A DNA stretch of 47,084 nucleotides from an archaeon BMS3Bbin15. GTDB lineage: Archaea; Hydrothermarchaeota; Hydrothermarchaeia; Hydrothermarchaeales; BMS3B. The translations under genes and the position numbers were made by a program. The notes beneath the pieces were generated by a model that made no database searches, was not told the DNA's origin, and saw only the letters and a program-made list of their open reading frames with translations. Where the stretch lies: the NCBI GenBank assembly GCA_002897955.1, contig BDTY01000019.1, forward strand, positions 1-47,084. Reading direction: 5' to 3'. The stretch's first letter is position 1. Every line of letters starts with the position of its first letter. Positions 1 to 47,084 of this stretch are shown here, piece by piece.

Positions 1-824
1 AGACTCTTTTTAATTTCTGAATTTATTCTTCTGTCAGTAAGCTCTCCAAACTCAGTTACATAGCCAATTTTATAACCCTCAAGGTCCGGGGTGAGCTTTG
101 AAGTGTAATCTAAATTTTCAACCTTTCTGGAAACTGCCTCTCTTTTGCTGTAGCCAGCTATAACCTCAAGCAAAAGCGCAGTTGAATAAACATCTCTGCC
201 TAAGGTTCCTATCTGGTCAAAACTCATTGCAAGGTCTATCAATCCCTGCCTTGGCACAAGACCGTATGTGGGCTTTATTCCTATAATACCACAGTGAGAT
301 GCCGGGTTTCTTATACTCCCTCCTGTGTCACTTCCAATTGCCAGGTCTGAGAGACCTCCGGCTATAGATGCTGCTGAACCGGAGGATGAGCCGCCAGGGA
401 TCCTTCCTATGGCTGCAGGATTTAAAATCGGGCCAAAGTAGCTCGTTTCACCGGAGCTTCCACAGGCAAATTCGTCCATATTTGTCATGCCTATAACTAT
501 TCCATCTTCCCTCCTGATACGCTCAATAACAGTTGCGTCGTAAGTGGCAGAATAATTTTCAAGAGTTTTTGAAGCGCAGCTTGCCTTAAGCCCTTTAACA
601 TTTATGTTGGATTTGACTGCAATAGCTAAACCAGAGAGCTTCCCGGCTCTTCCCTGCTTTATCTTTCTGTCAACATTTTTCGCCTCTTCAATAGCTTCTG
701 AATTCACATCCAGAATGGCATTATATTTTTCATTTTCAATTTTATCAAGGAAATTCTGAATATTCTGCTCTGCACTTATTTCGCCTGCTCTCAGATTGTG
801 AAGCTTCTCATCTAAAGTGCCCAA
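1..824 (-). CDS. gatA: Asp/Glu-tRNA amidotransferase subunit A (GatA), 3' end outside the window
   Basis: Amidase-signature subunit of the GatCAB amidotransferase. It hydrolyses glutamine to supply ammonia for turning Asp-tRNA(Asn) or Glu-tRNA(Gln) into the amide form. Reading the minus strand from a TTG at 824 gives about 274 residues of an open frame that runs off the window. The catalytic Lys is seen in AVKSNINV, the Ser-cisSer region in PGGSSSGSAAS and the downstream Ser motif in GSDTGGSIRNPA. The TTG start is chosen because a GAGGTGG ribosome site lies just upstream inside gatC, and the frame overlaps the gatC stop by 13 nt. That arrangement suggests translational coupling in a gatC-gatA unit. 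Family assignment is secure. The exact start is inferred. Confidence 0.93.
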   Translation of the reverse strand, partial: MGTLDEKLHNLRAGEISAEQNIQNFLDKIENEKYNAILDVNSEAIEEAKNVDRKIKQGRAGKLSGLAIAVKSNINVKGLKASCASKTLENYSATYDATVIERIRREDGIVIGMTNMDEFACGSSGETSYFGPILNPAAIGRIPGGSSSGSAASIAGGLSDLAIGSDTGGSIRNPASHCGIIGIKPTYGLVPRQGLIDLAMSFDQIGTLGRDVYSTALLLEVIAGYSKREAVSRKVENLDYTSKLTPDLEGYKIGYVTEFGELTDRRINSEIKKS

Positions 825-1045
825 GTTCCCACCTCTGCAATAAAATAGCTATCTTCATCAATTTTTGGTGCATTCTTAAGGGCAAGTTTTCTGAATTCCT
901 TTTTATTTTCGGGTGTGCTGTCGTCTCTAAGTACATTTACATCTTTAAGAACATAATATGTTTCTTCAAGTTCGACTTCACCCAGAGTAAGTGAGAGTTC
1001 CTCCAGGACTTTTTCAGCTTCTTCTTTAATCTTTTCTTGGGTCAT
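812..1045 (-). CDS. gatC: Asp/Glu-tRNA amidotransferase subunit C (GatC)
   Basis: Small 77-residue subunit that stabilises GatA and helps bridge it to GatB. Length, high Glu/Lys content and the pattern LRDD followed by a C-terminal FIAEVGTWAL segment fit GatC. The GatC family wraps an extended strand around GatA. The gene overlaps the upstream thioredoxin/HEAT gene by 20 nt and the downstream gatA by 13 nt, so the three are almost certainly co-transcribed. GatB is not in the window. With the non-discriminating type AspS at 25311-26624, the expected product is Asn-tRNA(Asn). Confidence 0.85.
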   Translation of the reverse strand: MTQEKIKEEAEKVLEELSLTLGEVELEETYYVLKDVNVLRDDSTPENKKEFRKLALKNAPKIDEDSYFIAEVGTWAL

Positions 1046-1991
1046 CGTTATTCCTCTTTTTTATTGAAGATAAGGCATCCTCAAGGGCATCTTTAATGTT
1101 GCCCTCAGAATTTTCGAGTTCCTCTTCAAGCTCCTCTATCACATCGCTATCTGCAATTTTCTCGAGAGCATATATTACGTCACCCCTTATATTCTCCTTG
1201 TCTGTTTTAAGTTTTTCCAGAAGTACAGGTATAGCCTTTTTGACTTTCTCCAGATCAATTAAGTGCAGATCTTCCAGAGCTGCCACAGCGCCTATTCTAA
1301 CCCTCATACTGGAATCGAATACAAGTTCGGCAAGGGTCTCTTCAAGTCCTTCCCTTTCGGCAATCTCAATAACATTCTCCAGCATTCCCTTCTCTAACAT
1401 ATTGGCAATAAGCTCCTTTTTATCCCCTCTTGCCACCTTCTCTATCCACTCAAGAATTTCCTTTAGACTCAGCTTACCCTCGAGCTTTGCCTCATCATTT
1501 ATAATTAATGTTGGCGTCGCGGTTATCTCATACCTCTCCTCAAATTCCATGAAACTCAGAATGTCTATGACATGAAGTGAAATATGCTCTGATACGAGTC
1601 TTCCTGTCCTGTCAATCACCCCGGGGCACACCGGACAGAACTCGGTCGCGAATATTTTAATATTTATATCTTTATCTATAGCCTTTATTCTTTCAGCAAA
1701 TTTTTCACTTACCTCAAGACTTTCAGAAGATACTCTTATAAGATTTTTCAGAAAGGGTCCTCTTTCCTTACCCTCAGGATAGAAGGAGTAAATTATTCTC
1801 TTATTTCTGCCAATGAGCACCATAGCCGGTTTTATCTCTAACTTTTCATCTCCAATTGTAAATTCGATTTTATCGCTGATATGAGAAAGCTTCTCACCGA
1901 GTTTTCTTAGCCTTTCAAAAAGTTCTTCCTTTCCTCCGGGAACGAGCCTGATAACAATTTTATTTTCAAGAGTCTCTAAAATTTCCCACAT
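1026..1991 (-). CDS. Thioredoxin-fold (PDO/glutaredoxin-like) protein fused to HEAT-type repeats
   Basis: A 321-residue protein. Residues 1-100 look like a degenerate thioredoxin half without CxxC. Residues about 105-190 form a second thioredoxin/glutaredoxin-like half with an active-site CPVC at 119-122 and a cis-Pro segment TATPTLIIN. Residues about 190-305 are alpha-helical repeats of HEAT/ARM type (for example MRVRIGAVAALEDL), followed by a charged tail. The first two parts resemble archaeal protein disulfide oxidoreductases, which reduce or isomerise disulfides. The HEAT extension suggests a docking surface. No signal peptide is visible, so it is likely cytoplasmic. It is the first gene of a unit with gatC-gatA, with overlapping ends. 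The GGTGAT ribosome site at 1995-2000 supports the ATG at 1991. The partner protein is unknown. Confidence 0.75.
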   Translation of the reverse strand: MWEILETLENKIVIRLVPGGKEELFERLRKLGEKLSHISDKIEFTIGDEKLEIKPAMVLIGRNKRIIYSFYPEGKERGPFLKNLIRVSSESLEVSEKFAERIKAIDKDINIKIFATEFCPVCPGVIDRTGRLVSEHISLHVIDILSFMEFEERYEITATPTLIINDEAKLEGKLSLKEILEWIEKVARGDKKELIANMLEKGMLENVIEIAEREGLEETLAELVFDSSMRVRIGAVAALEDLHLIDLEKVKKAIPVLLEKLKTDKENIRGDVIYALEKIADSDVIEELEEELENSEGNIKDALEDALSSIKKRNNDDPRKD

Positions 1992-2020
1992 ATAATCACC
2001 AGCCGGAAGCCAAGATTGAG

Positions 2021-2030
2021 ATTATAATTA
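2021..2030 (-). promoter_or_regulatory. TATA-like element for the thioredoxin/HEAT-gatCA unit
   Basis: On the minus strand the run TAATTATAAT lies about 30-40 nt upstream of the ATG at 1991. This is where an archaeal TATA box would sit. Assigned by position and composition only. Confidence 0.35.
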
Positions 2031-2074
2031 ACATCGTAAGTAAATGGAAATAGGCAATATAACAGGCTATTACT

Positions 2075-4537
2075 TCATTTCACTGGAAGGTCAAACCAGA
2101 AAGTTGTGCCTTTATCAAGTTTACTTTCTACAAAAAGCTTTCCAGAATGAAGCTCTATTATTTTCTTGGCAACAGCCAGCCCCATACCTGTACCACTGTA
2201 CCTCCTCTTTGTACTGGCATCAAGCTGAGTTAATGGCTTGAAGATTTCGTCAAGCCTTTCTTTTGGCATCCCTACCCCTGTATCCTTTATTCTAATTACG
2301 ACTTTATTTCTAAGACTTTTTACACTTATTTCCACTTTTCCACCTTCACGATTGAATTTTATGGCATTATCAAGTATATTTAATAGTGCTCTGCTTAAAT
2401 TGTCTTCATCCCCCACAATAATCGGAAGATTATTCCCCAGATGCAATATTATTTTAACTTTCTTTTCTCTGGCTAAAGTTTTTTTCCTGGAGACTGTATT
2501 TTCGACCAGAGTCATGAGGTCTATATCTTTAAAGTTAATATTGACTTTTCCTCTATAAAAACTACTCACAGCAACAAGATTGTCAACAATTTCACTGAGT
2601 TTCTGTAGATATTTTTTTGAAATTTTTATCATCTTTATGTTACCCTCATCCTTCACTTCCCCCTCTAGTAACTCCAGAGTACCTTTCATTACAGTAACAG
2701 GGGTGAGAATTTCATGTCTGACATTGGCAATAATATTGTTTTTTAAAATATCCACACTTCTTAGCTGCTCATATGCTTTTTCAAGTTCCCTGTGAGCTTC
2801 TTTAACTGGAGTAATATCGAGAGCAGAAGCAACAATACCATCAATCTCACCAGAATGATTACGCAGTGAAGAAATTGCGAGTTCAACATTTTTTCCAGAT
2901 TTCAGTGTTGCATCAAGATTCACTGGTTCATTTTCCACGTTGCCTCTTAGAATATCTATGACAATATTTTTCACTATATCTTCTTTGAAGTGCTCCCATA
3001 TATAGCTCCTTATAATATCATTCTCGCCTTTCCCCAGATATTTAAGAGTACGTCTGTTTATGAAATTTATCAGACCACTGCCATCTGTTGTAAGCACAGC
3101 TGCAGGAACTGTATGCATTATACTTCCAAGCTCCTGGAAAAATTCTCTGAGCTTCTTCTGTGACCTTCTAACTGCTTCTTCACTGCGTCTGTGCTCTGCT
3201 GCGGCAGTTAACAAGCTTGCAATTGAACTGAGAAAATCCACATCTGCCTGAGAATATTTTCTTTTCTGCTTAGAATGCACCCCAATAACACCGTAAACCT
3301 TATCCCCATATTTCATGGGCAAACTTATGCCAGATACTATAAAATTATCTGAAAGAAGTCTGGGTGCTCTGAATCTCTTCTCCTCATCAAAATTTTCCAC
3401 AACAACAGCTTTTTTCATCTGAAGAGTATAGCCTGCCTGGGACTCAAGTCCTACGCCCACCTCAGCCTTTCCTACCGTATCAGGAGGCCAGCCAGTGCCT
3501 GCAATTAGACGGAGTTTATTCCCTTCAAGCCACAGAATTTTTGAGAACTCAACATCCATAACTTCTGCAACGAGCTCCACAGCAGTCTGCATGAGAGTTT
3601 CAATCTCTGCTCCATTAACGAAGAGTTCTCCGATTTTTGCAACAACAATCCGCTGGGGTAATATGTATTTTGTTTCTTCCTTCTCTTTCATTACTTTAAG
3701 GGCAAAGGCAATATCTCTGCCTATTTGCATAAGAAGATTAATTTCGTTTTCTGTAAAAACTTCTGCTCTGTCAGAGCAAACATTGATAGTATATAATACT
3801 CTATCCTCATAGATTACAGGTATGACGGCAGAGGATAATCTGTTACCTGTCTCCTCATATTTACTTTTCAGTATCTGAGGCTTTTTTGTTTTCACTGCAA
3901 TATTACATGCATCTTTCATGGGGTATGAGGAATAAGGCTTATATTCGAAACCAGCTTTTGCTACTGGTACAACCCCCTCTGTATCCTCTTTTATTGAATC
4001 TATCCACACCAGTCTGTAGCCCCTTACCCTATACAGTATGTCGCAGACCTCTTTAAGAAGTTCAGTAACATTTTCCTCTCTGGTTATTACAGTATTGACT
4101 TCTGTTATTGCTTGAAGTACACTTTTGAGATGCTCTATTTTCTTATCAGCCACACCACTATTGGTAATATCTGTGTTTATCTCCACAACAGCAACAATAT
4201 CTCCCTGTTTATTCCTGACAGGAGCTGCTGAAATTTTAGATATCCACTTATCTCCTGAGTTTCTTATATGTTCATGGATTGCTCTTTTAATCTCTCCTAT
4301 TTCAGGCACTTTCTCAACAGGACATATAATTTTGCAGGGTTCCTTCTCTCCATGACAGCTTTCATAGCATTTCCTGCCAATGAGTTCTTCCTTTTTATAT
4401 CCAAATAGTTCAAGGGCTGCAGGATTGGCTTCTATGACATTGTAGTCTAAATCAATAATTATTAAGCCTTCCTCAAGGTAATTTAACATATCTTTAAGAA
4501 ATCCATCCTCATCTACCTCCTGAAATATAAATCCCAT
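2075..4537 (-). CDS. Cytoplasmic PAS-GAF-GAF-PAS histidine kinase
   Basis: Sensor kinase of about 820 residues without membrane segments. Domains in order, numbered from the ATG at 4537: PAS about 12-128 with a Cys-rich insert (CYESCHGEKEPCKIICP), GAF about 150-285, GAF about 310-450, PAS about 475-580, HisKA with the phospho-acceptor in NVRHEILTP (His608), and an HATPase_c domain with N box LLNILDNAIKFN and G boxes DTGVGMP and GTGMGLAVAKKI. An upstream TTG at 4546 is possible, but the GAGGT site about 8 nt before the ATG at 4537 favours the shorter form. No response regulator is adjacent, so it is an orphan. Ligands are unknown. The paired GAF domains and the cysteine-rich PAS are compatible with small-molecule or redox sensing. 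Confidence 0.88.
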   Translation of the reverse strand: MGFIFQEVDEDGFLKDMLNYLEEGLIIIDLDYNVIEANPAALELFGYKKEELIGRKCYESCHGEKEPCKIICPVEKVPEIGEIKRAIHEHIRNSGDKWISKISAAPVRNKQGDIVAVVEINTDITNSGVADKKIEHLKSVLQAITEVNTVITREENVTELLKEVCDILYRVRGYRLVWIDSIKEDTEGVVPVAKAGFEYKPYSSYPMKDACNIAVKTKKPQILKSKYEETGNRLSSAVIPVIYEDRVLYTINVCSDRAEVFTENEINLLMQIGRDIAFALKVMKEKEETKYILPQRIVVAKIGELFVNGAEIETLMQTAVELVAEVMDVEFSKILWLEGNKLRLIAGTGWPPDTVGKAEVGVGLESQAGYTLQMKKAVVVENFDEEKRFRAPRLLSDNFIVSGISLPMKYGDKVYGVIGVHSKQKRKYSQADVDFLSSIASLLTAAAEHRRSEEAVRRSQKKLREFFQELGSIMHTVPAAVLTTDGSGLINFINRRTLKYLGKGENDIIRSYIWEHFKEDIVKNIVIDILRGNVENEPVNLDATLKSGKNVELAISSLRNHSGEIDGIVASALDITPVKEAHRELEKAYEQLRSVDILKNNIIANVRHEILTPVTVMKGTLELLEGEVKDEGNIKMIKISKKYLQKLSEIVDNLVAVSSFYRGKVNINFKDIDLMTLVENTVSRKKTLAREKKVKIILHLGNNLPIIVGDEDNLSRALLNILDNAIKFNREGGKVEISVKSLRNKVVIRIKDTGVGMPKERLDEIFKPLTQLDASTKRRYSGTGMGLAVAKKIIELHSGKLFVESKLDKGTTFWFDLPVK

Positions 4538-4857
4538 ATCGCACAACCTCTGGCATTTCGGACCTTTTGCATAAATGATTAACCGAGGACAGGTTATAAA
4601 TAACTGCCAGTTGAGCTTATTTTAATCATGAAACAAAATAAAACCCAATACAGCAGTCTAATCCGAGATGGCCTATCGCGCATACTTAAATCTTTCGTTG
4701 GCAAGCATTCCGGCAACCTCCTTGAAAAAATCTCCAATATTTTTCGCTGCACTTGCACAGAAATGTAAGCACAACATTTTTATTGAAAAATTGCTTATGA
4801 ATATTTCTCTCAAGGATAGTTATTTAACTGAAGCTTGTTAGCATGAAGGTGCTTTGT
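4538..4857. other. Divergent intergenic region with a doubtful 46-codon ORF
   Basis: This stretch separates the histidine kinase (minus) from the DUF1015 gene (plus). A plus-strand frame at 4628-4768 would encode 46 residues (start MKQNKTQYSS, end FRCTCTEM). It uses CGA/CGC arginine and TCG serine codons, which are uncommon in the neighbouring genes, and it has no clear ribosome site. It could be a relic of a transferred gene or chance. A TATA-like run (TTATTTAACT, 4820-4829) lies about 30 nt upstream of the DUF1015 start. Nothing else recognisable. Confidence 0.3.
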
Positions 4858-6129
4858 ATGGTTAAGGTTAAGTCTTTTAAAGCTCTCAGGTATAACCTCA
4901 GCAGGGTTGATATAGAAAAGGTTATGGCACCTCCCTATGATATAATAAGTGAGGAGGAAAGGAAGAAGCTCTATAGTACCAGTGGATACAATATTGTGAG
5001 AATAGACTATGGAGAGGAGGAGCCAGGGGATAGTGAAATAGATAATAAATACACCCGTGCAACGAAGCTTCTTGAAAAATGGATTGAAGAGGGTATTTTT
5101 ATACCGGAAAGTATTTCATGCTTTTACTACTACACTCAGGAGTATACATTTAGGGGGAGGAGAAAGAAACTCTCAGGGTTTATCGGTCTTCTGAAACTTG
5201 AGGATTTTGGTGAGAATGTTTTTCCCCATGAGGAAACTTTGAGTCAGCCCAAAAAAGATAGACTGGAGCTTATGAGGTATACGAGAAGCAACATAAGTCC
5301 AATATATACTGTATATCAGGATAATGAGAGAAGAATTGAAAGGCTGGCTGAGAAGGGAGATGGCAGGCCACTTTATGAGTTTTATGAGGACTTCAGCGGA
5401 GTAAGAATAAAACATACTTTCTGGAGGCTTTGCTCTGAGGAAGCTTTGATGAAGATTTCAGATGTGATGATAGATAAAAAAATATTCATTGCTGATGGAC
5501 ATCACCGCTATGAAACAGCCTTAGCATACAGAATGGAGAGAAAGAGGGAAGGTGATGGGGGAGAGGCACCTTACGACTATGTTCTGACTTTCTTTGCGAA
5601 TATGAAACAGGATGGAATTACAATAATTCCGGCCCACAGGCTTCTCAAAAGCATGGTGAGAGGAGATTTTATTGAAAGAGCTTCTGATTACTTTGAAATT
5701 GAAGAGGTTATTAATAGAGAGGATTTAATCAGGAAGATAGACTCTTCCAAGAGCAGGGTTATCGGCTTTTTCTCAGGAGATAGAGCATACCTCTTAAAAC
5801 TCAGGGACTTCAGTATTATGGATGAACTCATTGAAGATAAGCCGGAAGTATGGAAGAATCTGAATGTTGTTGTACTCCACTCCCTTATTATAAAAAAAAT
5901 CCTTGGAATAGATAAGAGAGAGGCTGAAAAACTTGTGAGCTACGAAATTGGTATAGATAAGGCATTTGAGGCAGTTAATACAGGAAAAGCCAGGGCTGCC
6001 TTTTTCCTGAAGCCGTTGGCTCTTGAAGAGATAAGAGATGTGGCCTTCGCAGGTGAGAAGATGCCTGGCAAGGCAACCTATTTCTTTCCCAAACTTTTGA
6101 CAGGTTTGATGTTATATAAGATGGATTAG
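4858..6129 (+). CDS. DUF1015 family protein
   Basis: A 423-residue cytoplasmic protein of the DUF1015 family, widespread in archaea and bacteria and without an established reaction. The family's most conserved block, IADGHHRYETALAYR, is intact in the middle of the protein, and the N-terminus (KVKSFKALRYN) matches the family start. An ATG at 4843 is also open, but AAGGTG at 4846-4851 is correctly spaced for the ATG at 4858, and family members begin at that point. The gene ends exactly where the convergent methyltransferase ends, with no spacer. Alternatives such as a kinase or hydrolase role would be guesswork. Confidence 0.85.
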   Translation: MVKVKSFKALRYNLSRVDIEKVMAPPYDIISEEERKKLYSTSGYNIVRIDYGEEEPGDSEIDNKYTRATKLLEKWIEEGIFIPESISCFYYYTQEYTFRGRRKKLSGFIGLLKLEDFGENVFPHEETLSQPKKDRLELMRYTRSNISPIYTVYQDNERRIERLAEKGDGRPLYEFYEDFSGVRIKHTFWRLCSEEALMKISDVMIDKKIFIADGHHRYETALAYRMERKREGDGGEAPYDYVLTFFANMKQDGITIIPAHRLLKSMVRGDFIERASDYFEIEEVINREDLIRKIDSSKSRVIGFFSGDRAYLLKLRDFSIMDELIEDKPEVWKNLNVVVLHSLIIKKILGIDKREAEKLVSYEIGIDKAFEAVNTGKARAAFFLKPLALEEIRDVAFAGEKMPGKATYFFPKLLTGLMLYKMD

Positions 6130-7116
6130 CTACTTTTCCAGTATCACAATAGTGTATAAATCAGTTCTGGAATGTTCAACAATGCTATATTTGAACCCTG
6201 CTCTCTCCACCTCCTCAAGAAATCTCTTCAGAGGAATAATCTCTATTTCAAGAGCTTCAGTCCAGTCATAGAAGCCTTTCAGAGGAAACTTCTCAAGAAA
6301 CTCAGAGTAAATGGCAAAGTAGGCTTTACCCCCTTCCTTCAGAAGAGAATAAACTTCCCTGATAACTTTTTCCCAGTTTTTTGCTATGTGATTAAGCCCG
6401 AAGAAACAGGTAACCACCTCTATGTTTTCTTCTTTCAGAGAAACCCTCATATTACCTCTAACACTTAAAGCTTCTTTAAGGTTCCTTGCATTTCCCTGCA
6501 GTACTGTGATGTTATTAACCTCTGCACCCTGTGCTCTCCAGAAAAGTTCAGCAAAATCTGCATAAGTTTCGAGCTTTTCATACTGGAGAAAAACTCTTTC
6601 CTCAGGGTGGCCTGGGAAAAGTTCAATTGTTGTGTCCTCTATATAAGTCCTGTCTTTATCGTAGATTATTCTGTTATTATAGGAATAGTCGAGAGCAAAA
6701 ACCTTTTTATTTCTACTGAGAAAAACCGGAATCCAGCCGAAACCTGAAGCTATGTCCAGAACAGTTTTACCTTCCACAAGGCCAGCGAAATGCTCCGAAT
6801 ATTCATAGTTTACATCAGGCTCAGCTTTAAGGTCATCCTCTGTAAGTACCGCCTCAAAATCCTCCTTAAACTCTAAGGTGGAAGTCTTGCCTGCTTTAAT
6901 CCTTCTGACTTCTTCGAGAACCTCCAGAGGAATGGCATAACCCTGAACCCAGATTTCAATATTGTCTTTGAGCTCTTTAATGTTATCTTCTGGAATATCC
7001 ATTACCACATCTCTTGTTATAGCAAGGAAGAGCTCCTCAAGAAAATCTCTGTCAGTGGAAAAATAACCTTTAATCTTCTCAATGGCTTCTTTCTTAGGAA
7101 GAACATAGATTAACAT
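6130..7116 (-). CDS. Class I SAM-dependent methyltransferase
   Basis: A 328-residue protein. A Rossmann methyltransferase core begins near residue 110 with motif I VLDIASGFGWIP and acidic motif II VFALDYS. A later segment VVTCFFGLNHI and the post-motif LLKEGGKAYFAIY complete the class I pattern. The first 100 residues are helical and acidic and may be a substrate-recognition domain. The substrate is not identifiable. The gene lies 1 nt downstream of the SppA gene, so the two are probably co-transcribed. Its stop abuts the stop of the convergent DUF1015 gene. Confidence 0.78.
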   Translation of the reverse strand: MLIYVLPKKEAIEKIKGYFSTDRDFLEELFLAITRDVVMDIPEDNIKELKDNIEIWVQGYAIPLEVLEEVRRIKAGKTSTLEFKEDFEAVLTEDDLKAEPDVNYEYSEHFAGLVEGKTVLDIASGFGWIPVFLSRNKKVFALDYSYNNRIIYDKDRTYIEDTTIELFPGHPEERVFLQYEKLETYADFAELFWRAQGAEVNNITVLQGNARNLKEALSVRGNMRVSLKEENIEVVTCFFGLNHIAKNWEKVIREVYSLLKEGGKAYFAIYSEFLEKFPLKGFYDWTEALEIEIIPLKRFLEEVERAGFKYSIVEHSRTDLYTIVILEK

Positions 7117-7117
7117 A

Positions 7118-8056
7118 TCAGAACTTCAATTTTCCTTCTGTCATAAAAATACCTGTTCCAATCATACCCTTTGCAAAGCCATAGCCGAAGTTTTCAAAGG
7201 AACTACCCAGAATATCCCTGAGTAAACCCGGCTTCTTTCTGTAGGTTACAATCTGGGGTTTACCCTTTATACCTCCAAGCTCTGCAGCCTTCTTAACAGC
7301 ATATTCAAAGCTACCTGTTTTATCTGCAAGCCTGAGTTTCACAGCATCTGTTCCTGAATAAACTCTTCCACCAGCTATACTTCTGACATAACTCTCGCTG
7401 AGGTTTCTGTTCTGTGAAACATCCTTGATAAAGAGGTTGTATGTCTCATTGACAATCCTCTGCATCATAGCCCTCTCTTCTCCGGTAAAAGGTCTGAAAC
7501 CTGTACTGAAATCCTTATATTTTCCTGCCTTGATAACTGTCATGTTCAATCCGATTTTCTTGAAGAGTTTTGAATACTCCGGGAAAATTGATATAACTCC
7601 GATGCTGCCAGTAATTGTTGCGGGGTCCGCAACAATATAGTTGGAGGCACTCGCAACAAAGTAACCTCCAGAAGCTGCAATTTCCCCCAGCCATGCCACC
7701 ACCGGCTTCTTATTTTTGGCCTTTTTTACAGCAGAACTCATCTCTTCACTTGCAACAACGCTGCCGCCTGGAGAGTTGACGTCTATAACTATTGCCTTGA
7801 CAGAGTTGTCTTCAACGGCACGATTAATTTGACTTATGAACTCTCCTGAAGTTGTTCCTTCACCTGAAATAAAACTGCTGCCCTCGGGAGACATCTGTAT
7901 AGGGCCATCAAGGTTTATAACTGCAATTTTATTACCATTTCCAATAGAGGCAGAATTATAGGAGATAAAATAAGCCCCGATAAGGGATATTGCTATTACA
8001 AAACCAATTATAACCAAACCAGTTGTTAACATGTTTTTCATATTATGCCTCCACAA
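7118..8056 (-). CDS. sppA: Signal peptide peptidase SppA (S49 family, archaeal type)
   Basis: A membrane-anchored serine protease that degrades leftover signal peptides. The 312 residues show one N-terminal transmembrane anchor (about 10-32) and then an S49 domain facing outward. The catalytic Ser is in GEIAASGGYFVA (Ser129), with the general-base Lys in the conserved KAGKYKD segment (about 176-182). The oxyanion region IDVNSPGGSV also matches. A single S49 domain is usual for archaeal and Gram-positive SppA, in contrast to the double-domain E. coli enzyme. The ATG five codons in (MKNML) is an alternative start. It is divergent from rps17e and probably shares a unit with the downstream methyltransferase. 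Confidence 0.9.
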   Translation of the reverse strand: MWRHNMKNMLTTGLVIIGFVIAISLIGAYFISYNSASIGNGNKIAVINLDGPIQMSPEGSSFISGEGTTSGEFISQINRAVEDNSVKAIVIDVNSPGGSVVASEEMSSAVKKAKNKKPVVAWLGEIAASGGYFVASASNYIVADPATITGSIGVISIFPEYSKLFKKIGLNMTVIKAGKYKDFSTGFRPFTGEERAMMQRIVNETYNLFIKDVSQNRNLSESYVRSIAGGRVYSGTDAVKLRLADKTGSFEYAVKKAAELGGIKGKPQIVTYRKKPGLLRDILGSSFENFGYGFAKGMIGTGIFMTEGKLKF

Positions 8057-8061
8057 GAAAA

Positions 8062-8071
8062 TTTAAATATA
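8062..8071 (+). promoter_or_regulatory. TATA box for the rps17e-dapA-dapB unit
   Basis: TTTAAATATA lies in an A/T-rich setting. Transcription would be expected to start about 25 nt downstream, near 8088-8093. This matters because the first ATG of the S17e frame (8082) would then lie at or upstream of the transcript start and could not be used. Confidence 0.55.
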
Positions 8072-8135
8072 ATCAGATGTTATGATTTTTAAAGTTAACC
8101 TCATACAGCTTAAAGACGATTCAGGAGGTGATAAT

Positions 8136-8333
8136 ATAGGACGGATAAGACATAAGGATATAAAGCGAACATCAGCGACCATTGTGAAGAAATATTCACC
8201 GTATCTCACAGATGATTTCAGGAAGAATAGAGAATTTATTGAGAAGGTTCTCGATGTTGAAGGTACTCTTGTCAAGAATAGAGTAGCTGGCTATGTAACA
8301 AGGCTCGTTAAGAGAAATGCTGTGGTAAGGTAG
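8136..8333 (+). CDS. rps17e: 30S ribosomal protein S17e, probable AUA start
   Basis: Small-subunit ribosomal protein found in archaea and eukaryotes. The residues GRIRHKDIKRTSATIV and the C-terminal RVAGYVTRLVKR are clear S17e signatures. Family members normally start Met-Gly-Arg-Ile-Arg. Here the codon before GGA is ATA (8136-8138), and a strong GGAGGTG ribosome site ends 5 nt before it. The frame stays open upstream to ATG 8082, but that adds 18 residues foreign to the family and starts at or before the predicted transcript start. I therefore place the start at the ATA. Either AUA is used as an initiator or a G has been misread as A. dapA follows after 1 nt. Confidence 0.85.
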   Translation: MGRIRHKDIKRTSATIVKKYSPYLTDDFRKNREFIEKVLDVEGTLVKNRVAGYVTRLVKRNAVVR

Positions 8334-8334
8334 T

Positions 8335-9219
8335 ATGTTTGAAGGATGCTTTACTGCAATTATTACTCCCTTTAAGAGCTCGGGTGTTAAGCCAGAGGTG
8401 GATTTTGAGGCTTATTCGAGATTAGTTGAGCTTCAAAATTCTGGAAGAGTTGCTGGAATTGTACCCTGTGGCACAACGGGTGAGAGCCCTGTGCTGGATA
8501 ATAGGGAGCATATTAGAGTTATTGAAATTACGGTTGAGAAGGCTAAGGGTAAAGTCATTGCTGGAACTGGCTCAAATTCTACATGGGAGGCAGTTGAAAT
8601 GACAAAACATGCAGAAGATGCTGGAGCTCATGCAAGTCTCCAGGTATGTCCATATTACAATAAGCCTTCTCAGGAAGGGTTATTCAAACATTTTTCTGCA
8701 GTAGCCGAAGCTGTTGATATTCCCATAATATTATACAATATCCCTGGAAGAAGTGCCCTTGAAATTTACCCCGGTACTATGTCAAGGCTGAATGACGAGT
8801 ACTCTAATATTATCGGAGTCAAGGATGCGACAGGCAGACCTGAAGTCTGGAAGGATATTGGAGATGCCTGTGGCAAGGATTTTATTATTCTCTCAGGTAA
8901 TGATTCAGATACTCTCGAGATGATGAGGGGATACGGTGCAAAAGGTGTTATCAGTGTGGCTTCAAATGTTATTCCCGAGAGAATGCAGAAGTTTGTCGAT
9001 TCAGGCTTAAAAAACAACTTTGAAGTCATGGAAAAAGAGCACAGTGCTCTTAAAGAGTTTTTCAATATGCTTTTCATAGACACAAATCCTGTGCCTGTGA
9101 AAGAAGCTATGAATCTCCTGAATATTCCTGCAGGTGGTTTTCGGTTACCTATGTGTGAAACCACACAGGAAAAAAGGGAGAAGATTAAAGAATTACTGAG
9201 AAATTTTGAACTGCTGTGA
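8335..9219 (+). CDS. dapA: 4-hydroxy-tetrahydrodipicolinate synthase (DapA)
   Basis: Condenses pyruvate with aspartate semialdehyde, the first step of the diaminopimelate lysine pathway. It is a 294-residue class I aldolase TIM barrel with the GTTGE loop (47-51), Tyr134 in LYNIPGRS and Schiff-base Lys163 in IGVKDATG. The Arg in NIPGR is the residue that binds the aspartate-semialdehyde carboxylate and separates true DapA from KDG aldolases. Compare the second homologue at 34463-35335, which has NIPVFTG there. dapB begins 4 nt downstream and asd lies at 21197-22246, so most of the entry to the pathway is in the window. Confidence 0.95.
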   Translation: MFEGCFTAIITPFKSSGVKPEVDFEAYSRLVELQNSGRVAGIVPCGTTGESPVLDNREHIRVIEITVEKAKGKVIAGTGSNSTWEAVEMTKHAEDAGAHASLQVCPYYNKPSQEGLFKHFSAVAEAVDIPIILYNIPGRSALEIYPGTMSRLNDEYSNIIGVKDATGRPEVWKDIGDACGKDFIILSGNDSDTLEMMRGYGAKGVISVASNVIPERMQKFVDSGLKNNFEVMEKEHSALKEFFNMLFIDTNPVPVKEAMNLLNIPAGGFRLPMCETTQEKREKIKELLRNFELL

Positions 9220-9223
9220 TAAT

Positions 9224-10045
9224 ATGGTCAGACTGGCTGTTTCTGGTGCCCTGGGCAGGATGGGCTCAGGTATATTGAAGACTGCTTTTAATAATGAAGA
9301 TTTTGATGTGGTTGCTGCCTTTGATGCTCCCGGTAAGGAAGAGATGGGCAGGGATATTGGAGAAGCTCTTGGTGTCGGAAAAATTAATCTTGTCATTGCC
9401 TCCTCTGAAGATATGGAAAAAGTGCTCAGAGATAACAGAGTTGACGTGCTTATAGACTTTACTGCTCCAGAAGCGAGTCTCAGGGCACTTGAGGCATGTG
9501 CTGCTACTGACACCGCCATTGTTATTGGTACCACCGGTTTTACAGGTGAGCAGTTGAAGAGGATTGAAAGCATGGTTGAGGTATCTAACATTGCTCTTGT
9601 GTTATCCCCAAACATGGCTACGGGAGTTAATGTATTCTTTAAAATTGCAGCTGAGATAGCAGAGACTCTTGGAGATGGGTATGATATTGAGATTATAGAT
9701 ATTCACCACAGGTACAAGAAGGATGCACCCTCGGGTACAGCTCTTAAGGCTGGAGAACTTATAGCAGAAAGGCTGGGCAGGGATATTGATAAAGTTGCAG
9801 TATTTGGGAGACAGGGAAAAACAGGAGAGAGAAGCAGAGAGGAGATAGGTTTTCATGCTGTCAGAGCTGGAGATATCGTGGGAGAGCATTTTGTGATTTT
9901 TGCTGGCGAAGGAGAGAGGATTGAACTTGTGCACAGGGCTCATTCCAGGCAGGCTTTTGTGAATGGCGCCCTGAAAGCTGCTCTCTTTGTTGTTGAGTCG
10001 GAGAAGGGCAAAGTATATTCAACCTTTGATGTTCTCGGACTATAA
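9224..10045 (+). CDS. dapB: 4-hydroxy-tetrahydrodipicolinate reductase (DapB)
   Basis: NAD(P)H-dependent reductase acting directly after DapA. An N-terminal Rossmann motif VSGALGRMGSG is followed by GTTGFTGEQ and the catalytic/substrate segment IHHRYKKDAPSGTALKAGE, with conserved His and Lys. A C-terminal AGEGERIELVHRAHSR motif is also present. I use the ATG at 9224, 4 nt after the dapA stop, because the protein then begins MVRLAVSG as family members do. An earlier ATG at 9206 would add six residues and overlap dapA. Length about 273 residues, normal for DapB. It shares the rps17e promoter. Confidence 0.95.
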   Translation: MVRLAVSGALGRMGSGILKTAFNNEDFDVVAAFDAPGKEEMGRDIGEALGVGKINLVIASSEDMEKVLRDNRVDVLIDFTAPEASLRALEACAATDTAIVIGTTGFTGEQLKRIESMVEVSNIALVLSPNMATGVNVFFKIAAEIAETLGDGYDIEIIDIHHRYKKDAPSGTALKAGELIAERLGRDIDKVAVFGRQGKTGERSREEIGFHAVRAGDIVGEHFVIFAGEGERIELVHRAHSRQAFVNGALKAALFVVESEKGKVYSTFDVLGL

Positions 10046-10064
10046 TTTTATTTTATTAAAGTAA

Positions 10065-10138
10065 TGGGGCTGCCCGGATTCGAACCGGAGTCCATGGCTC
10101 CCAAAGCCACGAGGATAACCAAGCTACCCTACAGCCCC
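10065..10138 (-). tRNA. tRNA-Pro (anticodon TGG)
   Basis: The minus strand folds as a tRNA. The 7-bp acceptor stem GGGGCTG/CAGCCCC has discriminator A, the T arm contains GGTTCGAATCC, and the anticodon stem GTGGC/GCCAT encloses loop TTTGGGA with anticodon TGG at positions 34-36. No intron is visible and CCA is not encoded. It lies convergent to dapB. Confidence 0.95.
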
Positions 10139-10225
10139 GCCAGATGTCTCAATTTTCGTTAACGTTACAAACAATATCAAAGCCTCTATTTTTAGGTGCA
10201 CAGATAAACCGGCATATCCGAAAAA

Positions 10226-10233
10226 TTTAAATA
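10226..10233 (+). promoter_or_regulatory. BRE/TATA promoter of dsrC
   Basis: CCGAAAAA followed by TTTAAATA is a good archaeal BRE/TATA pair. The predicted start, about 25 nt on, falls just before the AGGTGGT ribosome site (10255-10261). The ATG is at 10265, giving a very short leader. Confidence 0.6.
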
Positions 10234-10264
10234 CATTATACCTTACTTTTTATCAGGTGGTATA

Positions 10265-10603
10265 ATGGCAAATGTATTAAAAGTTGGAGACAAAGAATTG
10301 CAACTGGATGACGATGGGTATTTAGAGGATTTTGACTCATGGACTCCAGAGGTAGCAGAGGTCTTTGCAAAACAGGACGGAATTACTATGACAGAAGAGC
10401 ACTGGAACATAATAAATTTCCTCAGAGAGTACTATAAGGAATACCAGATTGCTCCAATGATAAGGATTCTGGTTAAGGAAGTAAAGAAGAAATTCGGACC
10501 TGAGAAGGGTAACCTCAAGTATGTATACAAGCTCTTTCCGGGTGGCCCTGCCAAACAGGCATGCAAGTTTGCCGGTCTTCCAAAGCCAACTGGCTGTGTA
10601 TAA
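10265..10603 (+). CDS. dsrC: DsrC-family sulfur carrier protein with both C-terminal cysteines
   Basis: A 112-residue DsrC/TusE/RspA-family protein. The flexible C-terminal arm contains Cys100 (KQACKFAGLP) and penultimate Cys111 (TGCV), 11 residues apart. This is the arrangement of genuine DsrC that carries the sulfite-derived trisulfide for DsrAB. TusE-type proteins keep only the last Cys. The core WTPEVAEVFAKQDGI and the segment EYQIAPMIR also match. In sulfate, sulfite or sulfur metabolisers it works with DsrAB and DsrMKJOP. None of these is nearby here, and it has its own promoter and a likely terminator. Role in this organism: sulfur transfer or dissimilatory sulfite chemistry by inference. 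Confidence 0.92.
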   Translation: MANVLKVGDKELQLDDDGYLEDFDSWTPEVAEVFAKQDGITMTEEHWNIINFLREYYKEYQIAPMIRILVKEVKKKFGPEKGNLKYVYKLFPGGPAKQACKFAGLPKPTGCV

Positions 10604-10624
10604 ACTTCAATCCTATTAAACCCT

Positions 10625-10660
10625 CTATTTTCTAATTTTACTTACTATTTTTTATTTTTA
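10625..10660 (+). terminator. T-rich terminator after dsrC
   Basis: Repeated runs of T (ending near 10659, e.g. CTATTTTTTATTTTT) begin about 20 nt after the dsrC stop, as is usual for archaeal intrinsic termination. No hairpin is needed or seen. The rest of the 10604-10937 spacer contains no convincing gene. Confidence 0.45.
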
Positions 10661-10874
10661 AATTATAAAATTCATGATTGAAAACCTGTTCAGGTCTGGG
10701 AATAAAATTTACAAAAATCTCTCAGATGTTAGAGTCTCGGCTTATTTAAACTTCAAAAATAATTGTTTCACTTTCATCATAATTATCAATATATCATCAA
10801 AAAATGGAAATGGTAGGGATATATAACCGAAATAGGGTGTATTAAGGGGGCAGTTATTTTTGGAGTTTTTTATG

Positions 10875-10919
10875 GGAGATATCTCCTAGAAATATAAAAG
10901 CCCTGTATTCTGTACAGGG
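10875..10919 (+). promoter_or_regulatory. dnaG promoter flanked by a palindrome and a hairpin
   Basis: Three elements follow each other. First is the perfect 12-bp palindrome GGAGATATCTCC (10875-10886). Next is a TATA element AATATAAAAG (10891-10900). Last is a 7-bp inverted repeat CCCTGTA-TTCTG-TACAGGG (10901-10919), which ends about where transcription would start. The palindromes bracket the TATA box and could be operators or, for the second, a 5' hairpin of the dnaG transcript. Confidence 0.45.
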
Positions 10920-10937
10920 ATTCATGAGGTATAAAAC

Positions 10938-12188
10938 ATGGGTAAAATTGATCTTGATACAACTAAATATGTAATACATTCAAAAATTGAAACTAATGGT
11001 GTTGTGGAGAAGCCTGATGTCGTAGGTGCAATATTTGGCCAGACAGAAGGTCTCCTGGGGAATGACCTTGACCTGAGAGAGCTCCAGAAGACAGGTAGAA
11101 TTGGCAGGATTGAAGTTGAAATTTCCACAGCAGCCGGAAAGTCAAAGGGAACAGTTAAGATACCGTCGAGTCTTGACAGAGTGGAGACTGCCATTCTTGC
11201 TGCAGCCCTTGAGACCATAGACCGAGTTGGTCCCTGTGAGTCTCACATCTTAGTGGAAAAGATAGAAGATGTAAGGGTGAGCAAGAGGAAGAAACTAATC
11301 GGAAGAGCCAAGAATATCCTCGAAACCATGATAGATGACATTACTCCTGACAGCATTGAGATAACAGAGGAAGTAAAAGAATCTCTCCGTATGAAGGAAA
11401 TTCAGGGTTATGGTATCGATAAACTTCCTGCAGGGCCAAATATTGATAACAGTGACGCTATAATTGTGGTAGAGGGAAGAGCCGACGTGCTTCTCATGCT
11501 GAAGTATGGTATAAAGAATGCAATTGCTGTTGAGGGTACAAGTGTTCCAAAAACAATAGTTGAGCTGAGCAAGAAGAAAACTGTTACAGCCTTTACAGAT
11601 GGCGACAGAGGAGGTGAACTTATCCTGAGAGAGCTTCTCCAGGTGGGTGAAATTGATTTTGTTGCGAGGGCACCTGAGGGCAAAGAGGTTGAAGAACTCA
11701 CAAAGAAAGAGATATTCAAAGCTCTCCGCAATAAAGTACCTGCAGAACAGGTTATGGAGTATTTCTCCATGCCAAAGAGGGAAGAGGCAAAACCATTTGG
11801 CATCAAAAGGCCCATGAGGCCGTCAGCACCACATCGCAAGGTTGCTGATAAGCCTAAGGTTGTAGAGCCCCAAGAAGAGGAAAACAATGAGATGGTTGAG
11901 AAATTCAAGAGGTTCTTCACAGACCTCAAAGGAACGCTCAAGGCATATCTTCTTGACCAGGAAGGTAATATAATTAAGGAAGTTGCAGTTCGCGACCTTG
12001 CTTCTGCTCTGGATTCATCAAGGGAAAAAGTAAATGTTGTTATATTTGACGGGATTATTACCCAGAGGCTTTCAGAGATAGCAGCAGAGAAGGGTGTTGA
12101 TTACTTAATAGGTGATAAGATTGGAAATCTGACAAAAAAACCTGCTGAAATCAGGCTTCTAAGTTCCAACAACCTTGGTCTCAATTGA
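10938..12188 (+). CDS. dnaG: Archaeal DnaG-like protein (Toprim primase / exosome subunit)
   Basis: A 416-residue archaeal DnaG. In archaea this protein has primase activity in vitro and is a stable subunit of the RNA-degrading exosome, where it promotes poly(A)-rich substrate binding. The N-terminal domain (about 1-165) is followed by a Toprim domain with the catalytic Glu in VVEGRADVL (E179) and DxD in FTDGDRGGE (D221/D223). A charged linker (about 270-325) and a small C-terminal domain complete it. The ATG at 10938 follows a GAGGT site. It is transcribed alone from the promoter described just upstream. Confidence 0.95.
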   Translation: MGKIDLDTTKYVIHSKIETNGVVEKPDVVGAIFGQTEGLLGNDLDLRELQKTGRIGRIEVEISTAAGKSKGTVKIPSSLDRVETAILAAALETIDRVGPCESHILVEKIEDVRVSKRKKLIGRAKNILETMIDDITPDSIEITEEVKESLRMKEIQGYGIDKLPAGPNIDNSDAIIVVEGRADVLLMLKYGIKNAIAVEGTSVPKTIVELSKKKTVTAFTDGDRGGELILRELLQVGEIDFVARAPEGKEVEELTKKEIFKALRNKVPAEQVMEYFSMPKREEAKPFGIKRPMRPSAPHRKVADKPKVVEPQEEENNEMVEKFKRFFTDLKGTLKAYLLDQEGNIIKEVAVRDLASALDSSREKVNVVIFDGIITQRLSEIAAEKGVDYLIGDKIGNLTKKPAEIRLLSSNNLGLN

Positions 12189-12224
12189 TTTTTATCTGAA
12201 GGCACTTAAAATAGTGTGCATGGA

Positions 12225-12280
12225 AGCCCCATCGCAGGACTGCCGGTAGAAGGGTAGTTTGGGGCTGATATACTTTTTTT
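12225..12280 (+). ncRNA. Foldable RNA element after dnaG (terminator or small RNA)
   Basis: AGCCCCA (12225-12231) pairs with TGGGGCT (12260-12266). Nested inside, GACTGCC (12238-12244) pairs with GGTAGTT (12253-12259, two G-U pairs). The loop is 8 nt, there is a 6-nt bulge TCGCAG, and the helices stack on the 3' side. An oligo-T run follows at 12274-12280. This could end dnaG transcription or be a small structured RNA. No C/D or H/ACA box is convincing. Confidence 0.4.
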
Positions 12281-12358
12281 AAAATATACAATGTAGAATA
12301 ACAGAAAGATAGAAATTTATACAAAAGCTTTACTAAGGTAGTAATACTCTCTATTAAA

Positions 12359-13375
12359 ATGAAAGCCTTACCTTTCTCAATCCTGCTGCTGATACTGATA
12401 CTTTCAGGCTGTCTTGCAACCAGTGAAAATAAACTGAATAAAAGCTCAGAGATACTACAGCAGGATAAAAACTTTATGGATGTTTTTGTAAAGGGAGATT
12501 CTGCCTATGTAACTTCTAACTGGGGGCTTTACATAATAAATCTCTCCAATGAAGTTAAACCAGAGATTATTGGAAAGTTTAAGACTCCAGGGCAGGCAGA
12601 GGGGATTTTTGTGAGGGATGGGATTGCATATATTGCTGATGGTCTTGATGGTCTTGTCATTGTAAATGTTTCCAATCTATCTTCTCCCACGGTTATATCT
12701 AACCTGAGTTACAGTGGAAATTTCAAGAGAGTTGTGGTTGAAGGTGACATCGCTTATATTGGGGATTTTAATCCTGTTGACGGTCTTGTTGTTGTAAATA
12801 TCTCGGATGCAAGAAACCCGAGAGTTATATCCAGCTATAACCTTCCGGGTTATGGACATGTAAGGGATTTTTATATTAACAGACACTTAATTTTCCTGGC
12901 TGATTTCACCGGAGGGTTAAAAATACTCAATAAAAGTTTAGTTACTGAAAAAGAGAACCCTTTGATAGCCAATGTCCCACTTAATGGTGTTGCATATTCA
13001 GTAACGACTCTCGGAAAATATGCCGTGGTTGCCTGTTCAGATGCAGGTCTTGCTCTTATGGATATCTCAAATATAAGTGACCCCAGAGTACTCTCCTACA
13101 AAATTGTCTCGCAATATGCCATAAAAGTAAGAAGTTACAGGAATATTATATATGTCACCACAGGAAACGATGGAATTATTTCTTTAAAGATAAATGGGAA
13201 TTCTCTTGAAGAACTGGGTAGATATAATACCGGAGGGAATGCTTTTGGATTCTTTATACGGAAAAATAGGATTTATCTGGCAGACTATAATAAAGGACTT
13301 ATAATTCTTAATATTTCCCGGCCAGAAAATATAGAAGAAATCTCAGACATAACTCCCAGAGGTGAGGTTTATTAA
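12359..13375 (+). CDS. LVIVD-repeat beta-propeller lipoprotein
   Basis: A 338-residue exported protein. A hydrophobic signal (about 3-16) ends in the lipobox-like LILSGC (Cys18), suggesting a lipid anchor on the outer face of the membrane. The rest consists of about seven copies of an LVIVD-type repeat (GLYIINLSNE, GLVIVNVSNL, GLVVVNISDA, GLALMDISNI, GLIILNISRP), each one blade of a beta-propeller. No catalytic motif is seen. A binding or sensing role is likely. Its end overlaps the start of the next sensor kinase by 14 nt, so it is probably co-expressed and may act with it. Confidence 0.82.
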   Translation: MKALPFSILLLILILSGCLATSENKLNKSSEILQQDKNFMDVFVKGDSAYVTSNWGLYIINLSNEVKPEIIGKFKTPGQAEGIFVRDGIAYIADGLDGLVIVNVSNLSSPTVISNLSYSGNFKRVVVEGDIAYIGDFNPVDGLVVVNISDARNPRVISSYNLPGYGHVRDFYINRHLIFLADFTGGLKILNKSLVTEKENPLIANVPLNGVAYSVTTLGKYAVVACSDAGLALMDISNISDPRVLSYKIVSQYAIKVRSYRNIIYVTTGNDGIISLKINGNSLEELGRYNTGGNAFGFFIRKNRIYLADYNKGLIILNISRPENIEEISDITPRGEVY

Positions 13376-14828
13376 GAAACTGAGTATAGGAACAAAGGTT
13401 ATACTGATGGTAGGTGTAGTCATGCTGGTTTTGATAATAAGCCTCTTCAGTCTGTTATATAATGAAAATAGGGAAAGTACATATCTCCAGCTAAAGGAAC
13501 AGGCCCAAAGTATTGCTGACCAAGTTGTTTTGTTCAGACTATGGAATGCCCAGAACAAAGAACGCATAGAGCCTGTACTTTCAGTTCTCTCCAATAAGAA
13601 ATTCAAATATAAATGGAAGATGGTTTCAACAAAGCCAATAGGGTCTGAAAATCTTCCTCAGGATGAATTTCAGCTGCATGCAATTCAGGGTTTTGAAAAT
13701 AATCCTTCTGATATTTATAGAATTTATAAATCCAATAAAAAGGATTTTTTTGAGTATGCAGGCCCTATAATTATGGAGAAACCCTGCCTGCGATGCCATA
13801 TAGACCAGGGCTACAGAAAAGGCGACATACATGGTGCAATTATTGTAACCATACCCATGAATGAAGTTGAAAAGAATCTGCAGATTACAAAAAGCTACCT
13901 TGCTGCTTCAGCCATTATTCTCCTTACAAGTATTATGGTTCTCCTCTATTTTATAATTCAAAATACTGTTATACGTCATCTTCATACGCTGATGAAAGCC
14001 TTCAGAAAAGTTGGAAAAGGAGATTACAATACCACTCTTGAAGTGGATAGAGGAGATGAGATAGGAGAACTTTCGAGGTCCTTTAACAGAATGGTAACAG
14101 AACTTCGTTCAAAAGAAAAACAGCTCATTCAGAGCGAGAAACTTGCCACAGTCGGTAAACTTGCAGCAGGAGTTGCTCACGAAATAAACAATCCCCTTGC
14201 AAATATATCTCTTTATGCCCAGATGCTCTACAGGAAAATCAGAGACCCTGATACAAGAAAAAAGTTAAAAATAATAGAAGAGCAGGCAGACCAGACAGCG
14301 ACTATTGTAAAAAGCCTGCTGGAATTCTCAAGACAAGCTGAACCTAAATTTGAGCTTGTTGATTTCAATGATATAGTCAATAAAACATTAAATATCCTCG
14401 AACCACAGATATATTTAAATAAAATAAATGTTAAATTAAAACTCGATAAAAATCTGCCGAAGATATATGCTGACCCTATACAGATACAGCAGGTGCTGGT
14501 AAATATAGTTACAAATGCAGTTCAGGCAATGGAAGGGAAGGATGATGCCCATCTGGAAATTATTACTCGAAGTAAAGGAGATAAGGTTATGATTGTGGTG
14601 AGGGATAATGGAGTAGGCATACTTGAAGAAAATCTTGATAAGATATTTGATCCCTTCTTCTCCACAAAGGGCGTAGGAAAAGGTACAGGTTTAGGATTGT
14701 CTGTCAGTTATGGAATTATTGAAAATCATGGGGGAGAAATAAAGGTGAAGAGTAAACCGGGACACGGTTCAATTTTCATAATAATATTACCAGAAGGTGA
14801 AGAAAATGGCGAGAATACTTATAGCTGA
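13362..14828 (+). CDS. Membrane histidine kinase with a periplasmic c-heme-type (CxxCH) sensor domain
   Basis: A 488-residue protein. TM1 lies at about 12-33. An extracytoplasmic domain (about 34-178) carries CLRCH at 142-146, resembling the Tll0287-like/DUF3365 heme sensor domain. TM2 is at about 180-200, HAMP at about 201-253, HisKA with VAHEINNPL (His273), and HATPase_c with NIVTNAVQAM, DNGVGI and GTGLGLSVSYGI. This layout is typical of bacterial NtrB-like kinases, suggesting transfer. A single covalently bound heme would allow sensing of redox state, NO, CO or O2. The start is GTG at 13362, inside the lipoprotein gene. The response regulator overlaps the 3' end by 23 nt. Ligand is inference. 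Confidence 0.88.
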   Translation: MRFIKKLSIGTKVILMVGVVMLVLIISLFSLLYNENRESTYLQLKEQAQSIADQVVLFRLWNAQNKERIEPVLSVLSNKKFKYKWKMVSTKPIGSENLPQDEFQLHAIQGFENNPSDIYRIYKSNKKDFFEYAGPIIMEKPCLRCHIDQGYRKGDIHGAIIVTIPMNEVEKNLQITKSYLAASAIILLTSIMVLLYFIIQNTVIRHLHTLMKAFRKVGKGDYNTTLEVDRGDEIGELSRSFNRMVTELRSKEKQLIQSEKLATVGKLAAGVAHEINNPLANISLYAQMLYRKIRDPDTRKKLKIIEEQADQTATIVKSLLEFSRQAEPKFELVDFNDIVNKTLNILEPQIYLNKINVKLKLDKNLPKIYADPIQIQQVLVNIVTNAVQAMEGKDDAHLEIITRSKGDKVMIVVRDNGVGILEENLDKIFDPFFSTKGVGKGTGLGLSVSYGIIENHGGEIKVKSKPGHGSIFIIILPEGEENGENTYS

Positions 14829-15456
14829 AGATGATGTCGGATTGAGAAAAGGTCTGGAAGAGATGATGAAGGAAGAGAACTATGAAGTAGTTGCAGTAGA
14901 TGATGGTAGAAAAGTTCTTGATGAAATAAAAAATAAGGATTTTGATGTACTTCTCACAGACCTTGTCATGCCTGAGCTTGGTGGCATGGAGTTGTTAACA
15001 GAGGTAAAGAGAATAAGACCAGAGATGAAGGTAATTATTATAACTGCTTTTGCAACTATAGACAGCGCTGTTGAGGCAATAAAAAAGGGTGCCAGCGATT
15101 ATATAGAAAAGCCTTTCAAGATAAACGAGGTGCAGAATACTGTAAGAAAGGTGCTTGAAGAGTCTAAGTTTGAGAAAGAATCAAAAAATCTTGTTGGTAA
15201 GATATCTGATGAGGTGATAAAAGCTCTCTCCAATCCAATAAGAAGAAAGACTGTTGAATATCTGTATGGAAGGGATAAGGTGAGATTCAGGGAAATCAGA
15301 GACTATCTGAAGATAGAGGACCCTGCAAAGCTGAGTTTCCATCTTAAAATCCTTAAGAATGCAGCGCTTGTTGAACAGGACCAGGATAGAAAGTATATGA
15401 TAACACAGCAGGGAAAGAAGACTATTGAGGTACTTGGAGAGGTGGAAATTAAATAA
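14806..15456 (+). CDS. Response regulator with C-terminal winged-helix DNA-binding domain
   Basis: About 216 residues. Receiver domain (1-120): acidic pair in AEDD, phospho-acceptor Asp52 in LLTDLVMPE, conserved Thr in IITAFAT and Lys in YIEKPF. After a short linker comes an ArsR/HTH_20-like winged helix (about 130-216) starting KALSNPIRRKTVEYLY and containing the recognition segment KLSFHLKILKNAALV. True receiver-plus-DNA-binding regulators are uncommon in archaea, where most receivers stand alone. I start at ATG 14806, 6 nt after AAGGTGA. A GTG at 14797 is the alternative. It is the obvious partner of the overlapping heme-type kinase. Confidence 0.9.
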   Translation: MARILIAEDDVGLRKGLEEMMKEENYEVVAVDDGRKVLDEIKNKDFDVLLTDLVMPELGGMELLTEVKRIRPEMKVIIITAFATIDSAVEAIKKGASDYIEKPFKINEVQNTVRKVLEESKFEKESKNLVGKISDEVIKALSNPIRRKTVEYLYGRDKVRFREIRDYLKIEDPAKLSFHLKILKNAALVEQDQDRKYMITQQGKKTIEVLGEVEIK

Positions 15457-15458
15457 TA

Positions 15459-15992
15459 TCAGTAAATAAGCTCGTTCAGTTCGTCTATAAGGCTTTCCCT
15501 TTTAATTTCATTCCTGACTTCTCTCTGTAGATATTCAACAACCCTCTTGGCCCTGCTTAACCTCTCCTGCTCTTTTTTCAGCTCATCGTGAATTCCTTTA
15601 AGCTCCTTAATCTTATCCCATCCCTCAAGTTGAGATATTTCTCTGAATTTCTTAATAAGATTCTCGAACTGGGGGGAGATATCCTCCACGCCTTCTTCCT
15701 CTTCAGGCAGAAAAGTTTCTATATAAAAGTAATCCGGTGAAATTTTCACTTCCAGAATAATATCCTCTGAAATATTATAGTATTTTCTTGGCCGACCCTT
15801 CTCGATTTTCTCATAATTACTATTCAGTATTCCTGCCTTTCGCATGAGTTCAAGATGTTCAATAACGGCTTTCTGACCAATGTTCAGAACCTGAGATATT
15901 TCACTCACATAACAGGGGCGTTCCGCAAGAATATTCAAAATACCTCTCCTGGTTACATTTCCCAGAAGATTGAGGAGAATCTCCATTTCCAT
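15459..15992 (-). CDS. ArsR-like HTH transcriptional regulator with C-terminal coiled coil
   Basis: About 177 residues. An N-terminal winged helix (LLGNVTRRGILNIL, then PCYVSEISQVLNIGQKAVIEHLELM) includes a wing region KGRPRKYYNI. A C-terminal charged coiled coil (about 110-175) probably dimerises the protein. I start at the ATG at 15992, directly before the helix-turn-helix. The frame extends to a TTG at 16037, but a TATA-like AATAAAAATA lies inside that extension (about 16022-16031). The gene lies directly downstream of, and on the same strand as, an efflux transporter, so it may regulate that transporter. General fold resembles SurR-type regulators, but the SurR CxxC is not present. Confidence 0.78.
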   Translation of the reverse strand: MEMEILLNLLGNVTRRGILNILAERPCYVSEISQVLNIGQKAVIEHLELMRKAGILNSNYEKIEKGRPRKYYNISEDIILEVKISPDYFYIETFLPEEEEGVEDISPQFENLIKKFREISQLEGWDKIKELKGIHDELKKEQERLSRAKRVVEYLQREVRNEIKRESLIDELNELIY

Positions 15993-16043
15993 ACCATCTG
16001 AATGAAGTTTAACAATGCAAATATTTTTATTAACCAAAGGTTA

Positions 16044-17423
16044 TTATTCAGAAATTACCGAGTCACCTGTTTTTAAGGATATGTATATACCCAGAATGCA
16101 CAAAAGTGTAAAAATTAAAAAAATAATTCTGGTGCTCTTCAGAAAAGCCAGGTAATTCCCAGGAGTAATCTGAACTCTTCCGATGTAGAGAGAGAATATC
16201 AGCATTACAATTCCCATGCTGAGCATCTGTCCTGTCAGACGCATTGTTCCTCTTGTGGCTGAGGCCACGCCATAGAATTTTTTCTCCACTGAACTCATAA
16301 TTGCATTAGTGTTAGGAGATGAGAAGAGAGCAAATCCAAAACCAAGTATAACTATACTTAATATTATAAACTCCAGGCTTGTATTTTTATCCAGTAAAAT
16401 CAAAAGTGATATACCTATAGTGGTAATTGCCATTCCCAGAGATGCAATTTTTCTTGGCTCGATTCTGTCAGAGAGCTTTCCTGCATAAGGTGAGAAAACT
16501 GTCATAATAAAGGGCTGGGATAGAAGAACAAAGCCCGTATCCTGAGGGCTCAGACCTTTTATATACTGAAGATATAGGCTTAAGAGGAAACCAACGGAAA
16601 ATGTTGCACTGTAGCTTATAAATGCAGCGATATTCGAATAGGTGAAAACTCTATTTCTTCTGAAGATATCCATATCCAGAACAGGACTTTCCGCTTTTTC
16701 CTCAAATTTGATAAACAAAGATATGCCAGTGATGCCGGCTACAATAAGCAACAGGCCGGAGTCACGTGGCAAAACAGAAAAACCATACATCAGAAATATA
16801 ATACTTAGACCGTAAATCAGAGACCCTCTGAAATCAAACTTCTCCCCCTTGGCTTCTGTCATATCTTCCTCTAATTTAAGAATAGTAATTGCAATTACTA
16901 TAATACCAAGTGCCACATTTACAATGAAGATGCTCCTCCAGCCAAAGTTCTGGGTTAAAATACCGCCAAGCACAGGCCCTATGGTGAGTCCCAGATAAAC
17001 TGCTGCAATATTTATTCCCAGTGCCCTGCCTCTCTCCCCTGCTCCAAAAGCCGAGGTTAGCATGGCCATACCTGTTGCGAATATCATGGCACCTCCTACA
17101 CCCTGCATAATTCTGAAAATAATGAGCATATATGGTGTGGTTGACAGAGCAGCAAAAAGAGAGGAAAAGGTATATATGACAATGCCCCAGACAAATGTCC
17201 TCTTTCTCCCATATATGTCTCCAACTCTGCCGAAAGGAACAATGAAAACTGCTGATGCAAGGAAAAAAGAGGTTGCAACCCAGCTCAATAAAATTGCATC
17301 CATTGAAAATTCTTTGCCTATAGAGGGTAGAGCAACATTAAGTGAAGACCCCATAAAAGCTATGAGAAAATAGCTTATACCTGCAACGATTAATGTGGAA
17401 TTTTTAGCGGAAGATTTATTCAC
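16044..17423 (-). CDS. MFS drug:H+ antiporter, DHA2 (EmrB/QacA) type
   Basis: A 459-residue integral membrane protein with about 14 hydrophobic segments, the number typical of the DHA2 branch of the major facilitator superfamily. Motif A is seen after TM2 as GRVGDIYGRKRTF. Motif C is seen near TM5 as GLTIGPVLGGILTQNFGWRSIF, and a second motif A-like loop AGKLSDRIEPRK follows TM8. It probably exports hydrophobic compounds or metabolites using the proton gradient. Substrate is not predictable. The HTH regulator follows with about 50 nt between the MFS stop and its preferred start. Confidence 0.88.
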   Translation of the reverse strand: MNKSSAKNSTLIVAGISYFLIAFMGSSLNVALPSIGKEFSMDAILLSWVATSFFLASAVFIVPFGRVGDIYGRKRTFVWGIVIYTFSSLFAALSTTPYMLIIFRIMQGVGGAMIFATGMAMLTSAFGAGERGRALGINIAAVYLGLTIGPVLGGILTQNFGWRSIFIVNVALGIIVIAITILKLEEDMTEAKGEKFDFRGSLIYGLSIIFLMYGFSVLPRDSGLLLIVAGITGISLFIKFEEKAESPVLDMDIFRRNRVFTYSNIAAFISYSATFSVGFLLSLYLQYIKGLSPQDTGFVLLSQPFIMTVFSPYAGKLSDRIEPRKIASLGMAITTIGISLLILLDKNTSLEFIILSIVILGFGFALFSSPNTNAIMSSVEKKFYGVASATRGTMRLTGQMLSMGIVMLIFSLYIGRVQITPGNYLAFLKSTRIIFLIFTLLCILGIYISLKTGDSVISE

Positions 17424-17504
17424 CTTAATACTCTCCTTACTGATAGCCTGTATTTTTCAGTAAATATACTGTCAGCTGGCTCTTAGCAGAACTTTTTTTA
17501 ACAA

Positions 17505-18368
17505 CTAAAGCTTGAGTTCGATTCCTTTTTCTGTTATTTCGTAGTCAACTATCTCATCGCTGCAGTAACTTCCCCGGTGCTTTGCAATATAGAGCTTCCT
17601 CTTCACACTATTATTCTCAAATGCCCTGCCCATGAGGATAACCGTGGTGGCATTTGCCTCAAAGCCACTATCGGATATTTTTCTTGTAATAAGCTCTTCA
17701 ATCATAGTTTCACTGGTGGTTTGAAGCACCATAGTTACATTATCTTTACCAAAAGTATGTTTTTCCACAGAATTTTTATAGGATAGAAACTTCTCTCTGA
17801 AGTATTCCCTTGCTATCCAGTCGTGGCTGTTTCTGAATATTTTCCTGAGAAAGAAGTCAAGGACTTCATATTGAAGGTTATCCTTAAATTCTCTTGCTGG
17901 CTCAAGCCCGTCGATAACCACGCGCTTTCTTCCCTGGAGGAAGCCTGCATAAAAAAAGGCAAGAACTTTATCCAGTGTTATATGGAGGTTTCTCATATAT
18001 TCCATATAATCTTCCTGAGAAAGCTCTTCCATACTTGGACTTTTTATGGCAGAAGAGAAAATTTCAAGAAGCTCTCCTGTATCCTCATATTCCTCCCAGA
18101 AATTCTCCTTTTTTATGCCATTGAACCTCTCAATTTTCCAGTTGAATAGCCTTCTTGCATATTCCACATGATTCTGAGAATCACCTCTTGCCACAAGGTC
18201 GAGAACCAGTCCACGCCTTCCTTCCTGTTTTAATCCTGCATTGGCAAACGAAAGTCCGAGATGGGTCTTACCTGCACCTGTTGCTCCGAGTACGAGCACC
18301 ATACTTCCCTTTCTCAATCCTCCTCCAAGAAGTTCATCAATAGCTTCAATACCTGTACTTAATCTCAT
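17505..18368 (-). CDS. KaiC/RecA-superfamily ATPase, single domain
   Basis: A 287-residue archaeal KaiC-like protein. Walker A GATGAGKT lies at 28-35 and Walker B VVIDGLEP in the middle. The start MRLSTGIEAIDELLGGGL is the typical KaiC-domain opening. A long central insertion (about 75-150) is unusual. Only one RecA domain is present, so this is not a clock-type double KaiC. Archaeal members are often linked to signalling or to motor and adhesion systems, but nothing nearby suggests this. It overlaps the cbiG stop by 4 nt (ATGA), so the two are translationally coupled. The functional link to cobalamin synthesis is unclear. Confidence 0.82.
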   Translation of the reverse strand: MRLSTGIEAIDELLGGGLRKGSMVLVLGATGAGKTHLGLSFANAGLKQEGRRGLVLDLVARGDSQNHVEYARRLFNWKIERFNGIKKENFWEEYEDTGELLEIFSSAIKSPSMEELSQEDYMEYMRNLHITLDKVLAFFYAGFLQGRKRVVIDGLEPAREFKDNLQYEVLDFFLRKIFRNSHDWIAREYFREKFLSYKNSVEKHTFGKDNVTMVLQTTSETMIEELITRKISDSGFEANATTVILMGRAFENNSVKRKLYIAKHRGSYCSDEIVDYEITEKGIELKL

Positions 18369-19459
18369 CTTTTCACCTCTGCCACAGCAAGTGTGATACC
18401 ACCAAGGGAAGTTTTGTTTATAATCATTTTTCCTTTTTTACTGGCAATATAGGCACAGGGTTCGGCAACACTTCCAAGCCCGACACTTGCCCTGACAAAT
18501 TCCGATACTTTGAATTTATTCTCCACATTTCTAATCTCTTCTACAGGAATGGAAATCACCTCGATATTAAGAATCTCAGCAGCTTTCTTCAATTCCCTGC
18601 TGCCTGCCTTGAAGTCAACTGTTGCAAGAGCGGTAAGGCTTTTTATACTCAAACCTCTTTCTTCAAAGCTCCTTTTTATCTTCTCTGCCATCTCCTCTGC
18701 TGTGACTCTTGTTGTGAAGCCTATACCTGCCACAAGATTTTTTGGCCTGAGAAATACATGCTCGGCATTTATATCGGAAAGCCTGCTGGTAACCATAATA
18801 AATAAATCGTAATCTTTTAATTCTGAACCAATAGTATAAAGAGGAAAACCTTCAGCTTTTTCAAGATAATCGCTAATAACAGCCACTCTTTTACCGTTGG
18901 CTATTGCCGAGTTGACCTTTTTAATATCTTCATGGCTTTCAATAACAAGAGAATGGCTATTTGCCAGCCCTTCAAGACAGGGCTTTCCCTGTACATCTGT
19001 TGAAGTTGTTATAACTGGCCGGGCTCCAATCTTCTCTGCGATTTCTCTGGCAAGAGCATTCGCTCCGCCTATATGCCCGGAAAGAAGGCTTATAACAAAA
19101 GTTCCCTTCTCATCTATACATATTACAGCAGGGTCATCGAGCTTGCTCCTTACAGCCGGAGCTATGGCTCTGACAGCAATTCCAAGGGCTGATATAAAGA
19201 TAATTGCCTTACTTTCCCTCCAGTTATTTGAGACAAAGAAACTCAGAGGTTTCTCAAACTCCTCTGCTTTCTCATCTGACAGAGCCTCAGTTGTATATAG
19301 TTCAAGCTCTGGATAATGGGATATTAGTTTCTCTGCGAGTTGTTTTCCCCCTTCAGTAAAAAAGATAGCTATCATCATAGTCTGCCCCATAGTAACGTTC
19401 TGAATCTCATAGCTGATAGAGCTGCACATCTGGTAAGATTTCTCCATTATTCTGTTCAT
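18365..19459 (-). CDS. cbiG: Cobalt-precorrin-5A hydrolase (CbiG)
   Basis: Enzyme of the anaerobic cobalamin pathway that opens the delta-lactone of cobalt-precorrin-5A and releases acetaldehyde. An N-terminal part (SKAIIFISALGIAVRAIAP, LLSGHIGGANALAREIA) and the conserved C-terminal CbiG domain (LVAGIGFTTRVTAEEM, VSIPVEEI, SVGLGSVAEPCAY) are both clear. Homologues begin close to MIAIFFTEGG (about 19375-19378), so the first 28 residues may not be translated. However, an AGGAGG site lies just 5' of 19459, so I keep the longer form. No other cob/cbi gene is adjacent and no cobalamin riboswitch is apparent. Confidence 0.9.
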   Translation of the reverse strand: MNRIMEKSYQMCSSISYEIQNVTMGQTMMIAIFFTEGGKQLAEKLISHYPELELYTTEALSDEKAEEFEKPLSFFVSNNWRESKAIIFISALGIAVRAIAPAVRSKLDDPAVICIDEKGTFVISLLSGHIGGANALAREIAEKIGARPVITTSTDVQGKPCLEGLANSHSLVIESHEDIKKVNSAIANGKRVAVISDYLEKAEGFPLYTIGSELKDYDLFIMVTSRLSDINAEHVFLRPKNLVAGIGFTTRVTAEEMAEKIKRSFEERGLSIKSLTALATVDFKAGSRELKKAAEILNIEVISIPVEEIRNVENKFKVSEFVRASVGLGSVAEPCAYIASKKGKMIINKTSLGGITLAVAEVKR

Positions 19460-19845
19460 TGCCTCCTATGATATTGAACATTTCAGGCCCAGCAACAGCC
19501 TTTATTATAGCTTTCATCAGCTATACAAGACAGGTTCACAAATTTGTACCTGTTGATAACATTTTTAAGTTTTTCTGGTATTTCAACTACAATCTCCGCT
19601 ATTAACTAAACCACAATAACATTTTCAACGCACAATTGTAAACTTTCTATATCAGATTATCAAGGAATATTCAAGAAAAACATGCTGAAAAACTCATGAT
19701 TAGCTATAACTGCGCTCTTATATATCTTATTCAACTGGCTTAGGGATATGTTTGATGAAGGTGGGTTGATGAAATACAAAGAAAAAAAATTTCTGCCCAG
19801 CATCAGAAAAAAGGTTTGGCTAAATGAACCGGGGCAGGGTTTTAG
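19460..19845. other. Gene-poor spacer with inverted repeats and doubtful small ORFs
   Basis: This stretch divides cbiG (minus) from the VapBC-like pair (plus). It holds a 7-bp hairpin TATAGCT/AGCTATA (19506-19525) and a nested palindrome listed separately. A minus frame at 19407-19517 would encode 36 residues and overlaps the cbiG start. A plus frame of 34 codons begins with the ATG at 19749. Neither small frame resembles a known protein. Confidence 0.3.
19530..19553. promoter_or_regulatory. Nested palindrome upstream of cbiG
   Basis: The perfect 10-mer ACAAATTTGT (19538-19547) is enclosed by ACAGGT (19530-19535) and ACCTGT (19548-19553), with a 2-nt asymmetry on the left. It lies 70-95 nt upstream of the longer cbiG start and is a plausible operator for a dimeric repressor. 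No regulator can be assigned. Confidence 0.4.
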
Positions 19846-19878
19846 ATGTTAAAATTACAAAGATATAATGGTGACGAA

Positions 19879-20100
19879 ATGGACGAGATTATGGTCAGGC
19901 TTCCCAAGCAGACGAGAGATATCATTGCAAAGCATAAATTGGTAAATTGGGAAAGGACAGCTGCCAATGCAATAAAGCTCAGGGCATCCAAGCTTGCATT
20001 GATGGATGAAATTACGTCCAAGAGTAAACTTACAATGAAGGATGTCATGGAGATTGATAAGAAGGTCAAGAAAGGATTGTTTAAAAGGTACTCTACATGA
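19879..20100 (+). CDS. VapB-like antitoxin
   Basis: About 73 residues, charged and helical, with the opening MDEIMVRLPKQTRDIIAKHK suggestive of a ribbon-helix-helix DNA-binding start. The C-terminus is Lys-rich. I prefer ATG 19879, preceded by GGTGA at 19870-19874, to the ATG at 19846. The stop overlaps the start of the PIN gene by 4 nt (ATGA). That antitoxin-toxin arrangement is the main evidence for its role. No close family is recognised. Confidence 0.7.
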   Translation: MDEIMVRLPKQTRDIIAKHKLVNWERTAANAIKLRASKLALMDEITSKSKLTMKDVMEIDKKVKKGLFKRYST

Positions 20101-20510
20101 GAGTTGTTCTTGATACCAATGTTTTTATTTCAGGGATTTTGAAAGATTCTATAGTCAAAGAGATATTGATTTCTGATAGCTTTGATTTTTTTATGCCAGA
20201 GTATGCCCTGGAAGAAGTCTCAAAGTATGAGAAAGAGCTCATCGAAAAGGCAGGTATTTCAGAGGGGAATTTTAATCTGATAAAACAGCTACTGCTGGAA
20301 AATATTGAGATTGTACCAGAAGAAATTATAAAGCCATATCTGGAAAAGGCCATTAAAATCATGGAGACAGTTGATATAAAGGACTCACCTTTTTTGGCCT
20401 GTGCATTTGCCATAAATGCCAGCGGAATATGGTCTTTCGATAAGGATTTTTTGAATCAGGACGAAGTTAGAGTATTTTCGGTGAAAGAAATGATAGAGTA
20501 TATTTATTGA
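20097..20510 (+). CDS. PIN-domain toxin (VapC-like ribonuclease)
   Basis: A 137-residue PIN domain, an Mg-dependent ribonuclease fold. Acidic residues are in the expected places: Asp6 in VVLDTNVFISG, Glu in LEEVSKYE, Asp in DIKDSPFLACAF and Asp in SFDKDF. It resembles the 'putative toxin, PIN family' group more than classical VapC. Its 4-nt overlap with the antitoxin-like gene suggests a type II toxin-antitoxin module. Its 3' end overlaps the convergent McrA-like fragment by 7 nt. Confidence 0.85.
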   Translation: MRVVLDTNVFISGILKDSIVKEILISDSFDFFMPEYALEEVSKYEKELIEKAGISEGNFNLIKQLLLENIEIVPEEIIKPYLEKAIKIMETVDIKDSPFLACAFAINASGIWSFDKDFLNQDEVRVFSVKEMIEYIY

Positions 20511-20953
20511 GTTTTTTTGAAATCTTCAGGAAGTACACCCACTTCAAATTTATAATTGCTTTTAACTTCTCCATAGATTTTTCTAAGCATCTTTTCGATT
20601 GTTTGTTTGCATTTGGGACATCTTTCATTATGACTTACCCCGGATTGCACTTTTCTTTTCCTTCTATTGAGGGGCTTTGAGACTTGCTTCGCTGAAGGAA
20701 AATTCTCTACGATTTCAAATCCTAATCGCCCCAGATAATCATTTGTCTCTCGACCTCCACCAAAATCTGACGGATTGAGTTCCTCTCCATTTGCATATTT
20801 ATTGGCTAATGAAATAACATACTTTGGGGGATATGCTTTTTCATCAAAAACAAGTTTAAATTTCTTCGAGTTTCTACCTTTGGGAATACCATCCCTATCA
20901 ATCTCTTGAATAGCCTTGAGGATATGAATCCTTACAATATTATTCGGTATCAT
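20504..20953 (-). CDS. Truncated McrA-type restriction protein (N-terminal head domain only)
   Basis: About 149 residues. Residues 1-90 (EIDRDGIPKGRNSKKF, YPPKYVISLANKYANGEEL, then GGGRETNDYLGRLGFEIV) match the N-terminal head domain I associate with ScoMcrA-like modification-dependent HNH endonucleases. A basic stretch and a half zinc-binding motif CPKC follow. The frame then stops inside the 3' end of vapC, before any nuclease motif. Full-length relatives continue well past this point, so the gene is probably truncated at the toxin-antitoxin junction and likely inactive as a nuclease. ATG 20953 is preferred because GGGAGT is spaced for it. The TTG at 20977 is also open. Confidence 0.6.
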   Translation of the reverse strand: MIPNNIVRIHILKAIQEIDRDGIPKGRNSKKFKLVFDEKAYPPKYVISLANKYANGEELNPSDFGGGRETNDYLGRLGFEIVENFPSAKQVSKPLNRRKRKVQSGVSHNERCPKCKQTIEKMLRKIYGEVKSNYKFEVGVLPEDFKKTQ

Positions 20954-21005
20954 ACGATTTAACTCCCATATATCCAAATTTCATATAACTCCTTCATATA
21001 CACAG

Positions 21006-21055
21006 TACTTTGTATATTATCCCATTTTGGCGGTATATCTGAGTTACTTTGTATA
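21006..21055. repeat. Two direct copies of an 11-mer
   Basis: TACTTTGTATA occurs at 21006-21016 and 21045-21055, 39 bp apart start to start, upstream of the McrA-like fragment. It could be a pair of regulator sites or a trace of a duplication. The second copy overlaps the end of the decayed small ORF on the minus strand. Confidence 0.4.
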
Positions 21056-21195
21056 CGCATCTCTATAAACTTTCCCCCTAACAGTTATCCTGCCTCTGGC
21101 CATCCCTGAATAAAGCTTATTACCATTTTTTTCACTTCTTTTCTGGCGAAATTGAGAAGCTCCACTTTTTCAATAATATTCCCTTTAATCTCCAT
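21044..21195 (-). pseudogene. Possible frameshifted small gene downstream of asd
   Basis: An ATG at 21195, 1 nt after the asd stop, opens a 36-codon frame (MEIKGNIIEKVELLNFARKE...). If one A is added in the 7-A run that follows the GTG codon near 21136-21142, the frame continues as ...KKNGNKLYSG, then MARGRITVRGKVYRDAYTK, and stops at 21044, giving a coherent basic protein of about 50 residues. The joined product reads better than either half. Family not recognised. It may be a small gene broken by an indel, or the indel may be a sequencing error. Confidence 0.3.
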
Positions 21196-21196
21196 T

Positions 21197-22246
21197 CTAA
21201 ACCTTCTTCTTATTCACAAGAAGCTCGGCATTGAGAACACTTGCTCCTGCAGCCCCCCTTATTGTGTTGTGGCCGAGAGCAACAAACTTTACATCCAGAA
21301 TCGGGTCTTTTCTAACCCTCCCTACTGTTACAGCCATACCACCAAGAGCATCTCTATCCAATCTGGGCTGTGGCCTGTCCTGCTCCTCTCTAACTATAAC
21401 CGGCTTTTCAGGTGCCGTGGGAAGTCCGAGCCTCTGGGGTTCACCTGTGAAGTCGCGCAGAGCTTTTTTAATTTCTTCAATATCAACCTTCTCCTGTGTT
21501 TCAAGACTGACTGTTTCGGTGTGCCCGTCAATTACTCCAACTCTGTTGCAGTGAGCAGAAAGTTTGATGTCGGCAAACTCTATACTGCTGCCATTGAATT
21601 TTCCAAGAATTTTCAGCACTTCAGTCTCTATCTTATCCTCCTCGCCCTTTATGAATGGAATGATATTATCAACTATGGCCATGCTGGGCACGCCATTGTA
21701 GCCCGCCCCTGATAGGGCCTGCATTGTTGAGACAAAAACCATACTTATACCGAAGCTGTCGTATATCGGTTTGAATGGCAGAGTTATCATAACTGTGGAG
21801 CAGTTTGGATTGGTGATTATTGCTCCGTCCCAGCCTCTATTGTCCTGTTGCACCTCAATCATATCAATATGTTCGGGGTTCACCTCAGGTATGAGGAGAG
21901 GAATGTCTTCGTCCATTCTATATGCACCTGCATTGCTGCATACCATAAAGCCAGCTTCAGCAAATCTGGGTTCTATCTCTCTGGCTACACCACTCGGAAG
22001 GGCAGAAAATACTATATCTGCCTTAAGCTTCTCAGGGTCTATAAGCTTTACTTCCATATCCTTTATTCTATCAGGGATGTTCCCCTCGAGATACCATCTG
22101 GCTGCATGAGAATATTTTTTTCCGGCGCTCCTCTCAGAAGCTGCCAGTTCGTTCAGTTCAAAGAAAGGATGATTTTCAAGAAGCTGTATAAACCTCTGTC
22201 CAACCATTCCAGTAGCACCGAGTACAGCCACCTTTATCTTGTCCAT
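21197..22246 (-). CDS. asd: Aspartate-semialdehyde dehydrogenase
   Basis: NADP-dependent reduction of aspartyl phosphate to the semialdehyde, the branch point for lysine, threonine and methionine. The 349 residues contain the Rossmann start [14 protein letters not shown], the catalytic Cys149 in ITNPNCSTV and the active-site His/Arg region [12 protein letters not shown]. This is the archaeal/fungal branch of the family. A GGTGGTGA ribosome site lies directly upstream of the ATG at 22246. It supplies the substrate of DapA (8335-9219), though the two loci are 12 kb apart. Confidence 0.95.
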
Positions 22247-22345
22247 TTCACCACCTTATGCTAATTTGCATATTGAATTAATAAAACTTTTTCTGGATTT
22301 CATGGGTTACCTTCCAAATATCGGGGTGGTATTGAATCCTTTTTC

Positions 22346-23341
22346 CTAATCCAGAAAACTTGCATCGCTCCTCTTTCTCTCTATTCCAAGCTCTTCCAGG
22401 GCATTCACCACAACTGGCAGGGCAATAGTTGCGTCCACAAAAACCTGAACTTTCTTTGATGTGACTGAAATCTTTCCCCAGCTCACAGCCTCTTCAAAAG
22501 TACAGCCACTCAGGCCGCCCCAGTGAGGCGCATCCGTTGTGAATTGAATAGCATATTCATGTCCATTAACTCTGAAACCAAGAATGGAGGCTATAACCTC
22601 TGTCTGCTGAATAAAATTCTTTGGAACTCCTCCTCCAATATATATAACACCTGTCTTTTCAGCCTTTTCCACAATTTTAGTTATCTCATCCACATCTTTC
22701 ATCTGGTTTATCATTATATTGACACCCTTTCTTCTGGCAATCATAAGCCCTATACCTATGGAGCTGTCGCCAAGAGCAGGAATAAATATGGGAAGTTTAG
22801 ATTCAATGGCACTTACAATTATTGAATCCTCTGCAGCACCTCTCTCTATTAGCCTCTTCCCGAGATGATTGATAAACTCTCTGGACGAAAACTCTCTATC
22901 TGAAGGTAGCTCCTCACTTATTTCTGCAATAAGCCTATCACTTTTTCTGAATTTCTCTTCCTCTGCAAAGACATCATATATTCTGTCTATACCATGCCTG
23001 AAGAGTGCTATGTCATCAACATGAGCGGAGCCCAGGTAATGTTTGCCTCCTACAGCTTCATGAATGTCATGGAAGATATTTGCACCTGTGCTCACAATAA
23101 CATCAATATAGTTATTTCTTATGAGGTATGATATAACTCTCTTCATACCAGCAGGCACCATGGCACCACTCAGACCCAGGAATATTGTAACCTCTTTGTC
23201 TTCAAGCATATTCTTCCAGACCTGAAAAGCCTCTCCCAGCTTTCTGCCCTGAAAACCTGTTTTTGCCATATCTTCAAGCAGCTCTGAGAGACCACGCTTC
23301 TCAATCTTCACAGGTTCTGTACTCTCCCCCGGTAATTCCAT
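22346..23341 (-). CDS. dys: Deoxyhypusine synthase
   Basis: Transfers the aminobutyl group of spermidine to a lysine of translation factor aIF5A. The 331 residues carry NAD-binding segments VSTGANIFHDIHE and YIGGGVPKNFIQQ, an active-site segment HEYAIQFTTDAPHWGGLSG, and the catalytic lysine in EEAVSWGKI (Lys290). All belong to true deoxyhypusine synthase and not to homospermidine-synthase-like paralogues. pdaD lies 12 nt upstream on the same strand, linking polyamine supply with its use. Confidence 0.96.
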   Translation of the reverse strand: MELPGESTEPVKIEKRGLSELLEDMAKTGFQGRKLGEAFQVWKNMLEDKEVTIFLGLSGAMVPAGMKRVISYLIRNNYIDVIVSTGANIFHDIHEAVGGKHYLGSAHVDDIALFRHGIDRIYDVFAEEEKFRKSDRLIAEISEELPSDREFSSREFINHLGKRLIERGAAEDSIIVSAIESKLPIFIPALGDSSIGIGLMIARRKGVNIMINQMKDVDEITKIVEKAEKTGVIYIGGGVPKNFIQQTEVIASILGFRVNGHEYAIQFTTDAPHWGGLSGCTFEEAVSWGKISVTSKKVQVFVDATIALPVVVNALEELGIERKRSDASFLD

Positions 23342-23353
23342 TTTATCACACCT

Positions 23354-23899
23354 TCATTCAATAAACACTGCTGCGGCAATTACTGTTGTCCATTTTCCAG
23401 TATCTGGCACGGATGTGGCAATGCTTATATTTTTTGTTCTGACTATTTTGCCTGATACCTTCCAGATTTCTCTCTCATCATCCCAGGACTTGTCCAGGTC
23501 GAAATCCACCACACCGAGAGTTGAAGCAAGCATCATGGCAGCAAGGTCTTCAGCGTAATCGCCTGCTCTTTTCTCACTCATTCCATAGGCATGGTGCTCA
23601 CTTAGATAACCATACATTTTGTCATCTCTGGGAATTGCAGCCCCTATACTTGCTGCAATCTTTCTTCCCGGCTCATTGCTGGCTGCCTCGCTGAGAACAC
23701 AGTAGACAATCTCACCGGGAGAAAGCTCCTTAACTCCTTCTTTTTTGGAAATAATCTTACAATCAGGAGGTAATATACTTGAAACTCTGACAAGGTTGAA
23801 TTTTTCTATGTCTGCATCTCTCAGAGCAAGTTCAAAACTTGCAAGCTTTTCTCTGTGTCTTCCCACGCCTCTGGTGAAGAATAGCTTTCTCGGTACCAT
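23354..23899 (-). CDS. pdaD: Pyruvoyl-dependent arginine decarboxylase
   Basis: Makes agmatine from arginine, the first step of archaeal polyamine synthesis. The 181-residue proenzyme should self-cleave at the Ser-Ser bond in NLVRVSSILPP (Ser40-Ser41), which generates the pyruvoyl cofactor on the larger chain. The later segments VYCVLSEAASNEPGRKIAAS and YGYLSEHHAYGMSEKRAGDY match the family. First gene of a two-gene unit with dys. Its promoter region is shared, back to back, with hisD. Confidence 0.95.
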   Translation of the reverse strand: MVPRKLFFTRGVGRHREKLASFELALRDADIEKFNLVRVSSILPPDCKIISKKEGVKELSPGEIVYCVLSEAASNEPGRKIAASIGAAIPRDDKMYGYLSEHHAYGMSEKRAGDYAEDLAAMMLASTLGVVDFDLDKSWDDEREIWKVSGKIVRTKNISIATSVPDTGKWTTVIAAAVFIE

Positions 23900-23960
23900 A
23901 TTATTCCCTCAAGAAAAGTTTTTATTCAGTTAACTTCTACTCTTATAAAGTTATTGCATG

Positions 23961-23996
23961 ACGTGCTTAACGTGCTTAACGTGCTTAACGTGCTTA
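23961..23996 (+). repeat. Four perfect tandem copies of a 9-mer abutting the hisD TATA box
   Basis: The unit ACGTGCTTA is repeated four times without error (23961-23969, 23970-23978, 23979-23987, 23988-23996) and runs straight into a TATA-like CTTATATAG (23993-24001). A fifth, degenerate unit may precede it (TTGCATG). It occupies the BRE and upstream activator position of the hisD-aspS promoter and also lies between the two divergent units. Confidence 0.85.
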
Positions 23997-24031
23997 TATA
24001 GAATACCTGGAATATCTGGCGGTGTTTATAT

Positions 24032-25309
24032 ATGAAATATTATATCCTTAATCATATGTCACAAAAGGAGAAAATCTCTCTCTTCAGAAGGGGTAGAGCA
24101 GAAGTTTCGAAGGCCGAAGAGACTGTCAGGCCTATAATTGAAAGAGTCAGAGTTGAGGGGGATAAGGCTGTTAAAGAGTTTACAGAGAGGTTTGACGGTG
24201 CAAAAATAGAAGAGATAAGAGTTTCCTGGGAGGAAATAGAAGGTGCTGAGAAAAAAATAAGCAGAGAGCTGGTTGAAGCTCTTGAAACTGCAGCAGAGAA
24301 TATAGCCGAGTTTCACAGGAGGCAGCTTCCAGAAGAGTTTTCCTTGAATGATAATGGAAGGGAGCTCGGAGTTATATTCAGAGCAATACCCAGAATTGGA
24401 TGTTATATCCCTGGAGGAAGGGCAGTTTATCCAAGTACTGTGTTAATGACAGCTATCCCGGCCAGGGTAGCCGGGGTAAGACATATTGCAGTGGCAACCC
24501 CTCCCGGAAGAGACGGAGAGATAAATCCTCTTATTCTGGCTGCCTGTAAAATTGCGGGTGTTACCAGAGTTTATAGAATGGGAGGTGCTCAGGCAATAGC
24601 TGCCTTTGCCTATGGCACAGAGAGTATAGACAGGGTTGACAAGATTGTTGGACCCGGGAATATATATGTTACGTCGGCGAAGAGGCTTATGAGCAGTGAA
24701 GTTGCTGTTGATATGCCAGCAGGACCCAGTGAAATTTTAATTATAGCTGATGAAAGAGCGGATGCGAGAGTTATAGCCTATGACCTTCTCGCTCAGGCGG
24801 AGCATGACCCTGATGCAACATGTATTTTAATTACAACATCAGAGACTATTGGTGAAGATGTAAGAAAAATTCTTGAAGATAAAAATCTTGCTGAAAGAGA
24901 AGAAGCCTATCTATCTCTCGAGAAGAATGGTGCAATTATTATTGCTGATAATGTTGAAGATGCAGTAAATTTCTCCAACAGTTTTGCACCCGAGCATCTT
25001 CAGATAGTAACAGCAAGAAATAAAGAGCTCCTTGAAGAAATTGAGAATGCTGGCAGCGTATTTCTTGGGAATTATACTCCTGTGGCAAGTGGCGACTATG
25101 CTTCAGGTACAAACCATGTACTGCCGACAAGCGGCTTTGCAAGGGCATATTCAGGGTTAAATATACGCTCTTTCCTTAAAATTATTTTCTGGCAGAAACT
25201 GAGCAAGGAAGGAATTAAAAAGCTGAGCAAGGTTATTATTCCTCTGGCCGAGGCTGAGGGACTTAAGGCTCATGCAGACAGTGTAAAGATAAGAGTCAAG
25301 GAGGATTGA
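24032..25309 (+). CDS. hisD: Histidinol dehydrogenase
   Basis: Last two oxidations of histidine synthesis, from histidinol to histidine with NAD+ and Zn2+. The 425 residues contain the family core GCYIPGGRAVYPSTVLM, IVGPGNIYVTSAK, MPAGPSEILIIAD, the catalytic segment DLLAQAEHDPDA and the C-terminal SGTNHVLPTSGFARAYSGL with the conserved His. The ATG at 24032 gives the usual N-terminal length. It is very close to the predicted transcript start, suggesting a short leader. aspS follows after 1 nt. No other his gene is in the window. Confidence 0.95.
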   Translation: MKYYILNHMSQKEKISLFRRGRAEVSKAEETVRPIIERVRVEGDKAVKEFTERFDGAKIEEIRVSWEEIEGAEKKISRELVEALETAAENIAEFHRRQLPEEFSLNDNGRELGVIFRAIPRIGCYIPGGRAVYPSTVLMTAIPARVAGVRHIAVATPPGRDGEINPLILAACKIAGVTRVYRMGGAQAIAAFAYGTESIDRVDKIVGPGNIYVTSAKRLMSSEVAVDMPAGPSEILIIADERADARVIAYDLLAQAEHDPDATCILITTSETIGEDVRKILEDKNLAEREEAYLSLEKNGAIIIADNVEDAVNFSNSFAPEHLQIVTARNKELLEEIENAGSVFLGNYTPVASGDYASGTNHVLPTSGFARAYSGLNIRSFLKIIFWQKLSKEGIKKLSKVIIPLAEAEGLKAHADSVKIRVKED

Positions 25310-25310
25310 A

Positions 25311-26624
25311 ATGATAAAGCGGAGATATTCTTCAGAGCTTTCATCTGAGATGGATGGAAAAGTTGTAACAGTAGCTGGCTGGGTCCACGAAAAGAGAAAG
25401 ATGGGTAAGCTGATTTTTCTTCTTATCAGGGATAGAAATGGTATTGTGCAGCTCACACTGCCAGGTAAGTTTGTTCCAAAGGAAGTTTTTGAGACTGCCA
25501 GGAATGTAAGTAAGGAAAGCGTGGTTGTGGCCAGAGGAAAGCTTCAGAAGATGGAAAAAGCTCCTGGTGGCTTTGAGATTATTCCAGAGGAGATTAAAGT
25601 TCTTGCCAGAGCAGAGTCACCTCTGCCCCTTGACCCTACAGGTAAAGTTCCCGCCAATCTTGATACACGACTTGATAGTAGAGTTATAGACCTGAGAAAA
25701 CCAGAGATAATGGCAGTTTTTAAAATACGCTCAAATATGCTTAAAGCTGCAAGAGAATATCTTTACAGAAAAAGTTTTCTTGAGATTCATTCTCCGAGAA
25801 TAATTTCAACAGCAAGTGAAGGAGGAACAGAGCTTTTTCCGATTGCCTACTTTGAGAAGGAAGCATTCCTCGCTCAGAGCCCACAGCTTTACAAGCAGAT
25901 GCTTATGGGCACGGGTATGGACGCAGTTTTTGAGGTGGCCACATACTTCAGGGCAGAGGAGCATGATACTATATGGCATCTGAATGAAATAACTGCAATT
26001 GATTGCGAGATGGCCTTCATTGAGGATGAGGAGGACATTCTAACGCTCATTGAGAATCTTATTGTGGCAATGGTAAGGGAAGTAAAGGAGAACTGCCAGA
26101 AGGAAATCGAGCTTCTGGGCAGGGATATTTCCATACCAGAAAAACCTTTTCCAAGAATTGAATATTCAAAGGCTATTGAGCTGCTGGAGGAAGCTGGTCT
26201 GAGGCTACCCTTCGGTGAGGATTTGACCACCGAGACAGAGAAAAGGCTTGGGGAGATTATGAAGGAGAAAGGACATGTGTTTTATTTTGTGACCAAATAT
26301 CCCCTGGGTATCAAACCCTTCTACACAATGCCGGAGAACTCAGAACAGAAACTGAGCAGAGCATTTGACCTGGAGTTCAGTGGCAGGGAGATAATTTCAG
26401 GTTCTCAGAGAATTCATAATTATGATTTGCTGGTGGATAGAATTAAGGCCAAAGGTCTGAGGCCGGAGAGTTTTGGAGCCTATCTAAAAGCATTCAAATA
26501 TGGCATGCCCCCACATGGGGGTTTTGGAATGGGAATTGAAAGGCTTCTGATGTTACTCCTGAATCTTTCCAATATAAGGGAGGCTGTGCTCTTCCCGAGG
26601 GATAGATACAGGCTTAAGCCCTGA
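25311..26624 (+). CDS. aspS: Aspartyl-tRNA synthetase, archaeal type, probably non-discriminating
   Basis: A 437-residue class IIb synthetase. The OB-fold anticodon domain (1-105) is followed by the catalytic domain with motif 2 (YFRAEEHDTIWHLNE) and motif 3 (GGFGMGIERLLM). In archaeal AspRS, residues near 26 and 85 decide whether tRNA(Asn) is rejected. Trp26/Lys85 are associated with discriminating enzymes and His26/Pro85 with non-discriminating ones (from memory of work on the Thermococcus and Methanothermobacter enzymes). This protein has His26 (AGWVHEKR) and Pro85 (EKAPGGFE). With gatC/gatA present, indirect Asn-tRNA synthesis is likely. Co-transcribed with hisD. Confidence 0.95.
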   Translation: MIKRRYSSELSSEMDGKVVTVAGWVHEKRKMGKLIFLLIRDRNGIVQLTLPGKFVPKEVFETARNVSKESVVVARGKLQKMEKAPGGFEIIPEEIKVLARAESPLPLDPTGKVPANLDTRLDSRVIDLRKPEIMAVFKIRSNMLKAAREYLYRKSFLEIHSPRIISTASEGGTELFPIAYFEKEAFLAQSPQLYKQMLMGTGMDAVFEVATYFRAEEHDTIWHLNEITAIDCEMAFIEDEEDILTLIENLIVAMVREVKENCQKEIELLGRDISIPEKPFPRIEYSKAIELLEEAGLRLPFGEDLTTETEKRLGEIMKEKGHVFYFVTKYPLGIKPFYTMPENSEQKLSRAFDLEFSGREIISGSQRIHNYDLLVDRIKAKGLRPESFGAYLKAFKYGMPPHGGFGMGIERLLMLLLNLSNIREAVLFPRDRYRLKP

Positions 26625-26667
26625 AGTATTGGGTTAATGAAAGGATAGGAAAAAGGTTAAGTACGCC

Positions 26668-26680
26668 CTGTATATATAAT
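26668..26680 (+). promoter_or_regulatory. TATA box for the CBS-domain gene
   Basis: CCTGTATATATAAT fits a BRE-poor TATA box. The start of transcription would be near 26700, giving about 40 nt of leader before the ATG at 26740. A second weaker candidate, AAAATTTAAAAG (26717-26728), is too close to the start codon to serve it. Confidence 0.4.
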
Positions 26681-26739
26681 ATGAAAATGCTTGTGGCATA
26701 CATAATTCCGGGTGGAAAATTTAAAAGTGGGTATGAGAA

Positions 26740-27528
26740 ATGAAAATCCTTGTGGTGACTGATAAGAGTAAATATTCAAAACAGGTACTTGATACTATAG
26801 TTAGAGCCGGAAAGCAATATCCTGACATGGAGATAATTATAGCATATCTTTCAAGAAATATAACTTCTGAAGGTAAGGAAAGGCTGAGAGAATATGTGGA
26901 ACAGGCAAGGTCATTTGGAATTAAGGTGGAAGAGGATTATGTGACCTTTGATTTTCTTCCAAATGCCTGCCGCTATCTATGTACATTATACGAAGACAAA
27001 GGAATTGCGGCTATTTTTATAGCGAGCCCTATTAGAGAGGTTATAGACCTCCTTAGAAAATTATGTCCGGATGTGAACATAGAAGTTGTTAATATCCTTC
27101 CTATACTGGATGAAATCATGACAAAAGAGGTAATAACTGCTTCAGTAGAGACAAACGTGAAGGAAATTTCAATTATAATGAAAAAATACAAGGTTGGAAG
27201 CGTGATTATTACTGATGGTGGAAAGGCGCATGGCATAATTACGGAGAGTGACCTTATCAAAAGAGTTATGGCAGATGGAAAAGACCCTGATAAAACTATT
27301 GCCGGAGAGGTCATGACTTTCCCGATTATAATCGGAGAGTATGACATGCAGGTAGGTGAGGCAGCTCATCTTATGGCTTCAAAGAGGGTAAAAAAACTTC
27401 CAGTAATAAAGAATGGAAAACTTGCAGGTATAATTACAGTGAGTGACCTTGCCTATAGATTTCCTAAAATTGCAACGAGTATAACCACAAATGTTAATAA
27501 TTTTCACTCTGGAAGTTGTTGTATCTGA
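26740..27528 (+). CDS. USP-like domain plus tandem CBS domains
   Basis: A 262-residue cytoplasmic protein. Residues 1-120 resemble a universal-stress-protein fold (MKILVVTDKSKYSKQVLDTI). Residues about 127-250 are two CBS motifs: KYKVGSVIITDGGKAHGIITESDL, then VKKLPVIKNGKLAGIITVSDL (given in part). CBS pairs bind adenine nucleotides or related ligands and control partner proteins. The C-terminus ends in Gly-Ser-Cys-Cys-Ile, an odd exposed vicinal cysteine pair. No partner gene is obvious. The gene before it (aspS) ends 115 nt upstream, and it has its own promoter. Confidence 0.85.
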   Translation: MKILVVTDKSKYSKQVLDTIVRAGKQYPDMEIIIAYLSRNITSEGKERLREYVEQARSFGIKVEEDYVTFDFLPNACRYLCTLYEDKGIAAIFIASPIREVIDLLRKLCPDVNIEVVNILPILDEIMTKEVITASVETNVKEISIIMKKYKVGSVIITDGGKAHGIITESDLIKRVMADGKDPDKTIAGEVMTFPIIIGEYDMQVGEAAHLMASKRVKKLPVIKNGKLAGIITVSDLAYRFPKIATSITTNVNNFHSGSCCI

Positions 27529-27578
27529 TTTTTTGTTGATAGGCTGAATTTTTATATTATAAAACCAGAAGTTGTATT

Positions 27579-28775
27579 ATGGGCAGGAAGGTTATAAGAG
27601 ATTCAATTCATGGCGACATCTTTTTAAGTGCCCTGGAAGTTGAGGTTGTCGATACACCTGAATTTCAGAGATTAAGGAGAATAAAACAGCTTGGACTTAC
27701 AAATCTTGTTTATCCCAGTGCAAATCATACAAGATTTGAACATTCTATTGGAGCAATGCATCTCGCCGGGAAAATTGCAGATAGACTTAACCTCGGGGAG
27801 AGAGATAAGAGCCTTATTTGTCTTGCTGCCCTGCTTCATGATATAGGGCATGGTCCTCTTTCACATACAAGTGAGGAACTCCTGGCGAGGTACCTTAATA
27901 TTTCCCATGAAAGGATATCAGTTGAAACTGTAGAGAACTCAGGCATTGCCACAATACTTGAGAAACATGGAATTCATGCCGGAGACATCGCTGATATAAT
28001 TGCAGGTAAAAAAGGTTATATGAGCAAGATAATTTCCAGCGAGGTTGATATAGACAGGATGGATTATCTGGTGAGAGATGCGCATCATACTGGTGTTGGC
28101 TATGGAATTATTGACCTCCACAGGCTTATAAATAGTATGGAGCTTTTTGAGGGGAATCTTGTCTTCAATTCCGGGGGTCTGAGGGCAATAGAGGGATTGC
28201 TGGTGGCAAGATTTTTAATGATACCCAGTGTTTATCTGCATCACACCTCGAGAATTGCTGATGCAATGTTTCTTAAAGCAACTGAATATGCTATTCAGGA
28301 GGGTATAATTGATTTTGAGACTATGATAAAATTCGATGATATTGAGATTCAGAATGTTTTCAGAAGGTCCACAGGATATGTAGGGGAAATAGGAGAAAGG
28401 CTGGATTTAAGGAAGCTCTTCAAAAAGGTTGTTGTAAAGGGCTGGCATGATATTTCGCCTGTACTCAGGGAGAATGTTATATCCCTGAGGGCAGATGTTG
28501 AAAAGATAAGGAAGATTGAGAGGGAGATAGCTGAGGAAGCAAATGTCGGGGAGGAGTATATTCTTATCGATATCCCTCCTGAACCAGAATATAGAGAAAT
28601 GGATGCCATGATAGAAAAAAACGGAAAGATTGTCAGGATTGAGGAGGAGTCCCCTCTTGTGAGTGTACTGAAGGTTGCACAGAAAAGCTACTGGAGTATG
28701 GGGATTTATACACGCGGAGAGTATGTTGAGAAGGTGGCCAGAGTAGCAGAGAATATTGAATCTTTCTTTGAATAG
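27579..28775 (+). CDS. HD-superfamily phosphohydrolase (dGTPase-like)
   Basis: A 398-residue metal-dependent phosphohydrolase. The H...HD...D signature is complete: His in NHTRFEHSIGAMH, His-Asp in LLHDIGHGPLSH and Asp in SEVDIDRMDYLVRDA. The start VIRDSIHGDIFL and the pattern PEFQRLRRIKQLG are typical of the archaeal/bacterial YdhJ/SAMHD1-related group, some of which hydrolyse dNTPs. The exact substrate is unknown. It is likely transcribed alone, and it ends 3 nt from the convergent HTH gene. Confidence 0.88.
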   Translation: MGRKVIRDSIHGDIFLSALEVEVVDTPEFQRLRRIKQLGLTNLVYPSANHTRFEHSIGAMHLAGKIADRLNLGERDKSLICLAALLHDIGHGPLSHTSEELLARYLNISHERISVETVENSGIATILEKHGIHAGDIADIIAGKKGYMSKIISSEVDIDRMDYLVRDAHHTGVGYGIIDLHRLINSMELFEGNLVFNSGGLRAIEGLLVARFLMIPSVYLHHTSRIADAMFLKATEYAIQEGIIDFETMIKFDDIEIQNVFRRSTGYVGEIGERLDLRKLFKKVVVKGWHDISPVLRENVISLRADVEKIRKIEREIAEEANVGEEYILIDIPPEPEYREMDAMIEKNGKIVRIEEESPLVSVLKVAQKSYWSMGIYTRGEYVEKVARVAENIESFFE

Positions 28776-28778
28776 TTT

Positions 28779-29294
28779 TCACTTCTGTATAACCTTTATG
28801 TCCATTCTTTTCTTTTTTGCATGCACAATCTTCTTCAGGTCGACAACTGTATCCTCTTTAAGTCTGAATTTATCCATGGATATATCAGGGAGCTTCCCAT
28901 TTACCTCATAGATATAATAGCCGTCTTCACCATCAACACTTATAACAAAGTTTCTCTCTCCAAGGCTTTCAACTCTTACGCCGGCGACCTGCTTTAAAGC
29001 TTCCAGTACTGATGTGCCTTCCTCTACTTCAATCCTGTATTCTTCAGAAAAACCGTCAAGAATTTTATAGATGTTTTCTGTTTTTGCTCTGAGCACATGG
29101 GTTCTGCCAAAGATTTTTTTCTCCACAAGATTCTTTTCCTCGAGGATTTTTATATGCTTTGATGCCTGGGGTACTGAAATTTTCATGGCCCTTGCTATAC
29201 CTGAGATGTGCATATCCTCCTTCATCAGAAGCTTTAAGATATCCCTTCTTGTGCTGCTTTTCATAACCGAAAAAAGGTCTTCGATGGTTGCCAT
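28779..29294 (-). CDS. ArsR-type HTH regulator fused to a DUF4430-like ligand domain
   Basis: A 171-residue protein. Residues 1-80 form a winged helix (STRRDILKLLMKEDMHISGIA, with recognition helix VPQASKHIKILEEKNL). Residues about 85-171 show the pattern VEEGTSVLEALKQV, then YYIYEVNGKLPDI, then LKEDTVVDLKK. This resembles the DUF4430/transcobalamin C-terminal-like fold, which is usually extracellular. Here it is attached to a DNA-binding domain with no signal peptide, so it may be an intracellular ligand or oligomerisation module. A TATA-like GATTTAAG lies at about 29317-29324 (minus strand), giving an almost leaderless message. It diverges from the glucoamylase module and could regulate it. 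Confidence 0.78.
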   Translation of the reverse strand: MATIEDLFSVMKSSTRRDILKLLMKEDMHISGIARAMKISVPQASKHIKILEEKNLVEKKIFGRTHVLRAKTENIYKILDGFSEEYRIEVEEGTSVLEALKQVAGVRVESLGERNFVISVDGEDGYYIYEVNGKLPDISMDKFRLKEDTVVDLKKIVHAKKKRMDIKVIQK

Positions 29295-29537
29295 TATTGT
29301 TATGGTTTGTTGGTATACACTTAAATCTTTCTGGTGGGATACAGGAAATTAAAAGGGGAAGAAGGTTAGCAGTTCCAGCCGCAGCTTTTTATTTTTATTA
29401 TGGAGGGGGTAGGGCATACTGTAGAGGTATGGAATATGAGATTATAAATTCTTGTGCATGGTATTATGCCAGTCCAATGAAGAAAAAGCAATTATAGTTC
29501 AGTGATATATTACATACATATTATTGAGGTGGTGTAT

Positions 29538-31439
29538 TTGAATGGAACCATTGAGCAGGGGATTCTGGGTAATTCAAAGTTGCTTGTGGGAATAGGGACT
29601 AAAGGTCACATCACACATTTGTTCTGGCCAAATCTAGACTTTGCAGAGCACATGGAAGCAAGCTTTGCAGGAATATATAGCGACAAAACCGGGTTTGGCT
29701 GGACAACAGACTCGCCATGGGATTACTCCCAGACATATATAAAAGATGCTCCTATCATCAGGACTGTAATGCACAACCCTGAGATAGGTATCGATGTCGA
29801 GGTAACGGATTTTGTACACTCTAAAGACGATATCCTTGTAAGACATTTCAGGATAATCAACAGGAGTAGAGATGATATAAACTTAAAATTGTTCTATTAT
29901 CTTGACCTGAAAATCATGGAAACTCTGACAGGTAATGCCGCCTTCTACGATTCTGACTCAGATTCAATAATTCAGTATTATAGACAGTGTTACTTCGCCT
30001 GCGGGGGCGACATAAAGATGAGTGGGTATCAGTGCGGCGCACACAACGATGGAAGTGATGCCTTCTCTGATGTTTATGACGGAAGGTTAGAGGGAAATCC
30101 ATTAATAATTTCTCACGGCAGCAAAGGGATAAATTCCTCTCAGCTCTGGGATTTGGGCAGATTTTCTCCAGGAGAAGAGAAGGAAGTCACTATCTTTATA
30201 GGTATGGGTTCCGACGAGAACCGTGCCCTTTCCTCCCTGTTAACGGCCAGACAGAATTGTTACAAAGGCTTATATGAAGATACAGAGAGGTACTGGAATG
30301 AGTGGCTCAGCAGGAGCAGGGAGGTAAAGAAATTTTCGGAAGTTTACAGACGCTCTTTAATCACCCTGAAACTACTCAGCAGCAGGGAGTGGGGCGGGGT
30401 AATTGCTGCCCCAACCACAGTGCCAAACTATCGGTTCTGCTGGCCCCGTGATGGAGCCTACATCATTACAGCTCTGGATAGGGCTGGTTACCACGAGGAA
30501 GCCGAGAAGTTCTATTTCTGGTGCAAAATTGCACAGGAGAAGGAACACCATGTGCACTGCGGCCTTAAAGGTGATGTTCTTGTGTGCAGCACTGCAGATG
30601 GAAAGGCTGGAGGCTGGAAACAACGGTATTTTATTTCACCGCCTATGGTGGGGCCAAGCTGGGGGCCCCAGATAGATGAAACAGGCGCAGTTCTTTCAGG
30701 AATAGTATACCATTACAGGCTCACAAAAGACAAAAAATTTCTGAAAGAGAACTGGAGCATGATTATGAAGGCTGCCGAATATATCTGCTATATGCAGGAG
30801 AAACAGGGTAGAGACGGAATTATGTGCAGGTGTTTTGGTCCATGGGAAGAGAAATGGGCAAGGCATCTTTATTCAAATGCTGCATGTTACAGCGGCCTGA
30901 AGGCTGCATCCATGATAGCAAGGGTTCTTGGAGAAAGGGACATGATAGCGGCACGATGGGATGAGGCAGCAAATTGTATAAAGAAAGGTATAGAACGTGA
31001 GTTCTGGGATGCTGATGCAGGATACTTTAGAAAATCTATTGACCCCATAGACAAAACTGTAGATACAAGCATACTTGGCATTGTCATTCCCTTCAGGGTT
31101 TTTTCTGCCAAAGACGAAAGAGTGAGGAAAACAGTTGCCAGAATTGAAGAGGCTTTCAACTATCCTGTGGGAGGAATTGGCAGATATCCGGGGGATGTTT
31201 ATTATGGAGGTAACCCCTGGATAATCACAACTATGTGGCTTGCGATTTACTATCGCTATACAGGTAATATAGCCAGGGCTGACGAACTTGCCAGGTGGTG
31301 CATAGAGCATGCAACAGAACTTGATATGTTGCCAGAGCAGGTAAATAGAGATACCGGTGAACCTCTGTCTGCAATACCCCTTGGCTGGAGTCATGCTATG
31401 CTGGTGCACTATATTCTGGAATGGGAAAAAAGAAGGTAG
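29538..31439 (+). CDS. GH15 glucoamylase (glucan 1,4-alpha-glucosidase), intracellular
   Basis: About 634 residues. An N-terminal beta-rich domain (about 1-260) is followed by an (alpha/alpha)6 barrel with FCWPRDGAYIITAL (about 301-314), the acid-side region WGPQIDETG (about 376-383) and the catalytic-base region LPEQVNRDTGEPLSAIPLGWSHA (Glu about 600; quoted in part). It releases glucose from maltodextrins or glycogen. No signal peptide is visible, so it acts inside the cell. The start is TTG at 29538, 6 nt after GAGGTG. The upstream ATG at 29502 would add 12 residues not typical of the family. It opens the Entner-Doudoroff module by supplying glucose. A TATA candidate ATTATAAATT lies near 29442-29451. 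Confidence 0.93.
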   Translation: MNGTIEQGILGNSKLLVGIGTKGHITHLFWPNLDFAEHMEASFAGIYSDKTGFGWTTDSPWDYSQTYIKDAPIIRTVMHNPEIGIDVEVTDFVHSKDDILVRHFRIINRSRDDINLKLFYYLDLKIMETLTGNAAFYDSDSDSIIQYYRQCYFACGGDIKMSGYQCGAHNDGSDAFSDVYDGRLEGNPLIISHGSKGINSSQLWDLGRFSPGEEKEVTIFIGMGSDENRALSSLLTARQNCYKGLYEDTERYWNEWLSRSREVKKFSEVYRRSLITLKLLSSREWGGVIAAPTTVPNYRFCWPRDGAYIITALDRAGYHEEAEKFYFWCKIAQEKEHHVHCGLKGDVLVCSTADGKAGGWKQRYFISPPMVGPSWGPQIDETGAVLSGIVYHYRLTKDKKFLKENWSMIMKAAEYICYMQEKQGRDGIMCRCFGPWEEKWARHLYSNAACYSGLKAASMIARVLGERDMIAARWDEAANCIKKGIEREFWDADAGYFRKSIDPIDKTVDTSILGIVIPFRVFSAKDERVRKTVARIEEAFNYPVGGIGRYPGDVYYGGNPWIITTMWLAIYYRYTGNIARADELARWCIEHATELDMLPEQVNRDTGEPLSAIPLGWSHAMLVHYILEWEKRR

Positions 31440-31537
31440 GAATTTGTCTTGTAGAGAGGGATTGCACATAGTGGGGGAGCATCCTGTATTGCAGGCATTA
31501 GATGAAAGACCTCTATTAAACTACAGGAGATGATGAG

Positions 31538-32617
31538 ATGAAGGCTATTGGAGTAATTCCTGGTAAAAAGGAAAGTGCCCGTATAGTTGATGTGGATAAA
31601 CCAGAAATGTCTTCTTCCGAAGTTCTGGTGAGGGTGTTGCGGGTTGGAATATGCGGTACAGACCATGAAATTGACCAGGGGCTCTATGGTGAGGCACCTG
31701 AAGGTGAGGATTTTCTTATACCGGGGCATGAGTCACTGGGTATAGTTGAAGAAATAGGCAGGGATGTGAAAGGCTTTGAAAAAGGTGACTTGGTTGTTTC
31801 TACAGTGAGAAGGCCATGCTCCGAGAACTGTCTGAACTGCAGGAGCGGCGAGAATGACATGTGCCTCACAGGAAATTTCAGAGAACGCGGGATAAAAAGT
31901 CTTCATGGTTTTATGGCAGAATATTACAAGGAAATTCCTGAATATCTGGTAAAAATCCCTGAGGAACTTTCTGATGTGGGAGTTCTGCTTGAACCTCTGA
32001 GCATTGTGGAAAAGGCAATTATGCAGACTTTTAAGATTCAGGAGAGAATGAAATGGAAGCCAAAAACAGCACTGGTACTCGGTGCAGGTCCCATAGGACT
32101 TCTTGCCACTTTTGTGCTTAGAGATATGGGTATAAATACATATACACTGGCGTTAGACCCCATAGACAGTCAGAAGGCAAAGCTTGTTACGGAAAGCGGT
32201 GCCAGCTACATTGATGCCACAAAGGAGCCAATACCCGGGTTAGTGGAAAAACTGGGAAATATTGATTTCATATTAGAAGCAACAGGCAGTTCCACAGTGT
32301 CCTTCCAGGCTATGGGTATTCTGGGTATCAACGGTGTTCTGGCGCTGACCGGAATTACAGGTGGGGATAAAAAGTTAGAGGTGGATGCAGACCACCTGAG
32401 TCTCTCCCTGGTGCTTGGAAACAAGCTCATTTTCGGCTCTGTAAATGCCAATATAACCTATTTCAGAAAAGGGGTTAAGCATATGCAGAATTTTGAAGCA
32501 AAGTGGCCAGGTCTTCTGAGTAAGCTTATAAGCAGGAAAGTTGCATTTGAGGATTTTAAGGAAGCTCCGCTAAGAAAAAAAGGTGATATAAAAGTGATAA
32601 TTGAAATAGGTAAATAA
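31538..32617 (+). CDS. Zn-dependent glucose/aldose dehydrogenase (archaeal GDH type)
   Basis: A 359-residue medium-chain dehydrogenase. The catalytic Zn site has Cys39 (GICGTD) and His64-Glu65 (PGHES). The structural Zn loop has Cys94, Cys98, Cys101 and Cys109. The Rossmann motif is GAGPIGLLA. The GSVNAN segment near the C-terminus is characteristic of archaeal glucose dehydrogenases of the Sulfolobus/Thermoplasma type. It oxidises glucose to glucono-lactone with NAD(P)+, the first step of the archaeal Entner-Doudoroff route. It sits about 100 nt after the glucoamylase gene and 7 nt before the oxidoreductase gene. Confidence 0.93.
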   Translation: MKAIGVIPGKKESARIVDVDKPEMSSSEVLVRVLRVGICGTDHEIDQGLYGEAPEGEDFLIPGHESLGIVEEIGRDVKGFEKGDLVVSTVRRPCSENCLNCRSGENDMCLTGNFRERGIKSLHGFMAEYYKEIPEYLVKIPEELSDVGVLLEPLSIVEKAIMQTFKIQERMKWKPKTALVLGAGPIGLLATFVLRDMGINTYTLALDPIDSQKAKLVTESGASYIDATKEPIPGLVEKLGNIDFILEATGSSTVSFQAMGILGINGVLALTGITGGDKKLEVDADHLSLSLVLGNKLIFGSVNANITYFRKGVKHMQNFEAKWPGLLSKLISRKVAFEDFKEAPLRKKGDIKVIIEIGK

Positions 32618-32624
32618 GGGAGGT

Positions 32625-34466
32625 ATGGAGGTGACAAAAGTCCTGCGTGTTGATTTAAGCACACACGCAATAGATATTGAAGAACCTGATGAGGATGTGG
32701 GAAAAAAGTTCATAGGGGGTAGCGGCCTTGCAGCAAAAATACTCTGGGAAGAGACTTCCCCATCTACCAATCCACTTGGGGAGGAGAACCGCCTTATATT
32801 TGCGGTTGGTCCTATGACAGGTACAATGGTACCTTCCTCAAGCAGGTATACTGTGGTTGCGAAATCTCCATTAACAGGGATTTTTGGAGAAGCAAACAGT
32901 GGAGGAAGCTTCGGGTTCCAGCTAAGCAGGACAGGATATATTGCAGTTGTAATTAAAGGTGTTGCAGAGTCACCTGTATATCTATGGATTGACAATGAGA
33001 ATGTGGAGATAAAGGATGCAATGCACCTCTGGGGAAAGGATACCTACGAGGCTCATGAACAGCTTCTGGGCGAAACAGATGGAAGAGCTACCGCTGCCTG
33101 TATCGGTCAGGCGGGTGAGAGAAAGGTTCTGCTTGCCGGCATAATAAATGATGGCAAAGATGGAAGGGCAGCGGCAAGGTGCGGTCTTGGTGCTGTTATG
33201 GGAAGCAAAAATCTCAAAGCAGTTGTTGTAAGGGGAACAAAGCCTGTAAAGGTGGCAGATGTTAAAGGACTTAAAAAAGCTCTGGAGGGTGTGCATAAGA
33301 GAGTGAAGAAGGCTGCTCTCGGACTGGCAACCTATGGTACTGCCCAGCAGGTGGAGTTTGATGAAAAAATAGGTGACCTGCCTGTGAAAAACTGGACAGA
33401 AAGAAGATTAAAAGAAGGGGAGTCTTATAAAATATCCGGTCAGAATATGGCAAAGATGATACTTACAGGTAACTACCATTGCACTGGCTGTCCTGTGGGT
33501 TGTGGGAGAACTGTTAAGATAAACGGGAAGGTGGAAGGTGCCGGGCCGGAGTATGAGAGTATAGGCCAGCTGGGTAGCAACTGTCTTATAACCAGCCTCG
33601 AAACAGTTGCAATAGCCAATGAGATGTGTAACCGATATGGCATTGATACCATATCAACTGGTCAGGTAATAGCATACGCAATGGAAGCATTTGAAGGAGG
33701 ATTCATAGACAAAGAAAAGGCAGGCATGGAGCTCACCTTTGGAAATAATGAGGCGTTTCTGGAGATGATAAGGCAGATTGGTGAAGCCAGAGGATTCGGA
33801 AGGCTCCTTGGCAGGGGTGTCTTGCGTGCCTCAGAAGAAATAGGGTTGCACCATGGTTCCATGCATGTTAAAGGTCTTGAGTTTCCGGCCCATGACCCCA
33901 GGGCAAAGAATAGTCTGGCTGTAGGCTATGCCACAGGTAACAGGGGAGCCGACCATCTGCAATCCCTGGCTCATGACCATCAGCAGCCCATGGGTGTGCC
34001 AATCCCGTACCTTGGGAATGATGTTGCTCCAGAGCAGTTCCAGAAAGAGGGGATAGGCATTTTCGTGGCTCAGATGCAGCATGTTATGGGCCTGTATGAC
34101 TCTCTTGTAATCTGCAAGTTTCTGTCTTTTGGCGATGTGGACTTCAGAGAGGTGCACACATGGTATAATCTTGTTACCGGGTTTACGACGACCTTCCGGG
34201 AGTTCCTTGAGACAGGGGAGAGAATATTCAATCTCAAGCGCATGTACAACGTAAGAGAGGGAATATCCAGGAAGGATGATAATCTGCCTCAAAGAATTGT
34301 TGAGGAGCTGAATGTTGAGGAGGGTATGCCTCTGACAGAAATACCAGACCTCAAGGCGCAGCTCGATGAATATTACAATTTCAGGGGCTGGGATAACAAC
34401 GGAGTGCCCACAGAAGAAAAACTTCGTGAACTCGGGCTTGATTTTGTACTGGAGGGTAAAATATGA
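32625..34466 (+). CDS. Tungsten-type aldehyde:ferredoxin oxidoreductase, likely glyceraldehyde-oxidising
   Basis: A 613-residue AOR-family enzyme that carries a bis-pterin W (or Mo) cofactor and a [4Fe-4S] cluster. Cluster cysteines are Cys286, Cys289 and Cys293 (YHCTGCPVGCGR) and Cys497 (LVICKF). N-terminal pterin-binding blocks (FIGGSGLAAKIL, FGEANSGGSFGF) and AHDPRAKNSLAVGYATGNRGADH are present (quoted in part). In this cluster the expected substrate is D-glyceraldehyde from KDG cleavage, giving glycerate and reduced ferredoxin. It could also be glyceraldehyde-3-phosphate or other aldehydes. The GTG at 32631, better spaced from GGGAGG, is an alternative start. Overlaps the aldolase gene by 4 nt. 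Confidence 0.92.
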   Translation: MEVTKVLRVDLSTHAIDIEEPDEDVGKKFIGGSGLAAKILWEETSPSTNPLGEENRLIFAVGPMTGTMVPSSSRYTVVAKSPLTGIFGEANSGGSFGFQLSRTGYIAVVIKGVAESPVYLWIDNENVEIKDAMHLWGKDTYEAHEQLLGETDGRATAACIGQAGERKVLLAGIINDGKDGRAAARCGLGAVMGSKNLKAVVVRGTKPVKVADVKGLKKALEGVHKRVKKAALGLATYGTAQQVEFDEKIGDLPVKNWTERRLKEGESYKISGQNMAKMILTGNYHCTGCPVGCGRTVKINGKVEGAGPEYESIGQLGSNCLITSLETVAIANEMCNRYGIDTISTGQVIAYAMEAFEGGFIDKEKAGMELTFGNNEAFLEMIRQIGEARGFGRLLGRGVLRASEEIGLHHGSMHVKGLEFPAHDPRAKNSLAVGYATGNRGADHLQSLAHDHQQPMGVPIPYLGNDVAPEQFQKEGIGIFVAQMQHVMGLYDSLVICKFLSFGDVDFREVHTWYNLVTGFTTTFREFLETGERIFNLKRMYNVREGISRKDDNLPQRIVEELNVEEGMPLTEIPDLKAQLDEYYNFRGWDNNGVPTEEKLRELGLDFVLEGKI

Positions 34467-35335
34467 AGCTAAAAGGAATATACTGTCCTATGATAACACC
34501 TTTTAAAAATGGTGGAATTGATTTAGAGGGGCTTGAGAAAAATATTGCCTTTCTTGAAAAGAAGGAAGTGACAGGTCTTGTACCACTTGGCTCTGCCGGG
34601 GAGTTCTCTGGTTTAAGCATTAAAGAAAGGAAAGAGGTGATTAAAAAAGTTCTGGATACCACATCATTGCCAGTAATAGCCGGGGCAACTTCAATGAGAA
34701 TGGAGGAAGCCCTTGAAATTATTGCCTATTCTGCCGACATGGGTGCAGAAGCTGCGCTGGTTGCACCTCCATACTACTTCAGAACAAGCCAAGAAGGGCT
34801 TTTCAGTTATTATTCAAATTTATCTTCGCATTCCACGCTGCCCATAATACTCTACAATATCCCGGTTTTTACAGGAAATCCATTTTTACCTCCTCTTGTA
34901 AAAAGGCTTTCCGTGCTGGATAATATAATAGGAATAAAAGATACGAGCGGCGACATGAAAAAATTTCAGGTAATTGTTAATCTGGTTCCAGAGGATTTTT
35001 CATGTCTTATAGGGGCAGACCATCTCCTTTTGCCAGCTCTGGTCACCGGAGCTTCAGGGGCAATTCTCGGTTCTTCAAATCTTGTGCCAGATATTCCTGT
35101 AGGGATTTACAGGACATGGGAGAGGGATATAGACAGGGCTGTAGGGCTGCAAAAACTTCTCATGAATATTGTGAAAATAATGGATACTGGCACCTTTCCG
35201 GCAGGACTTAAATATGCCATGAATATGCTGGACATTGCCGGAGGTGATGATGTTAGAGCACCTCTGCTTAATCTGACATCAGAAGAAAAAGATACAGTTG
35301 ACGGGCTTCTGAAGAAGATGGAGGTTAAGAAATGA
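34463..35335 (+). CDS. 2-keto-3-deoxygluconate aldolase-like (DapA family)
   Basis: A 290-residue class I aldolase TIM barrel with Schiff-base Lys159 (IIGIKDTSG), Tyr131 (LYNIPVFTG) and the GSAGE loop (43-47). The DapA arginine (NIPGR) is replaced (NIPVFTG), which indicates another aldehyde partner. In context this is 2-keto-3-deoxygluconate, split to pyruvate and glyceraldehyde. Its start overlaps the AOR stop (ATGA) and its stop overlaps the HprK-like start (ATGA), so three genes are translationally coupled. Other KDG/KDPG-like sugar-acid aldolase activities remain possible. Confidence 0.88.
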   Translation: MKLKGIYCPMITPFKNGGIDLEGLEKNIAFLEKKEVTGLVPLGSAGEFSGLSIKERKEVIKKVLDTTSLPVIAGATSMRMEEALEIIAYSADMGAEAALVAPPYYFRTSQEGLFSYYSNLSSHSTLPIILYNIPVFTGNPFLPPLVKRLSVLDNIIGIKDTSGDMKKFQVIVNLVPEDFSCLIGADHLLLPALVTGASGAILGSSNLVPDIPVGIYRTWERDIDRAVGLQKLLMNIVKIMDTGTFPAGLKYAMNMLDIAGGDDVRAPLLNLTSEEKDTVDGLLKKMEVKK

Positions 35336-36273
35336 GCTACCCTATAAATATTGTATCCCCGCAGGAGGCTGACCACAACTGGAGGTCTCTCCTCAAAGGG
35401 AAGAGAATAAGGTATGAGAGGAAGGCAGACATCAATGGCTGCTGTATAAAGCTGATGACAGATGAAGTAGAAACTGTAAACACGTTCGATGAGAACTTCT
35501 ATCACCTGAGTGAAAAAATAAGGTCTCACGGCAGGCTGCTTGTTTTTGATGATGGCGGGGAAAACTTTCGCGTAGAATACGAGCCTATTTCCAGGTCAGC
35601 CTTTCTGTGGAACTGCAATTACTATGGCTATGTTAAATCCATTGCCCTTGCCCTTGCAGGAGACATTCTGGAGGACCTCCACAGGTTCTATTCGGTTCAT
35701 GGTGCATGTCTTGACTACCGCGGCGAGGGTATTGCCCTTGTTGGGCCGAGCGGTGCAGGTAAGACAACCCTGAGCTATGGCATACTCAGGCGGAAGAAGT
35801 CCAGGCTGATAAGCGATGACTGGTTCTATGTGAGGTTCCAGGGAAGGGAAGCCACTATTATGAGTTCGGAGAAGGAAGTATATATCAGGGGGGGAATAGA
35901 GAAGGACTGGAAGGACTTCGAGCCGCTGATAGAGGATGCACGGTTCGACAAAAAGGGCAGGGCTGTTGTAAACCTCAAGAACCTTCTGGGAGGGGAAAAG
36001 ATAAGGTCAGTAACATCACTATCAACATTTGTACTTCTCAAGCGGGATTTCAAAGATGAAAAGCTGATAGAGGAAGTATCCAGAGAAGAAATGCTGAAGT
36101 TGATGGTAGAGAACAATTTTTATAATCCGCATCTGCTTGTAAGGGACAAACGAAAGCAGAGGTTGAGAAAGAGGTTTATTAAAAATCTCCTGGATGTTGC
36201 AAAGCCTGTTGTGGTAAACACAACAGCCACTCCGGAAGAAACTGTGGACCTTATTCTGGAGGCAGTATCCTGA
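35332..36273 (+). CDS. HprK-like P-loop kinase of unknown target
   Basis: A 313-residue protein. The N-terminal 110 residues are not recognised. From about 120 it matches the HPr kinase/phosphorylase catalytic fold: conserved His in YSVHGACLD (His123), Walker A VGPSGAGKTT (about 137-146) and the acidic pair in LISDDWFYV (Asp162-Asp163). HprK phosphorylates a serine of HPr in bacteria. Some archaeal relatives are small-molecule kinases. No HPr or PTS gene is visible here. The gene is coupled to the aldolase (4-nt overlap) and to glycerate kinase (TGATG), placing it firmly in the sugar-acid pathway. It could phosphorylate a pathway enzyme, sense a metabolite, or act on a sugar acid. Confidence 0.75.
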   Translation: MSYPINIVSPQEADHNWRSLLKGKRIRYERKADINGCCIKLMTDEVETVNTFDENFYHLSEKIRSHGRLLVFDDGGENFRVEYEPISRSAFLWNCNYYGYVKSIALALAGDILEDLHRFYSVHGACLDYRGEGIALVGPSGAGKTTLSYGILRRKKSRLISDDWFYVRFQGREATIMSSEKEVYIRGGIEKDWKDFEPLIEDARFDKKGRAVVNLKNLLGGEKIRSVTSLSTFVLLKRDFKDEKLIEEVSREEMLKLMVENNFYNPHLLVRDKRKQRLRKRFIKNLLDVAKPVVVNTTATPEETVDLILEAVS

Positions 36274-37613
36274 TGCAGTGGATAAGGAACTACAATGATG
36301 TACTGGATAACTCTGCCAATCCTGCCATAAGGAAGGCAAGAGAGGTGGCCATGAAACTCCTGAATGTGGGTATCGGTGCCGTTGACCCCTTCGAACTCAC
36401 GAAGGCATTTTTTAAAAAAGCCTCAGATTTGAATTTCAATAATTTTTCAGTTATACGGGTTATAGGCTTTGGTAAGGCGAGTTTTGACATGGCGAGGGCC
36501 GTGGAGGAGATAATAGATGTTGAAGAGGGGGTTATTGTTGTACCTGAAGGAGCAGGAAGAAAGTCTGGTCTCAGAAAAATCAGGATACTTGAAGGAGGAC
36601 ACCCTATACCTGACGATGGTAGTGTTGCTGCTTCTTCAGCAGCCCTGAAAATAGCAGAAAGAAGCGGAGAGAAGGACTTCGTGGTTGTACTTGTTTCAGG
36701 TGGAGGTTCTGCTCTTTTTGCCAGACCGGCAGAAGGAATAACCCTGAAGGAAAAACAGGAGGTCACACAGCTTCTTCTGAAGTCGGGTTGCACTATAGAT
36801 GAATTCAACTCAGTGAGAAAACATATCTCTGATGTTAAAGGCGGACAGCTTGCAAAAGCCTGCTACCCTGCCCATGTTCTCGCCCTGATAATATCAGACG
36901 TTGTTGGAGACCCTATGGAAACTGTTGCCTCAGGCCCGACCCTCCCGGACCCCACCACATTTCAGGATGCCGGCTATGTCTTTGATAAGTATGGTCTCTG
37001 GGAAAGGGCACCAGAGAGTGTATGCAGGAGGATAAAAAAGGGTATGGCAGGTAAAATAGAGGAAACACCAAAGTCGCTGGATTCGTCTCTGGTAAGGAAT
37101 GTTCTTATAGGCAACAATAGCCTTGCCCTGACTGCCATGGAGAAGGCGGCCAGAAGAGAATACAATACACTGATTCTTACAGGACAGCTTGAGGGTGAAG
37201 GCAGAGAGGCTGGTAAGGTGCTTGCCGGGATAGCAAAAGAGGTGTTGCGAAGCAGTAATCCTGTAAAAAGGCCATGTGTCCTTATCCTCGGAGGGGAAAC
37301 TACTGTGACTGTGGTCGGCAATGGTAAGGGCGGGCGAAATCAGGAGCTTGTACTGGGGGCAGCTCTGTCCCTTCAGAAAAGGGATGTTGTGATAGCTTCC
37401 CTTGGAACTGACGGAATAGACGGGAGCACTGACGCTGCCGGTGGAATTGCAGACGGCTTTACAGTTGAGAGAGGCAATAAAGAGGGGCTGGATGTGGTTG
37501 AATACCTCAGTAAAAATGATTCGAATACCTTTCTCAGTGCTATTCATGATGCACTGATTACAGGACGTACAAACACAAATGTGGGGGACATAATTGTCAT
37601 TGTTGTAATATAG
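36273..37613 (+). CDS. Glycerate 2-kinase (GckA/MOFRL family)
   Basis: A 446-residue glycerate kinase that makes 2-phosphoglycerate from D-glycerate and ATP. This is the step that joins the non-phosphorylative Entner-Doudoroff route to lower glycolysis. N-terminal domain motifs are VIGFGKASFDMA, VVLVSGGGSALF and the long FNSVRKHISDVKGGQLA region. The C-terminal MOFRL domain contains LILGGETTVTVVGNGKGGRN and LGTDGIDGSTDAAGGI. Start and upstream stop share one base (TGATG). A cyclase-family gene follows after a GGAGGTGA site. Family members in archaea are typically specific for glycerate. Confidence 0.94.
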   Translation: MQWIRNYNDVLDNSANPAIRKAREVAMKLLNVGIGAVDPFELTKAFFKKASDLNFNNFSVIRVIGFGKASFDMARAVEEIIDVEEGVIVVPEGAGRKSGLRKIRILEGGHPIPDDGSVAASSAALKIAERSGEKDFVVVLVSGGGSALFARPAEGITLKEKQEVTQLLLKSGCTIDEFNSVRKHISDVKGGQLAKACYPAHVLALIISDVVGDPMETVASGPTLPDPTTFQDAGYVFDKYGLWERAPESVCRRIKKGMAGKIEETPKSLDSSLVRNVLIGNNSLALTAMEKAARREYNTLILTGQLEGEGREAGKVLAGIAKEVLRSSNPVKRPCVLILGGETTVTVVGNGKGGRNQELVLGAALSLQKRDVVIASLGTDGIDGSTDAAGGIADGFTVERGNKEGLDVVEYLSKNDSNTFLSAIHDALITGRTNTNVGDIIVIVVI

Positions 37614-37625
37614 GAGGTGAAGAGG

Positions 37626-38261
37626 ATGGAGATTATAGACATATCTGTAAGTGTATATGATGGAATGAAGGTATTTCCGGGGGACCCAACTGTTGCGATT
37701 CTGCCTCACTCAAGAATAGCCAGAGGAGATGCTGCGAATGTATCTGAATTACACATAGGGACTCACACAGGAACTCATATGGACCCGCCCCTCCATTTTT
37801 TCAGAGAGGGAATGGATGTTTCACACATATCCCTTAAAAGGCTCATAGGTGAGTGTTATGTTTTGGACATGAAGTCCATTGAAGAGAAGATAACCAAGAA
37901 GGAGCTTTATCCAAAGCGGAGCTTGTTCAGAAATAAAATTCTGCTTCTAAAGACGGCGAATTCAAGACTGCTGAAGGATGAAAAGTTCCACACTGATTAT
38001 GTCTATCTTACCAGAGATGGTGCAGAGTTGCTTGTGGAGCAGGGAGTGAAGCTTGTGGGTGTAGATTATCTGTCAATTGAGAAATATGGAGGGAGTGGAG
38101 AGGTACATAGAACTCTCTTAGGCAGTGGTACACCTGTTGTTGAGACACTGAATATGTCAGGGGTTGAAGAAGGTGAATACTTTTTTACTTTTCTGCCTCT
38201 CAAAATAAAGGGTGGAGATGGTGGCCCTGGCAGGGCAGTTTTAATTAAAAAGGAGGAATAA
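37626..38261 (+). CDS. Cyclase-family metalloenzyme (kynurenine-formamidase fold), candidate lactonase
   Basis: About 211 residues. The metal-binding signature of the cyclase/KynB family is intact as HIGTHTGTHMDPPLHF, with a further conserved GVDYLSIEKYG. The family hydrolyses amide or ester bonds using Zn or Mn. The module otherwise lacks a gluconolactonase, so this enzyme may open glucono-1,5-lactone. That role is inferred from position only, and spontaneous lactone opening would also do. The ATG at 37626 is correctly spaced from AGGAGGTGA (37612-37620). A GTG at 37617 is the alternative. IlvD/Edd follows 2 nt downstream. Confidence 0.82.
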   Translation: MEIIDISVSVYDGMKVFPGDPTVAILPHSRIARGDAANVSELHIGTHTGTHMDPPLHFFREGMDVSHISLKRLIGECYVLDMKSIEEKITKKELYPKRSLFRNKILLLKTANSRLLKDEKFHTDYVYLTRDGAELLVEQGVKLVGVDYLSIEKYGGSGEVHRTLLGSGTPVVETLNMSGVEEGEYFFTFLPLKIKGGDGGPGRAVLIKKEE

Positions 38262-38263
38262 AG

Positions 38264-39970
38264 TTGTTGCACAGTCAAAAAATGCGTGAAATAGGACCGG
38301 AAGTAGACCCACTGAGGCTTGCATGTGGCTATTCCAGAGCTGACCTCGGCAAACCAAATATACTGGTTGAAAGTGTTTATGGGGAATCCCACCCGGGTAG
38401 TATGCATTTAAATGAGCTTGTAGAATATGTGAAGCGTGGGGCGTATGAGGGTGGTGGTGCTCCACTGAAGTACTCATGCACAGATATATGTGATGGTATA
38501 GCCCAGGGTACAAAAGGAATGGACTACTCCCTTGTGAGCAGGGAGGTAATAGCCAGTGCTGTTGAATTCCATGCAGAGGCAGGGCACTTTGACGGTATGG
38601 TTCTGGTTTCAGGCAGTGATAAGGCTGTACCTGCACATTTAATTGCAGCAGCAAGATTAAAAATGCCAGCAATTTTCGTTCCTGGTGGTGTGATGGACCA
38701 GTGGATAATAACTCTTGAGCAGGTGGGAACAATATACTCAAAACTAAAGCGCGGAGAAATGGAGGAGGATGAATACAATTTTCTCAGGGAGTATTCCTGC
38801 CCTACCAATGGTACCTGCGCCTTTTTAGGTACTGCTCTCACAATGCAGAGTCTGGCAGAAGTTCTGGGACTGGCTCTTCCAACTTCAGCAGTGTGTCCTG
38901 CAACAAGCTTTGAGATAAGAAGGCTGGCGCAGAATGCAGGCAGCAGGATTGTTGAGCTGATTGACGAAAAGCTAACCGCAGATAAAATACTGACAGAAGA
39001 GGCTTTTGAAAATGCCATAATAGTTCATGCTGCCATGGCTGGCTCAACAAATGCAATGCTTCACCTGCCTGCCATAATGAAGGAGCTTGGCTACAAATTT
39101 TCTCTGAAGAGAGTATCGGAGATAAATGATGAGGTGCCCTTTATAGTCAATGTGCGCCCCTCGGGAGAATATCCTGCCAATCGCCTGTGGTTTGCAGGAG
39201 GTGTCCAGAAAGTAATGCTTGAGTTGAAGGATTACCTGAATCTGGACTGTATGACTGTAACCGGTAGAACAGTGGGTGAAAATCTGGAAAATCTGGAAAA
39301 AACTGGTTTTTTCAAAAAAAGACCTTTGTTTCTGGAAAATTATGGATTGAAGGTCAATGATGTGATAAAGAGCACAGAAGCTCCCATAACAAAATCCGGT
39401 GCCATTGTAGTTCTCAGGGGTAATATAGGCACTGGCATTATCAAACGCTCTGCTGTAGATGAAAGTATGTTTAATTTCACCGGCCCTGCAAGGGGCTTCG
39501 ATTCCCAGAGTGATGCCCTTAAGGCAATATTCGGAGGAGAAATCAAAGGAGGAGAGTGTATAATTCTCCGCTATGAAGGGCCAAGGGCGAATGGAATGCC
39601 CGAGCAGTTCTATGTTACAGAGGCAATATCCTCGAATGATAAGTTCAATACCAGTGTTGCCCTCTTAACAGACGGAAGATTCTCTGGAGCAAGCCGCGGG
39701 CCATGCATAGGTCATATATCACCGGAGGCTATAGACGGCGGTGTGCTGGCTGTGATAGAGGATGACGACCTGATTCACATAGACCTGAATAAAAACAGGC
39801 TGGATGTTGTGGGAATAAAAGGAGAAAAACTCCCTGAAGAGGAAATATTAAAGATAATAAAGGAAAGGTTATCGGTATTTAAAGCTCCTCCAAGAAAATA
39901 TCAGAGTGGCCTTTTAGGTCTTTATACAAAATATGCAGCCTCTGCTGAAGAAGGAGGGTTTATGCAGTGA
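38264..39970 (+). CDS. IlvD/Edd-family sugar-acid dehydratase (candidate gluconate dehydratase) with altered cluster cysteines
   Basis: A 568-residue dehydratase-family protein. In this module it should convert gluconate to 2-keto-3-deoxygluconate. Family blocks DGIAQGTKGMDYSLVSREVI, IVHAAMAGSTNAMLHLPAI, RGNIGTGIIK and LLTDGRFSGASRGPCIGHISPEA (quoted in part) are present. Two canonical Fe-S ligand positions differ: the PCN motif reads PGS (Gly45) and the CDK motif reads GSDK (Ser118). Cysteines occur instead at 72 and 76 (YSCTDICDG), with the normal ones near 179 and 184 (SCPTNGTC). The Cys in CDG is shared with Edd and YjhG-type enzymes. The start is TTG 38264, 7 nt after AGGAGG. True IlvD activity is less likely. 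Confidence 0.88.
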   Translation: MLHSQKMREIGPEVDPLRLACGYSRADLGKPNILVESVYGESHPGSMHLNELVEYVKRGAYEGGGAPLKYSCTDICDGIAQGTKGMDYSLVSREVIASAVEFHAEAGHFDGMVLVSGSDKAVPAHLIAAARLKMPAIFVPGGVMDQWIITLEQVGTIYSKLKRGEMEEDEYNFLREYSCPTNGTCAFLGTALTMQSLAEVLGLALPTSAVCPATSFEIRRLAQNAGSRIVELIDEKLTADKILTEEAFENAIIVHAAMAGSTNAMLHLPAIMKELGYKFSLKRVSEINDEVPFIVNVRPSGEYPANRLWFAGGVQKVMLELKDYLNLDCMTVTGRTVGENLENLEKTGFFKKRPLFLENYGLKVNDVIKSTEAPITKSGAIVVLRGNIGTGIIKRSAVDESMFNFTGPARGFDSQSDALKAIFGGEIKGGECIILRYEGPRANGMPEQFYVTEAISSNDKFNTSVALLTDGRFSGASRGPCIGHISPEAIDGGVLAVIEDDDLIHIDLNKNRLDVVGIKGEKLPEEEILKIIKERLSVFKAPPRKYQSGLLGLYTKYAASAEEGGFMQ

Positions 39971-39991
39971 AAAAAAATCATGAGGGTAAAA

Positions 39992-42097
39992 ATGAACTTT
40001 AAAACAAGTTTTTTCAATCCGAAATCCATTGCGGTAATAGGTGCATCCGCACACCCTGGAAAGGTTGGATATGAAATCCTAAAGAATATAATCGACAGTG
40101 GATATAAGGGAAAAGTGATGCCTGTAAATCCCAGAGAACATGAAATCACTGGTTTGAAGTGTTTTAAGGATATAAAAGAGGCAGGAGGCGCAGAACTTGT
40201 CATAATTTCAGTTCCTGCATCTGTAGTACCAGAGGTTGTGGAAGAATGCGGTGAGGCAGGTGTTTTAAATATCGTCATAATCTCTGCAGGGTTTAAAGAG
40301 ATAGGAAAGGAAGGAGCAGTGCTTGAGAGAAGAGTTGTTGAAATCGCAAGGTCAAAGAACATGAGAATACTTGGTCCCAACTGCCTGGGTGTGATGGATA
40401 TGTATACACCACTCAATGCAACCTTTGCAGGGGAGATGCCAGAAAAGGGCAGGATTGCTGTTGTGTCTCAGAGCGGTGCTCTACTCACCGGAATTCTGGA
40501 CTGGAGTATGAAAAACGGGATAGGATTCAGCAGGTTAATAAGCCTTGGAAATAAGTCTGACCTGAGTGAAACCGATTTTATTGAGGCTCTGGCAGATGAT
40601 GAGAATACAAGAGTGATACTGTGTTATATAGAGAGTATAGATGAAGGTCAGCATTTTGTGGATGTTGCAAAGAAGGTCTCACGGAAAAAACCTCTTATAA
40701 TTCTCAAGTCGGGTACAGGTGAAAGTGGAGCCCGGGCTGCAAGTTCTCATACCGGTGCTCTGGCTGGCAGTGACATAGCCTATACCACTGCCTTCAGGGA
40801 GTCAGGCGTTATAAGAGCCAGCACTCTTGAAGAGCTATTTGACCTGGCAAGAATTTTTGTTTCCGAGCCTGTGCCCGGAGGTTCTAGCGTTGGAGTGGTG
40901 ACAAATGCTGGCGGTCCAGGCATTCTATCTGTTGATGCCGTAGATAAAAGTGGGCTCCAGGTAGCGAAGTTCGGAAAGGAGACTATAGACAGGCTCAGGC
41001 AAAAACTTCCGAGTGAATCCAATGTATATAATCCTGTGGATGTTGTGGGTGATGCAAAATCAGACAGATATGCCTATGCACTTGATACAGTGCTTTCCGA
41101 CCCCAATGTCGACTCTGCACTGGTGATTCTAACACCCCAGGCCATGACAGAGCCCTACGAAACGGCAAAGGTTGTTGTGGATATGAAGAAAAAGTTTCCA
41201 GATAAACCCATGGTTACGTCATATATCGGTGGACTGGTTCTTTCAGGAAGTGTTGAGTATCTGGAAAAAGAGGAGGTTCCAAACTATGCCTTTCCTGAGT
41301 CAGGTGTAAGGGCGCTGGCAGGGCTTGTGAAGTATTCTGAATCTATTAAGCTTAAAAGAGATGAATCTGCCGGGGAATTCAGCGGACTGGATAAAGAAAA
41401 AGTAAAAAGTGTTCTTGAGTCTATCAAAAAAGACGGTAGAAATGTGCTTTTTGGCAGTGAATCATCTGTTATAATGAAAGCTTATGGAATACCAGTAGCA
41501 AAATCTATACTCACAGATTCACCTGAAGCTGCTGTGATGGCAGCGGACAGCCTGGGATACCCTGTTGTAATGAAGGTTGCTTCACCGAGTATACAGCACA
41601 AGAGTGATGTGGGCGGTGTCAGAGTTAATATAAAGGATTCCAGCGAAGTTAAGTCTGTTTACAGTGAAATCCTTGACTGTGTGTACAGATTTCTGCCAGG
41701 TGAAAGCATATATGGTATAGAGGTGCAGGAGATGAAGCCTCAGGGACGCGAGCTCATTATAGGCATGAACCGCGATATACAGTTTGGTCCGCTTGTTATG
41801 TTTGGTCTTGGAGGCATATATGTCAACCTTTTAAAAGATGTGTCTTTCAGACTTGCAAATTACATTACCTCAAAGTCTGCCTTTGATATGATAGGTGAGA
41901 CCAGGGCATACATGCTTCTGAAAGGTTTCAGGGGCGAAAGCCCATCTGACATAGAATCCGTGGTGGATGTGATATTGAGGACGTCTAAACTCACAGTGGA
42001 TTTTCCGGAGATTGTGGAATTAGATATAAATCCACTTTTTGCCTATGAGCATGGCGTTGCCGCTGTGGATGTTAAAATGACAATTTCATGGGAGTGA
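39992..42097 (+). CDS. ADP-forming acetate/acyl-CoA synthetase, fused alpha-beta
   Basis: About 701 residues. ACD converts acyl-CoA, ADP and Pi to acid, CoA and ATP, the main substrate-level ATP step of many anaerobic archaea. The alpha part (about 1-450) has a CoA-binding Rossmann start SIAVIGASAHPGKVGYEIL, the succinyl-CoA-ligase-like LGPNCLGVMD and the phospho-His in SSHTGALAGSD (about His253). The beta part (about 470-700) is an ATP-grasp domain with YPVVMKVASPSIQHKSDVGGV (quoted in part) and GLGGIYVNLLKDVSF. I start at ATG 39992 after GAGGGT. ATG 39980 is possible. It closes the module by converting acetyl-CoA to acetate. Confidence 0.94.
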   Translation: MNFKTSFFNPKSIAVIGASAHPGKVGYEILKNIIDSGYKGKVMPVNPREHEITGLKCFKDIKEAGGAELVIISVPASVVPEVVEECGEAGVLNIVIISAGFKEIGKEGAVLERRVVEIARSKNMRILGPNCLGVMDMYTPLNATFAGEMPEKGRIAVVSQSGALLTGILDWSMKNGIGFSRLISLGNKSDLSETDFIEALADDENTRVILCYIESIDEGQHFVDVAKKVSRKKPLIILKSGTGESGARAASSHTGALAGSDIAYTTAFRESGVIRASTLEELFDLARIFVSEPVPGGSSVGVVTNAGGPGILSVDAVDKSGLQVAKFGKETIDRLRQKLPSESNVYNPVDVVGDAKSDRYAYALDTVLSDPNVDSALVILTPQAMTEPYETAKVVVDMKKKFPDKPMVTSYIGGLVLSGSVEYLEKEEVPNYAFPESGVRALAGLVKYSESIKLKRDESAGEFSGLDKEKVKSVLESIKKDGRNVLFGSESSVIMKAYGIPVAKSILTDSPEAAVMAADSLGYPVVMKVASPSIQHKSDVGGVRVNIKDSSEVKSVYSEILDCVYRFLPGESIYGIEVQEMKPQGRELIIGMNRDIQFGPLVMFGLGGIYVNLLKDVSFRLANYITSKSAFDMIGETRAYMLLKGFRGESPSDIESVVDVILRTSKLTVDFPEIVELDINPLFAYEHGVAAVDVKMTISWE

Positions 42098-42102
42098 TAT
42101 GA

Positions 42103-43170
42103 ATGAAAAGTATTTATATAATCGGGACTGTAGAAAGCGGGAAAACCGCTCTGTGCCTGGGGCTTGCTCTAAAGTTCAGGGAGGAAGGCTACAGAGTTAG
42201 CTATTTCAAGCCCGTGGGTATTGCAACAGGTATTGCTGGTATGAGGGATGATGATACAGAGCTTATGAGGACTGTACTTGATATAAAAGTACCATTCGAG
42301 AAAATGACTCTGTTTACCATGGGCTACAATTATCTTACCAGATATGGGCCAGAGAATTCTGAAAAATATATGGCTGATATAAAAAGTGCCTATAATGAAA
42401 TCTCCAGGGATTGCGATATTGTGATAATAGAAGGTACCACAAGCCCGCAGGCCATGCTTGCCCTTGGCCTTGACGCATCTACTATTTCCAGAAGCCTTGG
42501 AGCAAAAATGCTTATGGTTTCCAGGGTTAATGACGATTTCGGGATGGATGAGCTTATATTGAATCTTCAGTATATGAAAAAGGCAGGGGTTGATATTATG
42601 GGTACTCTATTCAACTTTGTGCCGACTCCCCTTCTTGAAAGGACCAGGAATGTGTATGTGCCCATTCTCGAGAGGAAGGGATTTAATATCAGGGGAATTG
42701 TACCGGAGAGAAGGGAACTCACTGCTCCCACGGTTAAGGAAATATATGACGTTCTTGGAGGCGAGATTCTTGAAGGAGAATCCAACCTTGACCTTCTGGT
42801 TGAGAATTTTCTGGTGGGTGCCATGACAACAGACAGTGCCCTGAGATATTTCAGACGCTCAAAAAACAAGGCAGTAATAACAGGAGGAGACAGAGCAGAT
42901 ATTATACATTCTGCCCTGGAAACCAGTACCTCAGTGCTGATACTCACAGGAAACCTGTATCCTGATGTCAGGGTGTTATCCAAAGCATCTGAGAAGGGTG
43001 TGCCTGTAATCCTTGTACCCTATGATACATATACAACAATAGAAAAATTGCATGGCGTATCATGTAAAATTAAAGCCACTGATGAAGAGGGAAAGAGGCA
43101 GTCAAAGGAGCTTGTGGAGAACTATATTGACTGGAAAGGTATTTTAAAGGAGCTTGAAGGCACTATATAA
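42103..43170 (+). CDS. BioD-like P-loop protein with DRTGG domain (phosphotransacetylase N-terminal type)
   Basis: A 355-residue protein. A dethiobiotin-synthetase-like P-loop domain (about 1-205; IIGTVESGKTALCLGLA, then VIIEGTTSP) is followed by a DRTGG-type domain (about 210-330) with AVITGGDRADIIHSALET. This is the N-terminal half of long Pta enzymes without the phosphotransacetylase catalytic domain. Stand-alone copies are often next to ACD genes in archaea and are thought to be regulatory sensors, perhaps of adenine nucleotides. It begins 5 nt after the ACD stop, so a role in controlling acetate and ATP formation is reasonable inference. Confidence 0.88.
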   Translation: MKSIYIIGTVESGKTALCLGLALKFREEGYRVSYFKPVGIATGIAGMRDDDTELMRTVLDIKVPFEKMTLFTMGYNYLTRYGPENSEKYMADIKSAYNEISRDCDIVIIEGTTSPQAMLALGLDASTISRSLGAKMLMVSRVNDDFGMDELILNLQYMKKAGVDIMGTLFNFVPTPLLERTRNVYVPILERKGFNIRGIVPERRELTAPTVKEIYDVLGGEILEGESNLDLLVENFLVGAMTTDSALRYFRRSKNKAVITGGDRADIIHSALETSTSVLILTGNLYPDVRVLSKASEKGVPVILVPYDTYTTIEKLHGVSCKIKATDEEGKRQSKELVENYIDWKGILKELEGTI

Positions 43171-43181
43171 AATTCCAGTGA

Positions 43182-44665
43182 TATTTAACTTTTTGCCTGT
43201 GCTCTCGTTCTGACCTTGCTGAATAAACACAGTGAATCCTCCACTGCATGCTTTTCTCCTGAAAATTCACATACATTCAATTTCATTCTTCCCACAAGCC
43301 TTACTTCTGCCCTCGCAAAACACAAAAATTCGATAGCCATGACTAAGTTTTACATCTGTTTTTCCGTAGATTGGTTCTCAGCTGATTCTTCAGCCTGATG
43401 CCAGAAAAGGCCTGAACCTTGAGAGCACGTCAATCAGCGTCCTTCCGCATCCTTTCAACATCCCTGCCCTTTTTATCTGTGAGAGCTTCATCTGGTTCTC
43501 GATGCCCACATCACTCCTGAACTGTTTCTTCCTGTGCGTCTTCAGGCTTGTGGAGTAGTAGTTTTCTATGGGGTTGTTGGTTGCCGGTGCTCCCTGCACG
43601 AAGTAGAAGGCTGTATACCTGTCCCAGTTCTTCTCGATTTTTCTAAGACGTTTCTTGACTTTCGTGTCTAAGGAGTCTATCTTCGCCATCAAGCCCTTGA
43701 AAATATCCACTGCCTCCATATACGCCTTCTGCACAAGATTTTTCCTCTCCCGTCTGCGTTTGAGCTTTAGTTCGTAGACAAAAGCCCTGAAAACACTTCT
43801 GGCTTTAATTAACCATGCCCTGTATTGCTTTGCATCGCCCTGCTTTACCTCCCGCTCCTTTTTCGCCATCGCCTCAAGCATATCAAGCTCTTGCTCACGG
43901 TTGTAGAAGATGTTCAGTAGTTGGTACATGGTCTGGAGCTGTTCAATGGTTGGTTTTCTTGGGAAGTCTTGCACTATGCGTTTATTCAGGTGCAGCAAGC
44001 AGAGCTGATGTATCAGGTTCTCGCCGAAGAACTCATTAAAAACCTCTGGATAGCTGGGGTAAAGGTCGGTCACAACAAAAGTGGGTTTGCTGGGGTTGAG
44101 ATGCCTTTCGAGGAAGGCCTTGATGGTTTCAGTGTCTTTTTTTCTGTGAAGCTCTTCGGCTATAACTTTCCTAGAAGTGTCCAGTAGAGTTAGCCGATAC
44201 CTATGGTTTCTACCCTTTTTCGGAAATTGCTCATCGTAGTGGACGATTTGGATTTCTTTCACCGGTTGGGTGACTGTACTACCCATCGTGCTGTTGAAAG
44301 TCTGGTAGATGGTGTCCTTACCCCTGGGGAAGATGAGCTCAAGTATCCAGGAGATACCCTGATAGGAGACGTGATGAACCCTTAATCGCTGATAAATCAG
44401 GCGCAAAACCTCGAAGAAGTCCGCTTTAAGCTCCTCCCAGAAGCTGCGGTCTTCTTCCAGTGACTTACCACACTGTGGGCAAAGGTACCTGCCTATCTTA
44501 ACGCTGCCCAACCCCTTCTTGGTGTAGGTGTTGTAGCCATTGTAAGTCATCCTGGGCAGAAAGAGGGCACTGACCTTCGGAAGATACCATCGGGGGTATA
44601 TTCAAAGTCGTTTGAATACCTGCTAAAGGTGGAAAGCAGCTCGTCTTGATACAAAAAGTTAAATA
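43182..44665 (-). mobile_element. Insertion sequence with 14-bp terminal inverted repeats
   Basis: TATTTAACTTTTTG at 43182-43195 is repeated in inverse orientation at 44652-44665, bracketing one transposase gene and about 200 nt of other sequence. A clear target duplication is not seen. The element lies between the DRTGG gene and the GH57 gene and so may have split a longer catabolic unit. A 51-codon minus frame (43185-43340) inside the left end ends within the repeat and is probably not a gene. IS family not assigned with certainty. Confidence 0.75.
43390..44550 (-). CDS. DDE-type transposase
   Basis: A 386-residue transposase. A short zinc-ribbon remnant at the N-terminus (YLCPQCGKSLEE) is followed by a helical DNA-binding region. 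The RNase H-like core has Asp in IVHYDEQFPKKG, Asp in VVTDLYPSYPEVF and Glu in NNPIENYYSTSLKTHRK. A His-Leu segment LLHLNKRIVQDF and a Lys/Arg-rich insert lie between the second and third acidic residues. GC-richer codon use (CGC, CTC, GGC) than the neighbours supports acquisition. The frame is full length and may be active. Confidence 0.88.
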   Translation of the reverse strand: MTYNGYNTYTKKGLGSVKIGRYLCPQCGKSLEEDRSFWEELKADFFEVLRLIYQRLRVHHVSYQGISWILELIFPRGKDTIYQTFNSTMGSTVTQPVKEIQIVHYDEQFPKKGRNHRYRLTLLDTSRKVIAEELHRKKDTETIKAFLERHLNPSKPTFVVTDLYPSYPEVFNEFFGENLIHQLCLLHLNKRIVQDFPRKPTIEQLQTMYQLLNIFYNREQELDMLEAMAKKEREVKQGDAKQYRAWLIKARSVFRAFVYELKLKRRRERKNLVQKAYMEAVDIFKGLMAKIDSLDTKVKKRLRKIEKNWDRYTAFYFVQGAPATNNPIENYYSTSLKTHRKKQFRSDVGIENQMKLSQIKRAGMLKGCGRTLIDVLSRFRPFLASG

Positions 44666-44841
44666 GTGTACAGTTTATATATACCATCGGTTAGTCACCA
44701 AGAATACCTCTCTTCCGGGATTAATAAAGCTTTCGAGAAGAGGGGTTATTCCTACTCATCTATCACTAGAAAATACGACTGTGCCAGCTTGAAGCTTTTA
44801 ATAGTGGAAAAATCTCAGGAGATGCCACAGAGGAATAAAAA

Positions 44842-46377
44842 ATGACAGACATAACATTAAGCTTTGAAGTCCACCAGCCCTTCAGAATCAGGAAGGATTT
44901 CTTCTGGAACAGGAAATTTAACAGAAGAACAGAAAATCTTTTTGAACATTATTTCAGCCAGAGCAACAGAGAGATATTTGAAAAGGTGGCAAAGAAATGC
45001 TATCTTCCAGCCAATGATATCATGCTTGCAAATATTGACGAATTTAAGGGTGAAAAGCGTAAATTCAAGGTTTCCTTCAGTCTTTCGGGTGTGATTCTGG
45101 AGCAGTGTGAGATGTACAATCCTGATGTTCTGGAAAGCTTCAGACAGCTTGGGGAGACAGGATGTGTGGAGTTTCTGGACCAGACTTATTATCATTCCCT
45201 CACAAGCCTTTACAGCGATACTGGCGAGTTTGTTGAGCAGGTCAGAGAGCATAACCGCCTTATGAAGGATTTACTGAATTTCAAACCCGGTATATTTGAA
45301 AATACAGAGTTTATTTATAATAATAAGATTGCTGAAATTGTGGAGAGTTTGGGATATAAGGGTATATTCACAGAGGGGCTGGAGAGAGTCCTGGGCAACA
45401 ACTCCCCAAATTATCTTTACAGGGCTAAGGGAGGAAACCTCAGGGTACTTTTGAGAAACTATAAGCTGACTGATGATATGGGCTTCAGATTTTCCTCACG
45501 AAACTGGGAGGAATATCCCCTGACAGCAGAAAAGTACTCTTCCTGGCTTGCAAATACTCCAGGAGATTGTATAAATCTTTTTGCTGATTATGAAACCTTT
45601 GGAGAGCATCACTGGAAGGAAACAGGCATCTTCGAATTTTTGAGGCATTTACCCCGGAAGATTCTGGAATGGGAGCACCTGTCATTTAAAACTCCGACTG
45701 AAGTTGTTGAGACTCACAAACCTGTGGATGAACTGGATGTTTTTGAGGTCGGGGGTACAATATCCTGGGCAGACCTTGAGAGGGACACAAGCTGCTGGAT
45801 TGGCAATACATTCCAGTGGGCAGCATTCACCCATCACAGAGACCTCCTTGAAAGGGTGAAATCGTCACCGGAGTTTTATAAGATATGGAAATATCTGGGA
45901 ATCAGTGACCATTTTTATTATATGTTTTCTCTCGGAGGCGGGCCAGGTGAGGTGCACAGCTATTTTTCGCCCTTTGATAGCCCTTACAATGCTTTTATAA
46001 GTTATTTCACTGCTCTTCTGGATTTTGATGCCAGGGTGAAGGCAGAAATGAAGCAGGCTGACGACCCCTTCGTTTTTTCCATAGGCCAGGGTAAATTCCT
46101 TGGAAAGGCTTGGAGCCTTGAGGAGTTTTATGAGACTTTAAAGAAGATAGACATTAAATCAATCAGATTCCATCTGGAAAGAGGAGATTTTCAAAGATGG
46201 CTTGAGCGGAGTGCTGGAAGTAAAGACATTGCCAGGGATTTCGGGGTTTTGGGAGATGGAAAGGGACTATCTGCCGCCAAACTCAGAAAAAAAGTTCTCA
46301 AAATTCTAAGTAAGGGTATGGGCCATGGAGAAGATGATGCTAAAGCGGGAAAGTCTGTGTCAGTCACCCACGGCTAA
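44842..46377 (+). CDS. GH57 glycoside hydrolase (alpha-amylase-like)
   Basis: A 511-residue GH57 enzyme acting on alpha-glucans. The five family regions are visible: HQP at 11-13 (SFEVHQPFR), GCVEFLDQTYYHSL, the nucleophile region IFENTEFIYNN (Glu156), the acid/base region LFADYETFGEHHW (Asp249) and SWADLERDTSCWIGN. There is no signal peptide, so it probably works on internal glycogen or imported dextrins together with the GH15 enzyme at 29538-31439. The C-terminal 100 residues after the barrel are helical. It is separated from the Entner-Doudoroff genes by the insertion sequence. Confidence 0.93.
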   Translation: MTDITLSFEVHQPFRIRKDFFWNRKFNRRTENLFEHYFSQSNREIFEKVAKKCYLPANDIMLANIDEFKGEKRKFKVSFSLSGVILEQCEMYNPDVLESFRQLGETGCVEFLDQTYYHSLTSLYSDTGEFVEQVREHNRLMKDLLNFKPGIFENTEFIYNNKIAEIVESLGYKGIFTEGLERVLGNNSPNYLYRAKGGNLRVLLRNYKLTDDMGFRFSSRNWEEYPLTAEKYSSWLANTPGDCINLFADYETFGEHHWKETGIFEFLRHLPRKILEWEHLSFKTPTEVVETHKPVDELDVFEVGGTISWADLERDTSCWIGNTFQWAAFTHHRDLLERVKSSPEFYKIWKYLGISDHFYYMFSLGGGPGEVHSYFSPFDSPYNAFISYFTALLDFDARVKAEMKQADDPFVFSIGQGKFLGKAWSLEEFYETLKKIDIKSIRFHLERGDFQRWLERSAGSKDIARDFGVLGDGKGLSAAKLRKKVLKILSKGMGHGEDDAKAGKSVSVTHG

Positions 46378-46384
46378 AGCACGT

Positions 46385-46491
46385 TAGGTTGTGTAAAAAC
46401 TCATGTTTGCATGAAAAATAAGTAATATATGCCCATGAAATCAAAAAAGGGGGTAGAAAATTCACAAAATATAGGGTTTTCACACAGTCTG
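46385..46491. mobile_element. MITE-like element of about 107 bp
   Basis: The imperfect inverted ends TAGGTTGTGTAAAAACTC (46385-46402) and its partner GGGTTTTCACACAGTCTG (46474-46491) match at 13 of 18 positions. They are flanked by ACGT on both sides (46381-46384 and 46492-46495), which could be a 4-bp target duplication. There is no coding capacity. The ends resemble those of several DDE insertion sequences, so it is probably a non-autonomous derivative. It lies 4 nt after the GH57 stop codon plus flank. Confidence 0.5.
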
Positions 46492-46495
46492 ACGT

Positions 46496-46720
46496 GGGCT
46501 TGTTCCGTGAGGAGCAAGAGCAATTGGTTGATTAGGAGGCATTGAATATGCAGAAGTTATTGGTAGAGTTTCATAACACACCAGAGGATGCTCCTCAAGT
46601 CCCCTGCTCTGTAAGCGGGGTATTAAACAGAGACAAAAGTCTCAGTGTGCCTCGCACAGTACTGGCTAATAACATCTCCGATGAGGACCTACTCTCTGGC
46701 AAGAGAGGACAGGACTTGAG
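46496..46720 (+). ncRNA. Candidate omega-RNA upstream of and overlapping iscB
   Basis: A chain of well-formed helices. CTTGTTCC/GGAGCAAG is closed by a GTGA (GNRA) tetraloop (46499-46518). A long-range helix CTCAAGTCC (46594-46602) with GGACTTGAG (46712-46720) encloses four hairpins: GCT/AGC extended by CCCC/GGGG (46601-46620), GAGAC/GTCTC (46630-46643), TGTGC/GCACA (46646-46658) and CTCTC/GAGAG (46692-46707). Omega-RNAs of IscB systems are roughly 200-300 nt and lie directly 5' of iscB, as here. The 5' boundary is a guess, and the first hairpin and the long-range helix share 2 nt. Confidence 0.65.
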
Positions 46721-47084
46721 AGTTCCTGTTATAAACATGCGTGGAAAACCGTTAATGCCGACAAGACTGAGGAAGGCAAGAATACTCCTTAAACAGGAAA
46801 AGGCAATAGTAGTTCAGCGAAGTCCCTTTACCATACAATTAAAATACCCAACAGGCGAAACAAAACAAAATATAACTTTAGGTATAGATGCTGGATATTC
46901 AACCATAGGGTTCAGTGCAACAACAGACAAAAGGGAATTAATTTCAGGTGAGTTAATTTTGAGAAAGAGAATTTCCAAACTCATTGAGCAGAAAAGAAAT
47001 TACAGAAAAGGTAGGCGAAATAAGTTATGGCACAGAAAATTAAGATTTAATAATCGTAGCAAACCTGAAGGTTGGTTTGCACCC
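46548..47084 (+). CDS. IscB-type RNA-guided nuclease (RRXRR protein), 3' end outside the window
   Basis: The frame is open to the window end (179 codons). From about residue 60: PLMP domain VPVINMRGKPLMPTRLRKAR, then SPFTIQLKY, RuvC-I with the first catalytic Asp in LGIDAGYSTIGFSA, and an Arg-rich bridge helix (KRISKLIEQKRNYRKGRRNK and on). This order is diagnostic of IscB, the Cas9 ancestor. The HNH and later RuvC parts would lie beyond the window. ATG 46548 has an AGGAGG site, but its first 56 residues are read from the structured RNA. A TTG at 46716 preceded by GAGAGGA would begin directly at the PLMP domain and may be the true start. Confidence 0.88.
   Translation, partial: MQKLLVEFHNTPEDAPQVPCSVSGVLNRDKSLSVPRTVLANNISDEDLLSGKRGQDLRVPVINMRGKPLMPTRLRKARILLKQEKAIVVQRSPFTIQLKYPTGETKQNITLGIDAGYSTIGFSATTDKRELISGELILRKRISKLIEQKRNYRKGRRNKLWHRKLRFNNRSKPEGWFAP

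Follow-up and report, generated by a model that had tools for sequence, protein, structure and literature searches.

An uncharacterised archaeal branch of the PEPCK/HprK kinase superfamily, encoded in a plausible Entner-Doudoroff operon of a hydrothermarchaeon

Introduction

In PEP carboxykinase (PEPCK), Lys213, His232, and Asp269 serve as metal ligands, and Arg65, Tyr207, and Arg333 bind oxaloacetate or PEP. Together with HPr kinase (HprK), this enzyme belongs to the PEPCK/HprK superfamily, a kinase family in the scheme of Cheek et al. that unites COG1493, PF01293, and PF00821 (PMC1079889). HprK itself is recognized by a signature with the consensus [ILM]E[IV]RG[ILMV]G[IV][ILM] (PMC2937029), and HprK-like kinases that act on precursors of lasso peptides and other RiPPs instead of HPr have been described (PMC13381572). 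A survey from 2008 described archaea as devoid of PTS proteins, with the exception of Haloarcula marismortui (PMC2405797).

Here, we analysed a stretch of 47,084 nucleotides from the archaeon BMS3Bbin15 (contig BDTY01000019.1; hereafter, the window), in which one gene encodes a kinase-like protein. The initial annotation of this protein as an HprK-superfamily kinase without an HPr partner holds, and its two readings, as a kinase of proteins or of small molecules, both stand, but the proposed tie to sugar acids does not.

Results

The genes surrounding the kinase-like open reading frame form a plausible and apparently complete operon for the non-phosphorylative Entner-Doudoroff (npED) pathway. 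The assignments are based on profile matches, supplemented for the aldolase substrate by operon context and motifs, and for the kinase-like protein by the open reading frame, its translation, and its motifs:

29502..31439, forward strand: GH15 glucoamylase/oligosaccharide amylase-like protein
31538..32617, forward strand: glucose dehydrogenase (ADH_N + Glu_dehyd_C)
32625..34466, forward strand: aldehyde ferredoxin oxidoreductase, putative glyceraldehyde oxidation step
34463..35335, forward strand: DapA-family aldolase, probably a 2-keto-3-deoxygluconate aldolase
35332..36273, forward strand: HprK/PEPCK-superfamily kinase-like protein, 313 aa
36273..37613, forward strand: glycerate 2-kinase (DUF4147 + MOFRL)
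37617..38261, forward strand: PF04199 cyclase-family protein
38264..39970, forward strand: IlvD/EDD-family dehydratase, below the DHAD cut-off
39980..42097, forward strand: ADP-forming acyl/acetyl-CoA ligase
42103..43170, forward strand: PTA N-terminal-like AAA_26 + DRTGG protein

The aldolase scores above the cut-off of the NCBIfam dapA model and carries the motifs GSAGE and YNIPVFTG in place of the GTTGE and YNxPxRT of DHDPS. The cyclase-family protein, which scores below the arylformamidase cut-off, is possibly a sugar-lactone hydrolase. Since no second intact IlvD/EDD protein turned up in the genome and the dehydratase stays below the DHAD cut-off, it may serve gluconate dehydration and branched-chain amino acid synthesis alike. 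With the glycerate kinase and candidates for every other step encoded, no kinase step of the pathway is missing. Immediately downstream of the operon lies a gene that is transposase-like in appearance (43390-44550, reverse strand).

The start codon of the kinase-like gene (ATG, 35332-35334) and the stop codon of the aldolase gene (TGA, 35333-35335) overlap by 4 bases (ATGA), while its own stop codon (TGA, 36271-36273) shares 1 base with the ATG of the glycerate kinase gene (36273); GGAGG precedes both starts, as read directly from the DNA. The initial annotation was thus right about the overlap with the glycerate kinase start, but it had placed the other overlap at the start of the aldolase gene rather than at its end. 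A congeneric genome encodes a 97% identical protein in an identical arrangement. This, together with the conservation of the family across archaea, places the open reading frame beyond chance, and the gene genuinely belongs to a widespread archaeal kinase family.

The HprK-type core described previously was found as claimed: His123, a P-loop (GPSGAGKTT, residues 138-146), and Asp162-Asp163 are all present, and His123, Lys144 of the P-loop, and both Asp residues are invariant in 39 homologues. Further motif residues comprise Tyr97-Tyr98-Gly99, Lys102, Glu180/Tyr184, Arg210, Asn265-Pro266, and Asn296-Thr297, and the positions invariant in 39/39 homologues include Y97, Y98, G99, K102, S103, H123, K144, D162, D163, E180, Y184, R210, and N296. 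A structure prediction from three sequences was unusable (pLDDT 30, pTM 0.19).

Profile comparisons with HprK gave a local match. The protein reaches 35.7 bits against the cut-off of 33.3 for PF07475 (Hpr_kinase_C), over residues 119-179 only, corresponding to positions 6-64 of the 171 in the profile, and this domain was detected in 38 of the 39 family members. The HPr kinase equivalog model TIGR00679 was not reached (33.1 bits, cut-off 240), and neither the HprK signature nor the C-terminal PGRN motif occurs in any of the 39 members. An E-x3-Y pattern is present in all of them; this short pattern is also found in the HprK used for comparison. The latter, the B. subtilis protein, carries the published signature.

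Relative to PEPCK, the protein shares the superfamily P-loop core, the upstream His, and the downstream Asp-Asp, scores 18 bits against the cut-off of 369 for NF006821, and is unmatched by PF01293 at an E-value of 0.01. The N-terminal domain, which had been described as unrecognized, is so only in part: the PEPCK HMM matches members of the shorter type (class I) over approximately residues 77 to 200 and thereby begins upstream of the HprK model starts (114-121). In an alignment with E. coli PEPCK, Tyr97, Lys102, Ser103, His123, and Lys144 correspond to Tyr207, Lys212, Lys213, His232, and Lys254; Asp162-Asp163 corresponds to Asp268-Asp269, Glu180/Tyr184 to Glu282/Tyr286, and Asn296-Thr297 to Asn440-Thr441, and Arg210 falls on or near Arg333.

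Two longer family members, L011 and L077, constitute class II. They align with class I nearly end to end (hhalign E = 5.9e-54), and residues 21-358 of L077 match NF006821, a PEPCK profile (E = 1.8e-13), so that this protein is PEPCK-like over almost all of its length, including most of the N-terminal part. Furthermore, one archaeal family encodes fusion proteins of approximately 900 aa in which a class II-like domain is followed by a bona fide PEPCK (408.6 bits, cut-off 369):

L073:1248-3947: class II-like domain + full PEPCK
L074:64-2745: class II-like domain + full PEPCK
L075:6314-9016: class II-like domain + full PEPCK
L076:6528-9239: class II-like domain + full PEPCK

The catalytic motifs of the N-terminal domain are degenerate in these fusions, and their genes lie near ribosomal protein S8e-like genes, with an isopropylmalate/citramalate-type synthase gene downstream. 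In addition, three archaeal proteins of roughly 590-640 aa (L092, L093, and L094) match PF01293 over roughly profile positions 70-300 and are possibly further PEPCK-like families.

The P-loop core of class I scores at least as high against HprK as against PEPCK profiles, and with residues 119-176 masked, hhalign gave no significant match to either. What ties class I to PEPCK is therefore the set of aligned motifs together with the bridge through class II. At the sequence level, the placement of the archaeal family in the PEPCK/HprK superfamily is well supported, and a closer affinity to PEPCK than to HprK is moderately supported.

Approximately 40 full-length homologues were found among 394 archaeal genomes (about one tenth), and within the phylum the gene occurs in 4 of the 23 genomes searched. 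The closest homologues in named records belong to MAGs labelled Euryarchaeota SZUA-158 and Candidatus Hydrothermarchaeota. Viral contigs yielded no relatives, and plasmid matches were short, covering about 24% of the query. One copy (L078, G280:C1:520407-521291) is broken by a single in-frame TGA with its neighbours conserved, representing a pseudogene or a sequencing error.

For the neighbourhood analysis, genes were called as longest open reading frames and clustered by BLASTP; among the neighbours, NCBIfam supplied the names citramalate synthase and PEPCK, Pfam supplied DHQ synthase II and RuBisCO, and several others were assigned by eye from the sequence. Among the 23 genomes of the phylum, the npED setting is kept in the one congeneric genome only. 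A genome from another family of the same order (G019) encodes a 79% identical orthologue (L006) on a 3.4-kb contig that carries no other npED genes, and a MOFRL glycerate kinase was not found in this 88%-complete genome; its second, longer copy (L011) adjoins a citramalate/isopropylmalate-type synthase gene on the opposite strand. Elsewhere, the family gene adjoins an AMP phosphorylase-like gene (G015), lies beside RuBisCO III with PEP carboxylase and TpiA, or is found with homoserine dehydrogenase and citramalate synthase, with threonyl-tRNA synthetase, or with chorismate synthase. In two methanogen-like families, the gene order is pantoate kinase, ADH synthase, DHQ synthase II, family gene, RNA 2',3'-cyclic phosphodiesterase, and CCA enzyme, and a distant homologue (L061) sits after an aldehyde ferredoxin oxidoreductase gene. 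In many lineages, a single metabolic gene, a different one each time, lies close upstream of the family gene or overlaps it. In a tree, the homologues group mostly by host family, and the setting shifts between clades.

Co-occurrence was assessed in 80 genomes (34 with and 46 without the family), a sample that is not phylogenetically balanced and includes some incomplete genomes. MOFRL glycerate kinase was found in 6/34 carriers and 10/46 non-carriers (p = 0.78, no association), and ten glycerate kinase loci in other genomes had no other npED operon gene or family gene nearby, except for one 51-residue ligase match. RuBisCO likewise showed no association in this sample (p = 0.49). DHQ synthase II was found in 29/34 carriers and 22/46 non-carriers (p = 0.0008), which is not taken as functional evidence because phylogeny confounds it. 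HPr (PF00381) had no match in the 98.6%-complete genome encoding the window, and was absent from 34/34 carriers as compared to 2/46 positive non-carriers; a control search was positive in 7/14 known genomes. This rarity is in line with the 2008 PTS survey (PMC2405797), and the negative search of the genome encoding the window agrees with the earlier remark that no HPr gene is visible.

The initial annotation had also proposed to check whether homologues accompany gluconate dehydratase and glycerate kinase, and for glycerate kinase no association was seen. Homologues spread independently of sugar-acid genes, the very distribution that it had set against a role in the Entner-Doudoroff or sugar-acid pathway; the orthologue L006 without npED neighbours, the glycerate kinase counts, and the unrelated neighbours elsewhere point the same way. 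The family is not tied to sugar acids.

Discussion

We consider the best explanation, with a probability of roughly 0.45, to be that the protein uses ATP to phosphorylate a small carboxylic metabolite close to the PEP/pyruvate node. The P-loop would bind ATP with Mg or Mn, His123 and Asp162/163 would hold the metal and activate the acceptor, and, judging from the PEPCK alignment, Tyr97, Lys102, and Arg210 would hold the carboxylic metabolite that becomes phosphorylated. Phosphotransfer from nucleotide to acceptor is suggested because the catalytic-type residues are invariant, and we favour a small carboxylic acceptor rather than a protein since PEPCK substrate-contact residues are kept and HprK-specific segments are absent. 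A true PEPCK is not expected, as the Arg65 segment is missing and Lys213 is replaced by an invariant Ser. The PEP/pyruvate node is the probable surroundings of the acceptor because the operon partners seen in different lineages supply this node or draw from it; counted here are DHQ synthase II, RuBisCO III with PEP carboxylase and TpiA, citramalate synthase, and the npED pathway. However, a change of partner in every lineage suits a regulator no less than an enzyme with a single fixed reaction.

A close rival is a Ser/Thr protein kinase, perhaps with phosphorylase activity as well, whose target differs by lineage and is a metabolic enzyme, in most cases the product of the adjacent gene; this would follow the logic of HprK without HPr. 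We regard this as somewhat less probable than the metabolite kinase. The Hpr_kinase_C domain in 38/39 members and the coupling to a different metabolic gene in many lineages suit such a protein kinase, and there is precedent both for HprK-like kinases acting on non-HPr peptides (PMC13381572) and for the regulation of enzymes that form PEP, as by the PPDK regulatory protein (PMC9138534). Against it, all 39 members lack the HprK signature as well as the PGRN region at the C-terminus, several conserved motifs fit PEPCK rather than HprK, and no common partner protein was found among the lineages.

A pathway-specific sugar-acid kinase, e.g., for KDG or glycerate, or a dedicated Entner-Doudoroff regulator would account for the tight coupling within the operon in two congeneric genomes, and for the position of the distant homologue L061. 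This is nevertheless improbable considering the 79% identical orthologue without npED neighbours, the lack of co-occurrence with glycerate kinase, the unrelated neighbours in other lineages, and an operon that already has a glycerate kinase and candidates for all other steps. Equally improbable is a kinase-derived nucleotide or metabolite sensor that modulates neighbouring enzymes through binding without phosphotransfer, since the catalytic-type residues are all invariant in the 39 unfused proteins; in its favour, the degenerate catalytic motifs in the N-terminal half of the PEPCK fusions show that non-catalytic descendants exist.

A broader and more speculative proposal, to which we give rather little credence, is that in PTS-less archaea a PEPCK-related mini-kinase is coupled, through its operon, to a carbon-entry enzyme that varies with the lineage, from DHQ synthase II, RuBisCO III, and citramalate synthase to the Entner-Doudoroff pathway, and sets the flux around the PEP/pyruvate node as an HPr-free counterpart of HprK control. 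Irrespective of its substrate, this kinase family is strongly conserved, apparently catalytically intact, and present in approximately one tenth of the sampled archaeal genomes, and our searches of the open-access literature found no paper on it. The present label "HPr kinase" would be misleading, given that the archaeal carriers tested are without HPr. Furthermore, cultivable methanogens appear to be among the carriers, to judge from lineages resembling cultivated ones, which makes the substrate question directly testable.

The archaeal family represents a separate branch, so far uncharacterised, within a known superfamily. With HprK (PF07475, TIGR00679), it shares the P-loop, the conserved His and Asp-Asp, and the overall length, as well as local profile matches at about residues 114-180 and 205-256; unlike HprK, it conserves YYGxxKS (39/39) and a C-terminal (V/I/L)NT (38/39). 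The HprK-related kinases A and B (TIGR04352, TIGR04355) and the HprK-like kinases of RiPP and lasso-peptide clusters resemble it in using an HprK-like core without HPr, but the matches to these two models are weak (17-23 bits, cut-off 200), and no RiPP genes were noticed among the neighbours examined. HPr-independent HprK-like kinases are known from RiPP clusters (PMC13381572), which qualifies the new role for the HprK family that had been proposed. By its motifs, the protein fits better into a branch of its own between HprK and PEPCK than among the HprK proteins. With ATP-type PEPCK (PF01293, NF006821), the family shares equivalents of Tyr207, Gly209, Lys212, His232, the P-loop, Asp268-Asp269, Glu282, Tyr286, probably Arg333, and Asn440-Thr441. 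However, it comprises only about 310 aa as compared to 500-540 aa, and class I members fall far short of the PEPCK cut-offs; of the metal ligands, His and Asp are kept, whereas the Lys213 position is Ser in 39/39 members, and of the substrate-binding residues, the Tyr207 and probably the Arg333 equivalents are present, whereas the Arg65 segment is absent. At the level of sequence, the family thus links HprK and PEPCK, two groups that have so far been joined mainly by their fold.
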